From contig NZ_CP048114.1 in NCBI RefSeq assembly GCF_010093025.1, forward strand, positions 1,798,001 to 1,862,000: a DNA stretch of 64,000 bases, read 5' to 3'. This document shows positions 1 through 64,000 of this stretch, one piece after another. Made by a program: the position numbers and the translations under genes. The first letter of the stretch is position 1; the number at the start of each line of letters is the position of its first letter. The notes under the pieces are model-generated. The model saw only the letters and a list, made by a program, of their open reading frames with translations, had not been told where the DNA came from and made no database searches. Source of the stretch: Edaphobacter sp. 12200R-103 (GTDB lineage Bacteria > Acidobacteriota > Terriglobia > Terriglobales > Acidobacteriaceae).

Positions 1-1122
1 GGACTGCACCGCATCGTCAGAGACGGAAAGCACCAGAGCCGTATCGGTTGCCGAAACGACAGTCGCATCCGGGAACTGAACCGACTTGCCCTTGACGGTA
101 TCCCATACCTTGGCCGCATCGTCAGGACTGCCGTTCTGGAGAATAAACTCCTTGTCGCTGACGGCCAGCGTCGCAAGATCCGGGGTGCTGGCGATCACCT
201 GCTTCACGATGTCAGCCGGCTTGGGAGCAGGCGTGATGGTCGTGGAGAGGTTGGCCGGGGGCTCAAGGCTCTGCTGCGAGGCAGCCACGAGGGTGTCAAA
301 ACCATCATCGGCGCCGTGGTACTTCTTATAGCAGTACTTGGCCAGAGGCATCATCTGCGACTTGTATGGCTCCGGAGCGAAGGTGGCGGCGCGGGTCGCA
401 TACCAGGCGCAGCTCAGAGCGTCGGGCGGAGTGGTCTGATAGTAGGCCTGCGCCAGCAGGTAGGTATCGGTCAGCAGCGGACCGGGGGTTTTGGTCTGCT
501 CGACAGGAACGCTGGAGAGGCTCTGCTTCAGCTGGGTGACGGCAGTAGCGGCATCCTTCTTGCCAAGAGCGTCCGTAGCGATGGCGCGGTGGAAGACCGG
601 ATCTGCAGCTTCCTTCAGCTTGGCAAAATCAGCATCGCTGATATTCGCCGGCTTCGGGACGGCAAGTCCCTTCTGTCCAGCTTCGGCGGCCTTATCGAGG
701 GCGGCCTGCTTCGCCGTCGGGTCCTGGGTCTGCTCTGCAGTCTGCAGATTGAAATAGCTCTCCATCGTGAGAGCGCGGATGTTATTGGGTTCCACCTGCA
801 GCAAACGGCTTGCGGCATCCAGGGTCTTGGCTGGATCGAACGCGCTATAAGCCACCATCAGGCGCTGAAGAACATCAGCCTTCACCTGAGAGTTGGGGTA
901 GGTCTGCAGGAACGACTCCAACGCCGGAGCCTGCGCCTGGGGCGTGCTCTGTCCGATTGCCGCGGTATACGCGTTGTATTCGGCCGGCGCAAGTTGTACT
1001 CCGCCTCCCGCCTGCTGTGCACTTGCTCCGGCACTGGCCGGAGCCTGGTCTTGTGCAACCGCACGCGCACACGATGCAACGCTAGCGACCGCCAGGAGAG
1101 ACGCAACGACTGCCTTCTTCAT
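1..1122 (-). CDS. Secreted TPR-like protein, 3' end beyond the window
   Basis: An open frame on the reverse strand starts with ATG at 1122 and is still open at base 1, giving 374 visible residues. A GAGGAG ribosome binding site sits about 8 bases before the start. The N-terminus (MKKAVVASLL, then a small-residue stretch ending AVAQD) is a clear signal peptide, so the product is exported. The body is helical and rich in Ala, Gln and Lys. Segments such as LQTYPNSQVKADVLQ and LLQVEPNNIRALTMES look like tetratricopeptide helices of the kind that bind partner proteins. I do not recognise a named family, and no catalytic motif is visible. The upstream gene smc is divergent, so the intervening 0.56 kb must hold both promoters. 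The gene is cut by the window edge, not by mutation. Confidence 0.8.
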   Translation of the reverse strand, partial: MKKAVVASLLAVASVASCARAVAQDQAPASAGASAQQAGGGVQLAPAEYNAYTAAIGQSTPQAQAPALESFLQTYPNSQVKADVLQRLMVAYSAFDPAKTLDAASRLLQVEPNNIRALTMESYFNLQTAEQTQDPTAKQAALDKAAEAGQKGLAVPKPANISDADFAKLKEAADPVFHRAIATDALGKKDAATAVTQLKQSLSSVPVEQTKTPGPLLTDTYLLAQAYYQTTPPDALSCAWYATRAATFAPEPYKSQMMPLAKYCYKKYHGADDGFDTLVAASQQSLEPPANLSTTITPAPKPADIVKQVIASTPDLATLAVSDKEFILQNGSPDDAAKVWDTVKGKSVQFPDATVVSATDTALVLSVSDDAVQS

Positions 1123-1685
1123 TCCCACACTCCTCAGATAAATCTTCTACTAATCTTCCGCCCGGCTATGCCAGATGGTCAGACCCGATATATCACATTT
1201 TGGGTGCACCGCAACAGCTACGGGGCACATACCAGCAGTAAACCCACCTGTCCCCACTTGTTTGATCAAGCGAGTTCCGACTGCGTGATCCATCACGGCA
1301 TGATGATGCGGATTATAGAAATCCAGTTGGCCCATGGCAAGCACATGGCATGCCTTTGCTTAGAGTTTCACATAGTCATCCCCGCGCAACTCTCTCTGGG
1401 CTTCCGCCCGGACGGACAACGGACGGGGAGGTCCCTCACCATGGGGACGTCATACTGAAACCCCACACTCTCGCGATAATCCTACGGGGAGAGCAGGGTA
1501 AATTGCTCGATCTTCAGGGGCTAATCTCGCGAATACCACCCATTGGTAGTATTTGGTACACCTTATCCACAACAGGTAGTGTTGAAACCGTTGATTCCAG
1601 CCTTTTCTGACGCTAGAGTTAGCACAGTCTTAACTACTGTGCTCTCCTCCCTGGTGGAAAACGACCGCACAGCAGCGAGGTGACT
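1123..1685. other. Intergenic region between divergent genes
   Basis: About 560 bases lie between the secreted TPR-like gene and smc. I see no convincing protein gene; open frames crossing it are shadows without ribosome binding sites. It contains one 9-base match to the consensus DnaA box (TTATCCACA, 1563-1571), an imperfect TACCA/TGGTA repeat near 1537-1551, and the palindrome at 1621-1643 listed separately. Promoters for both flanking genes must lie here, but no -35/-10 pair stands out enough to name. Confidence 0.5.
1621..1643. promoter_or_regulatory. Palindrome upstream of smc, possible operator
   Basis: AGCACAGT (1621-1628) and ACTGTGCT (1636-1643) are perfect 8-base inverted arms around a 7-base spacer, ending about 42 bases before the chosen smc start. 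The size and placement suit a dimeric repressor site or a 5' leader hairpin. No regulator gene is adjacent, so the binding protein is unknown. Confidence 0.35.
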
Positions 1686-4600
1686 TTGCTCAAGCTCAAG
1701 AAGGTCCAGATTCTCGGCTTCAAATCGTTCTGCGACAGAACAGAGGTCCAGCTCTCCGGTGAAGGCATCGCCGCGATCGTCGGCCCGAACGGATGTGGCA
1801 AATCGAACATCTCCGATGCTATTACATGGGTGCTGGGCGAGCAGTCGGCCAAGAGCCTTCGCGGCATCAAGATGGAAGACGTCATCTTTGCCGGCACGCG
1901 CGACCGAAAACCAACCGGCATGGCCGAGGTATCGCTCACGCTGGTCGATCCCGAGGTATACGACGGGGCCACGCTCTCTCCGGATGCTCCGGAGGTGGTC
2001 GTGACCGATGTCCACCCGGAGGATCCTGCGGCAGAGGTCTCCGACTGGGACGAAGCAGCCATGAGGCAGCAGCACGCCCAGGAGACGGAAGATGCCGTCG
2101 CCGAAGCGCAACCGGGAACGGTGATCGAGGGGGAAGCTGCAGAGGCAGCGCATGAAGGTACAGAAAGCGCGGGCAATGTGGTGCTCAAAATCCGGCGACG
2201 CAAATTCAACCGCGCTCCTGTTCGTGCAGGCGAGCTGACCATTACGCGGCGCTTGTTCCGCTCGGGCGAATCCGAATATTTGCTCAACGGCAAGATCTGC
2301 CGGCTGCGCGATATTCAGGACATCTTCATGGGAACAGGACTCGGAGGCGAGTCCTACGCGATCATCGGGCAGGAGCGTATCGGCCAGCTTCTCAGCTCCA
2401 AGCCTCTGGACCGGCGCAGCATCATCGAGGAGGCCGCCGGGATCACCCGCTTCAAGACGAAAAAACGACTGGCCGAGCTTCGGTTGGAGTCGGCAAAACA
2501 GAACCTGGCGCGCGTCAACGACATCTTCGAAGAGGTTACCCGCCAGATGGGCACGCTGAAGCGACAGGCGGCCAAGGCTGAGCGCTATGGCGCTCTGCGG
2601 GACGAGCTTCGCACGCGGCTGCGCGTAGTTCTGGCCAGCCGGATGGCTCAACTGGATACCGAGGCCGCAGATGCCAGCGAAAAGATTGCGGCGCTGGGCG
2701 CTCAAATCGATCAGCAAGCCGCCGCCTTGGAGCAGATGGACGCCGAACACAGCGAAGGCATCAGCCGCGGCTACACGCTCGATCAGCAGATTCGCGAGGC
2801 GGCAGGAAAGGCAAACCAGTCCGCCGTCGAGCTGGAGAGAATCACGGCACGATCTGCATCGAATGCCGACCGCATTGCAGAGTTGACGCAGCGACTTGCA
2901 ACCGGCGACGAAGAACTGGCGCAGGCCCGGGAACAACTGCAGTCCCTTGCGGCTGAGCTTGAGGAGCATCGTAGCTTTCTTGCAAACGCCACCCACGAGG
3001 CGAGCACCTCTCGCCAGTCGGTGCAGCAACAGCAGAGCGAGGCGCAGAGCGCTGTGCGCTCGCTGCAGGGCGCGGAACAGCAGTCGGAGCAGAACCGTCG
3101 CCAGACACTGCAACTGGTGCAACGCATCTCGCAGACGCGCAACGAGGAGGCCCAGGCCGCAGCAGCATTCGCTGGATTGGAAGAGGAGGCCCACCGCCTG
3201 GAGCGCGAGAGCGAGATTGCACGCCAGGAGCTGGAGACGCTGGGGATGCAGCGGGGACAGGTAAAGCTCTCCTTTGAATCTGTGACCGAGCGCCTGAAGC
3301 GGCTGGAGACCGAGATCGCCGAGATGCGTCAGCAGATCGAGTCGCACCGCCGGGAAGAGAACGAAAGCAAGCGGCGCGGAGATCAACTTCGCGGCGAACT
3401 GGCTACCCTGAACGGACGAAAGGGCTCAATCGAAGGGCTGATTCGCGATCACAGCTATTCGACCGAGACGGTACGGAACATCTTCAAGTCGAACGAGGCT
3501 GCAGCTTCCGGCAAGGTCGCTCCGGTGGGAACGCTGGCGGACTTTCTTGAAGTGGATGGAAAGTACGAGAGCGTCGTCGACGAGTTTCTGCGCGACGAGC
3601 TGAACTTTGTTGTCGTGAAGAGCTGGGATGCTGCGGATGCAGGCATGGAGCTTCTGCAGACAGATGTGGAGGGCCGCGCAACCTTCCTCGTCCACCCCAA
3701 CGCCGCGCAGGCCAATTTCTCTTTCGCGCAGGGCATGGAGAGCGAAGCTCCTACAAACCCTGCCCAGATTGAGGGAGTGGTGCCGTTGCGCGACTGCGTG
3801 CGGGTACTGGACGGCTTTGGGCGATCCCTTGAGGTGATCCTACCCAAGTTGCGCGAAGGCTACGTGGCGCCGGACTCCTATACGGCGCGCACCCTGGCAT
3901 TGTCGAATCCACACGCCTTCTTCCTCTCTCCCACTGGCGAGACGTTCCACAATGTCACCGTAACGGGAGGACGTCCGCGGGCCCAGGGTCCCCTGGCGCT
4001 CAAGCGTGAGCTAGCTGAGGTACAGCACAAGATTGAGCAGTCGCAGGCCGCTCTGACGCAGGCAGACTTGCATACAGCAGATCTACAGCGGCAGATGACC
4101 GAGCTGAACGCCACCATCGATACAAAGACGTTGGAACTCCGCGAGGCCGAGCGAGAAGCGGCAAACTCTGGTGCAGCGCTTCGCCAAATGGAGTCTGAAG
4201 CAGCTCGCATAGAGCGCAGACTGCAGGAATGGACGCTGGCGATAGAGCGCAATCGCGACGCTCAGCAACAGAAACAGGATCTGGTCGAGCGCAAGCAGCA
4301 AGAGGCCGAGAGGCTTGAGGCGGAGCGTGCGGGGCTGGAGAGCACACTCGCCGCGCTGCAGGCGCAGCTGGATGAACTGCGCGGCCGTCGTGAGCAGCTG
4401 CAGCAATCGGCTGCGGAGGCCTCAGCAGCCCTGGCCGGCCTGGAGGAGCGCCGACGCAACGCGCAGGCGAACTTCGACCAGACGCAGCGCCTTCACAACA
4501 GCCAGAATCAGCGGATTCAGCAGCTGGAACAGCAACTGGCGGCGGCGAATACTGAAAAGCTGCGCCGCGAAGAGGAGACGGAAAGTCTCGCTGCGCAACA

Positions 4601-5564
4601 GTCGGAACTCGCCGAGATACGCCAGAACGCTCTTGCCGACGGAGAACAGCTGACCACACAGGCAAATGAGCTGCGGGTGGCCATGGCCGAGCTGGATCAG
4701 CGGCTGCGTTCCCTTCGTCATGAGACCGAGTCGCTACGGGAGCAGCGTGCCGCCCATACAGCTCGCGCAGCCAAGCTGGCCTCGGACATCGAGCACATTG
4801 ATGCCACCTGTATGAACGACCTGGCTGTAGAGGCATCTGTCCTGCGTGGTGATGAAACGATCACCCGCATCGAAGGCGATGCCCTGCACGAGGAGGAGGA
4901 GGCCTCGCGCGGGCTGAAGCAGAAGCTCGAAGCCATGGGTCCGGTCAACATGATGGCTCTTGATGAGTACAACGAGACAGCACAGCGTCATACCTTTCTT
5001 GAGACACAGCGGAAAGACCTTCTGGACTCCATTGAGAACACGCAGGCTTCCATCAAGGAGATCGATGAGATCTCGCGCCAGAAGTTTGACGAGGCCTTCC
5101 AGGTCATCAATGACAACTTCTCAGTAACCTTTTCGAAGCTGTTTGGCGGCGGTCAGGCTTTCATGCGGCTGACCGATGCCGAGAACTCAGCCGAAAGCGG
5201 AATTGACATTGTGGCTTCCCCTCCGGGGAAGAAGCTGCAGAACATCCTTCTGCTTTCCGGTGGAGAGAAGGCGCTAACAGCACTCTCCTTGCTGGTCGGC
5301 ATTTTCCAGTTCCAGCCGGCTCCCTTCTGCATCCTCGACGAGGTGGACGCTCCGCTGGACGAGACCAACGTAGGACGATTTGCCAAGCTGATTGCCGATA
5401 TGAGTGCGACGACCCAGTTTGTAGTCATCACCCATAGCAAACGCACGATGGCGCAGGCCGATGTGATCTATGGCGTCACCATGCAAGAGCCCGGGGTATC
5501 CAAGGTGGTCAGCGTCAACCTGAACCGCCGCGACGACAACGGCACTCGACGTGCGGTAGCCTGA
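1686..5564 (+). CDS. smc: Chromosome segregation protein SMC
   Basis: This is a condensin-type SMC ATPase that organises and segregates the chromosome with ScpA and ScpB. The N-terminal head carries LGFKSF and the Walker A motif GPNGCGKSN (about residues 33-41). Long Glu/Gln/Ala-rich coiled coils flank a hinge (about 610-760, with VVDEFLRDELNFVVVK and TGGRPRAQGPLALKRE). The C-terminal head has the signature LLSGGEKALTALSLL and Walker B FCILDEVDAPLDE. At about 1,290 residues it is roughly 100 longer than typical SMC. The excess is mostly an acidic segment (about residues 105-170) inside the N-terminal head between VSLTL and ITRRLFRSGE. TTG at 1686 fits the GAGGTGA ribosome binding site (1677-1683) better than GTG at 1680, which overlaps it, and it gives the usual MLKLKKVQ N-terminus. 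Confidence 0.95.
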   Translation: MLKLKKVQILGFKSFCDRTEVQLSGEGIAAIVGPNGCGKSNISDAITWVLGEQSAKSLRGIKMEDVIFAGTRDRKPTGMAEVSLTLVDPEVYDGATLSPDAPEVVVTDVHPEDPAAEVSDWDEAAMRQQHAQETEDAVAEAQPGTVIEGEAAEAAHEGTESAGNVVLKIRRRKFNRAPVRAGELTITRRLFRSGESEYLLNGKICRLRDIQDIFMGTGLGGESYAIIGQERIGQLLSSKPLDRRSIIEEAAGITRFKTKKRLAELRLESAKQNLARVNDIFEEVTRQMGTLKRQAAKAERYGALRDELRTRLRVVLASRMAQLDTEAADASEKIAALGAQIDQQAAALEQMDAEHSEGISRGYTLDQQIREAAGKANQSAVELERITARSASNADRIAELTQRLATGDEELAQAREQLQSLAAELEEHRSFLANATHEASTSRQSVQQQQSEAQSAVRSLQGAEQQSEQNRRQTLQLVQRISQTRNEEAQAAAAFAGLEEEAHRLERESEIARQELETLGMQRGQVKLSFESVTERLKRLETEIAEMRQQIESHRREENESKRRGDQLRGELATLNGRKGSIEGLIRDHSYSTETVRNIFKSNEAAASGKVAPVGTLADFLEVDGKYESVVDEFLRDELNFVVVKSWDAADAGMELLQTDVEGRATFLVHPNAAQANFSFAQGMESEAPTNPAQIEGVVPLRDCVRVLDGFGRSLEVILPKLREGYVAPDSYTARTLALSNPHAFFLSPTGETFHNVTVTGGRPRAQGPLALKRELAEVQHKIEQSQAALTQADLHTADLQRQMTELNATIDTKTLELREAEREAANSGAALRQMESEAARIERRLQEWTLAIERNRDAQQQKQDLVERKQQEAERLEAERAGLESTLAALQAQLDELRGRREQLQQSAAEASAALAGLEERRRNAQANFDQTQRLHNSQNQRIQQLEQQLAAANTEKLRREEETESLAAQQSELAEIRQNALADGEQLTTQANELRVAMAELDQRLRSLRHETESLREQRAAHTARAAKLASDIEHIDATCMNDLAVEASVLRGDETITRIEGDALHEEEEASRGLKQKLEAMGPVNMMALDEYNETAQRHTFLETQRKDLLDSIENTQASIKEIDEISRQKFDEAFQVINDNFSVTFSKLFGGGQAFMRLTDAENSAESGIDIVASPPGKKLQNILLLSGGEKALTALSLLVGIFQFQPAPFCILDEVDAPLDETNVGRFAKLIADMSATTQFVVITHSKRTMAQADVIYGVTMQEPGVSKVVSVNLNRRDDNGTRRAVA

Positions 5565-5640
5565 AGACTGTATAGACCTCCGCGCGGGACCGCTGCTGCG
5601 TTCCGCACAGAAATCAAGATCGCTGAGTCGCTACCGCCAA

Positions 5641-6270
5641 ATGCATCTGCCCTTGACTTTCGGCCTGTTGGGACTACTGACAGCAGCAGTCCTTCTGCTC
5701 CGTATGCTTTGGTGGAAGCTGCCGATTCAGTTCCGACGAGGAATCCTGGTTCTAGCTTGCGCTCTGGTTCTTCTGCGCGTGGGCTTTATTGCTACACAGT
5801 GGAGCATGACCTCAACCAGGATGAATGCGGTAATCTGCTGGCTGGCGGTAGCTGGCTACGAGATTCTTCTCGCAAGGTTCAGCCTGATGCGGCCAAGGTG
5901 GCTCACTGCACCCAGTGCAGCCATTCTGCTGACTCCACTGATTGGCTCTACCCTGCTGCTTCCCCTCACGCGTGTCTTCGACTGGACCGCTGCCGATATC
6001 TCGCAACTGACTGGCCCTTACATCCTCGAGAAGAGCCCTTGGGATACGGACGCCAGCGGAAATTCAGGGCTCGACATGATTGTCTTCTACCGCCCTCGCC
6101 TGGTTCCCTTTATGCGCCATCTCTCGCAGCGAGCTTCCTTTGGCGATGATGAATGTAACCCCGGGGCAGCCACAGCCCAGACAGACCCGCAGAGACGGAC
6201 GGTGCACTTCCACTGCCCGTCGCGAGAGGACGGAAAGCCCGCGATTGATGTGATTCTCCCCTTGCGATAA
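5641..6270 (+). CDS. Small multi-spanning membrane protein, unknown function
   Basis: This is a 209-residue protein with three or four hydrophobic segments in its first half (about residues 3-20, 34-52, 60-78 and 88-108) and a soluble C-terminal part of about 100 residues that includes FYRPRLVPFMRHLSQ and ends in a charged, Cys-containing tail. I recognise no family. It lies 76 bases after smc and 40 bases before purC on the same strand, so it may be co-transcribed with either. The ribosome binding site is poor, so the start at 5641 is the longest plausible choice rather than proven. Confidence 0.6.
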   Translation: MHLPLTFGLLGLLTAAVLLLRMLWWKLPIQFRRGILVLACALVLLRVGFIATQWSMTSTRMNAVICWLAVAGYEILLARFSLMRPRWLTAPSAAILLTPLIGSTLLLPLTRVFDWTAADISQLTGPYILEKSPWDTDASGNSGLDMIVFYRPRLVPFMRHLSQRASFGDDECNPGAATAQTDPQRRTVHFHCPSREDGKPAIDVILPLR

Positions 6271-6310
6271 CAGGTTCTGCGCAGGCTGGAAGGTGATACC
6301 GTCAAAGGGT

Positions 6311-7207
6311 ATGCAGACTGCCCTTCTGGAAACCCGGCTTGGATCGCTTCCGCTCACTGCCCGCGGCAAGGTTCGTGATATTTATTCGCTGAATGAAGAC
6401 GAACTGTTGTTTGTCGCAACGGATCGCATCTCTGCGTTCGATCATGTACTCGGCAGCGGTATTCCCGACAAGGGCAGGATCCTAACGCAGCTTTCGCTAT
6501 TCTGGTTCGACTTCCTGAACGATATCGTCAAGAATCACGTCATCACGGCAGAGAGCGCAAAGTTTCCCTCGGTTCTTGCACTCTATCTGGATCAACTGAA
6601 GGGTCGCAGCATGATTGTGCGTCGCGCGAAGATGTTCCCGGTAGAGTGTGTCGTGCGTGCGTACCTTTCGGGCTCCGGATGGAAGGACTACCAGGCGACC
6701 GGCGCTGTCTGCGGCATCGCTCTGCCCCCAGGGCTGCAGGAGTCGGACAGGCTTCCGGAGCCAATCTTTACCCCGGCGGCCAAGATCAACACCGGCGGCC
6801 ACGATGAAAACATCTCGTTCGGCGACGTCATCAGCACAGTAGGCGAGGACAATGCGAATGAGCTGCGCAGACTGACGCTTGCAATCTTTGAGAAGGCATC
6901 AAAGCATGCTGAGAGCCGCGGCCTGATTCTTGCGGACACCAAGTTTGAGTTCGGAGTAATCGACGGCGAGATCGTTCTTGCCGACGAAGTCCTTACGCCC
7001 GATTCATCCCGTTATTGGCCGGCGGAATCCTATGCTCCCGGTGGACCGCAGCCTTCGTTTGATAAGCAGTACGTCCGAGACTACCTGGAGTCGATCCGCT
7101 GGAACAAACAGGCGCCTGCCCCTTCGCTCCCCCAAGATGTGATTGCGAAGACGAGAGAAAAGTACCTGGAAGCCTTCCGGCTGATCAGTGGCCGCAACGA
7201 GCTATGA
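6311..7207 (+). CDS. purC: Phosphoribosylaminoimidazole-succinocarboxamide synthase
   Basis: SAICAR synthase joins CAIR and aspartate using ATP in cytosolic de novo purine synthesis. Family features are ARGKVRDIY near the N-terminus (nucleotide-binding loop), ATDRISAFD, GSGIPDKGRILTQLS, VVRAYLSGSGWKDY, and the C-terminal ADEVLTPDSSRYW. At 298 residues it is a normal length for the long bacterial type. ATG at 6311 is preferred: it gives the usual MQTALLETRLGSLPL N-terminus and has GGAAGGTGAT upstream (6287-6296). A GTG at 6293 would add six residues but overlaps that site. The stop codon overlaps the cvpA start (ATGA at 7204-7207), indicating translational coupling. Confidence 0.95.
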   Translation: MQTALLETRLGSLPLTARGKVRDIYSLNEDELLFVATDRISAFDHVLGSGIPDKGRILTQLSLFWFDFLNDIVKNHVITAESAKFPSVLALYLDQLKGRSMIVRRAKMFPVECVVRAYLSGSGWKDYQATGAVCGIALPPGLQESDRLPEPIFTPAAKINTGGHDENISFGDVISTVGEDNANELRRLTLAIFEKASKHAESRGLILADTKFEFGVIDGEIVLADEVLTPDSSRYWPAESYAPGGPQPSFDKQYVRDYLESIRWNKQAPAPSLPQDVIAKTREKYLEAFRLISGRNEL

Positions 7208-7740
7208 ACTTCCTGGACTGGCTGCTGATCGCAATCCTCGCCATCTCGGCCATTCAGGCATTTATCCGCGGCCTGGTACTGGAGCTGTTTTCGCTTGCGG
7301 GGTTGATCTGCGGGATTCTGCTGGCCGCCTGGAACTATTCGCGCGTGGCGGAGAGGCTCTCAGGCCTAATCTCCAATCCGGCAATTGCGAGCGTTGTTGC
7401 GTTTCTTCTGATTGCGGTAGGAATCATGGTGATTGCTGCGGTGCTGGGAAGGATCATTCATACCTCAGCGCACGCGATCGGGCTCGGCTTTTTCAACCGC
7501 ATGGGCGGGGCAGCCTTCGGGGCTGTCCGCGGCTGTCTGCTCGGTGTGGCTATCCTGATGGCCGTAACTGCTTTCCTTCCTTCAGCCGGGTGGATTAAAA
7601 ATTCTCGCCTTGCACCCTATTTCCTTGAGGGGTCACATGCGGTATCCTTCGTTGTACCTCACGACCTCCAGCAGCTTATTCAGGCCGGTGGATCCGATCT
7701 CAAGCACAATGCGGACGATTGGATCAAATCGCGTCCTTAA
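7204..7740 (+). CDS. cvpA: CvpA family membrane protein
   Basis: This is a 178-residue inner-membrane protein with four hydrophobic helices (about residues 3-20, 25-45, 60-85 and 100-125). It has the family pattern FLDWLLIAILAISAIQAFIRGLV at the start (written across two segments of the helix) and GAVRGCLLGV in the fourth helix. CvpA proteins were first linked to colicin V export and are often found beside purine genes, as here with purC. In other bacteria they affect envelope integrity. The ATG overlaps the purC stop by four bases, so the two are almost certainly translated from one message. Confidence 0.85.
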   Translation: MNFLDWLLIAILAISAIQAFIRGLVLELFSLAGLICGILLAAWNYSRVAERLSGLISNPAIASVVAFLLIAVGIMVIAAVLGRIIHTSAHAIGLGFFNRMGGAAFGAVRGCLLGVAILMAVTAFLPSAGWIKNSRLAPYFLEGSHAVSFVVPHDLQQLIQAGGSDLKHNADDWIKSRP

Positions 7741-7790
7741 GTTCACAATGAGAAGTGTCGCAGTAAGACGACCCAGCGAGGAGTAAACCT

Positions 7791-8093
7791 TTGAAGCGCG
7801 AATTGGACGCTCTCGTCATTCAAATGTACAGTTCAGGAGTTTCCTACTCCGAGGCGGTTCGCCAGTTTAAGCGACGCTACATCCTCGAGGTGCTTGCACA
7901 GCATCGCGGGAATCAGTGCAAGGCAGCCGAAGAACTCGGCATGCACCGCAATACTTTGAGCCGCACACTTGCAGAGTTGGAGATGGACTCTACCCAGATT
8001 CGCTACGGAATGCGTCGGCCACCTGCAAGTGAACGTCCGCGCATTCAGAGTATTGCGTCGACATTCAACCGCAGTGCCACGGGTGTCCGCTAG
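7791..8093 (+). CDS. Fis-type helix-turn-helix protein
   Basis: This is a 100-residue protein whose middle (about residues 28-62) is a Fis-like DNA-binding helix-turn-helix: ILEVLAQHRGNQCKAAEELG followed by MHRNTLSRTLAEL. This matches the C-terminal DNA-binding segment of NtrC/Fis proteins, without an ATPase or receiver domain. The Arg-rich tail may add DNA affinity. TTG at 7791 is the start, preceded by GAGGAG (7779-7784) at good spacing. It follows cvpA by 50 bases and precedes the secretin gene by 30, so it could be a local regulator or a nucleoid-associated protein. The target is unknown. Confidence 0.8.
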   Translation: MKRELDALVIQMYSSGVSYSEAVRQFKRRYILEVLAQHRGNQCKAAEELGMHRNTLSRTLAELEMDSTQIRYGMRRPPASERPRIQSIASTFNRSATGVR

Positions 8094-8123
8094 CCCATTC
8101 CTGCGTCTTAGCTGCAGCAGTTT

Positions 8124-10073
8124 ATGCCAAAGATTCCGCAAGACAATGCTTCCCGGTTCTGTGTAAAAACGGTAGCGTTGTCGCTTGCGCTGACCTGCGT
8201 CAGCTATGCGCAGCAGCCTCCGGATCCTGCGCCTCCAAAGACCGATGCGGCTTCAAAGACAAGCACAGATTCCTCTCAAGAGTTCTCCAGACGCCAGCTG
8301 CGTGAAGCGGACAATGCCTACCTTGAGGGTGCCCGTCTCCTGGATCGAGGAGAGCTTGCGGCTGCCGAAAAGGCCTTTTTGAAGGCGTCGAAGATCGTTC
8401 CCACCAGATTGGAATACGTACAGGCAGCAACACTGGCGCACGAACACCGAGTCACCGAGTTGGTGCAGCAGGCTGGAAGAGCAAGGCTGCTGGGGCATCC
8501 TGATCAGGCAGATGCTCTGCTCGCCCAGGCCAACAGACTGGATCCGGAGAACAACATCGTCAGCCAGCACATGAACATTGCCTCTCAGCCCCCGTCGCGT
8601 CTCGAGACACAGGTTCGAAGCGCAGGTCGAAATCCCTTCGAGCGCCGGACAGACAGGCTGGCTGGCCCGATTGTGCTGTCTCCTTCCGCCGAACAAAGTG
8701 ACCTTCATCTTCGCGGAACGACCCAACAGGTGGTTCAGCAGGTATTTTCGCTCTACGGCATTCGTACCGTTATGGATGAATCCGTAGCGAACCAGCCGAT
8801 GCGAATCGACCTGGAAAAGATGGGCTATGAACGCGCTTCCGACGTCATCCTGAGCATGGCGCACGCCTTCGCAGTTCCTCTAGACGAACATACGGTCATC
8901 GTCGCGAAAGACACGCAACAGAACCGCGAACGTCTGGAGCCGCAGTTGGAAGAGACGATCTACATCCCGGGCTTCACCTCCGCACAGATGAAAGAGTTGG
9001 GGACAGTCGTACAGAATGTCTTCGACGTAAAAAAAGCCAGCATTCAGAGCAATGGCGGCACGATTGCCGTACGAGCGCCACAGGACACGATCTCGGCCAT
9101 CGACCAGATTCTCACCGACCTGATCGATGGTGGAGCTGAAGTAGTCTTGGACATCAACCTTTACTCGGTCGATCGTACGCGGCAACGCAAGATCGGAGCC
9201 CAGCTTCCGCAGCAGATCGGGGTGTACAACGCTGAGAGCGCAGCTCACGATATCGTGAGTGCCAACCAGTCCCTTGTCGATCAGGCGATCTCGCAGGGGC
9301 TGGTGCCCGCGGATGCCAACGATATCACCATTGCCCTTGCGCTCATCTCCTCGGGATTGGTTCAGAGCTCCTTGCTTGCCAACACAATCGGATTCTTCGG
9401 CGGTGGGCTAACAATGTCGGGTGTGACCACCAATGCAGCAACCACCTTTCAGCTGGCTCTCAACTCGAGCGACACCCGTGTGCTCGACACCATCAAACTG
9501 AGACTGAATGATCGTGAGACTGGAACCTTTCGCTCCGGCACTCGCTATCCCATCATCACGTCAACTTACAGCAGCGGCATTACGGGACTGCCTGGATCGC
9601 TGGCTGGGGCAACCATCAATGGCGTCAGCGCACAGTCCCTTATCAGCCAGGCGACCAGCGTAACAATTCCTCAGATTCAGTTTGAAGATCTTGGACTGAC
9701 CATGAAGGCCACACCGACCGTGCAGAAGTCCGGCCAGGTGACCATGCAACTCGATTTGAAGATCGAGGCACTGGGAAGCTCGTCGTTGAACAACATTCCC
9801 GTATTGGCGAACAGGCAGTATGTCTCCACCATTACGGTCAAAGACGGTGAGAGCGCCCTGCTCGCCAGTTCCCTCTCTCGCACTGAGGCTGCAGCGGTGA
9901 GTGGACTACCCGGTCTCGGGGAGCTTCCGGGCTTCCAGACGGCGACCGCAAACAAGGTTTCAGAGCTGGATACTAGCCAGCTGGTCCTGCTGATCACGCC
10001 GCATATCGTGCGTCACCGGAAGGACAATACGGCCGGTCCACGCATCGCCTTTGAACGCCGGCTACCGGACTAA
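8124..10073 (+). CDS. Secretin (type II secretion / type IV pilus GspD-PilQ superfamily)
   Basis: This is a 649-residue exported protein with a signal peptide (hydrophobic about residues 14-29, ending SYAQQ). A TPR-like segment follows (about 50-150, with ARLLDRGELAAAEKAFLKAS). Next comes an N-domain/STN-like region (about 190-270, LHLRGTTQQVVQQVFSLYGI) and a short N1-type repeat (280-340). The C-terminal secretin barrel (about 370-640) includes GTRYPI, VPQIQFEDLGLTMKATPTV-type strands and a final TSQLVLLITPHIV. Secretins form the outer-membrane gate for pilin or exoprotein traffic. No other secretion or pilus gene lies nearby, so it is an orphan here and its machine must be encoded elsewhere. 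It is 30 bases after the Fis-type gene. Confidence 0.9.
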   Translation: MPKIPQDNASRFCVKTVALSLALTCVSYAQQPPDPAPPKTDAASKTSTDSSQEFSRRQLREADNAYLEGARLLDRGELAAAEKAFLKASKIVPTRLEYVQAATLAHEHRVTELVQQAGRARLLGHPDQADALLAQANRLDPENNIVSQHMNIASQPPSRLETQVRSAGRNPFERRTDRLAGPIVLSPSAEQSDLHLRGTTQQVVQQVFSLYGIRTVMDESVANQPMRIDLEKMGYERASDVILSMAHAFAVPLDEHTVIVAKDTQQNRERLEPQLEETIYIPGFTSAQMKELGTVVQNVFDVKKASIQSNGGTIAVRAPQDTISAIDQILTDLIDGGAEVVLDINLYSVDRTRQRKIGAQLPQQIGVYNAESAAHDIVSANQSLVDQAISQGLVPADANDITIALALISSGLVQSSLLANTIGFFGGGLTMSGVTTNAATTFQLALNSSDTRVLDTIKLRLNDRETGTFRSGTRYPIITSTYSSGITGLPGSLAGATINGVSAQSLISQATSVTIPQIQFEDLGLTMKATPTVQKSGQVTMQLDLKIEALGSSSLNNIPVLANRQYVSTITVKDGESALLASSLSRTEAAAVSGLPGLGELPGFQTATANKVSELDTSQLVLLITPHIVRHRKDNTAGPRIAFERRLPD

Positions 10074-10114
10074 AGGTCCGCCGATTTCATAGAGTTGCAG
10101 CCGCCAGCACCTGT

Positions 10115-10143
10115 TTGACCACAATGACAGGGATCGTTATACT
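10115..10143 (+). promoter_or_regulatory. Sigma-70 promoter of the tRNA unit
   Basis: TTGACC (10115-10120) and TATACT (10138-10143) are separated by exactly 17 bases and lie 13 bases before the tRNA-Gly gene. This is the best housekeeping promoter visible in the window. Confidence 0.75.
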
Positions 10144-10155
10144 GAGGATGTGAGA

Positions 10156-10230
10156 GCGGGAGTAGCTCAGTGGTAGAGTGCTTCCTTGCCAAGGAAGATG
10201 TCGCCGGTTCGACCCCGGTCTCCCGCTCCA
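10156..10230 (+). tRNA. tRNA-Gly (GCC)
   Basis: A 75-base cloverleaf: acceptor GCGGGAG pairs with CTCCCGC, the D arm contains AGCTCAGTGGTAGAG, and the anticodon stem CTTCC/GGAAG encloses loop TTGCCAA with anticodon GCC. The T arm carries GGTTCGACCCC, followed by discriminator T and an encoded CCA. Confidence 0.97.
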
Positions 10231-10302
10231 AAGAATCCCTGCCTGAGTTACACTTCCTAGACAAGCTATTTGCAGGGCTGGAAAGAGTAAGCAGCCCACC
10301 GG

Positions 10303-10377
10303 GGCGCGGTACCCAAGTGGTAAGGGAGAGGTCTGCAAAACCTTTATGCGTCGGTTCGATCCCGACCCGCGCCTCCA
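10303..10377 (+). tRNA. tRNA-Cys (GCA)
   Basis: A 75-base cloverleaf: acceptor GGCGCGG pairs with CCGCGCC, and the anticodon stem GAGGT/ACCTT encloses loop CTGCAAA with anticodon GCA. The T arm is TCGGTTCGATCCCGA, followed by discriminator T and an encoded CCA. It lies 72 bases after tRNA-Gly and probably shares its promoter. Confidence 0.97.
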
Positions 10378-10523
10378 AAATTTCCCGATAAACAAAAAAT
10401 GATTCCCCGCCATTCAAGTTGCTTCATCAGCAGACACCGGGTCAGCGTAGACATATCTTGTTCCTGGAAGGACAGGCCAGCAGAATAGATTGCCTTTCAG
10501 AAACACTCATAGCAGATGATCAG

Positions 10524-10557
10524 GACGAAGCCTGCGGGAACTACAGCTTCGTCTTTT
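10524..10557 (+). terminator. Candidate terminator after the tRNA genes
   Basis: GACGAAGC (10524-10531) and GCTTCGTC (10546-10553) form an 8-base stem with a 14-base loop, followed by TTTT. The polarity fits the tRNA transcript. The 140 bases between tRNA-Cys and the hairpin hold nothing else I can identify. Confidence 0.5.
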
Positions 10558-10561
10558 CCAT

Positions 10562-13500
10562 TTAATTTTCCTCAGACCGAGTGAGCCTACGAGAGCCGTT
10601 ATGTGATGTTCCCTGCACCTGCCAAAAACTCTTGCCATGCGCTGGGTACAGCAGCCGCACTGTATTGATCGAATACGGCCCTGCATCAAGATCAATCTCT
10701 CCTTTGTGAAAAGTGACCTTTGTGTTGGCCTCCTTGAGGTCCTGCTCCATGAGGTTGGTTTCAAGCACCCTGGAGGCCCCGAATGGCACGGTGATCTTCG
10801 CATGGGTGTCTTCGCCGGCCCATTCATAGAAGCGAAGGATGAGACTATCGCCATCTTCGCTTTTCTTCATCGCTGTCAGAACGAGGGTGTCGGGAGCAAC
10901 GCGCACAAGGGAATGCTTTGCTGGCAGATCTCCTGTATGCGCTTCGACCTGGAAAGACTGCATCGGATAGTTGAATTCATAAGCCCGCAGGACGGTTTCG
11001 GCCTTCTTCCACGAGCCAGGGTGCGGATAAAGCGAGTAAGTGAAGTGCTGATGCCCTCGATCGGCAGTTGGATCAGGATAAAGAGGAGCGCGTAACAGTG
11101 AGAGGCGAAGCACGTTGCCAAGTGCGTCATAGCCGTACTTGGAGTCATTAATGAGGCTGAATCCATGTTCGCTGTCGCCAAGATCGGCCCATCGCAACGC
11201 GGGAACTTCGAAGCGAGCGGCATCGACAGGATTGTTGCGCGAGGTGCTGCGCTCGATACTGCCGTAGGGAATCTCGTAAGTCGCAGCAGAGCTTGTTGCG
11301 GTAAGCGGAAAGCTGGCTTTGAGCAGCACGTGGGTCTCATGCCAGTCGATATTGTTGACCACATCTACATGAGGAGTAGAGGCGTAGAGAGTAATGTCCT
11401 GTACAAAAGTGGATTTGCTCCAGTGGCGAGTGATGCGAATGATTTCACGAAGCGGACCGCGTTCGATGGTCTCGATGCTGCTAAGTGCGAGTAGGTCGGT
11501 CTCCTGCTTGTCGTAGTCCTTATCGATGTTCCATGCATCTTCGACGCGGATGCTGTCGAGATTATGCTCGGTTAGGCTCCGGCCGGTGTCGACGAAGGTC
11601 TCCAGCTTGTTGCCGCATTGACCAGGGACGATGCTCTCAAACTTCACCTTTTTTTGATAAAGGCTCGTGATGCAGCCGGTCTTCGGATCGAGCGTGACGC
11701 GGAGGAATGCGTTCTCCATCGTGGTTCCACGCAGTGCGAGGTCGCTCGTAACTTTGCGTTGACCAGGGACTGCGTGAAGAACGGTATACCCAACAGAGGG
11801 CACGTTTCCAGGCCGAAGAAGCAGATGGTATGTGTTCGTTGCTTCGTCTTTGGATAAGACCTGCACGAGTACAGGTTTATTGTCAGCATCGAGTACGCTG
11901 ATGCCATTGGGGGTGGGCTGTGGCATTTGCACAGAGACAGTGACCATGCCGGAGCGGTCCCAGCTCAATGGATTCCAGACGACGATGGGTACGCCGGGAT
12001 GCATCGCCGTATTGATGTGGCTGTTAAGTTCGCGAAGCGCGTTACTGGTAGCCTCGTAGGCGATCCTGTGAGCTTCGTCATAATCCTTCTGTGCATCTTT
12101 GTAGACGGGGGCAATGGCAGTCCCGGCGGCGACATCATGGAACTCATTGAAAGCTTTCTTCTTCCATGCTTCCGTCAGTTGTTCGCCGGGATATTCAAGA
12201 CCGCCGAGCCATGCAAGCGAGGAGTATTTTTCGGCATCGAGCAACCACTCATCACTGTGACGCATGTTGGCCTTCTGAGCAGCCTGACTGGTAAAGGTAC
12301 CGCGGTGATGCTCGAGATAGATCTCATCGTTCCAGACGGGAAGGTGAATCCTGCCATCGGATTGAACAGGAAGATGCGTGTCGCCGGCGGCCAGGGTCTT
12401 ATAGTTCCAGACGGGCATGCCGGTAGTAGCAATATGCGAATTCATATCGTTGAAGAATGACTGAGAGGTGCGGAACTCGACACGCGGGTAGATGCGGTTG
12501 GGATTGGACCAGTCAATGCCATTCTCGATGGACTCACGCGCACCGGTGATATTGAGTCTCCCCAGGCTGGGGCCGTAGACGTGCATCAGCTCTTGTTGGC
12601 CCGGATTGAGTTTGATAGCGACGGCAAGGTCGCGTGCCATCTCATCGGCTTCGGTCCCTTGCACGATATCGTGCGGAAAGTAGGACAGGACGCGACTGCC
12701 GTCAGGTGACTGCCACCAGAAGAGTTTGAGTGGAAGCGGATTGGTGTCGTTGTAACGAAGTTTCTGCGTGATAAAGTAGTCGATGCCCGACTTCTTATAG
12801 ATCTGTGGGAGCTGCCAGTCGTAGCCGAAGGAGTCGACATTCCATCCAATTTTGACGTCGACATTGAACTTCTGCTGAAAGTAGCGCTTGCCCAGTAGAA
12901 GTTGACGGACCTGCGATTCGCCGTCCGTCATGTTGAGGTCGGGTTCGACCCACATGCCGCCGACTAACTCCCATCGCCCCTCTTTCACGCGCTTCTGGAT
13001 CTCAGCAAATATCCCGGGAAACTTTTCTTCCATCCATTCGTAATACTGCGCGCTGGACTGGGACAAGGTGTATTGAGGATATTCGCGCATCATCTGGAGA
13101 GCGCTCGAGAAGGTAAAGCGTACCTGGTCGACAGCCTCGGAGGCGGTCCACAGCCAGGCTGCGTCAATGTGTGCGTCGCCGGTGAGCTGAATGAAGAATT
13201 TTTTAAGGAGTGGCTTCAAAGGCTCAAGTGCGGCCTGTGCTTTGATCAGCGAGGTATCAAATGCAGACTGGTCATCCCCATCGAGCGATGCAAGGCTAAC
13301 GGAGGTTGCTGCGGAATCGAGGAGGTTTTCCTGTGACGTAAGGTCGGCTGGGTCTTTGACGATGGTCGGGAGAAGCTGCGCCGCCGAGACCAGTTCTGTA
13401 GCGAGCGCGGCGGGATTGGGCCGTTTGGAAAGGAAGTTTACCTCGACGGAGGCCCCTTCAAAATGCTTAACCTCATAGGTAAGCGGCATGTGGACGGCTA

Positions 13501-14017
13501 TCAGAACCTTGTCGCCCGGCTTCGCGCTTTCGATCAGAGTGCGTCGCGCGAGATAAGTGCCTTCGTCAACACGGTGGCCATTGAAATAGATGGTCTCGTA
13601 GAGATAGCCGCGACCGGGACCGAAGCCGCCGACATCGATTTTGAAGGTAATGCGGGTACCGGTGAGATCGTATCCATTAAGCGTCTTGGGAATCTCAATC
13701 CAGCGGCGAAGCCAAAGTTCCTTCGGCGACGCGTAGAAAGGCAGCCGAACATTTTTCCAGCTGGAAGTATCGAGGTCGGGGCTTTCACCGTGTTCCACAG
13801 GGCCTTCATGCCACTGCCAGTCGCGTGCATCGAGTGCTCCAAAGGAGGAAAGCCGCTGAATAACCGCCTGTGCCGGAGCGGAAAACTGATAGGCATTCGG
13901 AGAATGGGACTGCGCTAGCAAGGGCGCCGTAAGGATAAGGAGCGCAATCCAACGAAGTATGGATCCCTTTGCAGACAAGCGAGGCCTTTCCGTAGAGCCG
14001 TGGTTTACCGAATACAC
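10562..14017 (-). CDS. Glycoside hydrolase family 38 alpha-mannosidase
   Basis: This is a secreted GH38 retaining alpha-mannosidase of 1,151 residues. A signal segment (about 21-36, RWIALLILTAPLLAQS) is followed by a beta-sandwich N-domain. The catalytic domain contains GDAHIDAAW (about 280-288; H283 and D285 are zinc ligands by family precedent), MWVEPDLNM (about 355-363; the Asp is the expected nucleophile), and GWNVDSFGY (391-399). A middle helical region (QQLTEAWKKKAFNEFHDVAAGT-type, in shorter pieces) and C-terminal beta domains complete the fold. It releases alpha-linked mannose. GTG at 14017 is the start, with GGAGA about 9 bases upstream. It lies alone on the reverse strand, downstream of the damaged hydrolase gene, and differs clearly in sequence from the second GH38 at 23.6 kb, so it is not a recent duplicate. 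Confidence 0.9.
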   Translation of the reverse strand: MYSVNHGSTERPRLSAKGSILRWIALLILTAPLLAQSHSPNAYQFSAPAQAVIQRLSSFGALDARDWQWHEGPVEHGESPDLDTSSWKNVRLPFYASPKELWLRRWIEIPKTLNGYDLTGTRITFKIDVGGFGPGRGYLYETIYFNGHRVDEGTYLARRTLIESAKPGDKVLIAVHMPLTYEVKHFEGASVEVNFLSKRPNPAALATELVSAAQLLPTIVKDPADLTSQENLLDSAATSVSLASLDGDDQSAFDTSLIKAQAALEPLKPLLKKFFIQLTGDAHIDAAWLWTASEAVDQVRFTFSSALQMMREYPQYTLSQSSAQYYEWMEEKFPGIFAEIQKRVKEGRWELVGGMWVEPDLNMTDGESQVRQLLLGKRYFQQKFNVDVKIGWNVDSFGYDWQLPQIYKKSGIDYFITQKLRYNDTNPLPLKLFWWQSPDGSRVLSYFPHDIVQGTEADEMARDLAVAIKLNPGQQELMHVYGPSLGRLNITGARESIENGIDWSNPNRIYPRVEFRTSQSFFNDMNSHIATTGMPVWNYKTLAAGDTHLPVQSDGRIHLPVWNDEIYLEHHRGTFTSQAAQKANMRHSDEWLLDAEKYSSLAWLGGLEYPGEQLTEAWKKKAFNEFHDVAAGTAIAPVYKDAQKDYDEAHRIAYEATSNALRELNSHINTAMHPGVPIVVWNPLSWDRSGMVTVSVQMPQPTPNGISVLDADNKPVLVQVLSKDEATNTYHLLLRPGNVPSVGYTVLHAVPGQRKVTSDLALRGTTMENAFLRVTLDPKTGCITSLYQKKVKFESIVPGQCGNKLETFVDTGRSLTEHNLDSIRVEDAWNIDKDYDKQETDLLALSSIETIERGPLREIIRITRHWSKSTFVQDITLYASTPHVDVVNNIDWHETHVLLKASFPLTATSSAATYEIPYGSIERSTSRNNPVDAARFEVPALRWADLGDSEHGFSLINDSKYGYDALGNVLRLSLLRAPLYPDPTADRGHQHFTYSLYPHPGSWKKAETVLRAYEFNYPMQSFQVEAHTGDLPAKHSLVRVAPDTLVLTAMKKSEDGDSLILRFYEWAGEDTHAKITVPFGASRVLETNLMEQDLKEANTKVTFHKGEIDLDAGPYSINTVRLLYPAHGKSFWQVQGTSHNGSRRLTRSEEN

Positions 14018-14088
14018 TCAATGTTCTCCATAAAAGATCTAGATGTCATTGCAAAAGGTCCAGCTTGTATATAAGAGAAGCTCCCATC

Positions 14089-16098
14089 TTATTTCCAAAA
14101 GATAGGCGTCTGGTTTCTTTCATCAAGATTGACCGTTATTGGTGCAATCAGATCAATCAGCTGGCTCAAGTCAAAATCCCGATAAAGATCGAGACAAACT
14201 AATTCAGGTGTTTCTGCATACGAAAACTTTTCGCCAAATAATTCGGACAGAGAATGGATTCCTTCTTCCGCCCTAAAGGAAGAGAAATGGCTCGGCCCCA
14301 AAGCCGCTGCAACAAGTGCCGCTACTTCAGAGCGAGGACCTCGAGTCACCATCTCGATCTTTTGCCCGGAATAAGGAGCAGCTGATCTCTCTGCCCCAGG
14401 CGACGGACTTCCATCAGTGTTGGAATTAGACAGCCACTGGGTCACGCCGATTATTTGTGCTGCCTCGATTCCAAGCGGACGTTCACCGACAGTATTCAGC
14501 ATCTGGGCAGCACTGCTAAGATTCGGGCGTTCCGGGGTTCCGGGAATACTGTCTCCAAGCAGAATTGGGTCAAACAGCAGAACGCGATATCCGCGGCTCA
14601 GTAGATTTCCGGCCTCGACCGCCAGGGAGGTCCGGCCCTTATCGGAGATCAGAATGGCAGTCTTCCCCGCGGCCCGGACCGATGACTGCACCAGAACGCC
14701 GGTAGCGCTCAAGCCATTGCTGAACTCAAAGCGGTATCCCCGGCTCTCGATACCTCTCTCATGGAAAGCACTTACAGGCCACGCGTGCACCACACCCACT
14801 GTTGCAAATCGCGTGATGCTGCGCAGTGATTCCCGTTTTTTATCTATCTCAGATGGCCGGATGCGATTGTGATGGATTTGTTCGGCCAGCTTCTGTGCGA
14901 GGCTAACGATCGTGAGGTTGTCTTTGGGTAGGCCGACAACCAGATCTTCTGCGGGAAGCACTTCCTCATCGGTGTCCGGATCTTCCGTAGCAGATGTCTG
15001 AAGGTGAAACTGATCCCTTAAAAAGCGATACGACTGAAGACGGCTATCAAGCTGATAGTTGTGCGTTCCGGGGTCGTCATTCTGGTACCACTGCAGATCG
15101 CCCGGATGATGAGCAGCCGTATAGAAAGGCTTGATGTCGTTGTAGACTCCTTGCTTTACGACAGCGGCGCGAAAGCAGCAATCATCCATCGAATTGTAGA
15201 TCAATAAGGTTGGACGGGGGGCGCGTAACGTCATCAACTGAGCATAGTCAGCGGTCGACCGCACATCGGGTGCATTCTGCTCGGCGTCCCCGGCATACTC
15301 TGGATGCTCAACAGCCGTGGTTAGCGAGCTGAACCCGGCGACAGGGATCGATGGTCCAATGCGCTCATCGAGCGTACTAAGAAGCATCGTCTGCCATCCG
15401 CCTCCAGACAGGCCTGTCATTGCGATACGCTTTCGGTCGACGCGCGGATCGTTGTAAAGGAAGTCAAGCCCACGACGCATCGCTAGATAAAAAAGCCCGG
15501 CTCCGTTCGCTCCCGCGAGATCGAGCAATCCGATATTGTTGTGTGCGTTTTCCGCGGAGGCCAACTCGCCGAAGCCGATCCATTCCAGACTCAAAGCCAG
15601 CATTCCATGGCGAGCCTGGTTGATGCAGCGCTTTTGTTTATGTTCCACGGCCTTTCCACCTGGCCCGTGGCCATTCACATTCAGCACAGCAGGCATGCCA
15701 GGCGCCAGATGGTCTGGCTCATAGAGTAGAGCTGCAGAGTAAAAACCAGGAACAATCTCGTAGCGATACTTAACGATTCGGTAGCCTTTTCGCTCAATAA
15801 CTCCGACTCGTTCAAACTTCGGTGCAGAGTTAACCTACTCTTCCGGCCAGCCGTGGTAGATGGTTGTAAGAGCATGTTTTCGCAACGTCTCAGCTTGCTG
15901 GTGAAGAGCTGTCTCAGAGCCAACGGGAGGAAGCGCCGGAACTTTTTTCAGTAAAAAGTGCCTCAGCTCATCAGCCACGATAGCCGGGTCTTGCAGCTTC
16001 TGTTGCAGCAGGGGATCCAATACCTTGCGAGTAGCCTGCGCTGAAAGGCTCACCGAACAGGCAAGCAGAGACAAACCGAGTGTTCCAATCTTTTTCAT
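14089..16098 (-). pseudogene. Alpha/beta hydrolase interrupted by an in-frame amber codon
   Basis: Reading one frame from ATG at 16098 gives a signal peptide (MKKIGTLGLSLLACSVSLSA), a helical stretch ending YHGWPEE, then TAG at 15835-15837. The same frame continues with VNSAPKFERVGVIERKGYRI and a full hydrolase domain to 14089, 668 residues in all. The domain has the nucleophile elbow TGLSGGGW, a later acid candidate in YNSMDDCC, and a His in DPGTHNY, as in acetyl-xylan-esterase and dienelactone-hydrolase-like exported enzymes. Because the frame is unchanged on both sides of the stop, this looks like a single nonsense mutation, or a sequencing error or readthrough. The downstream part alone could start at 15696 but would lack the signal peptide. 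It sits between a TonB receptor remnant and a GH38 gene. Confidence 0.75.
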
Positions 16099-16168
16099 AA
16101 CGTTATTACGGTAAAGAGATTGACCCTGCGACGGAAGAGCAAACTTCCATCGCAGGGTGTGGAGCACA

Positions 16169-17195
16169 TCAGAAGATGAGCTTCAGCCCAAGCTGTCCGA
16201 TACGAGGATCACCAGCAGACAGAATGTTTCCAAAGCCTCCCCTGTTGATGGTTGCTACCGGATCGGACAGGTTAGTGTGATTGAGCACATTGAAGAACTC
16301 TGCACGGAACTGAGCATGGAAATGCTCGGTTGCGCCGAAGTTCTTATAGAGGCTTACATCCCAGTTCACAAATCCCGGTCCCCGCAGAGCACCCTTGCTG
16401 ATATTGCCGTACTTGTACGGATAAGCAGCATAGGTTCCAGGATTTGTACCGACTGCAGGAAGAGGTAGGGCAAACGAACTCTTGTTGAGCCAGTTTGCAC
16501 ATGCGGTAGTTGTCGTAGCACAGCCATTGCCGCCGTATGGCTTTCCTTGCAGAATCGCCCGCGGTGCGGCTCCGGTTGCGGCTACATCCGTGCCGGTAAA
16601 GACCGTATACGCGTCGCCGGTGGAGGCGGAGAGGAGACCGCTGGTTCCCCACCCTCCGATCACGAACCGTGCTGCTCGCGGTATTGCAGTGAAGTTCGGG
16701 AGCGTCAGGACATAGGACCCGTTGAAGATATGAGTTCGATCAAATGGAGACGGCCCATACTCGAAGTCACTGAATCCCGGCACATAGATCGGCTGACTGA
16801 AGCTGCCGCCGCCGCCATTCTGCAGTGTCTGGTTCTGCGGAATGTTGTCCAACGATTTTGAGTAGGTATAGCTGGCCTGCACCGTAAAGTTACGGGCGAA
16901 ACGATGCTGCACGGCAGCCTGGAAGGAATGGTAACTCGAGGCTCCTGTCTGCGTGAGCATGTTGATGTTGGAATAGTCCGGAGCGTACTTGGTACGCGAC
17001 ATGATCGAAGCGCGGGGATTGCCGAAGATACTCGGGTCGCCGGGTAGGTAGATACCAGGATTGAACTGCATGTCACGACGGATATGTCGTCCTGACGAAC
17101 CGACATAGGATGCCCGCAAAGACCACTGCTGCGTAAGCTGGCGCTCGACGGAGAGGTTCCAGTTGTATGCTACGACGCAGGCAGGCCAGCCAGAG
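16169..17195 (-). pseudogene. C-terminal fragment of an Oar-like TonB-dependent receptor
   Basis: The frame encodes only the last third of an Oar-like receptor, about 340 residues against about 1,150 for the intact ones at 20.0 and 53.5 kb. Recognisable barrel strands are YNWNLSVERQLTQQWSLRAS, FTVQASYTYSKSLDNIPQ, FDRTHIFNGSYVLTLP, AQFRAEFFNVLNHTNL, and the terminal aromatic QLGLKLIF that the outer-membrane assembly machinery recognises. Upstream of YNWN the frame stays open to 17350, but that part is antisense to the next gene and resembles no receptor sequence, so the homologous part ends near 17170-17200. No plug, no carboxypeptidase-regulatory domain and no signal peptide remain. The right edge given is approximate. 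Confidence 0.75.
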
Positions 17196-17216
17196 GTCGC
17201 CCTTTCAACGAAAGGA

Positions 17217-18173
17217 ATGGAGATAGTTGAGTCCTCTTCTCCTGATGATTTTTCCCCCTCTCCCCTGATAAAGGAGGAGCAGAAAGACGGCGGCCTGGTT
17301 CCAACGGTCTCGCGTAGCGCACCGTGGATAGGAATTGCAGCCGGATTCATTGTGATAAGCCTGATCTCTGCGGCTTTGTTCTATCGGCATCTCCATGCCG
17401 CGAACCGGACAGAGATATCCCCACTGGCAGCAATGTTTACAAGAGATCGACCCACCATCCTGGTTCCAGGAGATAGCGGGCTTGTCGTGTGGCAGGAGAC
17501 GCGACACAAGAATCTAACCCTGTCGGATTACCTCGCCTCCAATTACGTCAAGACGCATGAAGGACCGTTCAGCCCTCAAGAGCAAATCGCACTTAGCCTG
17601 TTAGGACGACGATATACGTCGATGGTCGATCTGGAGATCGTTCAGAAGCTCTCGAACATGGCGCAGACCTATCATGCTGAACCGCTTCTGCGCTTTGCAC
17701 GCGATGTACGTCCGAACGATCTTAAATACAGCAACGTCGTCCTTATCGGTAGCAGCGAAACCAATCCCTGGAGCCAGATGTTTCAAGGGGCAATGAACTT
17801 TGTGCTGACAAAGGACCAGCAGCGAACGCTTTATACGATTGAGAATCGCCACCCCGCAGCCGGAGAACCTGCCCGATGGCTTTCAGATCCGGCGGATCGG
17901 CTGAAAACCGCTTATTGCGAGGTATCCTATCTGGCGAATCCCTCAGGAGCAGGAAACGTATTAGTCCTCGAGGGAACCTCCATGGCAGGAACGGAATGCG
18001 CATGGGAGTTCATCTCCAATCAGGAACGATTAAGACAATTCCTGAAACTGGCAGGCTGGAAAGGCCACCAGACCCCGCACTTTGAAGCGCTTCTTCGAAC
18101 CAGCAATCTGGGGGGCAATGCCGCCACAAGCACCATCGTGGCCTGGCGCATCGATGGCCACCCGGCTTCCTGA
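17217..18173 (+). CDS. Membrane-anchored protein of unknown function, probably 5'-truncated
   Basis: The frame has a short polar N-terminus (SSSPDDFSPSPLIKEEQ), one transmembrane helix (about residues 35-55, WIGIAAGFIVISLISAALFY) and an extracytoplasmic domain of about 260 residues with VLIGSSETNPW, LVLEGTSMAGTECAWEF and IENRHPAAGEPARW. I recall similar C-terminal domains attached to N-terminal winged-helix regulators in acidobacteria, but cannot confirm this. If so, the DNA-binding part is missing. The frame is open further upstream (a TTG at 17163), but that stretch overlaps the receptor fragment. The ATG at 17217 has AAAGGA immediately before it, which is too close to be an ideal ribosome binding site. 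The coincidence with the receptor fragment's broken end supports truncation. Confidence 0.55.
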   Translation: MEIVESSSPDDFSPSPLIKEEQKDGGLVPTVSRSAPWIGIAAGFIVISLISAALFYRHLHAANRTEISPLAAMFTRDRPTILVPGDSGLVVWQETRHKNLTLSDYLASNYVKTHEGPFSPQEQIALSLLGRRYTSMVDLEIVQKLSNMAQTYHAEPLLRFARDVRPNDLKYSNVVLIGSSETNPWSQMFQGAMNFVLTKDQQRTLYTIENRHPAAGEPARWLSDPADRLKTAYCEVSYLANPSGAGNVLVLEGTSMAGTECAWEFISNQERLRQFLKLAGWKGHQTPHFEALLRTSNLGGNAATSTIVAWRIDGHPAS

Positions 18174-18305
18174 GCAATAAGGGAACAGGGCTTCCTTCCT
18201 TGCTGATTCGAGCGTGGACGAAGTTTTCTACCCCATTGGGGGGATTTTTCCCGAATAAAAGATCAAGGACAATCCTTGGAAACACCCCCCTCCTGAGGTT
18301 TGCCC

Positions 18306-18704
18306 GTGAATATCCTTCGGGCCATCACGCTTCTTACGCTCTCTCTCGCAGTGGTCTTCGTCCTTCGTCTGCGCTCCGCTTCCGCTGTCCCCCGGCACAC
18401 CCCGGTAACCGTCACTTCTGTGGATTCAAGAGCAGCTCTATGCCGCACCGCTCTCGAGAGGATCCAGCAAAACCAGGGCCTCTGGCGATCCTACGACGAA
18501 GACCAGAACTTCGGGACAGTCGTGGTCGACTCTACTTATCGCACTGCCTCCCAACACCAGAAGGACGAGATCAACCGGCTGATACGCTGCGTTCTGACCC
18601 AGGGAAAAGGCGATGAATCCGTAAACCTGATCGAATATGTGGATTCTGCCAGTCACAAAGCCGTAGCGTACTGGTCGCCCTATGATGGCCTGCAGACCAG
18701 GTAG
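18306..18704 (+). CDS. Small secreted protein, unknown function
   Basis: This is a 132-residue product with an N-terminal hydrophobic segment (about residues 4-22, LRAITLLTLSLAVVFVLRL) that is a signal peptide or anchor. The rest is soluble and charged, with two Cys residues (in AALCRTAL and LIRCVLTQ) that could pair outside the cytoplasm. GTG at 18306 is favoured: GAGG (18295-18298) lies seven bases upstream, whereas TTG at 18300 is only one base away. I recognise no family. It stands alone, 130 bases after the preceding gene and convergent with the LacI gene. Confidence 0.5.
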   Translation: MNILRAITLLTLSLAVVFVLRLRSASAVPRHTPVTVTSVDSRAALCRTALERIQQNQGLWRSYDEDQNFGTVVVDSTYRTASQHQKDEINRLIRCVLTQGKGDESVNLIEYVDSASHKAVAYWSPYDGLQTR

Positions 18705-18740
18705 CACATTACCCAGTCCTCGCAAACCTTGTTATTTCTT

Positions 18741-19802
18741 TCAGTCAGCCGCACCCGATTCCCTTCCCGGATTCGGACTATCGCCAGATCTGCAGCCACA
18801 GGACTCGCGGATCGTCAGCGTGACGGGAAGGACAGTCCTCACACTTGAGGTCTGGAACTCTCCATTGATACGCTGCAAAAGCAGCTTGGCTGATACCTTG
18901 CCCAGTTCTGCAGAGGGCTGCCGGACGGCCGTCACCGATGGGGTAATCAGGGTGAAGAAATCCACATCATCAAAGCCCACCAGGGCGACTTCCCGGCCCA
19001 GTTCGATGCCCATCTCCTTCAGAGACTCGATAATCCAGATGGTAGAGGCGTTGTTGGCCGCGAAGATCGCGTCCGGATGATCGGGCCCGGAGAACATCTC
19101 TGTCAGAATCTGACGAGCGGCCGCCCGCGTTGGCAGATTCGCCTCTTTCAGCACCGGAAGGTCGGCTCTCCGCATCGCATCCCGATAACCGGTAATCCGC
19201 TCTTTAATGGTTAGCAGGTGAGAGTTGGCAGAGACGCAGGCGATCCTCCGATAACCGTGCGCCAGCAAGTGCTCTACCGCCATGACGGCGCCGGCCCTGT
19301 TCTCAACCCCGACGGAATCGGTCGTCGCTACCTCCATGGGCCGATCGATCGTTACGACGGGGGTTACTCCGGTAGCGATGCTCTTCAAATACTTTGCCCG
19401 GCTGTCGCACGGAACCAGCAGGATGCCGTCGACCGGGTGATGCATCATCATCTCGACCTGGGCTTCCTCAATGGAGGGGTCCTCATCGGAGGCAGCCAGC
19501 CAGACCAGGTAGCCGTTTTCCCGAGCAGCCTCCTGGACGGCATGGCTGACCACGGAAAAGAAGGTGTCGGAGATATCAGGGACGATCAGCCCGATCGAAC
19601 GGGAGAGCTTGCCCGTCAACATCCGTGCCGCATGATTGGGACGATAATCGAGCAGCCGGATGGCTTCCTGGACCTTCCGCGCCGTCTCTTCGGCGACATA
19701 GGGGTGGCCGTTGATTGTGCGGGAGACCGTCATGGGGCCCACGCCGGCCGCTCGGGCAACATCCTGCAAGGTCGCGCGTTTTTTGGGAAAGGACTCGGTC
19801 AC
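18741..19802 (-). CDS. LacI family transcriptional regulator
   Basis: This is a 353-residue sugar-responsive repressor. The N-terminal helix-turn-helix is ATLQDVARAAGVGPMTVSRT, followed by the hinge helix YRPNHAARMLTGKLS. A periplasmic-binding-protein-like effector domain follows (IGLIVPDISDTFFS, DGILLVPCDSR, VALVGFDDVDFF). GTG at 19802 is chosen because AGGAAG lies five bases upstream; an earlier GTG at 19841 would add 13 residues. The gene is divergent from the TonB receptor at 19981 and about 180 bases from it, the usual arrangement for control of a neighbouring carbohydrate locus. The mannosidase genes beyond the receptor suggest a mannose-containing ligand as effector, which is inference. 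Confidence 0.9.
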   Translation of the reverse strand: MTESFPKKRATLQDVARAAGVGPMTVSRTINGHPYVAEETARKVQEAIRLLDYRPNHAARMLTGKLSRSIGLIVPDISDTFFSVVSHAVQEAARENGYLVWLAASDEDPSIEEAQVEMMMHHPVDGILLVPCDSRAKYLKSIATGVTPVVTIDRPMEVATTDSVGVENRAGAVMAVEHLLAHGYRRIACVSANSHLLTIKERITGYRDAMRRADLPVLKEANLPTRAAARQILTEMFSGPDHPDAIFAANNASTIWIIESLKEMGIELGREVALVGFDDVDFFTLITPSVTAVRQPSAELGKVSAKLLLQRINGEFQTSSVRTVLPVTLTIRESCGCRSGDSPNPGRESGAAD

Positions 19803-19980
19803 CTTGACTTCCTGTATGAGAGGGCTATCATACCCTGCCACGCCTCTCCCAATCTCGATTTCACGATAAATTCAGCTACTTTATATTGACAACTCTATAT
19901 TCAAACGCGTAAACAGGTGTTCGCTGTGATAGCGCAATCATACATAACTCATAGCATTGTTGTTTTTCGAGGAGGCAGAA
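19803..19980. promoter_or_regulatory. Divergent promoter region, LacI gene / TonB receptor
   Basis: The region holds an AT-rich stretch with a TTGACA hexamer (19886-19891) directed toward the receptor, though the -10 at 17 bases (GTAAAC) is weak. The sequence TTCAAACGCGTAAACA (19900-19915) has the central CG of many LacI-family operators but is only symmetrical over ACGCGT, so it is a tentative operator. Confidence 0.3.
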
Positions 19981-22900
19981 GTGAAAACCTACAGGCATCG
20001 TGCATGCACGCTGTTTTTAGCGTTGTTGTGCTTGTTTTTAACTGGGTTGCCTCTGCATGCTCAGTCTGATACGTCCTCTCTTTCAGGAACCGTAGCAGAC
20101 GCGAGCGGTGCAGTCGTTCCCAACGCGAATATCACTCTGAATAACCAGGCGACCCGCGCCGAAATCCACGCAACCACTAACAGTGGCGGCAATTACACCA
20201 TTACCAACCTGCCCACCGGCGCGTACACGATGCGTGTTGAAGCACCGGGATTTCAGACCACAAATCTGAGCGACATCCGCGTCGATCCGAACATCGGCCG
20301 GCGTGTTGACGTCACCATGCGGGTCGGTGACACGACCACCTCCATCACGGTCGAAGCCAACGCAAACACCGTACAGACCGAATCAGGCGCTGTGGGCCAG
20401 CTCATCACCCAGGAGCAGGTTAAGAACATTCAGCTCAACGGACGCAATCCGATCTATTTAGCCCAGATGGAGCCTGGTGTAGTGCGCGGCCAATCAATGG
20501 CCGCGTTTAGCTTCGGCCTGGATAACGGTATTAACGTCAACGGAGCCCGCTCGCAGGAGAGCGTAATTACCTTCGATGGCGCTCCGATGGTGCGCACACG
20601 TTCGAACGGTACCAGCGTCGGCGTCGCCGATGTGGATTCGACCTCCCAGATCCAGGTGCTGACGACGAGCTATGCAGCGGAGTACGGTCGTACTTCGGGC
20701 GGCCAGATTCGCATGGTTCCCAAGAGCGGATCTTCCGAATTTCACGGTAGCGCATTCGAGTACTTCCGCAACAGCGCTCTGAATGCCAATACTTGGAGGA
20801 ACAACCAATCCGGCACCGCCCGTGGCGCCTTCCGCTACAACCAGTTCGGCTGGAACCTTAATGGCCCTGTCTTCTTTGGCGGCTTTAATAAGAACCACGA
20901 TAAGCTCTTCTTTCTCGTCGGTCAGGAATGGGTGAAGTACAACCACAACGACGTGGTGTTCAATAAGACACCGACTGCGTTGATGCGCCAGGGCAACTTC
21001 AGCGAACTGCTCTCGCCGAACATCTTTTATAGTTGTGCAGACGCTAATGGGAAGCCGTCATCAACAGGCCCTTGTGTCAATAATCAGATTGTTGATCCGA
21101 CGACGAAAACACCGTACGCGGGCAATATCATTCCTCAAGGGCAACTCAGCCAGAACGGTACCGGACTGCTGCGCGCCTATCCTTTGCCCAATGTCAGCGC
21201 ACCGAGCTACAACTGGGTGGATGCGGCGCTCTATACCGAGAGCCAGCGTAAGGATTCCGTCGTTGTCGACTTCGTCCCTACCGACAAGCACCACTTCCGG
21301 TTCAGCATGCTGAACTACAACTACAACGATTACGAGCCGCACTTCGGGAACTTCAACACCAACCCACGTATCTTCAATCGCCCGAATCAGATCGGTGTCG
21401 TTCACTGGACCTGGACCATCAGCCCCACCTGGGTCAATGACGCCTATGCTTCAGGTGCAGCCGACCACGTCACCATTGGCATCGATACCAAGTCAGGACT
21501 GTTCGACCGCACCAAGTACGGCATCAATTACCCGTATCTCTTCGGTGCTGCCGACAAGGTTGTGCCGGACAAGATCCCGACGATCCAGATCGCTGGTTTC
21601 ACAACGTTGGACGGCGGCCCGTACCCATCGCGCTCCGGCGGTATCGTCTATGACTTTGGCGATAACGTCACCAAGGTCTGGGGGAATCATACGATCAAAT
21701 TCGGCTTCCAGTGGGAGTACGCCGGAGAAAACAACTACGACCAGATCAGCGTCGACAATACGCGTCCTGGAACTACCAACAATCAGAACGGTCTCTTCAA
21801 CTTCGGTGACGGACAGGCCGTTACGTCGAAGATTGCGGCTGCGAATGCTGCTCTCGGTGTCTTCAATACCTATGGCGAGATCGGCACCCGTTCTTACACG
21901 CTGTTCCGCGGCAATATGTACAGCATGTATGGGCAGGACCAGTGGCGTGTGAACTCGAAGCTGGTGCTGGAGTATGGCATTCGCTACGACATCATGCAGT
22001 CCTATCATGCGTTGTGGGGCAATCAAGCATTCTTCAATCCCACCAACTACGATCCGAATCTCGCTCCTGCGGTGGACCCCAAGACCGGGTTCCTTACCGG
22101 TGGCGATCCGTATAACGGCGTTGTCATCCCCGGGAGTGGCTTCCCCAGCAAGGCCAAAGGTCATGTGCCGGACTCAATCCTCAACGGCAACTATCAGCGG
22201 CTCTTCCGCGGATACAACTCCAACTATTCTCCGACGGTGCTCACGAATATCCAGCCTCGTTTCGGGTTCGCTTATCAGATCTCACCGGGAACCGTGCTTC
22301 GCGCAGGTGTGGGACGGTACGTTCAACGTCTCGGTATCAGCGATACCGTTCACGTTGGCGGCAACGCTCCGTTCCAGCCGGCTTCCTCGGTGACCAATGG
22401 TAACGTAGACGCTCCTGGAGGCAATGGCGTCAATCAGCTTCCGCTGGCCTTTACCTCGCATGCATATAAGTACCCCAGCCCCGAAGCATGGGGTTGGAAT
22501 CTGACCGTAGAGCATGAATTCAACAAGGTCGCGGTGTTCACGTTGAGCTATGTCGGCCGTCGCGGTTACCACCTGGAACAGCTGGCGAACATCAACCAGT
22601 TGCCCACAGGTACGGTCGCTCCTGGAACCCAAAACCTGGCCCTCCATATCAATCCTGATTCGCTGCGTCCTTACAAGGGCTTCTCGACCATCATTGAGGC
22701 CGAGAACACCGGCGGATCCTTCTATCACTCCATGCAGGCCAACGTGAAGCGCCGCGTCACCAAGGGGCTGCTCTTCGGTGCGGCGTACACCTGGTCCAAG
22801 AGCCTTGACTATGGTTCGTCGAACGGGACGAACATCGTCAATGCTTTTGACAACAGTCTCATGTTTGGTCCCAGCGATTTCGATACGCGTCACGTGTTCG

Positions 22901-23439
22901 TATTCAACTATGTATACGACATTGGCTTCGCCAACGGCATGAGCAATGTCTTCGGTCGCACGCTCCTGGGCAACTGGCAGTTCTCCGGAACCATCCAGGC
23001 GCAATCAGGACGTCCGCAGAGCGTGTCGCGTAACCTCGATCAGGCTGGAGTTGGACCGGGTTCTGGCAACCAGTTCTACGTCATAACATCCGATCCGAAG
23101 CTGCCACATCAGTTCGGCAAGACAGGCAAATGGTTCGACGGGAGCGTTTTCCAACCTGCAGCCCCCGGCACTTTTGCCCCACGCGGTACTCGCGGCCATA
23201 TCTATGGCCCCGGGTTCAACAGCTTCTCTGCAGCGCTGCAGAAGGAGTTCCATATCATCCCCAGCCACGAGAACCATGCTGTGGTCTTCAAGGCTGAGGC
23301 ATTCAACTATCTCAATCACCCGAACCTCGATAATCCTGATATGAGCCCGACCAGCAGCACCTTCGGTCAGGTTACGACCAAGGGCGGCACATACTCTTCA
23401 GAACGCCAGTTCCAGTTCAGTCTGCGCTACGCGTTCTAA
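19981..23439 (+). CDS. Oar-like TonB-dependent outer-membrane receptor
   Basis: This is a 1,152-residue receptor. A signal peptide (about residues 8-26, FLALLCLFLTGLPLHA) is followed by a carboxypeptidase-regulatory beta-sandwich (about 33-110, LSGTVADASGAVVPNANITL, YTITNLPTGAYTMRV). Next come a plug domain (about 130-240, IQLNGRNPIYL, YGRTSGGQIRMV) and a large beta barrel ending in an aromatic strand (FQFSLRYAF). Such receptors import bulky ligands using TonB energy. They replace the SusC/SusD pair in acidobacteria, and no SusD gene is present here. GTG at 19981 is the start, with GAGGAGG five bases upstream. It is divergent from the LacI gene and precedes two mannosidases, so an alpha-mannoside is the likely cargo. 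A strong terminator follows, so the mannosidases may have their own promoter. Confidence 0.92.
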   Translation: MKTYRHRACTLFLALLCLFLTGLPLHAQSDTSSLSGTVADASGAVVPNANITLNNQATRAEIHATTNSGGNYTITNLPTGAYTMRVEAPGFQTTNLSDIRVDPNIGRRVDVTMRVGDTTTSITVEANANTVQTESGAVGQLITQEQVKNIQLNGRNPIYLAQMEPGVVRGQSMAAFSFGLDNGINVNGARSQESVITFDGAPMVRTRSNGTSVGVADVDSTSQIQVLTTSYAAEYGRTSGGQIRMVPKSGSSEFHGSAFEYFRNSALNANTWRNNQSGTARGAFRYNQFGWNLNGPVFFGGFNKNHDKLFFLVGQEWVKYNHNDVVFNKTPTALMRQGNFSELLSPNIFYSCADANGKPSSTGPCVNNQIVDPTTKTPYAGNIIPQGQLSQNGTGLLRAYPLPNVSAPSYNWVDAALYTESQRKDSVVVDFVPTDKHHFRFSMLNYNYNDYEPHFGNFNTNPRIFNRPNQIGVVHWTWTISPTWVNDAYASGAADHVTIGIDTKSGLFDRTKYGINYPYLFGAADKVVPDKIPTIQIAGFTTLDGGPYPSRSGGIVYDFGDNVTKVWGNHTIKFGFQWEYAGENNYDQISVDNTRPGTTNNQNGLFNFGDGQAVTSKIAAANAALGVFNTYGEIGTRSYTLFRGNMYSMYGQDQWRVNSKLVLEYGIRYDIMQSYHALWGNQAFFNPTNYDPNLAPAVDPKTGFLTGGDPYNGVVIPGSGFPSKAKGHVPDSILNGNYQRLFRGYNSNYSPTVLTNIQPRFGFAYQISPGTVLRAGVGRYVQRLGISDTVHVGGNAPFQPASSVTNGNVDAPGGNGVNQLPLAFTSHAYKYPSPEAWGWNLTVEHEFNKVAVFTLSYVGRRGYHLEQLANINQLPTGTVAPGTQNLALHINPDSLRPYKGFSTIIEAENTGGSFYHSMQANVKRRVTKGLLFGAAYTWSKSLDYGSSNGTNIVNAFDNSLMFGPSDFDTRHVFVFNYVYDIGFANGMSNVFGRTLLGNWQFSGTIQAQSGRPQSVSRNLDQAGVGPGSGNQFYVITSDPKLPHQFGKTGKWFDGSVFQPAAPGTFAPRGTRGHIYGPGFNSFSAALQKEFHIIPSHENHAVVFKAEAFNYLNHPNLDNPDMSPTSSTFGQVTTKGGTYSSERQFQFSLRYAF

Positions 23440-23464
23440 GAGAAACAACAACCTAACAACAAAG

Positions 23465-23502
23465 CAGATCCCGCAGTTCTTAGAGACTGCGGGATCTGTT
23501 TT
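23465..23502 (+). terminator. Rho-independent terminator after the TonB receptor
   Basis: CAGATCCCGCAGT (23465-23477) and ACTGCGGGATCTG (23486-23498) make a perfect 13-base stem with an 8-base loop, followed by TTTT. Confidence 0.85.
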
Positions 23503-23580
23503 CACTCTGGGGCAAAGAAAAGAACAAAAACAGCTGGATGAAGATCACATAACACTTGCGAACAGGATGGTTGAAAAGAG

Positions 23581-26500
23581 ATGAGCCCAAAGAATGGAAC
23601 CCGGGGGAAGAAGAGATCGCGCCGCAGTTTAAGGCTCTCTGCCTCATGCTGCCTGATTGCGGGCCTGGCGGCCGGCGACGCTGTGTATGGCCAGACCATG
23701 AAGGCGCCTGATATCACCAAGATTCCCACGCTCTACGTGGTTCCATATGCTCATCTCGATACACAATGGCGGTGGGAGTTCCCCCAGACCATCAGCGAGT
23801 ACCTGCTCAAGACGCTACGCGTCAATTTCGACTATATCGATCACTATCCCCACTATGTCTTCAACTGGACCGGAGCGAACCGCTACCGCCTGATGAAGGA
23901 GTACTTCCCTGCCGACTACGCGAAGATGCAGAAGTACGTCGCCTCGGGCCGCTGGTTCCCTGCCGGCTCTTCCGTCGAAGAGGGCGATGTTAACCTGCCG
24001 AGCGCCGAAGGAATCTTCCGGCAGATCCTTTATGGCAATGAGTATTTCCGCAAAGACTTCGGCAAAGCCAGCGAAGAGTACATGCTTCCGGACTGCTTCG
24101 GATTTCCTGCCTCTCTACCCAGCATCCTGGCGCACGCAGGTGTAAAAGGCTTTTCCACCCAGAAGCTGAATGCGCAGTGGCAACCCGCACCGAAGATCGG
24201 CGGCCCCGACTCCCCGGAAAAGACACCCGAAGGCATTCCGTTCAATGTCGGAAGATGGATCGGGCCGGATGGAACGAGCGTGATTGCCGCTCTCAATCCT
24301 GGCGGCTACGGCAGCAATGTCTACACGGACCTAAGCAAGGAGCCCACAGGCGCGGCCGCAGCATCCAGCCCGCAGCTGACGAGCGAGGAACGAGCCCGCC
24401 TGACTCCGCAGCAGGCTGCTGCGGTCGCGCGTCGCCGTCCGCCGGAGCAGGACTGGGTAAAGCGGATCGATCTCGACGGCAAAGTCACTGGCATCTTCGC
24501 TGACTATCATTACGTCGGCACAGGCGATATCGGCGGGGCGACGCAGGAGTCCACTGTCAAACTGCTGGAGGCGATCGTTACAAAGAGCAAGACGGTTCTC
24601 CCGACTCCTCCGCGCGGCGCCTACGCCATGGGAGAGGCGCCCAAAGCAGAGTCAACCGGGGCCGAGGTTCAGGTGGGCGATGGGCCGGTGCATATTGTCG
24701 AAGCCACTGCCGATCAGATGTTCAGGGATATCAAGGCGTCAATGTCCACTCGTCTGCCCGAGTACAAGGGCGATCTTGAGCTGATCAACCACTCAGCAGG
24801 ATCGTTGACCTCGCAGGCTTATCACAAGCGATGGGTTCTCAGGAATGAACTGCTCGCCGATGCCGCGGAGAAGACCTCCGTCATGGCCGAATGGATGGGA
24901 GGCCGCAGCTATCCTCAGCAGCGCATCAACGATGCCTGGATGCTCGCCCTCGGCGGACACTTTCACGATACGGCAGCGGGAACGGCAACTCCGCGAGCGT
25001 ACGAGTATGCATGGAACGACGACGTCATCGTAGGCAATCAGTTCTCCGATATTGTTACCAGCGCTACTGAATCGGTCGCCTCGGCGCTCGATACTCAAGG
25101 CGTGGGAGTGCCGATTGTCGTCTTCAATCCACTGAACGTCGAGCGTGAAGATGTGGTGGAAGCCGATGTCGCCTTCCCGGGAACAGCTCCCAAGGCTGTA
25201 CGGGTGGTCGACGAAAAAGGCGTTGCTGTGCCTTCACAGATGGAGGATGGTAAGGTTCTCTTCGTCGCCAAAGTACCTTCGGTGGGGTATGCGGTTTATC
25301 ACGTCTCTCCCGCCTCAGAGGAGGGGCGCTCCTCCGATCTGAAGGTCACCAACTCTTCTCTCGAAAATGCACGCTATCGCGTGCAGCTCAACAGCGACGG
25401 CGATGTATCCAGCGTCTATGACAAGCAGCTCAAGAAGGAGCTGCTCTCCTCTCCGATTCGTCTTGCAATCTCAAACGATAAGCCAAAGGTTTATCCGGCG
25501 TGGAACATGGACTTCGACCAGGAGCAGGCAGCTCCGCGAGCTTATGTGAGCGGTCCTGCGCAGGTTCGCATCAAAGAGCAAGGCCCGGTTCGCATCTCGC
25601 TGGAGGTGACGCGAGAGACGGAGGGTTCGAAGTTCGTCCAGACGATCCGGCTCTCTGCGGGAGACAGCGGCAATCGAGTCGAGTTTGGCAATGCGATCGA
25701 TTGGAAGACGCTTTCGGCGAACCTGAAAGCAGCCTTCCCTCTGAGCGCTTCAAACAAGGATGCCACGTACAACTGGGATATCGGCACCATTCAGCGACCG
25801 AATGCCAATGAGCGTCAGTTTGAAGTCGCTTCGCATCGCTGGATCGATCTTACGGATAAGAGCGGCAGCTACGGCACGACGATCCTTACCGATTACAAGA
25901 ACGGCTCCGACAAACCAAACGACAACACCATTCGCCTCACTCTGATGCGGTCGCCTGGGATCGAGCCTCCGGCAAACGGGCGGCCTTCCGGATATACCGA
26001 CCAGGCCAATCAGGACTGGGGTCACCACGAGTTTGTCTTCGGCCTGATGGGCCATGCTGGAGACTGGCGCGCGGCCCAGACGGACTGGCAGGCCTACCGA
26101 CTGAACGATCCCATGATGACCTTCCAGACCGAGAAGCATCCGGGAACGCTCGGCAAAACATTCTCACTGGTTCATCTCAGCAACCCGCGCATCCGCATTC
26201 TCGCACTCAAGAAGGCGGAGGACAGTGACGAGGTGATCCTTCGCATGGTGGAACTGGACGGGAGAGCACAGTCGAATGTCCGGGTATCGTTTGCAGGCCC
26301 GGTCGTCGCCGCGCGCGAAGTGAACGCCCAGGAACAGCCGCTAGGCCCGATACAACTGGGGAGCAATGGAAGCCTTTCGCTGAACTTTACACCTTACCAG
26401 ACAAGAACGATCGCGCTTCGACTGGGAGCTTCAAAAGCGAAGCTCACGAATGTAGATTCCCATCCTGTATCGCTGCCCTACGATCTCTCCGTCGCCAGCA

Positions 26501-27216
26501 ACGATGACACGAACACCTCTGGTGGAGGGTTCGACGGCGCCGGGAGAGCGCTTCCTGCCGAGATGCTTCCCTCGGAGATTCACTTCAATGGAGTGAACTT
26601 CCGGCTCGCATCTGCGAAGACCGGCGCGCCGGATGCGATTACAGCCAAAGGGCAGATGATTCCTCTTCCCCAGGGCAGGTACAACCGCATCTACATTCTT
26701 GCTGCTGCGACGGATGGCGATCAGAAGGCGACCTTCCAGGTGGGCGACATCAGGAAGGATCTCGTCATTCAGGACTGGACCGGCTTTATCGGCCAGTGGG
26801 ATACCCGTCAGTGGAAGAACCAGGAGACGAAGGACTGGGCCATCTCTGCCAATCATGCAGTCTGGCCTCCGGCGGACTTTCAAGAACGGGAAAAGCGGCC
26901 TGCCTCTCCGCGCTATCCTGAGGATTATCTTGGTCTGAAGCCGGGATACATCAAGCCCGCTACCCTGGCGTGGTATGTCTCCCATCTGCATACTCCGGCA
27001 GGTCTGAACGAGCCATATCAGTACTCCTATCTGTTTGCCTATTCCATCGATGTCGACGGAAAGGCGAATGCTCTCAAACTTCCTGACAACGACAAGATCC
27101 GCATCCTGGCGATCTCGACCGCACAGGAAGACCCGGAACTCACCCCGGCGGCTCCTTTGTTTGACACTCTCCATCGAACAGAACCGGAGACGGTTGCTCA
27201 CAACGATGGACACTAA
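23581..27216 (+). CDS. Glycoside hydrolase family 38 alpha-mannosidase (divergent, large)
   Basis: This is an exported GH38 enzyme of 1,211 residues. A basic N-terminus (GKKRSRRSLRLS) and hydrophobic segment (about 18-36) form a signal peptide. Catalytic-domain landmarks are VVPYAHLDTQW (about 53-63, zinc-binding His and Asp by family precedent), SSVEEGDVNLPS (130-141, containing the expected nucleophile Asp) and LPDCFGFPAS (169-178). GGHFHDTAAGTATP marks the helical domain. Beyond the usual C-terminal beta domains there is an extra jelly-roll-like region (about 960-1200, with EIHFNGVNFRLA and IYILAAATDGDQ) that may bind carbohydrate. Family members cleave terminal alpha-mannosyl residues. 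It sits 17 bases before the GH92 gene, so the two enzymes are probably co-expressed. Confidence 0.88.
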   Translation: MSPKNGTRGKKRSRRSLRLSASCCLIAGLAAGDAVYGQTMKAPDITKIPTLYVVPYAHLDTQWRWEFPQTISEYLLKTLRVNFDYIDHYPHYVFNWTGANRYRLMKEYFPADYAKMQKYVASGRWFPAGSSVEEGDVNLPSAEGIFRQILYGNEYFRKDFGKASEEYMLPDCFGFPASLPSILAHAGVKGFSTQKLNAQWQPAPKIGGPDSPEKTPEGIPFNVGRWIGPDGTSVIAALNPGGYGSNVYTDLSKEPTGAAAASSPQLTSEERARLTPQQAAAVARRRPPEQDWVKRIDLDGKVTGIFADYHYVGTGDIGGATQESTVKLLEAIVTKSKTVLPTPPRGAYAMGEAPKAESTGAEVQVGDGPVHIVEATADQMFRDIKASMSTRLPEYKGDLELINHSAGSLTSQAYHKRWVLRNELLADAAEKTSVMAEWMGGRSYPQQRINDAWMLALGGHFHDTAAGTATPRAYEYAWNDDVIVGNQFSDIVTSATESVASALDTQGVGVPIVVFNPLNVEREDVVEADVAFPGTAPKAVRVVDEKGVAVPSQMEDGKVLFVAKVPSVGYAVYHVSPASEEGRSSDLKVTNSSLENARYRVQLNSDGDVSSVYDKQLKKELLSSPIRLAISNDKPKVYPAWNMDFDQEQAAPRAYVSGPAQVRIKEQGPVRISLEVTRETEGSKFVQTIRLSAGDSGNRVEFGNAIDWKTLSANLKAAFPLSASNKDATYNWDIGTIQRPNANERQFEVASHRWIDLTDKSGSYGTTILTDYKNGSDKPNDNTIRLTLMRSPGIEPPANGRPSGYTDQANQDWGHHEFVFGLMGHAGDWRAAQTDWQAYRLNDPMMTFQTEKHPGTLGKTFSLVHLSNPRIRILALKKAEDSDEVILRMVELDGRAQSNVRVSFAGPVVAAREVNAQEQPLGPIQLGSNGSLSLNFTPYQTRTIALRLGASKAKLTNVDSHPVSLPYDLSVASNDDTNTSGGGFDGAGRALPAEMLPSEIHFNGVNFRLASAKTGAPDAITAKGQMIPLPQGRYNRIYILAAATDGDQKATFQVGDIRKDLVIQDWTGFIGQWDTRQWKNQETKDWAISANHAVWPPADFQEREKRPASPRYPEDYLGLKPGYIKPATLAWYVSHLHTPAGLNEPYQYSYLFAYSIDVDGKANALKLPDNDKIRILAISTAQEDPELTPAAPLFDTLHRTEPETVAHNDGH

Positions 27217-27233
27217 CTTAGGATTTTTTATTC

Positions 27234-29573
27234 ATGATTTACGTATCGAAAGCAAAACGACTTACCTGGCTCGCATCTCTGTTCTTCCTTACAGCACCCT
27301 TTATCTGCGCCCAAAACGCATCGGAGATCGATCCGATGCTGGGCGCAGATAAAGGAGGAAACGTCTTCGTTGGTCCCACTCTCCCCTTCGGAATGGCCAA
27401 GCCCGGCCCAGACTATGGAGATAACCAGGCCAACGCCGGGTGGCAAGCTACGGGAAACCTGAACGGGTTTTCGCAGCTTCATGTCTCCGGAACCGGAGGC
27501 GGCGCGAAGTACGGCAATATCTCCATCCAGCCGATGATGGGCGATGCCGATCCGCACCGCAGCGCCGCACCGCGCCAGCAAGAGCACGCCGAGGTCGGCT
27601 ATTACTCCGTCAAGCTCGCCAACTCAGACATTCACGCCGAGATCACTACAGCCCGACGCACGCCTATCTATCGCTTCACCTATCCCGCTACAGCAAAACG
27701 CACCCTGCTGGTCGATGTCGGGCATCTTCTGATGAAGCTGCACGACTCTCCGCACCGTTATCCCGAGGGCCAGGTCGTCTACTCCACCGAAGTCAAGGTT
27801 CTCTCTCCTACCGAGATCGCGGGAATGCAGGCCTCGGTCATGGGATGGAACATCCAAACCACACCCATGAAGGTGTACTTCTATCTCGTCACCGATACTC
27901 CGGCAGTCTCGAGCGGTACGTGGGAGGATGGCAAGTCCATCCAGCCAGGATCAACAGCGGCCTACTACAAGATGCCGTTCACGATGGCGACGCTCCCGCA
28001 GCCGCCGGCCCCGATCGTCAGCACAGGCGCTTACCTGACCTTCGCTCCTGGCGCGAAGCCAGTCATGGTGAAGGTGGGTGTCTCCTTCGTCTCGATCGAG
28101 CAGGCCAAACAGAACGCAACTACTGAAATTGCAGGTTTTGACTTCGACGGAACAAGAAAGGCCGTGGTTGACGCATGGAACAAGGCGTTCTCCACCGTTC
28201 GGATTGAAGGTGGAACACCGGATGAACGGCAGCAGTTTGCGACAGGTCTTTACCATTCCATGCTCATGCCGGTAGATCGAACCGGCGAAAATCCGCTCTG
28301 GAAGAGCTCAACGCCTTACTACGACGATTTCTACTGCATCTGGGACACCTTCCGCTCCTCCACTCCCCTGCTCACCCTGCTCGCGCCGCATCGGGTTACC
28401 GAAATCCTGCAGTCTCTGCTTGAGATACAGGAGCACGATCATTTCTTTCTCGATGGCCGGTCCGGCAACTTCTCCGGAAGAACGCAGGGCGGTTCGGATG
28501 CGGAGATGATGTTCACCGACGCCTACCTCAAGCATCTGCCCGGCCTCAACTGGGACAAGGTCTATCAGGCCATGGTGCACGACGCCGACGTGGAATCGCC
28601 GGAGCCCATCCGCTTCGGTCGCGGCGACCTGGACGACTGGAAGAAGCTCGGCTATCTCTCCATCGAGCACTCCGACCCGGCAGGCGGGCCAGACCGTCCG
28701 GGCTCGCGCTCCATGGAATACGCCGCCAACGACTATGCGGTCGCCCTCATGGCGAAAGGACTCCATCACGAGGCTGACGCGAAGAAGTTCCTCGATCGCT
28801 CGCAGAACTGGAAGAAGCTTTGGTATCCCGAGGCGGTCGATCACACGGAAGATGGCGATGTTAAAGGATTCATCTGGATGCGCCATGCCGATGGCCGCTG
28901 GAAGGAAAACTTTAACCCCCATCTTGTAGGAACGTGGTACCAGGACAACTTCTACGAGGCTTCGACCTGGACGTATTCGCTCTATGTCCCCCAGGACGTG
29001 CGCGGACTCATCCAGATGGCAGGTGGCGCCGCTGCATTCAAAAAACGGCTCGACCTTTTCTTCGCGCCCAATGTAGCAGGGCGTTATCGCTATGACGTTG
29101 GCAACGAACCTGGCTTCCTGTCACCCTATCTCTATAACTGGATTGGCGAACAAAGCAGCTCGGCCAAACGCATTCGCGCGATCCTTCCCGCCAGCTATCG
29201 CACCGGAACCGCAGGACTGCCCGGCAACGATGACTCCGGGGCCATGGGATCGTTCCTCGTCTTCAACCAGATGGGCTTCTTCCCTGTTGCCGCGCAGGAT
29301 GTTTACCTGATCGGCTCGCCCACATTTCCAAAGTCGTCTCTCCATCTGAGCAACGGCAAGGTCTTCTCAGTCGTAGCTGAAAACACTTCGCCCCGGAACG
29401 TCTACATCGAGAAGGCGACGTGGAACGGTAAACCATATAACCGTTCCTGGTTTACCCACGAACAAATCATGGCCGGAGGAGAATTGAGGCTCACCATGAC
29501 CAGTAAGCCCACACACTGGGATACTGGAGATCCCCCGCCTTCGATGTCGGACGAAGCTGGTAAGGCGCATTAG
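27234..29573 (+). CDS. Glycoside hydrolase family 92 alpha-mannosidase
   Basis: This is a 779-residue exported enzyme with a signal peptide ending APFICAQN (about residue 27). GH92 enzymes are calcium-dependent exo-alpha-mannosidases, often alpha-1,2 specific. Visible family motifs are DPMLGADKGGNVFVGPTLPF (about 33-52), GFSQLHVSGTGG, YDDFYCIWDTFRSSTPLLTL, GNEPGFLSPYLYNW and GNDDSGAMGSFLVFNQMGF; the paired Asp residues in the last motif are the family's catalytic bases. It follows the GH38 gene by 17 bases in the same direction, so the pair could trim alpha-1,2-, alpha-1,3- and alpha-1,6-linked mannose from mannans or N-glycans taken up or captured by the neighbouring receptor. The precise linkage cannot be read from sequence. 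Confidence 0.92.
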   Translation: MIYVSKAKRLTWLASLFFLTAPFICAQNASEIDPMLGADKGGNVFVGPTLPFGMAKPGPDYGDNQANAGWQATGNLNGFSQLHVSGTGGGAKYGNISIQPMMGDADPHRSAAPRQQEHAEVGYYSVKLANSDIHAEITTARRTPIYRFTYPATAKRTLLVDVGHLLMKLHDSPHRYPEGQVVYSTEVKVLSPTEIAGMQASVMGWNIQTTPMKVYFYLVTDTPAVSSGTWEDGKSIQPGSTAAYYKMPFTMATLPQPPAPIVSTGAYLTFAPGAKPVMVKVGVSFVSIEQAKQNATTEIAGFDFDGTRKAVVDAWNKAFSTVRIEGGTPDERQQFATGLYHSMLMPVDRTGENPLWKSSTPYYDDFYCIWDTFRSSTPLLTLLAPHRVTEILQSLLEIQEHDHFFLDGRSGNFSGRTQGGSDAEMMFTDAYLKHLPGLNWDKVYQAMVHDADVESPEPIRFGRGDLDDWKKLGYLSIEHSDPAGGPDRPGSRSMEYAANDYAVALMAKGLHHEADAKKFLDRSQNWKKLWYPEAVDHTEDGDVKGFIWMRHADGRWKENFNPHLVGTWYQDNFYEASTWTYSLYVPQDVRGLIQMAGGAAAFKKRLDLFFAPNVAGRYRYDVGNEPGFLSPYLYNWIGEQSSSAKRIRAILPASYRTGTAGLPGNDDSGAMGSFLVFNQMGFFPVAAQDVYLIGSPTFPKSSLHLSNGKVFSVVAENTSPRNVYIEKATWNGKPYNRSWFTHEQIMAGGELRLTMTSKPTHWDTGDPPPSMSDEAGKAH

Positions 29574-29611
29574 TCCCGACTCCAGCATGGTGCATGGTGG
29601 GGTGTTAAAAA

Positions 29612-29711
29612 GTCGTCACCTTGAGCAACGCGAAGGATCCCTGTATTCTGCCCGGAGCACCGGAGATGCCACAGGCAAAATACAGGGATCCTTCACTGCG
29701 TTCAGGATGAC
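29612..29711. repeat. Intergenic inverted repeat with the ATCCTGA core
   Basis: Imperfect arms of about 38-41 bases (29612-29652 and 29674-29711) share GAAGGATCCCTGTATT and its complement around a 21-base loop. The outer ends read GTC(A/G)TCA/CC...TGA. The right arm, read in reverse, begins GTCATCCTGAACGCAGTGAA, the motif I associate with dispersed repeats in Terriglobales genomes. It lies between the convergent GH92 and oxidoreductase genes and could also act as a bidirectional terminator. A related element is at 38038-38096. Confidence 0.7.
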
Positions 29712-29723
29712 GGATCTGGGAAC

Positions 29724-30869
29724 CTACTTCAGGTCAACCCACGAGCGAGTCTTCGAGCTTGCCAGCTCAGCATCGAGGATTCGCATCTGGCGAAGCCCAT
29801 CGGCGATCTGCGGATACTCGACAGATGCCGAAGGATCGGCGATCGAAGCATAGAACCGCCGGAAGACCTGCTTGAAGGTATCGTCGTAGCCCTCGCTGTG
29901 GCCTCCCGGCAGATCAGCATACTTCGCCGCCTGCGGCAGCAGTAGCGAGGGGTCTTTGATGATGATCTGGTTCGGCGTATTCCGGTTGCCAATCCACAAC
30001 TCATCGGGCCGCTCCTGGTTCCATGCCACCGAGGACTTCGTCCCGTAGATCTCTACGCTGAGCCCATTCTTACGGCCCGCAGCGACCTGGCTCGCCGTCA
30101 TCGCACCGCGTGCAGAGTCTCCCAGCCGGAAGACGACAGCGCCGAAGTCTTCCGTCGTAACAGGAACGACATCGACGTCTTCCGCGGTCGGAACCTTTCC
30201 GGTAAAGCTCTCCACACTGCGTTTCGGCTTCTTTCGTGTGGGATGAAAGATCTGCAGATCAGCGCAGAGCGAGGAGACTCGCAGACCAGTCACATGTTCC
30301 ACCGTATCGAACCAGTGCGAGCCGATATCGGCCATCACTCTCGAAGGCCCGGAGGCCTGGACCTCCACTCGCCAGTTCCAGTCCGTGTCATAGAGCATCC
30401 AGTCCTGCGAGTAGGTTCCTTGTGCGACGAGAACCTCGCCAAGTTCACCGGCCTCGCGCATACGCCGCATCTGCTGCACCATGGGGTAGTAACGCAGGTT
30501 GTGGCATACGCAGTTGCGAACACCGGCCTGGGTGGCCAGCTTCGCAAGCTCTTCGGCCTCTTCGGTCGAGACAGCGACAGGTTTTTCGCAAAGGACGTTC
30601 TTGCCCGCCTGAATCGCTGCCTTTGCGATGGGATAGTGCAGAGCATTGGGCGTACAGATGTGCACGGCATCCAGCTCCGCGTTGCCAAGCAGCTCATGAT
30701 AGTCCGTCAGAACGCTGGGAACCTCGTATAGATCCGCCAGCTTCTTCGCAGATTCCATCTGCCTGCCGACAACTGCAACGACATCTACATGCTCCACGCG
30801 ACGGAGCGCCTCCAAATGGACGCGCCCCATAAATCCAGTACCAATGACTGCGGTCTTCAGCCGTTTCAC
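29724..30869 (-). CDS. Gfo/Idh/MocA family oxidoreductase
   Basis: This is a 381-residue NAD(P)-dependent sugar or inositol dehydrogenase-like protein. The N-terminal Rossmann fold starts AVIGTGFMGRVHLEAL, with VHICTPNALHYP and the family hallmark GKNVLCEKPVAVST (Lys in EKP contacts substrate and cofactor). The C-terminal alpha/beta domain includes ADIGSHWFDTVEHVTGL, where the His is the usual catalytic candidate. It has no export signal, so it acts in the cytoplasm. It is downstream of and co-directional with a sugar isomerase/epimerase (36-base gap), a pairing common in pathways that handle keto-sugars or inositols. The substrate is unknown; a mannose-derived keto-sugar is one possibility given the neighbours. 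Confidence 0.9.
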   Translation of the reverse strand: MKRLKTAVIGTGFMGRVHLEALRRVEHVDVVAVVGRQMESAKKLADLYEVPSVLTDYHELLGNAELDAVHICTPNALHYPIAKAAIQAGKNVLCEKPVAVSTEEAEELAKLATQAGVRNCVCHNLRYYPMVQQMRRMREAGELGEVLVAQGTYSQDWMLYDTDWNWRVEVQASGPSRVMADIGSHWFDTVEHVTGLRVSSLCADLQIFHPTRKKPKRSVESFTGKVPTAEDVDVVPVTTEDFGAVVFRLGDSARGAMTASQVAAGRKNGLSVEIYGTKSSVAWNQERPDELWIGNRNTPNQIIIKDPSLLLPQAAKYADLPGGHSEGYDDTFKQVFRRFYASIADPSASVEYPQIADGLRQMRILDAELASSKTRSWVDLK

Positions 30870-30905
30870 ACTCGCTCCTTCATTCGATAACTCTCTATCG
30901 CCAGG

Positions 30906-31865
30906 TTAGACCCACCAGGCTGCCGCGGGCTGTTCCTGGATGACGATCTCCTGCAGGAATCGCGCTGCCTTCGTCAGGCCCTCCTCAGGCGACAGCAGGC
31001 TGTCCTCATGCTCGATCGACAGCACATCGTCATAACCGAACATCCGCAGAGTGGAAACGAACTCCTTCCACCACTCAGCTCCGTGCCCATAGCCACAGGT
31101 GCGGAAGATCCAGCTGCGATTGCGCTCATCTGTATAGGGCTTCGTATCCAGAACGCCAGTCTTCACAAGATTTGCGGAATAGAGCTGCGTGTCCTTGGCA
31201 TGGACATGGAAGATTGCATCTCCCAGGATACGGATCGCTCCGATGGGATCGATGTTCTGCCAGAACATATGACTGGGGTCATAGTTGCATCCCACATTCG
31301 GCCCGGCGATCGAACGCAGCTTCAACAAGGTCTCGGGGCTGTACACCACAAATCCCGGATGCATCTCAATCGCGATGCGGACACCATGATCGGCCGCAAA
31401 CTTCGCATGCTCCACCCAGAAGGGAGTAACAACCTCGTTCCACTGCCAGTCCAGAACCTTCAGGAAATCGGGAGGCCAGGGGCAGGTGATCCAGTTTGGC
31501 GATGTGGCGGCAGGCGAATCCCCGGGGCAACCGGAGAAATCCACCATGGTTTTGATGCCCAGCTTCTCCGCCAGCAGAATCGTCTCGCGGCTCGTTTTGA
31601 CCATAGCCTCACGGACAGCCTTATCAGGGTGCAGAGGATTCCCGTGGCAGCTCAGCGCACTGATGGTCACGCCGTTGTCGTTCAGCTTTTTCTGAAACTC
31701 CGCCAGCTCCTTCGCATTCTCCAGCATGGAAAGCTTGCAGTGCGCATCGCCGGGATAGTTGCCCGTCCCCAGCTCTACGGTCTGAATGTCATACGATTTC
31801 AGCTTTTTCAGCACCGCATCCAGAGGCAACTGCGACAGCAACGGCGTGAAGACTCCAACCTTCAT
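30906..31865 (-). CDS. Sugar phosphate isomerase/epimerase (AP endonuclease 2-like TIM barrel)
   Basis: This is a 319-residue cytoplasmic TIM barrel of the xylose-isomerase-like superfamily. The order of likely metal ligands is typical: AIEMHPG (Glu), CNYDPSHMFW (Asp, His), FHVHAKDTQL (His, Asp) and VLSIEHEDSLL (Glu). The N-terminus MKVGVFTPLLSQLPLD is a first barrel strand. Members isomerise or epimerise keto-sugars and inositols. It starts about 195 bases downstream of the quinoprotein gene, past a terminator, and is followed by the Gfo/Idh/MocA gene, so the two probably form their own unit. Confidence 0.9.
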   Translation of the reverse strand: MKVGVFTPLLSQLPLDAVLKKLKSYDIQTVELGTGNYPGDAHCKLSMLENAKELAEFQKKLNDNGVTISALSCHGNPLHPDKAVREAMVKTSRETILLAEKLGIKTMVDFSGCPGDSPAATSPNWITCPWPPDFLKVLDWQWNEVVTPFWVEHAKFAADHGVRIAIEMHPGFVVYSPETLLKLRSIAGPNVGCNYDPSHMFWQNIDPIGAIRILGDAIFHVHAKDTQLYSANLVKTGVLDTKPYTDERNRSWIFRTCGYGHGAEWWKEFVSTLRMFGYDDVLSIEHEDSLLSPEEGLTKAARFLQEIVIQEQPAAAWWV

Positions 31866-32002
31866 GTTCTCTCCTATGGTTTTCAGGTGTTGAACGATCT
31901 TTTTTCGCGCTACAAAAGAATACCCTCCGACCCACTATCGCGGGCAACACCGCCGAGGAAATTTTGTACAGATTTACCTCACCTGATGATTTGCCACCTC
32001 CG

Positions 32003-32037
32003 GCAAATAAAAGAGACGGGGAGAATCTCCCCGTCTC
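32003..32037 (-). terminator. Rho-independent terminator of the quinoprotein operon
   Basis: On the reverse strand GAGACGGGGAG pairs with CTCCCCGTCTC (plus-strand 32013-32037) with a very short loop, followed by TTTTATTT. It lies 24 bases past the quinoprotein stop codon. Confidence 0.8.
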
Positions 32038-32060
32038 CTGTCCACTTCACCTGAGGCAGA

Positions 32061-33611
32061 TTACTTTGCAGCGACCTGATCCGGAAGCGCCCACGCAAAC
32101 ATCACGCCGCCACTACCAATCAGCACATACTGCTTCCCATCCAGCTCATAACTAATGGGCGAGCTCGCGATCATCGATCCCGTATAGGCATGCCACAGCG
32201 TCTTCCCATTCGCCGTGTCCAAGGCAAGCGCGTTTCCGTGAGAATCGCCGGTGAATGTCACGCCCGAACCGGTCGTCAGCGCGCCCGCACTCGCGCTGTT
32301 GCCGATATCGTGCGTCCAGCGGACTTTACCCGTCTGGTAATCGATCGCCTTAACGACTCCCTTCGCCCAGAGACCATAGTCCGCACCTGCCCAACCGTAG
32401 TCCCCGTCAGCCGGTTTCGAGAAGTAGATGCTATAAGCCTCGCGCGCCGGGATTATAAAAAGACCCGTCTTGGGATCGAAGCTCGGCGAGCGATAGTTTG
32501 CTGCTCCGGCCTCGTCCGGTGCGATCAGGCGGCCGTCGGGCGTCGGCTCTTTTGCAGGATTCGGTATCGGCCGACCGTCTTTGTCGATCCCCAGCGACCA
32601 GTTCACCGGGCTGTACGGAACTGTCAGCAGGCTCTTGCCGTTGGTCCGGTCCAGCACGAAGAAATATCCATTGCGAGATGCCTGCATCAGCATCTTGCGT
32701 TGCTGTCCCTTGAACATGCCATCGACCAGCATCGGTGTCTCCGCTGCATCCCAGTCATGCGTGTCATGCGGAGAGACCTGGAACGCCCACGCCAGTTTCC
32801 CGGTATCCGGATTCAGCGCCACGATGCTGCAGGTATTGGCATTGTCCCCCGGACGCGTCTTCCCATTAAGCACGGGCGTCGGATTGCCTGTGCCCCAGTA
32901 GATCAGGTTCAGATCGGGATCATAGGTCCCCGTCATCCAGGTCATGCCGCCGGTCAGCTCTTTCGGCGTGCTGTACCACTCCCACTGCAGCTTGCCTGTC
33001 TCAGGATCGAGCGACTTCAGGTATCCGTGCAGATTGTCGAAGTCTCCAGAGACGCCGACGATGACGTGGTTCCCAACCACAAACGGCGACATCGTCGTCC
33101 AATACCCCTTGGCGACATCGGCGACCTCGATATTCCAGCGCAGCGCTCCGGTCTTCGCGTCCAGCGAGACCAGGTGGCCATCCGGTGAAAGGAAGTAGAT
33201 CCAGCCCTTATAGGCGCCCACGCCACGCTGGCCGATGTGCAGCCCTTTATTTGGGGGATACGTGTAATGCCACACCATGTGTCCCGACCGCGCATCCACA
33301 GCCCACACATGATCAGGGACCGTGAAGTACAGGATGCCGTCAATCAGCAGCGGCGACGACTTCAGCCCCGCCTGCGATCCGGTCTGAAACGCCCATGCCA
33401 GACTCAGATTATGAACATTCTGAGGCGTGATCTGGGTCAGCTTGCTGTGCCGCTGCCCGGTGTAATCGCCGTGATACAGCGGCCAGCTGTCCGGCCCCGG
33501 ATTCAGCAGCGTCGCATGATCGGGACCCTGTGCAGCAGCAAATCCTCCAACCCCAAGCACGAGCGCAAGCAGAGACCCCGCAAGCACACTCGCATCCTTC
33601 CATCGACTCAT
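32061..33611 (-). CDS. PQQ-dependent quinoprotein dehydrogenase (beta-propeller)
   Basis: This is a 516-residue exported enzyme with a signal peptide (about residues 9-28, ending AAAQG). It carries repeated propeller blades of the quinoprotein alcohol dehydrogenase type: WPLYHGDYTGQRHSKLTQI, VWAVDARSGHMVWHY, LVSLDAKTGALRWNIEV, SLDPETGKLQWEW, IVALNPDTGKLAWAFQVSPH (followed by DTHDWDAAETP), and IDYQTGKVRWTHDI. DTHDWD and NRDVDL-like strands are typical of PQQ enzymes; I did not find the adjacent-Cys ring of methanol dehydrogenase. It probably oxidises an alcohol or sugar in the periplasm and passes electrons to the diheme cytochrome c encoded 26 bases upstream. No PQQ biosynthesis genes are in the window. 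Confidence 0.85.
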   Translation of the reverse strand: MSRWKDASVLAGSLLALVLGVGGFAAAQGPDHATLLNPGPDSWPLYHGDYTGQRHSKLTQITPQNVHNLSLAWAFQTGSQAGLKSSPLLIDGILYFTVPDHVWAVDARSGHMVWHYTYPPNKGLHIGQRGVGAYKGWIYFLSPDGHLVSLDAKTGALRWNIEVADVAKGYWTTMSPFVVGNHVIVGVSGDFDNLHGYLKSLDPETGKLQWEWYSTPKELTGGMTWMTGTYDPDLNLIYWGTGNPTPVLNGKTRPGDNANTCSIVALNPDTGKLAWAFQVSPHDTHDWDAAETPMLVDGMFKGQQRKMLMQASRNGYFFVLDRTNGKSLLTVPYSPVNWSLGIDKDGRPIPNPAKEPTPDGRLIAPDEAGAANYRSPSFDPKTGLFIIPAREAYSIYFSKPADGDYGWAGADYGLWAKGVVKAIDYQTGKVRWTHDIGNSASAGALTTGSGVTFTGDSHGNALALDTANGKTLWHAYTGSMIASSPISYELDGKQYVLIGSGGVMFAWALPDQVAAK

Positions 33612-33637
33612 AGCACTCTTCCTTCTTTTGAACGCGA

Positions 33638-34441
33638 TCAGCGCAGCGTCTGTATATACGCCATCAGGTTGTGGATGTCGTCATCCGTATATTTGCTGAA
33701 GAGCTCGGCATGCGCTTCCTGCGGAGCATCGATCTTGTACTTGATCTTCCCCACCGGCCAGGAGCGGTAAGTTCCATCCGCCAGCACAATCCCCAACGTG
33801 AACTCGTCGTGGTACTCCACCCGGCCCTGCAGCACCTTGCCCGTGGGCAGGGTCACCGTGGCCGCGCTCTTGGCATTGCGCGGATAGAGCATATGCTGCT
33901 CCAGCTGCAGCCCCTGGTACTTGCTGGCGACATGCGCCAGATCGCCGGTCGCGGAGTGGCACTTCGAGCACGTTCCTGCGCCCTCGAAGTATCGCTTGCC
34001 TGCCTCCACGTTCCCAGTCTGCAGATCGGCGACATCAACGCCTTTCCGTTTTCCGGCCGCCGCAGCCTTGGCCTGCTGGGCGTGAATGAAGGCCGCCAGA
34101 TCGTTCATCTCCGCTGCGGAAACATCAAACGGCGGCATCTTTCCCGGCCTTCCGTTGCGGACGACATCGCCGATCTTGTCCCCGTTCACGTCGTCCTGGA
34201 CCAGCTTCGACCGTGTCAGGTCCGGACCGGTCTCGCCGCCGGCGGCATCCCGGCCGTGGCAAAACGCGCACTTCTGCTGAAACTGCGTGTTGCCCGCTTC
34301 GATATGCGCCGCCATCTCCGGCGTTTGCGGTTTTGCAGCCTGCCCTTCGGCCGTGTAGGGAGAAAATCCGCTCCCCATCCATAGAATCCCTGCCAGAGTT
34401 CCCCACAGCAACACCGAACTTCGCATCGTTGTCTTTTCCAT
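33638..34441 (-). CDS. Diheme c-type cytochrome
   Basis: This is a 267-residue exported cytochrome. A signal peptide (about residues 7-33) is followed by two heme-binding sites, CAFCH (58-62, with Met in GKMPPF as likely sixth ligand) and CSKCH (158-162). The second domain carries an insertion (about 190-245, LPTGKVLQGRVEYHDEFTLG) before the last cytochrome helix DDIHNLMAYIQTLR. The insertion resembles those found in acidobacterial cytochromes paired with quinoproteins. It is the first gene of the unit, followed after 26 bases by the PQQ-type dehydrogenase, for which it is the obvious electron acceptor. The gene is divergent from blaI. Confidence 0.9.
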   Translation of the reverse strand: MEKTTMRSSVLLWGTLAGILWMGSGFSPYTAEGQAAKPQTPEMAAHIEAGNTQFQQKCAFCHGRDAAGGETGPDLTRSKLVQDDVNGDKIGDVVRNGRPGKMPPFDVSAAEMNDLAAFIHAQQAKAAAAGKRKGVDVADLQTGNVEAGKRYFEGAGTCSKCHSATGDLAHVASKYQGLQLEQHMLYPRNAKSAATVTLPTGKVLQGRVEYHDEFTLGIVLADGTYRSWPVGKIKYKIDAPQEAHAELFSKYTDDDIHNLMAYIQTLR

Positions 34442-34604
34442 TCCCTGCCTGTACCGGCAGAAGAGAACGTATCCTCTTCTGCCATGAATTTATCTGCCCC
34501 CGGATCGTCCCTCTGGACTCTTGCCACCGGAAGAAGCGGGTGTTTTTTCGGCTCAGAAAATATATCAGGACGCATGCTTCGCGTTGAACCAAAAATCACC
34601 GCGA

Positions 34605-34618
34605 CGGATATTTATCCG
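34605..34618. promoter_or_regulatory. Perfect palindrome between cytochrome c and blaI
   Basis: CGGATA-TT-TATCCG is a perfect 14-base inverted repeat in the 233-base divergent region. It differs in sequence from the blaI operator candidate 18 bases further on, so a second regulator could be involved. No binding protein is evident. Confidence 0.3.
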
Positions 34619-34635
34619 CTAATCCAGCGATTTGC

Positions 34636-34653
34636 TAACTAATTTATTAGTTA
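34636..34653. promoter_or_regulatory. Candidate BlaI operator upstream of blaI
   Basis: TAACTAAT-TT-ATTAGTTA is a perfect 18-base palindrome ending 21 bases before the blaI start. BlaI/MecI repressors bind such dyads as dimers and repress their own operon. A copy matching 16 of 18 bases lies at 36432-36449 in htrA. Confidence 0.7.
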
Positions 34654-34674
34654 CACGTCCATCCATACAGGACG

Positions 34675-35067
34675 ATGCCGCCGAGACGATCCAACACGTT
34701 GACGGAAGCCGAGCTTCGATTGATGAAGATTCTCTGGGACCGTGGAGAATCCGCGGTCTCGGATCTTGTCGCCGAACTCTCGGATGCAACTCCGCTGGCC
34801 TATACCTCTGTCCTAACCACTGTCCGAATCCTTGAAAAGAAAGGATATGTGACCCACCGTCAGGAAGGCCGCGCCTTCCTCTACAGCCCGAGCGTGGCCG
34901 AGCATGATGCGGGCCGCAGCGAGGTCCGGCAACTCCTGCAACGCTTCTTCGGCAACTCGCGCGAGAAGCTGCTGCTCTCCCTTCTGGGCGACGACGATAT
35001 CTCGCCCGAAGAGCTCAGAAAGCTCAAAGAAGCCATCGCCAATACTCCCGAAGAGGAGGTTCGATAG
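34675..35067 (+). CDS. BlaI/MecI/CopY family repressor
   Basis: This is a 130-residue winged-helix repressor: LTEAELRLMKILWDRGESAV, YTSVLTTVRILEKKGYVTHRQ (recognition helix and wing), then a helical dimerisation part (about 85-130). In beta-lactamase and PBP2a systems the homologue is inactivated by proteolysis after the partner BlaR1 or MecR1 senses a beta-lactam. Here an M56 metallopeptidase follows immediately, with ATG directly after the TAG stop, reproducing the BlaI-BlaR1 pair. No beta-lactamase is nearby; the third gene is an HtrA protease. ATG at 34675 is the natural start. A palindromic operator candidate lies just upstream. Confidence 0.92.
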   Translation: MPPRRSNTLTEAELRLMKILWDRGESAVSDLVAELSDATPLAYTSVLTTVRILEKKGYVTHRQEGRAFLYSPSVAEHDAGRSEVRQLLQRFFGNSREKLLLSLLGDDDISPEELRKLKEAIANTPEEEVR

Positions 35068-36387
35068 ATGTTGGAGCATCTCACCCACACGATTCTGCTG
35101 CTCTCTGCCACAGCCTCCAGCTCCCTGGTGAACGCTGTCGCACAAGGGCTCTGCCTGGCTGCTATCGTCGCTCTCTGCCTTCGCCTTCTTCCTGGAATCA
35201 AACCTGCGGCACGCTTTGTCATCTGGCTCTCCGTCCTCTTTACCGTTCTCGCCCTTCACCTGGAATCGGGTACCAGGAGCAGCACAGATGCTTCGTTCGC
35301 AGCTGGCGTGCCTTCCTTTCATCTTGATCCTCGCTGGGGCATCCCGATCGCTGCTATCTGGTTTGCAATGTCCATGGGGCGCGCGGTAGCGCTTGTCAGG
35401 AGCGCCCTCGATCTCCGCCGTGTCGCAAAATCCGCTACCCCGGTCGTTACCGGCAACGAGTTTCAGCATCTGCTTAAGACACGCTTTCGCGCGGCTCAGC
35501 TATGCACGTCGACCCAGGTTGACCGCCCCAGTGTTGCCGGCTTCTTCCATCCCAGGGTTCTGTTGCCCGAGGATCTTCTGCAGAAGCTTTCCTCGCAGGA
35601 GCTTGAGCAGATCATCCTGCACGAGATGGAACACCTTCGCCGCTTCGACGACTGGACCAATCTCCTGCAGAAGGTGGCATTGGTCTTCTTTCCTCTCAAT
35701 CCAGTTCTGTTCTGGATCGAACAACGCCTTTGCAGGGAGCGCGAGCTTGCCTGCGACGACTGTGTGCTCAGCTTTACGGCAGCGCGCAAAAGCTACGCTA
35801 CCTGCCTGACCAGCCTCGCCGAACACGCTCTTGTGTGCCGTGGCATCACTCTCGCGCTCGGGGCCTGGGAGAAACAGTCTGAGCTCTCCCGCCGGGTTCG
35901 TCGCATCCTCGACAAACCCGAAGTCCGGCTTAAACCCGTCACTGCGAATGTAATTACAGGAGTGGTCATCGCCGGTCTGCTTGGCGGCGCGGCCACGCTC
36001 GCTCACACGCCAGAGCTGGTCAGCTTCACACCGGAGGCGGTTGCGAACGCTATTCCTTCAGCATCGATCCCAGCATCGATCGTTGCTGCGACCGAAGCTC
36101 CCGAGAGTGCGTTACCCATGAGAAATCTCTCTCCGGAGCTTGTCAAAGCGGTCGTTCCAGACAGGCAGGAGAACATAGCTACGCATCGCCCGGCGCCGCG
36201 CCATCACACGCGGGTCGTGAAGGCACTTCACCAGACTCCAGAACCGCAACCACCGCAGCAGTGGGTCGTGCTTACACGCTGGCAGGCTCGCGCTGTTCCG
36301 CAGCGGCCTGTCCTCGCCGTCTCTGAGACAGGAAATTCATATGCCGCCGTTCCCGTGGGGAATGGCTGGCTGATCATTCAACTCTAA
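35068..36387 (+). CDS. M56 family (BlaR1-like) membrane metallopeptidase
   Basis: This is a 439-residue integral membrane zinc peptidase. Transmembrane helices lie at about residues 5-25, 27-42, 48-64 and 92-106, and another at about 292-310 (VITGVVIAGLLGGAATLA). The cytoplasmic peptidase loop holds HEMEH (185-189), with FPLNPVLFWIEQRLCRERE-like family sequence following (ERELACDD supplies the third ligand Glu). The C-terminal extracytoplasmic tail of about 130 residues is Pro-rich and ends VGNGWLIIQL. It lacks the penicillin-binding transpeptidase domain of true BlaR1, so the sensed signal is probably not a bound beta-lactam. The start codon abuts the blaI stop, so the two are translationally coupled. 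Confidence 0.88.
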   Translation: MLEHLTHTILLLSATASSSLVNAVAQGLCLAAIVALCLRLLPGIKPAARFVIWLSVLFTVLALHLESGTRSSTDASFAAGVPSFHLDPRWGIPIAAIWFAMSMGRAVALVRSALDLRRVAKSATPVVTGNEFQHLLKTRFRAAQLCTSTQVDRPSVAGFFHPRVLLPEDLLQKLSSQELEQIILHEMEHLRRFDDWTNLLQKVALVFFPLNPVLFWIEQRLCRERELACDDCVLSFTAARKSYATCLTSLAEHALVCRGITLALGAWEKQSELSRRVRRILDKPEVRLKPVTANVITGVVIAGLLGGAATLAHTPELVSFTPEAVANAIPSASIPASIVAATEAPESALPMRNLSPELVKAVVPDRQENIATHRPAPRHHTRVVKALHQTPEPQPPQQWVVLTRWQARAVPQRPVLAVSETGNSYAAVPVGNGWLIIQL

Positions 36388-36421
36388 AATCTCACCACTT
36401 TGCACATAGGAGCCGCAGAAC

Positions 36422-37948
36422 ATGTCACCAATAACTAATAAATTAGTAGCTAAGGCCAAAAAACTGGCTGTCCCTGCAGCCCTGGCAGGTAGCTTTGCCC
36501 TGGGAGCTGCTCTCTTTGTCGGCAGTGGTGGAGTGCACGCAGCCGCCGCTTTCAGCGCCTCTCCCATCGATGACAACAGCGTCTCCGCACTGACGGCGCT
36601 CGATCATGCAATGGAGACCGTAGCTGCTCGTGTCACCCCTGCGGTCGTCAACATTGCAGTTACCAGCAAAGGCGGCCATGAGACTTCCGACAACTCTGAC
36701 AACCAATTGCAGGGTCTTCCTCCCGGATTCGCACAGTTCTTCGGTCAGGGGATGCCGCAGCAGCCGCAGATCGAGCACGGTATTGGCAGCGGCGTCATCA
36801 TCTCGCCCGACGGCTACATCGTCACGAACAATCACGTCGTCGACGGCGCCACCGAGATCAAGGTAACCCTCAACGATCGCCGCGTGCTCTCCGGCAAGGT
36901 CATCGGGACCGACAAGCTGACTGATCTTGCGGTCGTCAAAGTGAACGCAACCAACCTTCCCAGCATCGCCTGGGGCGATTCCAGCAAGCTGCATCCCGGT
37001 CAGACGGTGCTCGCCTTTGGAAGTCCGTTCGGCTACTTCCAGTTCTCGGTCACTCGCGGAATCGTCAGCGCAGTCGATCGCCCCAATCCCTACTCCGACG
37101 ATCCACGCAAACCCGGCGGCTTTATCCAGACCGACGCCGCCATCAATCCTGGAAACTCCGGCGGCGCGCTGGTCAACTCGCACGGTGAGCTGGTCGGAAT
37201 CAATACTTTCATCATCTCCAACAGCGGCTCCTTCGCCGGTGCAGGGTTTGCAATTCCCTCGCAGATCGTTCGTTCCACCGCCGAGCAGTTGATGAAGAAC
37301 GGTCATGTCGATCATGGCTATCTGGGCATCAGCCTCAACGATGTCACGCCTGCCAATGCCCACTTTTTCAACCTGAAAGATGCGAGCGGCGCCATCGTCT
37401 CGCAGGTCACGCCCAACTCGCCCGCAAGCAAGGGCGGAGTTCATAGGGGTGACGTCATCACTTCCATCAACGGCCAGAAGGTCGTCAACGGCAGCGCCCT
37501 TCAGGTCGCTGTAAGCCAGATCACCCCGGGAAGCAACATATCGCTCGGCGTCCTGCGTGACGGCAAGCCGACCACGCTCAACATCACCGTTGGGCAATTC
37601 CAGAAGAATACCGACCTGGCGGACAACGGCGACAGTGGCTCTCAGAAAAGAGGGAAGCTCGGGCTGGGCGTAAGCGATCTCACCTCCGACGTCAGACAGC
37701 AGATCAATGCTCCTGACCAGCTCAACGGAGCCGTCGTTCAGAATGTCCGCCCTGGCAGTCCCGCAGACGATGCCGGCCTCCAGCCGGGCGACGTCATCCT
37801 TGAGGTAAATCGTCACCCAGTCGCATCGGCAAGCCAGTTCGTCGATCAGGTCCATCAGAACCCGGATGGAAAGGACCTCCTCCTCCTGGTCTGGTCCAAG
37901 GGAAATTCAAGCTACCGCACGATCCACCCGGCCGAGCAGAACGGCTAA
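36422..37948 (+). CDS. HtrA/DegP family periplasmic serine protease
   Basis: This is a 508-residue Do-type protease that degrades or refolds damaged envelope proteins. A basic then hydrophobic N-terminus (about residues 7-40) exports or anchors it. The trypsin-like domain shows the triad H138 (IVTNNHVVDG), D168 (KLTDLAVVK) and S246 (NPGNSGGAL). Two PDZ domains follow (about 295-390, with YLGISLNDV and GVHRGDVITSINGQ; 410-500, with LGLGVSDLT and GLQPGDVILEVNR). ATG at 36422 has AGGAG nine bases upstream. The gene lies 34 bases after the M56 gene. Codons 4-10 contain a copy of the palindrome found before blaI, suggesting direct control by the BlaI-type repressor. A terminator follows. Confidence 0.93.
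   Translation: MSPITNKLVAKAKKLAVPAALAGSFALGAALFVGSGGVHAAAAFSASPIDDNSVSALTALDHAMETVAARVTPAVVNIAVTSKGGHETSDNSDNQLQGLPPGFAQFFGQGMPQQPQIEHGIGSGVIISPDGYIVTNNHVVDGATEIKVTLNDRRVLSGKVIGTDKLTDLAVVKVNATNLPSIAWGDSSKLHPGQTVLAFGSPFGYFQFSVTRGIVSAVDRPNPYSDDPRKPGGFIQTDAAINPGNSGGALVNSHGELVGINTFIISNSGSFAGAGFAIPSQIVRSTAEQLMKNGHVDHGYLGISLNDVTPANAHFFNLKDASGAIVSQVTPNSPASKGGVHRGDVITSINGQKVVNGSALQVAVSQITPGSNISLGVLRDGKPTTLNITVGQFQKNTDLADNGDSGSQKRGKLGLGVSDLTSDVRQQINAPDQLNGAVVQNVRPGSPADDAGLQPGDVILEVNRHPVASASQFVDQVHQNPDGKDLLLLVWSKGNSSYRTIHPAEQNG
36432..36449. promoter_or_regulatory. Second copy of the BlaI operator, inside htrA
   Basis: TAACTAAT-AA-ATTAGTAG covers codons 4-10 of htrA. Read on the other strand, it matches the palindrome at 34636-34653 at 16 of 18 positions. 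Location just past the start codon would let a bound repressor block elongation or a nearby promoter. Confidence 0.6.
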
Positions 37949-37967
37949 AACAATCTCACAAAGAACC

Positions 37968-38001
37968 GAGGCCATCGTCGATGACGATGGCCTCCTCTTT
38001 T
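37968..38001 (+). terminator. Rho-independent terminator after htrA
   Basis: GAGGCCATCGTC (37968-37979) and GACGATGGCCTC (37983-37994) form a perfect 12-base stem with a 3-base loop, followed by CTCTTTT. It sits 20 bases past the htrA stop. Confidence 0.88.
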
Positions 38002-38037
38002 GCTGCCCTACCTTCAATCTTCTCCTCCACAAGAATA

Positions 38038-38096
38038 AAGTGCCATCCTGAGCGGAGCTACTCGAGTTTCATCGCGAGTAGCGCAGGATGACACTT
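38038..38096. repeat. Intergenic inverted repeat with the ATCCTGA core
   Basis: AAGTG-CCATCCTG...GCTACTCG and its complement CGAGTAGC...CAGGATG-ACACTT form imperfect 23-29-base arms around a short loop. The outer motif (A)TCATCCTG is shared with the repeat at 29612-29711. The rest of the 303-base stretch from 38002 to 38304, between convergent htrA and the efflux outer-membrane gene, holds no gene I can support. Confidence 0.6.
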
Positions 38097-38304
38097 CTAA
38101 AGAAGAAGTTGGAAAACTGGACCGTCGCTCATTGGCCCATCCGAGTTCCGGGTGCCCACATCTCAATTTTGGAATGTGGGCTCCTTCGAGCGAAGCTTGA
38201 ACCGCTCGCCAGGGGTAAGGCTTCAGAGCCAATCCTGAGTACAGCCGGGAAAGCCGCATCACTGATGCCATCCGCGACTCGCCCATCGAGTGACAACCCC
38301 TAAA

Positions 38305-39744
38305 CTAATTCTGAGGCAGCTCTGTCGTGTTCCATCCCCCACCCAATGCAATCTGAAGTCGAGTGCTCGCAAGAATCCGCTGGGTCACCAGAGCGGCCGC
38401 CGTTCGCTCGTTCGTCAGCTCAATCGTCTGGTTCGTCAGGACCTCGAGATAGGGCGCCAGCCCCCGCTTGTAACGCAGGGTCGAAAGCTCCGTACTCCGT
38501 TTCGCAGCAGCAACGGCAGCGGCCTGCACCGACGCCTCCTGCTCTAATACGCGAAGCGCGGAGAGCTGATCTTCTACATCGCGAAACGCGGAGAGAACCT
38601 GGTCGCGATAAAGCGCCGTTGCCTGCTCCCTCTGGGCCACGGCGTAATCCACCTGGGCTCGCCGCCTGCCAGCGTCAAACAGCAGTTCACTTGCACTCGG
38701 CCCGGCATTCCACCCCGCACTTCCCTGATTGAACAGGTTCGTGATCTGGCTGCTTTCCAGGGTTCCGTTTGCCCCGAGGATAATCGTGGGAAAGTAGGCG
38801 GCCTTGGCCACACCGATCACGGCATTAGCTGCTGCCACTCGCCTTTCGGCTGCGGCAATATCCGGTCTGCGCTGCAGCACCTCCGACGGTATTCCCGTCG
38901 GGACGCTCGGGGGATCTCCGGTGAGCGGCTTCTCAGCGATATGAAAACCTGTCGCAGGCGCTCCTACGAGCACGGCGATCGCATGTTCCAGTTGTGCCCG
39001 CCCCACGCCCAAATCAATCAGTTGAGCCCGTGCCTGTTCCAGTTGTGCCCTGGCCTGTTCCACATCGCTTTCCGCGCTCAACCCTCCACGAAAGCGGTCC
39101 TGCGTCAGTTTCAGGGTTTGCTGATAGGCATTCAATGTGCTCTGAAGCAGCTGGGCCTGCAGATCGATGCCGCGCAGCTGAAAGAAGCTGACAGCCAACA
39201 AGCCCTGCAGACTGAGTTGTGTATTGGCCAGGTCCGCCGCCGTAGCCTGCGCCAGCGCGCTGTTGGACTCGATCTGCCTCCGGACACGGCCCCACAGGTC
39301 CGGCTCCCACGAGATGTTCAGAGGAATCAGAAAATCCCAGTAGTCCTGTGCCGCATTCGATGGCCTCAGCGGCCGGGTGCTCGAGATACGATTCCGACTC
39401 GCCGAGGCACCGATTGCAATCGTCGGGTAGAGCGAGGACCGGGCCTCTCGAACCAGGTCGTGCGACTGCTGGTAGGCCTGCAGCGCAGCCGCGATACTCT
39501 GGTTCGCCGTCGCACAGCGCTGTTCCAGGTCATTGAGCTCAGTATCTCCGTAGATCGCCCACCAGTCACCACGATTTGCGGTGTCGGCAGGCTTCGCCGT
39601 CGTCCATGCACCGTTATGGCCATTGTCGCTATAGGCCGGAGGCGCAGGCATCGCCGGAACCTTATAGTTCGGCCCCACCTTGCAGCCCGATAGGGCGGCC
39701 ACCCCCAACAGGGCGGCCAGCATTTTTATGCTGCCTGCCCTCAT
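38305..39744 (-). CDS. Outer-membrane efflux lipoprotein (NodT/OprM type)
   Basis: This is a 479-residue TolC-like channel of a tripartite efflux pump. The signal peptide ends in a lipobox (LSGC, about residues 18-21), so the mature protein is a lipoprotein. The family start KVGPNYKVPAMPAPPAY and two OEP repeats follow (AALQAYQQSHDLVREARSSL; RYKRGLAPYLEVLTNQTIEL). It forms the exit duct for the RND pump. It is the last gene of the cluster, and its ATG overlaps the adaptor stop by four bases. Confidence 0.93.
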   Translation of the reverse strand: MRAGSIKMLAALLGVAALSGCKVGPNYKVPAMPAPPAYSDNGHNGAWTTAKPADTANRGDWWAIYGDTELNDLEQRCATANQSIAAALQAYQQSHDLVREARSSLYPTIAIGASASRNRISSTRPLRPSNAAQDYWDFLIPLNISWEPDLWGRVRRQIESNSALAQATAADLANTQLSLQGLLAVSFFQLRGIDLQAQLLQSTLNAYQQTLKLTQDRFRGGLSAESDVEQARAQLEQARAQLIDLGVGRAQLEHAIAVLVGAPATGFHIAEKPLTGDPPSVPTGIPSEVLQRRPDIAAAERRVAAANAVIGVAKAAYFPTIILGANGTLESSQITNLFNQGSAGWNAGPSASELLFDAGRRRAQVDYAVAQREQATALYRDQVLSAFRDVEDQLSALRVLEQEASVQAAAVAAAKRSTELSTLRYKRGLAPYLEVLTNQTIELTNERTAAALVTQRILASTRLQIALGGGWNTTELPQN

Positions 39745-41018
39745 CGTTTCGCCTCCTCCGAGGGAGGAGCCTTACGGTTCTCCGGCGTCACCACCCTGAC
39801 CTCTTCGCCTTCTGTCAGAGAGTCCGGAGGATTGGTGATCACCGGCTTCCCTTCTTCGAGGCCGCTCAGAATCTCGATCGTCGCCCCGAAGTCGCGTCCC
39901 GGAGTAACCTTCATGATATGGGCATGGTGGTTATCATCCACCGTGGCCACATGCAGCCCGTCGGGCTGAAGAATTAGCGCGCTCACCGGAATGATCAGCG
40001 CCGGCGCGGCGCGGGAAACACTCAGGTGCACCTGCGTATAGCTTCCCGGCAGCAACTCGCCCGATTTGTTGGGGACATCCACCTCCGCCAGCAGGGTTCT
40101 CGATGCCGGGTCGACAGCGTCGGAGGTCCGCACCAGCTTCCCTTTGAAAATCCGCCCCGGATACTGCGGCAAGGTCAGGGTGGCAACGACTCCTTTTTTG
40201 GCATCTGGCGCGTACATCTGAGGAATATTCACGAAGACACGCAGCGTATCGATCGCAGAGATATCGAAGATCTCCCGATTACTGCGTACCGTTCCTGCGC
40301 CTGCGGTGTTCGTACTTCCATCAGCGCTGATGAGCTGGCCGATATCGATGTTTCGAGCCGTGATTACGCCGTCGAATGGAGCCACAATCCGCTCAAACGA
40401 GACCAGCTCTTCCAGCCTGCGGACGTTCGCCTGGGCGGCAGCAACTTCCGCATTCCTCGCCTGATATTGGCTCACCGCATTGTCGGTGTCCTGCTGTGAG
40501 ACGGCATTGCTGCTGACGAGATCCTTATAACGCTCTGCCGTTGTCTTCGCCAGGCCAGCATTGCTGACGGCCGTAGCCAGGTCTGCTTTGGCGGATGCCA
40601 GCTGCTGGTCCAGCTCTGGGGTTTCAATGACGGCCAGCAGCTCGCCCTTGCGAACCCGGGAGCCGATATCGTGATACCACGCCTTCACATAGCCTGTCGT
40701 GCGGGCATAGATGGGGGCCATCGTAAATGCCTGCATATTGCCCGGCACCACGATCTCCGTCGCATTGTGCTGCATCTGGGGTACTTGCAGGGCAACAGGA
40801 GGCGCAGCATTCGCTTCGGTGTATTTCTCGAGTTCCGCGCTGCTATGCCTGCGGCGAAGAATCCCTACGACCGCCAGGACCACCGCAATCAGCAGAACGA
40901 TAACAACAACTACTGCGAGGGAAACGCGCGAAGGTGCGGGGGGTTCATGGCCCTGCACATCAGGTCGCTGTTCGCTTCCCTGCTGACCTGCTCTCCTGTT
41001 GTGGTCTCCGCCGCTCAT
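39741..41018 (-). CDS. RND efflux periplasmic adaptor (membrane fusion protein)
   Basis: This is a 425-residue AcrA/HlyD-type adaptor. It is anchored by one N-terminal transmembrane helix (about residues 32-53, VVVVIVLLIAVVLAVVGILR), then has a lipoyl half-motif (YVKAWYHDIGSRVRKGELLA), a coiled-coil hairpin (about 145-215), a second lipoyl half (FERIVAPFDGVITARNIDIG) and beta-barrel/membrane-proximal domains (LVRTSDAVDPASRTLLAEV). It bridges the inner-membrane pump and the outer-membrane channel. The gene lies 61 bases after the pump gene and overlaps the channel gene by four bases. Confidence 0.94.
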   Translation of the reverse strand: MSGGDHNRRAGQQGSEQRPDVQGHEPPAPSRVSLAVVVVIVLLIAVVLAVVGILRRRHSSAELEKYTEANAAPPVALQVPQMQHNATEIVVPGNMQAFTMAPIYARTTGYVKAWYHDIGSRVRKGELLAVIETPELDQQLASAKADLATAVSNAGLAKTTAERYKDLVSSNAVSQQDTDNAVSQYQARNAEVAAAQANVRRLEELVSFERIVAPFDGVITARNIDIGQLISADGSTNTAGAGTVRSNREIFDISAIDTLRVFVNIPQMYAPDAKKGVVATLTLPQYPGRIFKGKLVRTSDAVDPASRTLLAEVDVPNKSGELLPGSYTQVHLSVSRAAPALIIPVSALILQPDGLHVATVDDNHHAHIMKVTPGRDFGATIEILSGLEEGKPVITNPPDSLTEGEEVRVVTPENRKAPPSEEAKR

Positions 41019-41079
41019 CTGCGCTCTCCTCTTCTGCTCTCAAACCCTGAACCGTACAACTCCAGCCCCGCAGCCCAAC

Positions 41080-44000
41080 TCATAGATAATCCTCGCTTGC
41101 GCCGTTGTCCTGCACTGTCGTCAACGGCGGATCATTGCGATGCATCAATGCAAAGAACGTCGGCACAAAAGTCAGCGTCCCAAAGGTAGCCAGCAGGAGA
41201 CCACCAATGACAGCACGTCCAAGCGGAGCGTTCTGCTCTCCTCCGTCACCCAGGCCGAGAGCCATCGGGACCATGCCGATGATCATCGCCAAGGCAGTCA
41301 TAATGACAGGGCGGAATCGCGTAAACCCGGCAGATAACGCCGCCTGCGTCGAATTCATGCCGGCTTCCATCTGCTCCTTCGCAAAGCTGACAACCAGAAT
41401 GGAATTGGCTGTCGCGACGCCAACGCACATGATCGAACCAGTCAACGCGGGAACGCTGATATGAGTTCCCGTCAGGAAGAGAATCCATACGATCCCGGCC
41501 AATGCGCCTGGAAGGGCTGCGATGATGATGAACGGATCAAGCCAGCTCTGGAAGTTCACGACGATCAGCGCATAGACCAGAACAATCGAGAAGAGCAGAC
41601 CGGAGACCAGGCCCACAAACGAGGTGCGCATTGTCTCAATCTGCCCTCGCACATGAACCTCGGTTCCACGAGGAAGCTTTCCCTCATTATCTTTGACGAT
41701 TTGATCGATCTTCCGTGCCACTGTTGCAAGATCAGTCCCCTCCACCGCACCGTAGATATCAATGACAGGGCGGGCATTGTAGTGGCTTACCGTTCCCTGT
41801 TCTGCGCCTCTATCGATAGACGCCAGGTTTCCCAGAATCTGGGGCTGGGCTGTACTGGATGAGAGAGGAAAGTTCTGCAGGTCCTGCAGACTGCGGACAC
41901 CATATTGCGGCGTCTGGACCGCAATATGATAACTGACCTGATTCTGCGGATTGAGATAAAACGTTGGGGAAGTCTGAAAGCTTCCGCTCAAAGCGGTCAG
42001 CACGTTTCCAGCGACATCGCGCTGGCTATAACCGACCTGCTGCGCCCGCGTCCGGTCGACATTGATCGTCCATATCGGAAGATTGAATGGTTGCTGAATA
42101 CGAAGATCGGTCGTACCGGAGACGTGGCTGATCTGCTGCATCACCTGCTCGGCCAGCGCGCGATTCTTCTCCAGTTCCGAGCCTATAAATTGCACGTCGA
42201 TCTGCGCAGGCAAACCGAAGTTCAGAATCTGGCTGACAATATCCGTCGGCAGATAGTAGAACGTGGTTCCCGGAAACTTCTCCGCCAGCTTCTCGCGCAG
42301 GCTGCGCATGTATTCCGCAGTTGGCCGGTGCTTCTCTCCGAGCGAAACCAGAATATCGGCGTCCGCAGTTCCGACAGGAGCCGAGTTGGAGTACGACAGA
42401 TTGATACCCGAATAAGGGATGCCAACATTGTCGATGATCGTTCCCAGTTCGGAGGCGGGGATCTCCTGCCGAATAATATCCTCAATCCGATCGCAGAGCG
42501 CCGCCGTATCTTCGATTCGAGTTCCCGTATGGGCCCGCACGTGCAGCTTAAACTGACCTCCATCGACCGAGGGAAAAAAGTCCTGTCCGAGCCAAGGATA
42601 GAGGATCGCAATCGAAGCAACCCAGAACGCCACGATGGAAAACAGAAAGACGGCGCGATGCTGAAGACAGAGATTTAGAACACCGTAGTACCAACTTCGC
42701 AACCTTTCAAAATAGCGCTCGAAGATCAGCTGAAAGCGAACAAATGGATTCCAGCTTTTACTCGCCTTCTCCGCAGCGTCGTGCTCATGGCCTTTCAGCA
42801 GATACTTGGCCATCGTCGGAACAATCGTTCGCGAAAGGAAGTAGGAGGCCAGCATGGCGAAGACGACGGCTTCGGCGAGAGGGACAAACAGGTATCGCGC
42901 TACCCCTCCGAGAAAGAACATCGGGACGAAGACGATGCAGATCGACAGGGTAGAGACGAAGGCCGGAATCGCAATCTGCGCCGCGCCATCAAGGATCGCC
43001 TGTTCAACCTCCTTGCCCTCTTCCAGGTTGCGGTTGATATTTTCAATCTCGACGGTCGCATCATCCACCAGGATTCCGACGGCCAGCGCCAGTCCGCCAA
43101 GCGTCATGATGTTGATCGTCTCACCCAGAGCCGCAAGCATCAGTAACGAACAGATGACCGAAAGCGGGATCGAGATAGCGATGATCAGGGTTGAGCGCCA
43201 GCTCCCTAGAAAGAGCAGGATCATCGCCGCCGTAAGGCAGGCTGCGATCAAAGCCTCTCGAACCACTCCGGTGATTGCGCCCCGCACGAAGATCGACTGG
43301 TCGGAAATAGGTTCCATGCGGAAGGAGGTCGGTAACTGCGCCGCGATGGAGGGAAGCTGTTTGCGGACGTTGGAGATGATGTCCAGCGTCGAATACTTAC
43401 CGGTCTTCAGAATTGTGAGCAGAGAAGCACGCTGCCCGTCGACCCGCACAATATTGGTCTGGGGCGGGAACCCGTCGCGCACATTGCCGATATCGTGGAC
43501 ATAGATCGTCGCCCCATTCACCGTTTTGATGGGAAGATTGTTCAGCGCTGCGATGGAGGTAGGAGCACTGTTGGTTTCAACCTGGTAGTCAAAGTGACCT
43601 ATTTTTACGTCGCCGGCTGGAAGAATGATGTTCTGAGCACTGATGGCATTGACGACATCGGATGGGGAGAGTCCAAAGGACTGCAGCTTCTGCGTGTCGA
43701 TATCGACCTGGACCTGTCGCTGCTTCCCCCCATAAGGGTAAGGAATTGAAGCGCCTTGGACAGTCGCGAGCTGAGTGCGAATGAAGCTTTGCCCATAGTC
43801 ATTAAGCTGCTGTTCGGTCAGTCCTTTTCCGGAAAGCCCCAGCTGCAGGACGGGAACGCTGGATGCACTGTACTGGATAATAAGAGGAGGGGTCGTGCCC
43901 TCAGGGTATTGTCGCAATGCCGTCTGCGAAATCGCCGTAACCTGTGCCACCGCCTGAGATATATTGACGTTCGGCTGAAAGAAGACCTTGATGACCGATA

Positions 44001-44265
44001 CGCCATTCAACGTCTGGGACTCGATATGCTCAATGTCATTTACCGTGGTCGTCAGGCCCCGCTCAAAAGGAAGAACGATGCGGTAACTGAGCTGCTCCGG
44101 TGAGAGACCTGCGTAGTTCCAAACAATCGATACCACGGGGATATCGATATTCGGAAAGATATCAACCGGCGTACGAATAACGACAATCGGCCCAATGATA
44201 AAGAGAAGCAGCGATAACACGACAAACGTGTATGGCCTTCGAAGCGCAAGCCGGACAATCCACAT
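41080..44265 (-). CDS. RND family efflux pump permease (HAE1/AcrB-like)
   Basis: This is a 1,061-residue inner-membrane proton antiporter with the standard 12-helix plan. The first helix is at about residues 12-30, with the second half repeating from about 535. GILVDDATVEIENINRN contains the adjacent Asp residues of helix 4 used for proton relay. PVDIFPNIDIPVVSIVWNYA and SPEQLSYRIVLPFERGL are family marks of the first porter region. ALAMIIGMVPMALGLGDGGE and NAPLGRAVIGGLL lie near the C-terminus. It exports drugs or toxic lipophiles. Substrate cannot be predicted. The gene follows the TetR gene by 139 bases on the same strand and heads the adaptor-channel operon. Confidence 0.95.
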   Translation of the reverse strand: MWIVRLALRRPYTFVVLSLLLFIIGPIVVIRTPVDIFPNIDIPVVSIVWNYAGLSPEQLSYRIVLPFERGLTTTVNDIEHIESQTLNGVSVIKVFFQPNVNISQAVAQVTAISQTALRQYPEGTTPPLIIQYSASSVPVLQLGLSGKGLTEQQLNDYGQSFIRTQLATVQGASIPYPYGGKQRQVQVDIDTQKLQSFGLSPSDVVNAISAQNIILPAGDVKIGHFDYQVETNSAPTSIAALNNLPIKTVNGATIYVHDIGNVRDGFPPQTNIVRVDGQRASLLTILKTGKYSTLDIISNVRKQLPSIAAQLPTSFRMEPISDQSIFVRGAITGVVREALIAACLTAAMILLFLGSWRSTLIIAISIPLSVICSLLMLAALGETINIMTLGGLALAVGILVDDATVEIENINRNLEEGKEVEQAILDGAAQIAIPAFVSTLSICIVFVPMFFLGGVARYLFVPLAEAVVFAMLASYFLSRTIVPTMAKYLLKGHEHDAAEKASKSWNPFVRFQLIFERYFERLRSWYYGVLNLCLQHRAVFLFSIVAFWVASIAILYPWLGQDFFPSVDGGQFKLHVRAHTGTRIEDTAALCDRIEDIIRQEIPASELGTIIDNVGIPYSGINLSYSNSAPVGTADADILVSLGEKHRPTAEYMRSLREKLAEKFPGTTFYYLPTDIVSQILNFGLPAQIDVQFIGSELEKNRALAEQVMQQISHVSGTTDLRIQQPFNLPIWTINVDRTRAQQVGYSQRDVAGNVLTALSGSFQTSPTFYLNPQNQVSYHIAVQTPQYGVRSLQDLQNFPLSSSTAQPQILGNLASIDRGAEQGTVSHYNARPVIDIYGAVEGTDLATVARKIDQIVKDNEGKLPRGTEVHVRGQIETMRTSFVGLVSGLLFSIVLVYALIVVNFQSWLDPFIIIAALPGALAGIVWILFLTGTHISVPALTGSIMCVGVATANSILVVSFAKEQMEAGMNSTQAALSAGFTRFRPVIMTALAMIIGMVPMALGLGDGGEQNAPLGRAVIGGLLLATFGTLTFVPTFFALMHRNDPPLTTVQDNGASEDYL

Positions 44266-44356
44266 CGGAACTCCATCTCAAAATGCTGCAGCCGTTAACC
44301 GCTTCCCACTGCTCAGCGGAACTGCCTGACGATATCTCTAATACAGAAGAACGAAT

Positions 44357-44370
44357 ACTAGACTCGTAGT
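44357..44370. promoter_or_regulatory. Possible TetR operator before the efflux genes
   Basis: ACTA-GACTCG-TAGT lies between the TetR gene stop and the pump gene start, in an AT-rich stretch that should hold the pump promoter. Only the four outer bases on each side are symmetrical, so this is weak. Confidence 0.25.
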
Positions 44371-44404
44371 TTAATATTTGGACGAAGCTGAGGGAAATTA
44401 GGAC

Positions 44405-45091
44405 TCAAGATGTTCGCAAATCAAGCTGATGCTGGCTGGAACCACCGTTGGAGCGATCAGGGTCAGAGCACCCAATGCCGGTAAATATAGTCTCTACCAT
44501 CGCAGCCGATTCCGCACTGCTGAGCGAGCCGTGTCCGGCAAGAAGCCGAAAGATCATGGGACCGTACATCAGGTCGAGCACCATCTCGGGGTCGATATCA
44601 CTCCGAATCTCTCCCCGCTCCACCCCGCGACGCCACATAACCAGCGCGGCGTTCCTCCGGGGATACAGAAAACGCTCCTGAAAGCGCACGAGAAACTGGG
44701 AATCGCTCTGCCCCTCGGCAATAAACTGGCTGAACAGCCGCCCGAGAGGGGAGTTGTAAAAGGTCACCACCGATTGCAGTTGCTGCTTAAAGTCCTGCTC
44801 GGCCGAACCGGTATCCGGCATGGGGACCTCTTCCGTCATCCGGGCGAGAAAGGCATCGAGCGCCACCAAGCTCTTATTGGGCCACCATTTGTAGATAGTC
44901 GCCTTGCTGACGCCCGCCTCCTGGGCGATCTCGTCCGCCGTGACCTTCCGCAGCGGTTTCTTTTCGAGAAGGCGAAGGGCCGCCTTTAGAATGGCCTCCT
45001 CGGCCTCAACGCTCCTATGACGGCCCCGGCCTCTGGACTCGCCCGCGAGCGGCTCCGGTCCGGTCAGGCATTCCTTGTTGATCTGTCGCAA
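44405..45091 (-). CDS. TetR family transcriptional repressor
   Basis: This is a 228-residue regulator. The N-terminal helix-turn-helix reads ILKAALRLLEKKPLRKVTAD, then EIAQEAGVSKATIYKWWPNK. The C-terminal ligand-binding domain (about 90-210) contains SPLGRLFSQFIAEGQSDSQF and FLYPRRNAALVMWRRG, a form common in TetR proteins beside efflux pumps. It lies directly upstream of the RND cluster on the same strand and probably represses it until a pump substrate binds. TTG at 45091 is the longest start and gives a polar lead of about 25 residues before the DNA-binding domain; a later start is possible. A near-palindrome AATCG-TTCGAG-CGATT at 45252-45267 lies in its upstream region. Confidence 0.88.
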   Translation of the reverse strand: MRQINKECLTGPEPLAGESRGRGRHRSVEAEEAILKAALRLLEKKPLRKVTADEIAQEAGVSKATIYKWWPNKSLVALDAFLARMTEEVPMPDTGSAEQDFKQQLQSVVTFYNSPLGRLFSQFIAEGQSDSQFLVRFQERFLYPRRNAALVMWRRGVERGEIRSDIDPEMVLDLMYGPMIFRLLAGHGSLSSAESAAMVETIFTGIGCSDPDRSNGGSSQHQLDLRTS

Positions 45092-45295
45092 TCCTCGCTC
45101 CAGCTTCCATTCGCATCCGGCTTCCGATCAGGAGATCTGCAGATATAGCGCCGCTGATCTCTGGCTTTCAACGGAATTTCAGCAATAACGTAGGTCAGGC
45201 ACCTCATCGATTGTTCGCCTGCCTCGCTTAGAACTCTACACTTCCCTGCCGAATCGTTCGAGCGATTGAGGAACTTCCCCCTGACCGCATCAGGC

Positions 45296-46450
45296 TCAGG
45301 CAGTTGCGAAACACTGACGATAGAGTGATTCCATATCGGAAACTGTCAGCTCCCTTGGATTGTTTCGCAATAGTCGAACCACCGTCGCCGCGCTGGCCGC
45401 CATGCGAGGAATAGCATCGGGCGAAAGGCCGTAGCTCGCGAGATCTGTCGAAACGCCGCATTCGGCAACCAGAGCACTTAGACGCTCCGCCCCGGCAAGT
45501 GCCGTCTCACGATCGTTGGCCGCAGGCTTAGCCCCGAGCGCAATGGAGACGGCAGCATGACGTTCCGGCGAAGCCTCCATATTGAAGCGAAAGACCGTGG
45601 ACAGCAGGACCGCGTTGGAGACGCCATGAGCGAGATGGAACTCCCCGCCCAGCGGATACGCCAACGCATGCACTGCGGCCGTGTTCACCGGTCCCAGACA
45701 TAGTCCTCCGTAGAGACTTGCCCGCGCCATCCCTTCGCGCGCATCCAGGTCATCCCCATTCTTAACCGCGCGAACCAGATACGCTGCACACAGCCGCACG
45801 CCTTCGAGAGCGTAGAGGTCCACCAGCGGATGCGCGAACTTATTGGTATAGGCTTCAATGCAATGCGTCAGCGTGTCCAATCCGGTGGCTGCAGTCACTC
45901 CCGAAGGCACGCTGCAGGTCAATGACGGATCGATGAATACGGCATCCGGAACGAGATATGGGCTGATTACACCTTTCTTCAGCTTTGCGTCCTTGTCCAG
46001 AAGAATGGCGTTCGGTGAAACTTCGCCACCCGTTCCGGCCGTCGTCGGGACACAGACCAGATGCGCCCGCCGCCCCCGCAGCAGCCCGATCCCGAAGGTC
46101 TCCGGCACCTTCTGCTCATTTTGAACAAACGCTGCCAGCAGCTTGGCTACATCAATCACGCTTCCGCCGCCGATACCGACAAAACACGTTGCTGCGCTTG
46201 CTCGCGCGTCATTCAACGATCGCTCGAACATCTCGATTGTCGGCTCGCTCCGGATGCTGAAGTCCAGCGTGACGGCACAACCCTTTCGCCCCAGGCGTTC
46301 GCTCAGATCTTCGATCTGCCGTCGAAGGGATCCCGACCCGACGATATAAAGCTTTCTGTCCGATCGCGCAGAGAGATATTCGAAACAATCCTCAAGGCAT
46401 CCCGAGCCAAAGACGAGCCGATCCGGTTGAAGAAAGGTGATCGTGCGCAT
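45296..46450 (-). CDS. Iron-containing alcohol dehydrogenase (group III)
   Basis: This is a 384-residue NAD(P)-dependent dehydrogenase: FGSGCLEDC at the N-terminus, the dinucleotide loop VGIGGGSVIDVAKLLA, PTTAGTGGEVSPNAI, and metal-ligand regions GLDTLTHCIEAYTN and HALAYPLGGEFHLAHGVSNA (Asp and three His ligands for iron or zinc). Enzymes of this group interconvert alcohols and aldehydes or reduce maleylacetate. It is the last gene of a five-gene operon, and its ATG overlaps the aldolase stop by one base. A likely role is handling an aldehyde released by the aldolase, which is inference. Confidence 0.92.
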   Translation of the reverse strand: MRTITFLQPDRLVFGSGCLEDCFEYLSARSDRKLYIVGSGSLRRQIEDLSERLGRKGCAVTLDFSIRSEPTIEMFERSLNDARASAATCFVGIGGGSVIDVAKLLAAFVQNEQKVPETFGIGLLRGRRAHLVCVPTTAGTGGEVSPNAILLDKDAKLKKGVISPYLVPDAVFIDPSLTCSVPSGVTAATGLDTLTHCIEAYTNKFAHPLVDLYALEGVRLCAAYLVRAVKNGDDLDAREGMARASLYGGLCLGPVNTAAVHALAYPLGGEFHLAHGVSNAVLLSTVFRFNMEASPERHAAVSIALGAKPAANDRETALAGAERLSALVAECGVSTDLASYGLSPDAIPRMAASAATVVRLLRNNPRELTVSDMESLYRQCFATA

Positions 46451-47262
46451 CAGTTCCTCGTACTGGTCTGCAGAACCCGCTCTGCCCCTGCCTGCTCAAT
46501 GGCTTCGGCCGCGCTATTTAGTGCAAGCTGGGCACCCGCCTTGAGGCAAACGATATCGTTCGTGCAGAACAGCAGATCGATTCCCAGCCTTGTCCAGTGA
46601 ATAAAGTCCGAAGCTCCACATGCCGTAACGATTTTCTTGCCGTGCTTGCGTGCCACTCGCACAATCTTTTCCGCGGCTTCCAAAACCTTCGGATGATTCG
46701 TCTTTCCCGGATATCCAAGACTTGCAGCCAGATCCGCCGGGCCGATGAAGATATCGACGTTGGGAATCGCGGCGATCTCTTCGATGTTGGCGAGAGCTTC
46801 CTTCGTCTCGATCTGCGCCAACAGAGCAAGCTCCTCGTTCAGCTTCTGCTGCTCCTCCGGCACACTGCCGACGATGCCATACTTCAAAGCCCTCGACACG
46901 CTGAAGAATCCACGCGCGCCCAGAGGAGCAAAACGCGCATACCGCACCAGCTCGGCCACAAGCTCCGGAGAATCTGCCATCGGGATATCGATCATGTCCG
47001 GGCCGCACTCGGCCGCCTTCAATACGCTCTCCCGGCGCGCATCCGGAATCCGTATCATCGTCAGCATCCCCGTGCCTGCCGCCATCCGGCATAGATCTGC
47101 CGCCTGCTCAAACGAGATGGCTGCATGCTCCATCTCGATCCAGATCACCTTGAAGCCCATGTGGGCCGCAATCTCCAGAAAGATGGGATCGTGAAAATAC
47201 AAGGCAGCTCCGAGCAGCGGCTTTCCATCAGCGGCTTCGATAGCATGGTGCAAACGATTCAT
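46450..47262 (-). CDS. HpcH/HpaI family aldolase
   Basis: This is a 270-residue class II (metal-dependent) aldolase of the 2-keto-3-deoxy acid type, which cleaves to pyruvate plus an aldehyde. Family features are IWIEMEHAAISFEQ (catalytic His region), TMIRIPDARRESVLKAAECG (Arg that binds the keto acid), LAQIETKEALANIEEI (metal-binding Glu) and DIFIGPADLAASLGYPGK (metal-binding Asp). It lies 36 bases after the symporter gene and overlaps the alcohol dehydrogenase by one base. In this operon it may give access to sugar acids longer than four carbons, or process a side product. Confidence 0.92.
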   Translation of the reverse strand: MNRLHHAIEAADGKPLLGAALYFHDPIFLEIAAHMGFKVIWIEMEHAAISFEQAADLCRMAAGTGMLTMIRIPDARRESVLKAAECGPDMIDIPMADSPELVAELVRYARFAPLGARGFFSVSRALKYGIVGSVPEEQQKLNEELALLAQIETKEALANIEEIAAIPNVDIFIGPADLAASLGYPGKTNHPKVLEAAEKIVRVARKHGKKIVTACGASDFIHWTRLGIDLLFCTNDIVCLKAGAQLALNSAAEAIEQAGAERVLQTSTRN

Positions 47263-47298
47263 AACGACTCCTGAAACAAGGTAAAAGGATCAAAAAAA

Positions 47299-48846
47299 TC
47301 AGCGCCCGATTACTTCGGCGGCAGCCGGCGACTGCGCTCTCTCCCGCCGCCAGCCCTGAAGAGTGAGGTCGGGAGCAAGAGGAGAACCTGGAAGGAGATA
47401 ACTGAAAGCAACGCCAAAGACGAAGAGCACGACGTGCCCAATCGCTCCAATCATGTAGTCGTGCCATGGAAAGTTGAATCGGCCCATATCCAGCATCTTT
47501 CCGCCCTGCGTTACCGTCGCCCAGGCAGTAACGATCAGGCTGGCCACGATTCCTGCAATGGCTCCCTGACGTGTGGCACGTCGCACCAGGAAGGCGAGAA
47601 GGAAGAGTCCGGCAAGCCCGCCCGCGACGATGGCAGTGATGGTGTAGTAGAGCGAGAGAGCGCCACCCGGGCTGTGCGCCAACTTAAGGGCCACACCCGC
47701 TGCAGCCAGACCGCTGGCCGCTACGATGATGCGACCTACCAACAGGCGCTGACGGTCATCGCTCCGCGGACGCACAGATGCGTAAAAATCCTCGACGCCT
47801 ATCACCGAAAGACAGTTCATGTCTGATGCCAGCATCGCCGTCGCGGAGCCCAGCAGAGCCGCCGTGAACAATCCGGCCAATCCCGGCGGAATGTGCGTGA
47901 CCAGAAAGTGCGGGAATATCTGGTCGGACTTGTGAATGCTCAAAGGCAGCTTCTCTCCGGTCAGGCGATAAAAGCTCCACAACAGGCTGCCGATCAGCAT
48001 GAATGCTGTCCAAACGGGAACGCACAGAACAGCTCCAAGGGTGATTCCTTTCAGAGCGCTCCGGTCTGACTTTGCAATCAGGTAACGCTGCACGACCGAC
48101 TGGTCGGCCGTGTACTTCTGCACATAGAAGAAAAATCCGTAGATCACCAGCACGATCACGGTCGGCTTATCGAATCGCAGAGCCGTGCTCCCCAAGCCCA
48201 TCTTGCCGTGATTCCATGCATCCGCCAGTACGGCGCCCGCGCCCTGGTGCGGTAAAAAGAGCAGAAACCCGATCGAGACCAGAATGCCCGCCCAGAGAAC
48301 GAAACCCTGGACGACATCGCTCCACACGACCGCCTCCACACCACCCAGCAGCGTGTAGAGAATGGTGATGATCGCCGTCAACACGATCACACGATCCACC
48401 GGCCAGCCCGTCATACTGCCCAGCGTGAGCGCCAGCAGATAAAACACGAATCCCATCTTCGAGAAGTGTCCAATGGCAAACGCAAAGGACGAATACAGCC
48501 GCACGCCTCTTCCGAAACGCATCCCGAAGTACTCATACGCGCTCATCCGAACCACATGCCGGAAGAACGGAATGATGACTGAACCCGCCAGGATCAGGAC
48601 CACGACAAACATGAATCCTGGAATCAGCAGCGACCAGTCGCCCGCATATGCCGAACCCGGATAGGCGATAAATGTAACGCTGGTAATAATGGTCGCAAGC
48701 AGCGACAGCCCCATCGCCCAGCCGGGAATGGAACGGTTCGCAAGGAAGTAGTCGTCCGTCGTCTTCTGTCTTCGCGCAAAGCGAATCCCGATGCCGACGA
48801 GGCACGCCATGTATCCCGCGACGACCAGTAAATCCAGAATCCGCAT
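47299..48846 (-). CDS. Sodium:solute symporter (SSS family)
   Basis: This is a 515-residue inner-membrane symporter with about 13 helices. It begins LLVVAGYMACLVGIGIRFAR and carries the family stretch TTDDYFLANRSIPGWAMGLS followed by LLATIITSVTFIAYPG (sodium-site Ser/Thr region) and LYTLLGGVEAVVWSDVVQGF. It lies 12 bases after the PdxA2-like gene within a catabolic operon, so it is the likely importer of the operon's sugar acid. SSS proteins carry sugars, sialic acid, carboxylates and others; the cargo is inferred from context. Confidence 0.93.
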   Translation of the reverse strand: MRILDLLVVAGYMACLVGIGIRFARRQKTTDDYFLANRSIPGWAMGLSLLATIITSVTFIAYPGSAYAGDWSLLIPGFMFVVVLILAGSVIIPFFRHVVRMSAYEYFGMRFGRGVRLYSSFAFAIGHFSKMGFVFYLLALTLGSMTGWPVDRVIVLTAIITILYTLLGGVEAVVWSDVVQGFVLWAGILVSIGFLLFLPHQGAGAVLADAWNHGKMGLGSTALRFDKPTVIVLVIYGFFFYVQKYTADQSVVQRYLIAKSDRSALKGITLGAVLCVPVWTAFMLIGSLLWSFYRLTGEKLPLSIHKSDQIFPHFLVTHIPPGLAGLFTAALLGSATAMLASDMNCLSVIGVEDFYASVRPRSDDRQRLLVGRIIVAASGLAAAGVALKLAHSPGGALSLYYTITAIVAGGLAGLFLLAFLVRRATRQGAIAGIVASLIVTAWATVTQGGKMLDMGRFNFPWHDYMIGAIGHVVLFVFGVAFSYLLPGSPLAPDLTLQGWRRERAQSPAAAEVIGR

Positions 48847-48858
48847 CGACTATCGCCT

Positions 48859-49839
48859 TTACGCCTGTGCCGTCTGAAGAAGACGATGCTGCGCCATCGT
48901 CACTGCCATGCGAATTGCCGCCTTCATATTCGCTTCGCTCGCAAGGTTCTTCCCTGCAATATCAAACGCCGTTCCGTGATCGACGGACGTACGGATGATC
49001 GGGATTCCCAGCGACACATTCACCGTCGCCTCAAAGTCCAGCAGCTTCATCGGGATATGTCCCTGGTCGTGGTACATCGCCACAATCAGATCGTGCGATC
49101 CTCGCGCAGCCTTGAAGAAGATGGTGTCCGGAGCCACGGGACCTTCGCACTCAATTCCACGCGCCCTGCACGTTTCGACCGCAGGGCGTATAAACTCCTC
49201 GTCCTCTGTCCCGAAGAGTCCATGCTCACCCGCATGGGGATTGAGACCACACACCGCAATGCGAGGCTTCGCCTTTCCCAGCAGCTTCATCGCCTCATTG
49301 CCCAACTCAATGGTGTCCACGATGCGGTCCGTGTTCAGGTTGCAGGCCTGTTTCAGACTCACGTGAGTTGAAACATGAATGACGCTCAGCTTCGTTCCTG
49401 CCAACAGCATGCGCGAACCCTTTACGCCGCATAGCTCCGCAATGTATTCGGTATGTCCGGAGAACTGCATTCCATTCAGCGTCACGGCCTCTTTATTCAG
49501 CGGCGCCGTCACCATCGCATCCACGTCGTTGTTCAGACACATCATCGTTGCATCGTGGACGTACCGCACCGCAGCTCTTCCATACTCGGCGCGCAACGCC
49601 CCATAGACGACTGGCAGACCGGCAGCGAGTACCCCACACTCGCGCAGCTTCACACCAAGGGTGTCGAACTTAGCTCCGGTACTGCGCTCAGCGGCGTCGA
49701 TTGCGATCCGGTCGCCCACGACGACCAGCTCTGCCGACGCTGCAATCTCAGGATCCGCGAGCGCCTTCAGGATCACCTCGCCACCCACTCCGGCAGGATC
49801 ACCCAGTGTTACAGCTATCTTCGGAATACGCGTACTCAC
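48859..49839 (-). CDS. PdxA2-like 4-phospho-D-threonate/erythronate dehydrogenase
   Basis: This is a 326-residue protein of the PdxA family: VTLGDPAGVGGEVILKAL, VTAPLNKEAVTLNGMQFSGH followed by TEYIAELCG (metal-binding His), FFKAARGSHDLIVAMYHDQG followed by HIPMK, and VNVSLGIPIIRTSVDHGTAF. Classical PdxA serves vitamin B6 synthesis. Published work on four-carbon acid sugars showed that PdxA2 copies paired with DUF1537 kinases oxidise and decarboxylate 4-phospho-D-threonate to dihydroxyacetone phosphate. Here the gene overlaps a DUF1537 kinase (GTGA at 49836-49839) and is in an operon with a symporter, so the catabolic role is favoured. The start is GTG. Confidence 0.88.
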   Translation of the reverse strand: MSTRIPKIAVTLGDPAGVGGEVILKALADPEIAASAELVVVGDRIAIDAAERSTGAKFDTLGVKLRECGVLAAGLPVVYGALRAEYGRAAVRYVHDATMMCLNNDVDAMVTAPLNKEAVTLNGMQFSGHTEYIAELCGVKGSRMLLAGTKLSVIHVSTHVSLKQACNLNTDRIVDTIELGNEAMKLLGKAKPRIAVCGLNPHAGEHGLFGTEDEEFIRPAVETCRARGIECEGPVAPDTIFFKAARGSHDLIVAMYHDQGHIPMKLLDFEATVNVSLGIPIIRTSVDHGTAFDIAGKNLASEANMKAAIRMAVTMAQHRLLQTAQA

Positions 49840-50984
49840 ACAAACTCCCTTCTGCCTGTAAATCGGTCCACGATCTGACAGAGAACGTCCTCTCTGCCAA
49901 AACCGCCCGATTTCAGAATCACCGGAACACCGTCCAGAACTCCACCGTTCGCCACCCCATAAGGAAGCCCCGGAGCAAATTCGCCTGTCAGATGCAGCGA
50001 ACGAACACCTGACGCACGAAGGACCAACGCCGCCGTGTCTCCCCCAGTTAGCAGACAGCAGCGAATGCCTTTATCACCTGTACTGCTCAACGCCTGCTGT
50101 ATCTGCTGCTCTGTCGTAATGCCTCGTGACACCTTCAGAACCAGAACATGTTCCTGAAATGTCCGGCTCGTGCAGGCTTCCACGGCAAACTCACCCACCT
50201 CTGCGGCCTGTTTGAGGGCCGCGACCTGCTTCTTTGTAACGGCGTGGTCGCTGCCAATAAAGAACACCACGCAACCATCCCGCTCCTCTTCCATCCACCG
50301 CTCCCCGCTCTGCGGCAGATCATGCGCCAAAGCGTGAGCGAGGCCTCCGGAGCCCACCCACAAAACCCTGCAGCCCAGACTGCGCGCCGCCCGGGCTGCC
50401 GATTGCAGATCCTGCTCTTTTTCAGCATCGCAAAGGACGAGCCGCGACTTCGCCTTCATCGCTTCACGCATCCCAGCGACCAGCTTCTCCTGCGGGACGC
50501 CATCCGGTAATAACACCGGATCGCCTATTCCAGAACGGCGCAGTCCTTCCCATAGATTGACAGCATGCTTCTGCGCTCCACCTTCAACGTGCAGAACACC
50601 ATCTTTCACGGTCCTGCCCAGTGCGGGATACGCCGGGCTCATCACCACCAACTCCGCCGGGAAAAACTCGGCTGCTGCACGAACCTCCGCGAATGTATTT
50701 CCACGAAAAACGGAATCAATTTTTTTAAAGATCTCGCTCGCCGCTGGAGCCTTCGACAGGGCTGTCCGGACCCGTTCCATTGCAGTCACCTCGGGGATAT
50801 CCCGACTCTCTGTGCTGACTGCGAATACACCGCTGGAGGACGGATTGCCGTCTGACCGCAGTGGAACCTCTACTTCAAGCCCACGTCCGGCAAAAGCCAC
50901 CGCGGAATCGCAGGCGCCGGTCAGATCGTCCGCGACGATGAAGTAACGAACCCCATTGGACTGGCATGCATCGATCGGCTTCAT
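49836..50984 (-). CDS. Four-carbon acid sugar kinase (DUF1537)
   Basis: This is a 382-residue kinase with the N-terminal sugar-binding domain RYFIVADDLTGACDSAVAFA, KIDSVFRGNTFAEVRAAAEF and VVMSPAYPALGRTVKDGVLH. The C-terminal nucleotide-binding domain has CLLTGGDTAALVLRASGV and VPVILKSGGFG. This family phosphorylates D-threonate, D-erythronate or 3-oxo-tetronates at O4. Gene pairing with a PdxA2-type dehydrogenase points to D-threonate kinase (DtnK-like) rather than the 3-oxo-tetronate kinase, which is usually paired with an isomerase and a decarboxylase that are absent here. It is the first gene of the five-gene operon. Confidence 0.88.
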   Translation of the reverse strand: MKPIDACQSNGVRYFIVADDLTGACDSAVAFAGRGLEVEVPLRSDGNPSSSGVFAVSTESRDIPEVTAMERVRTALSKAPAASEIFKKIDSVFRGNTFAEVRAAAEFFPAELVVMSPAYPALGRTVKDGVLHVEGGAQKHAVNLWEGLRRSGIGDPVLLPDGVPQEKLVAGMREAMKAKSRLVLCDAEKEQDLQSAARAARSLGCRVLWVGSGGLAHALAHDLPQSGERWMEEERDGCVVFFIGSDHAVTKKQVAALKQAAEVGEFAVEACTSRTFQEHVLVLKVSRGITTEQQIQQALSSTGDKGIRCCLLTGGDTAALVLRASGVRSLHLTGEFAPGLPYGVANGGVLDGVPVILKSGGFGREDVLCQIVDRFTGRREFV

Positions 50985-51451
50985 CCCCTTCTGCTCTCGC
51001 GGTCAACGGCCTCTCATCTCAGAGGCACGCAGGATTGACGAGAGCTTTCCTTCCCCACAAGAGCCATCGCGCTGTGCGGCGCGACCGTCCTTAAACATTT
51101 CGACCTCGCGCAACTATAACGAATCGAGCGGAAGATGAAAAGTGAAAAATGAAAATTGTTTGATTTTTTGAAAATATTCGATTCTTTTTAGACAGGGCGC
51201 TCTCAATCCACAAAGGCACTCACGTGCCTGAGCCTCCTTTTATAAGCAAGTAATAAGGAAGTACATGATGCGGATCTTTCCGAACTGAGTTTTTCAAAAT
51301 CCGACTGGCAGAGAGCCGATTGCCAGAAAGCACTAAGAGGAAAATCTTTGGGAACCTTCCCGACAACATCACCACAACATTTCATGTGAGCCGGGTTAAT
51401 TCAAATCAGTAACATCCGGTAGCCAGACGCTACCAGGGAGTAGAAGACCCG
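50985..51451. other. Intergenic region between divergent units
   Basis: About 470 bases separate the DUF1537 kinase operon from the Spy-like gene. There is an AT-rich, A/T-tract stretch at about 51,130-51,195 and a small hairpin or palindrome AGGCAC-TCAC-GTGCCT (51214-51229). Either could belong to the promoter or operator of the operon. I see no gene in it and no local regulator for the operon. Confidence 0.5.
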
Positions 51452-51901
51452 ATGATGAAACGAATTGTACTTACTTCAACTCTGGCACTCACTTTTGCCG
51501 CCACTGCGGCCTTCTGCCAGCAGTCCTCTCCGCAACCTGCAAACGATGCCACCGCAGCCCAGCAGCAGTCGGCACAGCAAGGCCGGCACCATAACTTTGA
51601 TCCTCATAAGGCTGCGCAGCGGCTCGGCAAACGCCTCAACCTAACGGACGATCAGACCGCGAAGCTCGAGCCCATCCTCGCCACGCAGCAGCAGAAGATG
51701 GCAGCCCTGCGCTCTGACACCAGCCTTACCCGCGATCAGCGACGTCAGCAGTTCCAGGCCATCCAGCAGGACACGAAGAGTCAGTTCGCCACGGTTCTCA
51801 CGCCCGATCAATTGCAGCAGCTTCAGAACATGCGCCGCCACGGACACCGTTGGCATCGTCAACCGCCGTCCGATTCCGCCAATCCTCCGTCTGCAAGTTA
51901 A
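51452..51901 (+). CDS. Spy/CpxP-like periplasmic protein
   Basis: This is a 149-residue exported protein. A signal peptide (about residues 4-22, ending AAFCQQ) is followed by a Gln-rich linker and a helical core with LNLTDDQTAKLEPILATQQQ, TSLTRDQRRQQFQAIQQDTK and LTPDQLQQLQNM. These are the paired L-T-x-x-Q motifs of the Spy/CpxP/CnrX group, which bind unfolded envelope proteins or sense metals. The tail is His-rich (RRHGHRWHR), which could bind metal. Two ATG codons in tandem (51452, 51455) follow GGGAG; either may be used. It stands alone and is followed by a terminator. Confidence 0.8.
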   Translation: MMKRIVLTSTLALTFAATAAFCQQSSPQPANDATAAQQQSAQQGRHHNFDPHKAAQRLGKRLNLTDDQTAKLEPILATQQQKMAALRSDTSLTRDQRRQQFQAIQQDTKSQFATVLTPDQLQQLQNMRRHGHRWHRQPPSDSANPPSAS

Positions 51902-51921
51902 CTGTCCTCACACTGACTCAC

Positions 51922-51961
51922 GAGGGAGCTGCCTTCCCGGTGCGGCTCCCTCTTCTCTTTT
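51922..51961 (+). terminator. Rho-independent terminator after the Spy-like gene
   Basis: GAGGGAGC (51922-51929) and GCTCCCTC (51945-51952) form an 8-base stem, followed by TTCTCTTTT. Confidence 0.75.
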
Positions 51962-52008
51962 GTGCGCAAGCTCAGATTTAAATCGCTCGCCAAACGCGTA
52001 TCCGCTCC

Positions 52009-53367
52009 TTATCGAGCCTCGACCTTCGCTATCGACAATGAACCCCGATCTTTGCCTTCACTGTCGATCAGTTTCAAACTGACACGTGCGAGACCTGGAT
52101 CTATGGGCACGGTAGTATCAAGCATCACCATCTTCGCCGGGTCAACATCTTCGAGTTCATGTTGCCCGCTGATAATTCCATTGCGATTGAAGAACACGGC
52201 CATCAACTTGCCAGGAGCGAATACTGAAAAATTCCCCTTCAGGTGAAGTTTTCCAGCGTCCACTGTGGCCTTCAGCCTCTCCACAACTAGCCCCGGAGCA
52301 CTGAACTCCTCAGGTTGTGCATCAATGGAGATCGGATGCCATGCGGTATCGAAGGCATAGGTTTCGCCGGGTTGCAGAGTCACCATGGGGGAGTTGATCT
52401 CGGCTTCCATATAGTAGGCGTCCTTACTGGAATCTGCACCAGCAATGGAAGGGATTCCCTTCTCGTCAAAGCTGACGGTCGGGCCGTTCTGGTAGAAAAT
52501 CACGGAGGTTTTTCCGGGATATTCCGCATCCCGTTTTACATGGAAGGTTTCGACCATTCCGTAGCGGCTGCTCTTATCGACGATCGCAACCCAGCCTGCA
52601 TTCGAATCCAGCCAGACCTCGTTGCCGAACCACGTCCAGTGCAAACGAAAAAGATCGCCGTCGAACGAGAATGACGGATCATGCGCAAGGCCATAACGAA
52701 CGTGCATACCATCGGGAAATGATGATGCCGGGTTGCGCGGCGTGTAGGCCCAGAAATTGTGATTGAAGTCTCCAGGCTTCGCAGGATCGGAGAGATCGTA
52801 CTGCGAGACCGATTGAATGGACCACGTGATGGGATGCGCGGTCGCATTCTCCATCAAAGCGTGAAAGTGTATCTCGGGGCTTTCAGCTCCAAGCGTGACC
52901 GTGCGGACAATACGCATACCGGTAATCGTGTCGGGCTGCCCGGTAAGTCGCACCATGCACTCTTTCCCTTTCGACAGCGTCTCGAAGCTATACGGCAGAT
53001 CGTCGATGGCAGTCGACTGGATGACCCAGTGATTCTCGTCCTCGCTTCCTTCTGGCATGGGCCAGATCTTGTCGCCACCATAGTTGATCCAGCCACCCTT
53101 GGCCTCGTCAGGCGAGATGTACTTGCCGCGAAAGCGCGGATTGGTGAAGAGATACGCATGTCCGTTGAACTCCACCTGCATCAGGCGGCCACCCAACTGA
53201 GGAACAAACGTAAGCGTAACCCAGCGGTTGGAGACACGCTCTGCTTGCCAGCCGAGATATTGCCCGGGGGTGATGGTACAACGACCTGGCTCCTTCTGCT
53301 GCGCTACGAGCGAGATCGGGAGGAACGTAGCGACGAGAGCTGCCGTGGCAAAGAAGGGCACTTTCAT
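52009..53367 (-). CDS. DUF4380 domain secreted protein
   Basis: This is a 452-residue exported protein with a signal peptide ending SLVAQQ (about residue 23). The N-terminal half resembles DUF4380, a galactose-mutarotase-like beta-sandwich: VPQLGGRLMQVEFNGHAYLF, INYGGDKIWPMPEG and HFHALMENATAHPITWSIQS. The C-terminal half (about 310-452) looks like additional beta domains. Such proteins are often found in carbohydrate loci, but no catalytic activity is established that I know of. It lies 137 bases downstream of an Oar-like receptor on the same strand, so the two may work on the same ligand. Confidence 0.75.
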   Translation of the reverse strand: MKVPFFATAALVATFLPISLVAQQKEPGRCTITPGQYLGWQAERVSNRWVTLTFVPQLGGRLMQVEFNGHAYLFTNPRFRGKYISPDEAKGGWINYGGDKIWPMPEGSEDENHWVIQSTAIDDLPYSFETLSKGKECMVRLTGQPDTITGMRIVRTVTLGAESPEIHFHALMENATAHPITWSIQSVSQYDLSDPAKPGDFNHNFWAYTPRNPASSFPDGMHVRYGLAHDPSFSFDGDLFRLHWTWFGNEVWLDSNAGWVAIVDKSSRYGMVETFHVKRDAEYPGKTSVIFYQNGPTVSFDEKGIPSIAGADSSKDAYYMEAEINSPMVTLQPGETYAFDTAWHPISIDAQPEEFSAPGLVVERLKATVDAGKLHLKGNFSVFAPGKLMAVFFNRNGIISGQHELEDVDPAKMVMLDTTVPIDPGLARVSLKLIDSEGKDRGSLSIAKVEAR

Positions 53368-53442
53368 GAATCGCGGATCCTTTCGAAATACATTTCAAGA
53401 TAGCAATACAAAGCTCTACCTCTATACAGAACCTGGAAGGCA

Positions 53443-53486
53443 GTCAGTGAGATTGCGAGGTTGATACATTCGCAACCTTCACTGAC
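53443..53486. repeat. Nested inverted repeat between receptor and DUF4380 genes
   Basis: GTCAGTGA (53443-53450) pairs with TCACTGAC (53479-53486), and AGGTTG (53458-53463) pairs inside with CAACCT (53473-53478), with a 7-base bulge on one side. It follows the receptor stop by about 20 bases on the transcribed strand. There is no T-run, so it may be a transcript-stabilising or attenuating hairpin rather than a full terminator. Confidence 0.4.
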
Positions 53487-53504
53487 CGATGAGAGATGTA
53501 AGGA

Positions 53505-56500
53505 TTAGAAGTACAGTTTGAGCGCAACCTGCATGATTCGCGGATCGCGGGCTGAAGTGACATAACCAAAGCCACCTACGCCGGAGGCATTCCAATTACC
53601 GGCAGGACCATTGAACTGAGTGTGATTGAAGACGTTGAAGGCTTCGGCCCGGAACTGAAGGTAAGTAGATTCGGTGAAGTCGAATTTACGTTGAAGTGCA
53701 AGATCGGTGTTGTTCACTCCGGGGCCGTGGAAAAAGCGGCGACGCGAGTTTCCGAATTGACCCAGTGGCTCCTGAGTAAAGAGGGTGTTGTCAAAGTAAG
53801 GGAGTGGTTGTCCTGAGGCATCCGTCTTACGGGGGTTTTTATTAATGATCAGCTTGCCGGGCGTGTAGTCGGGCAGGTCTGCATCGATTCCGGTCAGCGA
53901 CTGGTCGTCGTTCTCGGAGATAGTCACGGGCAAACCGGTTGCCAGCGTTGTGACACCGGAGACTGCCCAACCTTTCGCTACGTAGTTCAGGAATCCGGCG
54001 TGACTAGGTGTCAGCAGGTCGAATGGTAGTTGCACGGTATAACTGCCGACGAAGTTATGAGTGACATCGAAATTGGAGAGCCCCCAGCTAAGGGTTGGAT
54101 TGATGACGTTGGTCTTGTCCGACTGTGCCGATGCGTTATCGAACGAGCGGGCGTAGGTGTATCCCAGCAAAAACTCATAACGTTTGCTGGAGTGCTGGAG
54201 AGATGCCTGCAGAGAGTTATAGCTGGACGTCGCGCTTGTACGCATGTAGGAGTTAGAGCCAAAGTCCAAACCCAGCACGCGGGTGCCATTGACGACGGAA
54301 CCGTTGGCACGGATGTATTGCTGGCTCTCGAGGCCGGGACCGCATGTGCTCTGATCAGGTGCGAGCGCTGCAGGATCCGACAGGGCAAGGCAGAGCGCCG
54401 GGTCGGCGGGATTTGATTCCTCCTGGGTGATCAGCTTGCGGCCAACGTTGCCTACATAGTTGACGCTTACGACGGTACCGCTGCCGATACTGCGCTGTAT
54501 GCCGAGATAGTAGCTCTGCACGTAAGGCAGAACATTGTGCACGTCAAACAGCGCAGAACCAGAGATCGGTTTGACCCCGTCCCAATTGAACGTTGTGTCT
54601 GGGTTGTCCTTCGACACGTTCGTGGGAGGAAAGACAAAGGGAAAGCGTTGTCCTTCGTTATTGCCAGTGGCTCGATCGATATAAGGCTTGTCGAGCATAG
54701 GCTGAACCGGACTGACGTAAAACAGGCCGAAAGGTGCGTCTCCTACCTCGACAAAGCCGGTTGCATCCTGGATGTTGGTATAAAAGAAGCCGTATCCGCC
54801 ACGAATGGTGAAGTTTCCGGGGCCTCCGGTGAGCTTGCCGAGGAGGCCGTCGGAACTGGACGGCGAGTAGTTGAAACCAAAGCGCGGAGCGAAGTTGTTG
54901 TAACGGATCGGAGCAAGCGTACGCGGTACGCCGGGGTCTCCAGGCACGAGATACCCGAGGGGAGCCCCGGGGAAGACGACGGACTGTACACCGGGGATCA
55001 GGGTCTCCAGCTTATTCTGCGTGTCGTACCAGGGCGTCGAGATCTCGTATCGAAGACCATAGTTCAGCGTGAGGTTGTCCAGAGCACGCCAGGAATCCTG
55101 ACCGAACGCGCCGAAGTAATGGCTGCGCGAATCGAGAATCTGGGGACTAGCCTGGATGAAGTTATTAGGAGCGCCAATCAGTAGATCCGCAAAGTCGCTA
55201 CCTGTCTCTTGTCCGTTGAAGCTGAACTGGCCATTAGCGGCATAGAAGTTGCGCTCATTAATCTGATCGTAGTGATAATTGATGCCGTACTTGAGACTGT
55301 GACGACCGAGGGTCTGGGCATAAGTCTCCAGCACTTGAAACATATTGTTGTACTGATTGAGGGTATCGACCGGCGTTCCAAAACTGAAATTGTTTAGCCC
55401 AATAGAGGGAACCCCGGTAAGTGCCGGATTAATATTTGAGATTCCGCCGCTGGGTCCCCAGGGTGTGGTGAAACCGAGAGAGTCGAGCGAGACCCCGGTT
55501 CCTCCCACCGGCGTACCAAGATGATTGATGATGCGCATATACGTGAAGCGAAGATCATTGACCGAGGTTCCGTGCACAGTCGAGGTGAGACCAAGATTGA
55601 TCATCTGAGCTCGCCCCTGATTCGACGAGGTGAAGCCGGGAATGTTGACACCGCTTCCGTAGGGGTCGTTTAAAGAAAACTGGTCGATGAAGTAGTAGCC
55701 AAAAAAATTGCCGAGACGACTACTGATGTCGCCGCGGATGCCTCCCTTGTTATCGGTAAGGTTTGCCGAGGCCGCAGCTGTGGCAAAGAAATCACTTGGG
55801 GCATTGGCCTGCGGAATATATTGCATCAAGTGTGAAGCCGTTGGTGACCAGGCCGACTTGGGGATATAGGCGTTGGGAAAAACGCAGGTGGCTGAGGTGC
55901 AGCCAGGCATGTAATAGGGTTCTCCTGGAGCGACCGGATATCCGAGCCGATTGGACAGCACCTGAGCCCAGGAGGTTCCCACGACCGACCCTTGAGTCAG
56001 AGGGGAATCCTTACTGGTATCGAAGAATCCATCGCGATTTGCAGCGGAGGGAACCGCGAAGTTCTGCGTAGCGCCTTTGATCTGCTTGGTGCCTTGATAG
56101 TCAGCGAAGAAGAAAGCCTTATCTTTGCGGATGGGACCACCGACCGTCCCGCCGAAGATGTTCTGGATGAAGACACCGCGTTGCTGGGCGTAGTAGTTGC
56201 GGGCATCGAGGTCAGTATTTCGCAGGAAGTCGAAGGCGTTGCCGTGAAATTTATTGGTACCTGACTTTGTGACAACGTTAATCTCGCCGCCGCTGAAGTT
56301 GCCATACTCGGCGTCGAAGTTGTTGGTCAGGATACGAAACTCCGCAATCGAGTCCAGATTCGGAATGATGGCAGCGCCGTTATAGACACCTTCATTGGCG
56401 TCAGCGCCGTTGATCATGTAACCGTTAGAGGCTTCACGTCCGCCATTGATCGAGACGTTGCCAGGATCGAGATCACCGGAGACGGTGCGGCCACCTTCGG

Positions 56501-57008
56501 AGGTCCCCTTGTAGGGAGAGACGCCGGGCTGCAGCGAGAGCAGGTCCGTGAAGGAACGGCCGTTCAGCGGCACCGAGGTCATCTTCGTGCTCTCAATCAC
56601 CTGGCCAAGCTGTGTAGTCTGGGTCTCCACCTGCAGCGCGTCCGCCGTTACCTCCTGCACCTGGTTGGTTGCTCCTACCTGCACCGTGATATCGATGCGA
56701 ATGGCAGAGTTGGCATCGACCTTAATGCCATGGGTTTCATACGTGCGAAAACCTGCAGGTGCTGCGGTCAGTGTGTAAACTCCAACATTTAATGCGGGAA
56801 AGGTATAAAGTCCTGAGCCATTCGTTGTAACAACCTGTGTAACTCCAGTGGCCTCGTTTCGAACCGTTACTTGAGCCCCGGGAATCGCCGCTCCGCTTGG
56901 ATCGAGCAGGTTTCCCGAGATGGATCCCGTAATTGCCGCATACATCGGCAAGCAGCCCAACAAAAGGATGAAACACGTCGCCGGGATTCTACGAAGATGC
57001 TGATGCAT
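53505..57008 (-). CDS. Oar-like TonB-dependent outer-membrane receptor
   Basis: This is a 1,167-residue receptor. A signal peptide (about residues 8-24) is followed by a carboxypeptidase-regulatory domain (about 26-105, ISGNLLDPSGAAIPGAQVTV, YTFPALNVGVYTLTA). The plug domain (about 130-260) includes SVPLNGRSFTDLLSLQPGVS and EYGNFSGGEINVVTKSGTNK. The long barrel has FGAFGQDSWRALDNLTLNYG, FRAEAFNVFNHTQFNGP and the aromatic C-terminus VALKLYF. ATG at 57008 has AAGGAGA five bases upstream, a strong site. The cargo is unknown. The DUF4380 gene downstream hints at a carbohydrate. No regulator gene adjoins it. Confidence 0.92.
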   Translation of the reverse strand: MHQHLRRIPATCFILLLGCLPMYAAITGSISGNLLDPSGAAIPGAQVTVRNEATGVTQVVTTNGSGLYTFPALNVGVYTLTAAPAGFRTYETHGIKVDANSAIRIDITVQVGATNQVQEVTADALQVETQTTQLGQVIESTKMTSVPLNGRSFTDLLSLQPGVSPYKGTSEGGRTVSGDLDPGNVSINGGREASNGYMINGADANEGVYNGAAIIPNLDSIAEFRILTNNFDAEYGNFSGGEINVVTKSGTNKFHGNAFDFLRNTDLDARNYYAQQRGVFIQNIFGGTVGGPIRKDKAFFFADYQGTKQIKGATQNFAVPSAANRDGFFDTSKDSPLTQGSVVGTSWAQVLSNRLGYPVAPGEPYYMPGCTSATCVFPNAYIPKSAWSPTASHLMQYIPQANAPSDFFATAAASANLTDNKGGIRGDISSRLGNFFGYYFIDQFSLNDPYGSGVNIPGFTSSNQGRAQMINLGLTSTVHGTSVNDLRFTYMRIINHLGTPVGGTGVSLDSLGFTTPWGPSGGISNINPALTGVPSIGLNNFSFGTPVDTLNQYNNMFQVLETYAQTLGRHSLKYGINYHYDQINERNFYAANGQFSFNGQETGSDFADLLIGAPNNFIQASPQILDSRSHYFGAFGQDSWRALDNLTLNYGLRYEISTPWYDTQNKLETLIPGVQSVVFPGAPLGYLVPGDPGVPRTLAPIRYNNFAPRFGFNYSPSSSDGLLGKLTGGPGNFTIRGGYGFFYTNIQDATGFVEVGDAPFGLFYVSPVQPMLDKPYIDRATGNNEGQRFPFVFPPTNVSKDNPDTTFNWDGVKPISGSALFDVHNVLPYVQSYYLGIQRSIGSGTVVSVNYVGNVGRKLITQEESNPADPALCLALSDPAALAPDQSTCGPGLESQQYIRANGSVVNGTRVLGLDFGSNSYMRTSATSSYNSLQASLQHSSKRYEFLLGYTYARSFDNASAQSDKTNVINPTLSWGLSNFDVTHNFVGSYTVQLPFDLLTPSHAGFLNYVAKGWAVSGVTTLATGLPVTISENDDQSLTGIDADLPDYTPGKLIINKNPRKTDASGQPLPYFDNTLFTQEPLGQFGNSRRRFFHGPGVNNTDLALQRKFDFTESTYLQFRAEAFNVFNHTQFNGPAGNWNASGVGGFGYVTSARDPRIMQVALKLYF

Positions 57009-57718
57009 AATGTTCTCCTTGCGTTTCTGTTTAACTCATCTGGAAAGCGTGAGACTGCAACTACTCCGGTACTACACATCCGTTTCTCTGCTGCTCCCAC
57101 AGCAGATCTTGAAGCCATCATGGATCCTGCGCCGAAGTGATCCTTCGGCAAATTGCATCGGACGGCGTCCCTGTCCCGTACCGAGGCGCAATACATAAAA
57201 TTGGCGATCTCGATGAATTCTGTGGTGTGGTTTTGTCTGGTCTGCTGGAACGGGGAGAGAGACGAGCGACATAAATAGCAGGGACATCCGGCTATGCAAG
57301 GGGACGCCGCGGTCATCGCTAAACTCCCCCGCAATGCCACTGGATGGCAAATAAGAGAGTCTGAAACCTTAACCCTGTTCATGGGCTTTGTCGCTAGAGC
57401 GCGACTTCTTTCGCAAAGTAGGAGATGCCAGGATCGACTCGGGAAAGAGGGTGCGAATGCATCTATCGAAGGCTTCTTGTGTGCTGAAGCTCTTTCAATC
57501 AATCAGATCTTACGAATCAGTGGAATTCATTAGAACTTAATCTGAGAAATGGTCAATAGGTCAGAGGACGCATTCTTCAATACGTCTTTCGCCCTATTAA
57601 GAGTTTCCGGAATATTCTTCCCCATCGAGTCCCTGGTGTCGCTCCGAGCCTCAAGCTAGATACTCCTTGCCCGGCTGGCGCCCATTGCTGCCGGTCTTCC
57701 GCCAAGTAAACTGGAAAG
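57009..57718. other. Intergenic region between receptor and murA
   Basis: About 710 bases lie between divergent genes. It contains one small hairpin, GCCGAAG-TGATC-CTTCGGC (57131-57149). Open frames on both strands have no ribosome binding site or recognisable sequence, so I call no gene. The receptor promoter should lie in the left part and the murA promoter in the right part; neither is obvious. Confidence 0.5.
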
Positions 57719-59017
57719 ATGGACAAGTTTGTTGTACGCGGCGGGAACCCGCTCCTTGGGACGATCAAGGTCTCCGGAGCAAAGAACTCCGCCCTCCCCT
57801 GCATGGCCGCCGCCATCCTTACCGAGGATGAGGTCATCCTCGAAAACATCCCGCAGGTCCGCGACATTGAGACCGAGCGCAAGCTACTTTCCTCCATGGG
57901 AGCCGAAGTCGAGCTTGGTTATGGACGCGCCCAGCATCGCACCCGCATCAAGTGCGGTATCCTCTCCGATCCCATTGCCAAGTACGAGATTGTCAAGACG
58001 ATGCGCGCCAGTTCGCTCGTGCTGGGGCCACTGATTGCACGCACCGGCATGGCCCGGGTCGCCATGCCTGGCGGCTGCGCCATCGGTGGACGTCCGATCG
58101 ACCTGCACATCAAGGGCCTTGAAGCCATGGGGGCGGAGATCACCTACGACCACGGCTATCTCGAAGCCCGCAGCCCCAATAATGGACTGGGCCGCCTGAA
58201 AGGTGCACACATCGTCTTCGACAAGATCACGGTGACGGGTACGGAAGACCTCCTGATGGCCGCCGTGCTTGCGGATGGAGAGACCATCTTTGAGAACTGT
58301 GCCCGTGAGCCCGAGGTCACGGACCTCGCGGCTCTGCTCACCGCCATGGGAGCGAAGATCGAAGGGGCAGGAAGCTCCACGATCAAGGTGCAGGGAGTTA
58401 CCAGTCTGCACGGTGCGCGTCATCGCATCAATCCCGACCGCATTGAGGCCGGAACCTTCCTTATCGCCGGAGCCATCACCGGCGGCGACCTCAACGTCGA
58501 CTCCTGCGAGCCGGCACATCTGGGAGCCCTCGTTGCCAAGCTCGAAGAGTGCGGGGTTCGCCTGGATGTCGGCAAAGATTGCATCCGTGTCCGCTCTGGC
58601 GACACTCCCTTGAAGGCCGCCGATATCTCCACCGAAGAGTATCCCGGCTTCCCTACGGACATGCAGGCGCAGTACATGGCTCTGGCCACCCAGACTGAAG
58701 GCACCTCGGTCGTCATCGAAAACATCTTCGAGAACCGCTTTATGCACGTCGGCGAGCTCAACCGCATGGGAGCCAACATCACCGTGCAGGGACGCACCGC
58801 AACCGTCCGGGGCAGATCCCCCCTGCAGTCCGCCGCCGTCATGTGTTCCGATCTGCGTGCCTCGGCCTCGCTGGTCCTGGCGGCCCTGGTTGCCGATGGA
58901 GAAACCATCCTCGATCGCGTTTATCACATCGATCGTGGCTACGAGCGTATCGAAGAAAAGCTGCGAGGAGTGGGCGCCCAGATTCGCCGTATGGGTGACG
59001 TCTTCGGGAAGAAGTAA
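57719..59017 (+). CDS. murA: UDP-N-acetylglucosamine 1-carboxyvinyltransferase
   Basis: MurA transfers enolpyruvate from PEP to UDP-GlcNAc, the first committed step of peptidoglycan synthesis, in the cytosol. The 432-residue protein shows VRGGNPLLGTIKVSGAKNSA with the conserved Lys-Asn pair (about 22-23), and TMRASSLVLGPLIAR. The active-site loop MPGGCAIGGRPIDLHI has the catalytic Cys at about residue 120, the residue attacked by fosfomycin in sensitive enzymes. EYPGFPTDMQAQYMAL and a C-terminal DRGYERIEEKLRGVGAQI follow. Length is normal. The ATG at 57719 has GGAAAG directly before it, a weak and close site. Confidence 0.96.
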   Translation: MDKFVVRGGNPLLGTIKVSGAKNSALPCMAAAILTEDEVILENIPQVRDIETERKLLSSMGAEVELGYGRAQHRTRIKCGILSDPIAKYEIVKTMRASSLVLGPLIARTGMARVAMPGGCAIGGRPIDLHIKGLEAMGAEITYDHGYLEARSPNNGLGRLKGAHIVFDKITVTGTEDLLMAAVLADGETIFENCAREPEVTDLAALLTAMGAKIEGAGSSTIKVQGVTSLHGARHRINPDRIEAGTFLIAGAITGGDLNVDSCEPAHLGALVAKLEECGVRLDVGKDCIRVRSGDTPLKAADISTEEYPGFPTDMQAQYMALATQTEGTSVVIENIFENRFMHVGELNRMGANITVQGRTATVRGRSPLQSAAVMCSDLRASASLVLAALVADGETILDRVYHIDRGYERIEEKLRGVGAQIRRMGDVFGKK

Positions 59018-59047
59018 CTGCGTACGTGGGACAGCCGCCTGTCTCTT

Positions 59048-59087
59048 AAAGAAGGCGTAGCGGAGAGATCTGCTACGCCTTCTTTTC
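59048..59087 (+). terminator. Rho-independent terminator after murA
   Basis: AAAGAAGGCGTAGC (59048-59061) and GCTACGCCTTCTTT (59072-59085) form a perfect 14-base stem with a 10-base loop; the final T-run extends to 59086. Confidence 0.9.
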
Positions 59088-59637
59088 GTGGATCGGTTGA
59101 CAGGTAGATCAGGTTCGCAGCCAGGACAGGAGATGCCGTCGTCTATCGCCAACGAGATGTGGCCGTCAGCGACCCGCGATCGATCGAAGGTGTGCTCTGA
59201 TTTTGCCAGAGTCACTTCGAGAACATTGACCAGCTGGATTCATGGTTTTCCTGTCCTCGCGTCATGGATACAGCAGTGTAGACGCCGGATACATGAAAAG
59301 ACTTGCATTCGAAAGTGGTGAATGTTTTCTCTTTGTGGGAAAAACTTTCCCGACGCGCGCGAAATTTATGCGTATTTAGGCCATTTTTTGTCCCAAAAAA
59401 TTTAAGAAGTATGGCAACCCATTTGCAATTTGTGACTGCATTGCAAACGGGACCTGCGATGGACCTGTCGAATCTGTCCTCTTTCATGGAGAGGTATTGA
59501 GAGCGGATTAGGTACCCAGGCCATGTGTTTCACCGAACGTAGTGAGCGCCCCTGCCTGAGTCTGCCAGCATTCCGGAGACTTCTGCAGAGGTCAGCTGGG
59601 CCCGTTTTTTGAAAAGAATCTCTGTCTTGGAGGCACC
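59088..59637 (+). other. Long leader-like region before a tiny membrane-protein gene
   Basis: This stretch of 550 bases has no supported gene. It contains TTTGCAAT (59422-59429) and ATTGCAAA (59440-59447), perfect 8-base inverted arms. Nearer the small gene are CCAGC (59565-59569) and GCTGG (59595-59599), then CCCG and six T residues (59605-59610), which resembles a weak attenuator 28 bases before the small gene's ATG. Together these suggest a regulated 5' leader, but I cannot match it to a known riboswitch. Confidence 0.35.
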
Positions 59638-59730
59638 ATGTATCTCTTCTTCCTTCCGTCGCTCGTTGGTCTCATCGTCATCGGCTGCATCACCCTTAAG
59701 GATCAGTTCCGGTTCAAGGTGCGGCAGTAG
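59638..59730 (+). CDS. 30-residue single-pass membrane peptide
   Basis: ATG at 59638 is preceded by a strong GGAGG site five bases away (CTTGGAGGCACC). The frame encodes 30 residues to TAG at 59730: MYLFFLPSLVGLIVIGCITL is almost wholly hydrophobic, followed by the basic tail KDQFRFKVRQ. This is the profile of a small inner-membrane protein with its C-terminus in the cytoplasm. Its size recalls KdpF, YbgT/CydX and other small subunits of membrane complexes, but no matching complex lies next to it; the following gene is a convergent MFS transporter. The good ribosome binding site, transmembrane composition and structured upstream region support a real gene. Confidence 0.55.
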   Translation: MYLFFLPSLVGLIVIGCITLKDQFRFKVRQ

Positions 59731-59814
59731 ATCTCGTTCTTCTTCAACGCCGCCAGACCGGTCAGGCACGCGATATCCTGACCGATTTGCGCCCGGAAAA
59801 GGCAACCTGAGTGG

Positions 59815-61014
59815 CTATGTCTGCGATATTGCTTGCAATCTCGCCGGAACGACTGCGTGTGACAGCGCCAGCATCAGGAGAATTCCGGCGGCAGGCACAA
59901 GAAGGCCGATGCGAAGTCCGCCAAAATGGGTGGATACGACGCCCGTAAGCCAGGGCAGGGTGGCTCCCCCTAGCGAGGCCGACGCGAACAGCCGGCCGAG
60001 CCCCGGGTACGTCGAGAATCGCGCAAGCAGGAATGCAACAAGGAGAGGATAGACGGGTCCAATCGCGACGCCACTGAGGATAACTGCCCCCATAAGGGTG
60101 GGGAGCGAGGGATGCGGGATCAGGACAAAGAAAACAACGATGGCAAGCAGTAGAGTGAGCGAAGCCCGGTACAGCGCAGCCTCAGAGACTCTCCATGCAA
60201 CGGCCGCCATAACGAGCCGGCTTATAAGCTCCGACAACCAGTACAGCATGGCAATCGTGGATGCGTGGGCCTGGGGATTGCTGCGAACGGCGAAACTGGG
60301 AAGCCAGCCACCGAGCGCATTTTCGTTGCCGATGTAGAGCAGCATACAACCTGCAAAGAGAAGAAGGGCGGCCAGTGACGGCGCAGACACGCTGCCGGCG
60401 ACGGGCGGCGTGGTTGGCGCATCCATAGTCGGTGGACGCAGAAGAGTTGCGGCGAGCGCGCCTCCTACGGCAACGATAGCTGCGGCGACGAGAAAAAACA
60501 GGCGCGTATTCGCAGGACCGGCAAAGCGCACGAGCAGCGGGCACGCAATAGCCCCAATGCTCCAGCTGACGTTGAAGAGCGCCAGGGCACGCGCCCGGTG
60601 GGGGGACGAGTACCCGGAGATAACATTGCCCGCGGTGATGCCTGCAGAGACTCCAAGGCCGGTGATGAAGAACGCGAGATGCGCCAGCGGAAATCCGGCC
60701 CACGCCAGAGTCGCGACGCCGAGAACGGCGAGGCCGGCCCCGGCGAGAAGGCTCAGGCGCAGGTTGCGCGTAGCAAACCATGCGCCAATAAGCTGACCGA
60801 TGAAGGAAGCGGTGAAGAGCGTGCCTGCCTGCGCATCCCGGATGTGCCAGCGGGTAATGAGCGCTGGAAGCAGGGGGCCGAGCATGACCGTGACGAGCCC
60901 CAATGCCGCTGTGCAGACAAAGAGCGGCCATAGCCGACGCCAGACTAAAAAAATCATCGTATTTCTATTGAGATCGTCCGAAATGGTGTGCATTCGAGGA
61001 TAGAGGCCATACAC
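59815..61014 (-). CDS. Major facilitator superfamily transporter
   Basis: This is a 399-residue inner-membrane transporter with 12 predicted helices. The helix 2-3 loop region reads TASFIGQLIGAWFATRNLRL, and SGYSSPHRARALALFNVSWS and the second-half WLSELISRLVMAAVAW match sugar-transporting MFS proteins of the FucP/glucose-mannose type. GTG at 61014 is three bases after the LacI gene stop, so the pair is co-transcribed. ATG codons at residues 8 and 20 are possible alternative starts, and the second would place the first helix at the usual distance. The LacI partner suggests a sugar cargo. Confidence 0.85.
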   Translation of the reverse strand: MYGLYPRMHTISDDLNRNTMIFLVWRRLWPLFVCTAALGLVTVMLGPLLPALITRWHIRDAQAGTLFTASFIGQLIGAWFATRNLRLSLLAGAGLAVLGVATLAWAGFPLAHLAFFITGLGVSAGITAGNVISGYSSPHRARALALFNVSWSIGAIACPLLVRFAGPANTRLFFLVAAAIVAVGGALAATLLRPPTMDAPTTPPVAGSVSAPSLAALLLFAGCMLLYIGNENALGGWLPSFAVRSNPQAHASTIAMLYWLSELISRLVMAAVAWRVSEAALYRASLTLLLAIVVFFVLIPHPSLPTLMGAVILSGVAIGPVYPLLVAFLLARFSTYPGLGRLFASASLGGATLPWLTGVVSTHFGGLRIGLLVPAAGILLMLALSHAVVPARLQAISQT

Positions 61015-61017
61015 CAG

Positions 61018-62091
61018 TTATCTCTTGCGTGGCCGTGGATGGTCGGTGCGGAGGAATGCTGGCCCGGTGGACTCGCGCACGACGAGTTCCGGAGTAAACC
61101 AGACCGTCTCGGAGAAAGTTTGCTTTGGGTCTTGAATGCGTTTAATCAGAATCTCGGCGGCGGTCCTGCCCATGGTATGCAGAGGCTGCCGGACGGTTGT
61201 AAGGCGGGGGCTGGTGTAGGCAGCGACGAGGATGTCGTCGAAGCCGATGACGGAGATGTCACCCGGGCAGGATAGCCCGGCATCTTCGATAGCCCGAATG
61301 GCTCCGATCGCAGCGGTATCGTTGAAGCAGAAGATCGCTGTAAAGTCGCGGGTGCGGTTAAGGAGTTCGTGAACGGGAGGATAGCCGAGATCAGGGGACC
61401 AGGTATTTTTCTCAAGATAGATGCAAAGCTCTGGCTCGATGGTGATTCCAAGCTGCTGTGCGATGGTGTTGATGGACTGCCAGCGGGATTCGGAGTCGAG
61501 CGAAAAGTTCTGCCCTTTCATGAAGGCGATGCGACGGTGACCGAGGTCGTAAAGATGTTGGAGAGCGAGCCGGGTGGCATGATCGTGATCGAGAACGACA
61601 TTGGTAACACCGGCAACGTTGAGATGAGAAGAGATGCCGACGGCAGGCAAAGGAACCTGCTTGCGCAGCTCCGTATTGACCAGCAGGAGGCCGTCCACGG
61701 AGCGGCTGAGAAGCAGGTCGGGATACTCCTCGATGAGGTCAGGATGGCAGAGATGGCTGACGGTGAAGTAGAGATAACCGGCCTGGAGGAGATATTGCTC
61801 GACACCGAGCATGAGGCGGGTGAAGTAGCCCTCGCTGAGTTCGGGAACCACGACGCCCACCGTGTTCGTAAGCCGGGTTCGGAGCATGCGCGCATGCACG
61901 TTGGGCCTGTAGTGAAACTTTTTGGCGGCATCGAGCACGCGCTGTCGCGTCTCCGGCGAGATGGATTTCGCTACGGGAGAGTCGTTGAGGACGATCGACA
62001 CCGTGGCCGGCGAAAGGTCCAGATAATCGGCAAGAACCTTGAGGGTTACAGGTTTCGTCGCGTCGGGGAGTTGTTTCCTTCTGGCAACCAT
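61018..62091 (-). CDS. LacI family transcriptional regulator
   Basis: This is a 357-residue repressor. The helix-turn-helix TLKVLADYLDLSPATVSIVL is followed by the hinge RPNVHARMLRTRLTN and an effector domain with VGVVVPELSEGYF, DGLLLVNTELR, FTAIFCFNDTAAIGAIRAIE and ISVIGFDDILVAAY. It is the first gene of a two-gene unit with an MFS transporter (three-base gap) and is divergent from a GNAT gene. The simplest reading is local, sugar-dependent control of the transporter and of itself. Confidence 0.92.
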   Translation of the reverse strand: MVARRKQLPDATKPVTLKVLADYLDLSPATVSIVLNDSPVAKSISPETRQRVLDAAKKFHYRPNVHARMLRTRLTNTVGVVVPELSEGYFTRLMLGVEQYLLQAGYLYFTVSHLCHPDLIEEYPDLLLSRSVDGLLLVNTELRKQVPLPAVGISSHLNVAGVTNVVLDHDHATRLALQHLYDLGHRRIAFMKGQNFSLDSESRWQSINTIAQQLGITIEPELCIYLEKNTWSPDLGYPPVHELLNRTRDFTAIFCFNDTAAIGAIRAIEDAGLSCPGDISVIGFDDILVAAYTSPRLTTVRQPLHTMGRTAAEILIKRIQDPKQTFSETVWFTPELVVRESTGPAFLRTDHPRPRKR

Positions 62092-62123
62092 GAAGCTCCG
62101 GGACTACAGGTACAAAGAATGCA

Positions 62124-62138
62124 ACAGTTTTACACTGT
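62124..62138. promoter_or_regulatory. Inverted repeat between LacI and GNAT genes
   Basis: ACAGT-TTTAC-ACTGT lies in the 110-base divergent region, 33 bases upstream of the LacI gene start. Its position suits autoregulation, but it lacks the central CG typical of LacI-family operators. Confidence 0.25.
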
Positions 62139-62201
62139 CGGGATTGAACAATGGAATATCAGCAAAGCGTCAATACGCAGGACAGGCGCATGCGAGGCGG
62201 G

Positions 62202-62702
62202 ATGGTGACAACAAGCAGCCCGATAACGCGAAAGCGGTTTCGTTACAGGAACTATCGCCCTGAGGACCTCGACGCGATGGTCGCGCTGGATGCATCGTGC
62301 TTCGACGCCCCATTTCGGTTCAGCAGAGATGCGATGCGACGATTTGCCGAGGCCGACAATGCCTGGGTCATCGTGGCCGAAGATTCGCAGGGTCTGGCAG
62401 GATTCTGTATCGTGCACCGGGAACATTCGGTCGGACCTCCCATCGGGTATGTGGTCACCATTGATGTGGCAGAACGATGGCGACGCCAGGGCATCGGCGA
62501 AAGGATGCTGTCAAACGCTGAAACATGGGTACGAAGCTGGAAGTGCGTCGGCATCATGCTGCATGTCTTCGTGCGAAACGAGCAGGCCCTGCGTTTTTAC
62601 GAGAGGCTGCGATACCGTCGCTTAGGACTCCAGAAAGCTTTTTACGGACCGGGCATGGATGCCGCCATGTATTGGAAGGACCTCACCCCATCGCAAAGGT
62701 AA
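62202..62702 (+). CDS. GNAT family N-acetyltransferase (RimI-like)
   Basis: This is a cytosolic acetyl-CoA-dependent acyltransferase of 166 residues. The fold order is RYRNYRPEDLDAMVALDASC (strand 1 to helix 1), WVIVAEDSQGLAGFCIVHRE, then GYVVTIDVAERWRRQGIGERM with the pyrophosphate-binding R-R-Q-G-I-G loop, and MLHVFVRNEQALRFYERLRY. The pattern matches RimI-type protein or peptide acetyltransferases. ATG at 62202 follows GAGGCGGG; a frame from ATG at 62151 would add 17 residues without a good ribosome binding site. The target is unknown. It converges with mqnE across a strong terminator. Confidence 0.85.
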   Translation: MVTTSSPITRKRFRYRNYRPEDLDAMVALDASCFDAPFRFSRDAMRRFAEADNAWVIVAEDSQGLAGFCIVHREHSVGPPIGYVVTIDVAERWRRQGIGERMLSNAETWVRSWKCVGIMLHVFVRNEQALRFYERLRYRRLGLQKAFYGPGMDAAMYWKDLTPSQR

Positions 62703-62752
62703 GATGACTTCCCAGGTACATCCTTGCGAAAGGCGAGCCTCCCACAAGCAAA

Positions 62753-62783
62753 ACGGCCTCGGAGATTCTCTCCGAGGCCGTTC
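62753..62783. terminator. Bidirectional terminator between GNAT and mqnE genes
   Basis: AACGGCCTCGGAGA (62753-62766) and TCTCCGAGGCCGTT (62770-62783) are a perfect 14-base stem with a 3-base loop. The reverse-strand side ends in TTTT, fitting mqnE best; on the plus strand only TTCTAT follows. Confidence 0.85.
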
Positions 62784-62811
62784 TATCTGTAGGATCAGCC
62801 GCTGAACGAAT

Positions 62812-64000
62812 TCAGCTTGCGATCGTGAAGGTATCTTCCGTCCGCGTGACGGCACGATACATCGTGTCGCGCTCAAACGGCTCACGCCCCGCCTCTGTGA
62901 TCAGGCGAACCAGGTCCTTCCGTCGCAGTCCCTGCGGCGTCGTCGCACCGGCGTCGTGATAGATCTTTTCTTCGATCACGGTGCCATCGATGTCGTCCGC
63001 GCCGAATCGCAATGAGATCTGCGCCATCTTTGGCGAGACCATCTGCCAGTAGCTCTTGATATGCGAGAAGTTATCCAACATCAGCCGCCCCACGGCGATC
63101 TGCCTGACGTCGAGCATCCCCGTTGTCCGAGGGATATGGGCCAGCGCGGTATTGTCCGGATGAAAGGCCAGCGGGATGAATGTCTGAAATCCGCCCGTAT
63201 CGTCCTGGACCTCGCGCAGGCGAATCAAGTGGTCCACGCGGTCTTCATCGTTTTCAACATGTCCGTAGAGCATCGTCGCATTCGACCGCAGCCCCAGCTT
63301 GTGAGCCAGGCGGGCTGTCTCCAGCCACTCGGAACCATCGATCTTGTGATCGCAGATGATATGCCGGATCCGATCGGCGAAGATCTCCGCTCCGCCACCA
63401 GGCATGGAGTCAACGCCAGCTGCCTTCATCTGCTTCAGCGTCTCTTCGATAGTCATCTTGCCGCGTTTTGCCAGAAATGCAACTTCGACCATCGTAAAGG
63501 CTTTGATGTGGACCTTAGGGAACCGCTCTTTCAGCCCCCGCACCAGATCCATGAAGTATTCAAACGGAAGATCAGGATGCAGTCCGCCAACAATATGGAA
63601 CTCGGTAACAGCCTCCGTATAGCCGGCGCCAGCCGTCTCCCACGCCTCCTCGAGCGCCATCGTATACGTGCCTGCCTCGCCTTTCTTTCTTCCAAAGGCG
63701 CACAGTCTGCATGATGCGACACACACGTTCGTCGGATTGATATGGCGGTTTACGTTGAAGTACGCAATATTGCCGTGCAGCTTTTCGCGCACCCAGTTGG
63801 CCAGCCAGCCCACCGCCAGAATGTCCCCGCTGCGATAGAGCTTGACGCCGTCCTCGAAGCTCAGGCGCTCGCCCGCCAGAACCTTCTCAGCAATCGGCTC
63901 CAGCGCGCGATCGTCTGTCTGGAAAGAGTGCCGAGGACGGCCAGCCAGTCCATCATCGAAGCCCGCCTTTGAACTGCGCGAAAAGGTGGTGGAGGGATCA
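62812..64000 (-). CDS. mqnE: Aminodeoxyfutalosine synthase, 5' end beyond the window
   Basis: This is a radical SAM enzyme of the futalosine route to menaquinone, which adds the chorismate-derived enolpyruvyl benzoate to SAM. The frame is open to base 64000, giving 395 visible residues without a start codon. The cluster motif is NPTNVCVASCRLCAFGRKKG (Cys-x3-Cys-x2-Cys), and it is followed by TEFHIVGGLHPDLPFEYFMD, SMPGGGAEIFADRIRHIICD and SNATMLYGHVEN. These match MqnE rather than the related MqnC, whose cluster region differs. An in-frame GTG at 63813 is too far inside the domain: upstream codons (FEDGVKLYRSGDILAVGWLA) are typical of the family. The gene implies menaquinone-based respiration. 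Confidence 0.92.
   Translation of the reverse strand, partial: DPSTTFSRSSKAGFDDGLAGRPRHSFQTDDRALEPIAEKVLAGERLSFEDGVKLYRSGDILAVGWLANWVREKLHGNIAYFNVNRHINPTNVCVASCRLCAFGRKKGEAGTYTMALEEAWETAGAGYTEAVTEFHIVGGLHPDLPFEYFMDLVRGLKERFPKVHIKAFTMVEVAFLAKRGKMTIEETLKQMKAAGVDSMPGGGAEIFADRIRHIICDHKIDGSEWLETARLAHKLGLRSNATMLYGHVENDEDRVDHLIRLREVQDDTGGFQTFIPLAFHPDNTALAHIPRTTGMLDVRQIAVGRLMLDNFSHIKSYWQMVSPKMAQISLRFGADDIDGTVIEEKIYHDAGATTPQGLRRKDLVRLITEAGREPFERDTMYRAVTRTEDTFTIAS

Follow-up and report, generated by a model that had tools for sequence, protein, structure and literature searches.

A probable BlaI operator inside htrA, matching one ahead of blaI, in a putative blaI-M56-htrA operon of Acidobacteriaceae

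We analyzed a 64,000-nt stretch of Edaphobacter sp. 12200R-103 (contig NZ_CP048114.1, positions 1,798,001 to 1,862,000), hereafter the window, whose numbering is used throughout. Three neighboring genes on its forward strand were examined. The first, blaI (34675..35067), encodes a 130-aa BlaI/MecI-family repressor (PF03965, 109.6 bits, E 1.5e-31, residues 9–122 of 130), whose PDB relatives by sequence are BlaI (1p6r, 1sd4) and MecI (1okr); matches to the specific NCBIfam BlaI, MecI and CopY models fell below their cut-offs. Its putative recognition-helix segment was near-invariant in 18 orthologues and differed from that of the BlaI paralogue encoded in the same genome. The second gene (35068..36387) encodes a 439-aa BlaR1-type M56 metallopeptidase with HEMEH at residues 185–189. 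As the original prediction of an M56 protein lacking a penicillin-binding domain had it, PF05569 (E 6.4e-30, residues 93–278) was the only Pfam family found, with no domain past residue 278. H185, E186 and H189 were invariant in 36 sequences, and the predicted model had S. aureus BlaR1 as its best PDB match (8exq; Foldseek E 4.1e-7, TM-score 0.39 over the query); the score against NCBIfam blaR1_generic was 70.6 bits (cut-off 400). Since the M56 family match, the HExxH motif and a BlaR1-like fold are present and a penicillin-binding domain is absent, we regard the protein as a BlaR1-type peptidase and not as a BlaR1 beta-lactam sensor. The third gene, htrA (36422..37948), encodes a 508-aa, putatively periplasmic serine protease of the Do family bearing two PDZ stretches (TIGR02037, 456 bits, cut-off 416; Trypsin_2 and PDZ families matched) and an N-terminus that looks signal-like by eye.

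Two matching dyads, neither assigned a strand, accompany these genes. O1 (34636..34653), the probable blaI operator, is an exact 18-bp palindrome, TAACTAATTTATTAGTTA, and 21 nt separate its end from the blaI ATG at 34675. O2 (36432..36449), TAACTAATAAATTAGTAG, the second operator copy, lies within htrA codons 4–10 (ATG at 36422), its core falling on codons 5–9; it matches the reverse complement of O1 at 16/18 positions and O1 in direct register at 14/18. Coordinates and matching thus confirmed the palindrome and the in-gene copy that had been predicted. When up to 3 mismatches were allowed, O1 and O2 were the sole sites both in the window (maximum over 100 shuffles, 0) and in the 4.55-Mb genome (reversed-pattern control, 1 site). 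A genome scan with the 14-bp core, ACTAATNNATTAGT, at up to 2 mismatches returned O1 and O2 as the two exact sites, no site at 1 mismatch and 14 at 2. The reversed-pattern control gave 32, so that, taken together, the sites with 2 mismatches do not exceed chance. One of them (CCTAATTTATTAGG; dyad CTCCTAATAAATTAGGAG) stands directly before the ATG of the genome's second BlaI gene. The prediction that nothing similar occurs elsewhere therefore held for the window but not for the genome, which carries this related dyad.

Conservation was followed in sets of loci whose counts are not independent, because the sets overlap and the loci are related by descent. Across the Acidobacteriaceae, the gene order blaI-M56-htrA and both dyads were retained. 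Among 40 loci of the window's genus, O1 was found within 2 mismatches in 39 (the exception being L088) and O2 at +12 in 38; the two O2 misses were a locus whose htrA start was unreadable in frame (L056) and one with 3 mismatches in O2 (L058). Loci from titled records had O1 in 80/80, an adjoining M56 gene in 80/80 and O2 at +12 in 68/72, the other 8 of the 80 being without htrA within 500 bp (seven at a contig end, and L272 with masked bases in htrA). From other genera, 40 loci were fetched, 35 of the in-gene type and 5 with the second dyad in the spacer. The in-gene loci scored had O2 within the gene in 33/33 and at +12 in 32; L158 (no htrA) and L178 (late alignment start, the dyad being nevertheless visible) were left out of this scoring. 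The compact BlaI/M56/HtrA regulon originally proposed was thus supported by its orthologous loci, and the palindromes, whose loss from blaI and htrA orthologues had been set beforehand as evidence against it, were both conserved (e.g. 39/40 and 38/40). A chance origin of O1 and O2 was rejected on the shuffles, the genome scan and this conservation.

The exact core was also tied closely to the operon. In 100 genomes, the window's own included, 58 of its 61 occurrences were O1 or O2 of a blaI-M56-htrA operon, and the reversed-pattern control gave 3 sites. Two of the remaining three lay ahead of a gene judged by eye to be antitoxin-like (G081 and G089; loci L091 and L090), and one lay ∼23 bp before another gene (G042, L189), which we take to be of the TIGR03435 kind; these other targets were judged unrelated or unclear. 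Mismatches in the sites left four operon-bearing genomes without an exact core. Of 25 loci from a sister clade, 23 had the second dyad before the htrA start and none had it within htrA; a conserved T-tract lies 10–15 bp ahead of this dyad. A single branch of the HtrA tree (100/100) divided the in-gene from the spacer layout. Of the 69 rows of this tree, one is the window, 12 are a random draw from 39 window-genus loci, and the rest are all other loci minus L158, L177, L178 and L184, for which the HtrA alignment was absent or weak (<250 bits).

To separate DNA-level from protein-level constraint, codon usage was scanned in 39 of the 40 window-genus loci. The seven highest rare-synonym excesses among 512 scored htrA columns were codons 3–9 (z 17.8 to 7.0, against 5.3 at most for codons 2–10 in the sister clade described above), which argues that O2 is under selection as DNA. 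Thr5 was ACT in 39/39 (usage 13%), Asn6 was AAT in 39/39 (32%), and Leu8 was TTA in 31/39 and CTA in 8/39 (1% and 2%). The opposite reading, in which O2 is no DNA site and is conserved through a protein motif, T-N-x-L-V, or through A/T-rich early codons, is extremely improbable. It can point to conservation of the amino acids as well, and to some excess in other early htrA codons (codons 10, 13 and 2, outside codons 3–9, at z 6.1, 5.7 and 5.1); in the sister clade, where the dyad lies outside the gene, codons 2–10 peaked at z 5.3, from 25 instead of 39 sequences, z rising with their number. Against it are codons 5, 6 and 8, where rare synonyms have become fixed, the absence of the motif at the same place in spacer-dyad orthologues, and the presence of the same dyad at O1; as a sole cause, protein or early-codon constraint was rejected on the codon data. 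Elsewhere in the operon, one blaI column reached z 7.2 and one M56 column z 10.0, the latter being the penultimate Gln codon, which was CAA in 34/40 loci though CAG is preferred.

O1 overlaps an element on the forward strand (34634..34659), read as promoter-like from its conservation and made up of GCTAAC (34634–34639), a 16-nt spacer and CGTC (34656–34659). CGTC followed 2–3 nt past O1 in 39/39 window-genus loci having O1 (background 1.8%), and GC preceded O1 in 37/39; at O2, each of these flanks was found in 0/40. The pattern AAC-N16/17-CGTC overlapped O1 in 38/39 and 27/33 loci, AC-N16-CGTC was present in 20/25 sister-clade loci, and CGTC was absent in 9/80 titled-record loci. Where CGTC is missing, the O1 flank of a few loci (L175, L179, L185) appeared by eye, in an uncounted observation, to form a sigma-70 −35 (TTGACA). 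An AAC-type −35 and a CGTC-type −10 at 16–17 nt are taken as the ECF-sigma promoter consensus, and the fit of the O1 element to it is counted as a resemblance. Upstream of the genome's sigma-factor matches, with first possible start codons used, AAC-N16/17-CGTC occurred in 0/27 (control pattern, 3/27). ECF sigma identity of the operon promoter thus drew no support from the genome's sigma genes, and autoregulation of such sigmas is not universal. No sigma-70 match was found in 34400–38150, a result of little weight, as shuffles average 1.0.

The layout of the genes looks like that of a single operon. In the 40 window-genus loci the blaI-M56 gap was ∼0 and the M56-htrA gap 26–47 nt. The htrA ribosome-binding site, AGGAG (36408..36412, forward strand), coincides with a conserved G/A-rich signal. 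Past htrA lies a terminator-like hairpin with a 12-bp stem (37968..37994, forward strand), the probable operon end; its stem is the longest of five terminator-like matches in 34400–38150 (shuffles, 3.3). Folding in 40 loci gave a mean z of −4.1 for the 90 nt past htrA and 0.2 for the M56-htrA junction, from 20 mononucleotide shuffles per sequence. Because the gaps are short and a strong hairpin follows htrA with none at the junction, we read the three genes as one operon. O2 would then be a repressor-type site in a transcribed region without its own promoter, the sequence pattern of an intragenic roadblock operator.

The best explanation, and on balance a probable one, is an autoregulated blaI-M56-htrA operon in which O1 covers the promoter and a promoter-less O2 lies in htrA. 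The sequence supports the operon layout, two matching and conserved dyads, DNA-level selection on O2, and a promoter-like element at O1 and not at O2. Both dyads are very probably BlaI operators. From what is known of these families we infer that BlaI binds the dyads, that M56 cleaves BlaI and that envelope protein stress is the signal; the predicted sensing of envelope damage by M56 is plausible. A BlaI dimer at O1 would cover the operon promoter, and a second dimer at O2, 1.8 kb downstream, would halt RNA polymerase that had passed O1. Such a roadblock, to which we give roughly an even chance of being how O2 acts, would leave basal blaI and M56 levels in place and repress htrA doubly. A periplasmic signal would activate M56, BlaI would be inactivated and O1 and O2 cleared together; HtrA would then be made along with extra sensor and repressor, and the system would reset.

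Our second choice for O2 is looping, in which two BlaI dimers bridge the 1.8 kb and O2 serves as an auxiliary site like lac O2 inside lacZ. Two matching operators in a single operon, one of them intragenic, would suit it. However, the O1-O2 distance varies freely, from 1776 to 2124 nt in loci with both, and we know of no contacts between distant BlaI dimers. In Clostridium thermocellum, BlaI targets bear dyad pairs that could accommodate four protomers, but these are closely spaced (PMC8457756). We consider looping rather unlikely. Somewhat less likely still is a promoter of htrA's own in the M56 3′ end or the 34-nt spacer found in the window, with O2 as its downstream operator, which was the original reading. 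The second dyad is closely tied to the htrA start, the sister-clade dyad lies upstream of htrA after a conserved T-tract that could belong to such a promoter, and the M56 Gln codon is a DNA-level signal close to the M56 stop. Yet in 72 in-gene loci aligned on O2, the 90 nt before it conserved nothing above 0.45 bits besides the ribosome-binding site, the ATG and adjoining bases, although elements linked to the M56 stop would blur in this alignment through variable spacer length, and CGTC marks O1 (39/39) but not O2 (0/40). Because the genes read as one operon with a promoter signature at O1 and none at O2, a separate htrA promoter under the control of O2 is improbable in the in-gene clade; of the earlier claim, the compact regulon with two matching dyads stood.

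Very unlikely, finally, is binding of the dyads by a different regulator, or their sharing with the BlaI paralogue, in place of the operon's own BlaI. In its favor, the core half-site of the paralogue's dyad departs from that of O1 and O2 at its outer base alone (CCTAAT vs ACTAAT). Against it, the exact core was missing from 18 of the 20 window-genus genomes that lack a strong htrA orthologue, the other two being G056, with a truncated blaI-M56 and O1, and G042, with its site elsewhere. The orthologues' helix segment is also unlike the paralogue's.

BlaI-M56 pairs have mostly been interpreted as antibiotic-resistance switches. The present operon resembles the Gram-positive BlaI/BlaR1 and MecI/MecR1 systems in its BlaI-family repressor adjoining an M56 HExxH membrane peptidase, in an inverted-repeat operator ahead of the repressor gene, a BlaI/MecI-family trait shown here by O1 (39/40 and 80/80 loci), and in likely autoregulation. 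It differs from them in having no penicillin-binding sensor and just a disordered linker and conserved C-terminal tail outside the membrane, in its target, htrA in place of a beta-lactamase or PBP, in its half-site, ACTAAT, and in a second operator within the target gene. Such a pair appears here tied to a quality-control protease throughout a family of soil bacteria. Repressor sites downstream of the promoter within a coding region are also found in purB and in lac O2, an auxiliary operator inside lacZ. The site described here differs in lying in the operon's third gene, in its fixed codons 5–9 across genera and in a repressor of the proteolysis-controlled type. A probable repressor site is thus embedded in its target gene's first codons, its two layouts, spacer and gene, splitting the HtrA tree on one branch, and the operon offers a test bed for use of an in-gene operator by such a repressor. 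PMC4132739 cites a reference whose title names roadblock repression of purB. The small autoregulated BlaI-BlaR1 operons of C. thermocellum, with GACTAT/GTCTAT-type sites, are similar in kind but differ in half-site and layout, and HtrA does not occur in the passages found on them (PMC8457756). The five papers found to name both BlaI and HtrA treat them separately in the matching passages (PMC12190993, PMC7016664, PMC8466686, PMC9669719, PMC10013915), most subscription papers lying outside this search.

The M56 protein ends in a conserved tail, residues 425–439, YAAVPVGNGWLIIQL (36340..36384, forward strand), picked out by column identity (mean 0.79, linker 0.35) and the predicted model. Residues 331–421 ahead of it had pLDDT <50 at nearly all positions, and the tail was modelled, at low confidence (pLDDT 54–58), as a beta-hairpin behind this disordered linker. 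Its pattern stood at the C-terminus in 39/40 window-genus and 70/74 titled-record loci. Strict coupling of tail and htrA is weakened, since one species (G281, L158) keeps the tail, blaI-M56 and O1 (2 mismatches) with its htrA orthologue absent, and htrA occurs without the tail in 2/2 loci of genus g71, in L179 of g100 (a near match), in the spacer clade and in L080, L236, L259 and L276. The GWLxxQL tail is perhaps a ligand of the HtrA PDZ domains. PDZ domains read C-termini in the DegS-RseA-sigmaE system (PMC7593790), which similarly links the folding of envelope proteins to transcription through regulated proteolysis and a periplasmic protease of the HtrA family; here a repressor and M56 peptidase would replace the anti-sigma factor, and the HtrA-M56 contact is hypothetical. 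We tentatively raise the possibility, itself doubtful, of a closed periplasmic loop in which PDZ domains of the same-operon HtrA hold the GWLxxQL-COOH tail on its long disordered tether. Free HtrA would silence M56; misfolded envelope proteins would draw HtrA off, M56 would cleave BlaI, and the doubly blocked htrA would be on until free HtrA rebound the tail. The loop would, if true, be a sigmaE-like envelope stress circuit made of BlaI/BlaR1 parts, and it offers a concrete signal proposal for an M56 peptidase without a penicillin-binding domain.

The genome of Edaphobacter sp. 12200R-103 (family Acidobacteriaceae) is a single contig of 4,554,841 bases, and the window carries three genes in series on the + strand: blaI (34675–35067), encoding a BlaI/MecI-type repressor; directly after it, the gene for an M56 membrane metallopeptidase (35068–36387); and htrA (36422–37948), encoding a Do-family periplasmic serine protease. 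Two putative BlaI operators were found here: O1 (TAACTAATTTATTAGTTA) ends 21 nt before blaI, and O2 (TAACTAATAAATTAGTAG) lies over htrA codons 4–10. The original prediction had described both dyads accurately; the 16-of-18 match it gave for the copy in htrA is true against the reverse complement of O1, and its statement that nothing similar lies elsewhere in the window held, since pattern scans allowing up to three mismatches found no further site in the window or in the whole genome. The neighboring genes on the - strand (32061–34441) encode a PQQ-type beta-propeller dehydrogenase and a cytochrome c.

The window's BlaI matches PF03965 and BlaI/MecI structures, and its segment LAY[TN]SVLTT[IV]RILE, whose position is that of the recognition helix, barely varies across 18 orthologues. 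Before the gene of the genome's other BlaI (LAYTTVQTMLNILE) stands a separate dyad that differs slightly, with a CCTAAT half-site, which supports the pairing of BlaI with its dyad. This second BlaI-M56 pair lies outside the window, at ∼3361 kb of the genome (L033, 167–1863), with its dyad (CTCCTAATAAATTAGGAG) just before the ATG. By eye, its M56 protein seems to end in a TonB-type C-terminal domain, and a TTGACA-N17-TAATCT match lies upstream.

We queried the HtrA protein against 100 genomes (the window's own included) and fetched the loci of 39 further genomes of the window's genus that matched strongly, as well as that of one genome of another family (G061), in which neither blaI nor M56 was found within the fetched stretch (L089). 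The order blaI-M56-htrA was kept across the 40 window-genus loci (window included); O1 was present within two mismatches in 39, L088 being the exception, and in 38 the 14-bp core of O2 started exactly at +12, counted from the A of the start codon of htrA. Across the 100 genomes, the exact core occurred at 61 sites in 40 genomes (26 O1, 31 O2, the O1 of one truncated locus in G056 and 3 elsewhere), compared with 3 sites for the reversed pattern. A BlaI search of 300 family genomes gave matches in 249, with a close-orthologue group spread over many genera. Forty loci were fetched from other genera; 35 were of the window's type, and O2 lay inside htrA in all 33 scorable ones (32 at +12, one at +6). 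From a scan of titled genome records, we took the best 80 loci (Edaphobacter, Granulicella, Silvibacterium, Terracidiphilus, Acidicapsa, Occallatibacter and many MAGs): O1 was present in 80/80, M56 was the next gene in 80/80 and htrA lay within 500 bp in 72, with O2 (≤2 mismatches) at +12 in 68 of these 72 and at another place within htrA in 2; the locus sets overlap and share descent. The original prediction had proposed looking for the dyads at orthologous blaI and htrA genes, and there they are conserved.

A second layout was found in a sister clade of 25 loci whose BlaI is 46–56% identical to the window's. O1 was kept in 25/25, and no dyad lay inside htrA (0/25). In 23/25, a second dyad (≤2 mismatches) was found before the htrA start codon and close to the ribosome-binding site; the other two have a weaker one by eye. 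In a midpoint-rooted tree of 69 HtrA proteins, which does not fix the direction of the layout change, one branch (100/100) parts 45 in-gene from 24 spacer rows. Both clades thus have a dyad near the htrA start at differing exact places, which argues for function there. In most of the spacer-clade loci L309–L328 and L184–L188, a GCAACC-like element lies ∼20 bp before O1, with C at -20 in 22/25.

The codons under O2 were unusual. All 39 sequences have ACT at codon 5 (used for 13% of Thr in htrA from codon 31 onward) and AAT at codon 6 (same-gene usage 32%); at codon 8, 31 of them use TTA and the other 8 CTA (usage 1% and 2%). A rare-synonym scan of 512 htrA columns ranked codons 8, 7, 4, 9, 3, 6 and 5 highest (z 17.8 to 7.0), followed by codons 10, 13 and 2 (z 6.1, 5.7 and 5.1). 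As a natural control, codons 2–10 of spacer-clade htrA, which lacks the T-N-x-L-V motif at its start, reached z 5.3 at most (25 versus 39 sequences); thus a general early-codon effect exists, and the fixed rare codons of O2 go well beyond it. A DNA site thus seems to be embedded at the beginning of the HtrA signal segment, where the protein sequence may be forgiving. In the other genes, the scan gave one blaI column (z 7.2) and one M56 column (z 10.0), the latter being the penultimate Gln near the M56 stop (36379–36381), CAA in 34/40 orthologues though CAG is preferred; this excess points to a DNA-level signal.

A promoter-like element was found at O1 and not at O2. Of the 39 window-genus loci that have O1, all 39 carry CGTC 2–3 nt after it (background 1.8%) and 37 carry GC before it; at O2, both were found in 0/40. 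In 38/39 window-genus loci and 27/33 other loci of the in-gene type, AAC-N16/17-CGTC overlaps O1; 20/25 spacer-clade loci have AC-N16-CGTC, there with the dyad on the opposite flank of the upstream box (background ≤0.5% for both). The box spacing is constant while the operator register differs between the clades, as a promoter would give, and the element resembles ECF-sigma promoters. It was found upstream of 0/27 sigma factor matches of this genome (control pattern 3/27), and no sigma-70-type match was found in 34400–38150, although shuffles also average only 1.0. After htrA lies a terminator-like hairpin (37968–37994), the longest such stem found; across 40 loci, folding of the 90 nt past the end of htrA is much stronger than that of shuffles (mean z -4.1), and folding of the M56-htrA junction is not (0.2). 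The element at O1 and its absence at O2, together with the hairpin after htrA and its absence at the junction, point most likely to a single operon with one promoter, an operator lying on it, and a second operator that lacks a promoter.

Most likely, BlaI on O1 would shut the operon promoter and BlaI on O2 would stop leak-through polymerase before htrA, so that sensor and repressor stay at a basal level with the protease held down; activated M56 would remove BlaI from both sites. The BlaI and M56 steps are taken over by analogy from S. aureus, where BlaI is cleaved by BlaR1 (passages of PMC9834060), and a reference cited in PMC4132739 names roadblocking at purB in its title. Looping in place of the roadblock is an alternative, as is a separate htrA promoter. 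In spacer-clade loci L309–L328, a conserved T-tract (TTTTTG) that precedes the second dyad by 10–15 bp would suit such a promoter in that clade. An alignment of 72 in-gene loci on O2 showed nothing above 0.45 bits in the preceding 90 nt except the ribosome-binding site, the ATG and neighboring bases.

The M56 protein has a peptidase domain with invariant H185, E186 and H189, the best PDB matches of its predicted model are S. aureus BlaR1, and no penicillin-binding domain was found in it, as originally proposed. After the last membrane helix come ∼90 low-confidence residues, followed by a C-terminal segment that is conserved, ends in GWLIIQL and is predicted to form a hairpin (pLDDT 54–58). Column identity was 0.79 in this tail, 0.35 in the linker and 0.73 in the peptidase domain. 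The tail pattern stood at the very C terminus in 39/40 window-genus, 32/35 other in-gene-type and 70/74 titled-record loci, in 0/5 spacer-type loci, and was kept in one genome without an htrA orthologue. M56 proteins of L309–L328 often end -SI, -KSI or -KST. HtrA here has two PDZ stretches, and PDZ domains often read C termini, as in DegS (passages of PMC7593790). In the boldest reading, the M56 tail would be a putative ligand of HtrA.

All parts of the operon belong to known families. The system is of the BlaI/M56 kind, here a variant with htrA, a promoter-less in-gene operator and the M56 tail. To our knowledge, the BlaI/M56/htrA combination, an operator that lacks a promoter and sits at fixed codons, and the M56 tail were not known before, and the passages covered in five papers that name both BlaI and HtrA contained no connection between them.

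Three further loci or locus pairs were observed. In L090 and L091, from two genomes that belong to a different family within the class, ACTAATTAATTAGT palindromes precede an antitoxin-like gene, by chance or through a different regulator. L239, from a record titled Verrucomicrobia bacterium Tous-C9LFEB, carries the blaI-M56-htrA operon, and the title is probably wrong. In a genome without a strong htrA orthologue (G042), an exact core (L189, 3583) lies ∼23 bp before another gene, possibly a further BlaI target, which we take to belong to TIGR03435, a soil-associated multicopy family.
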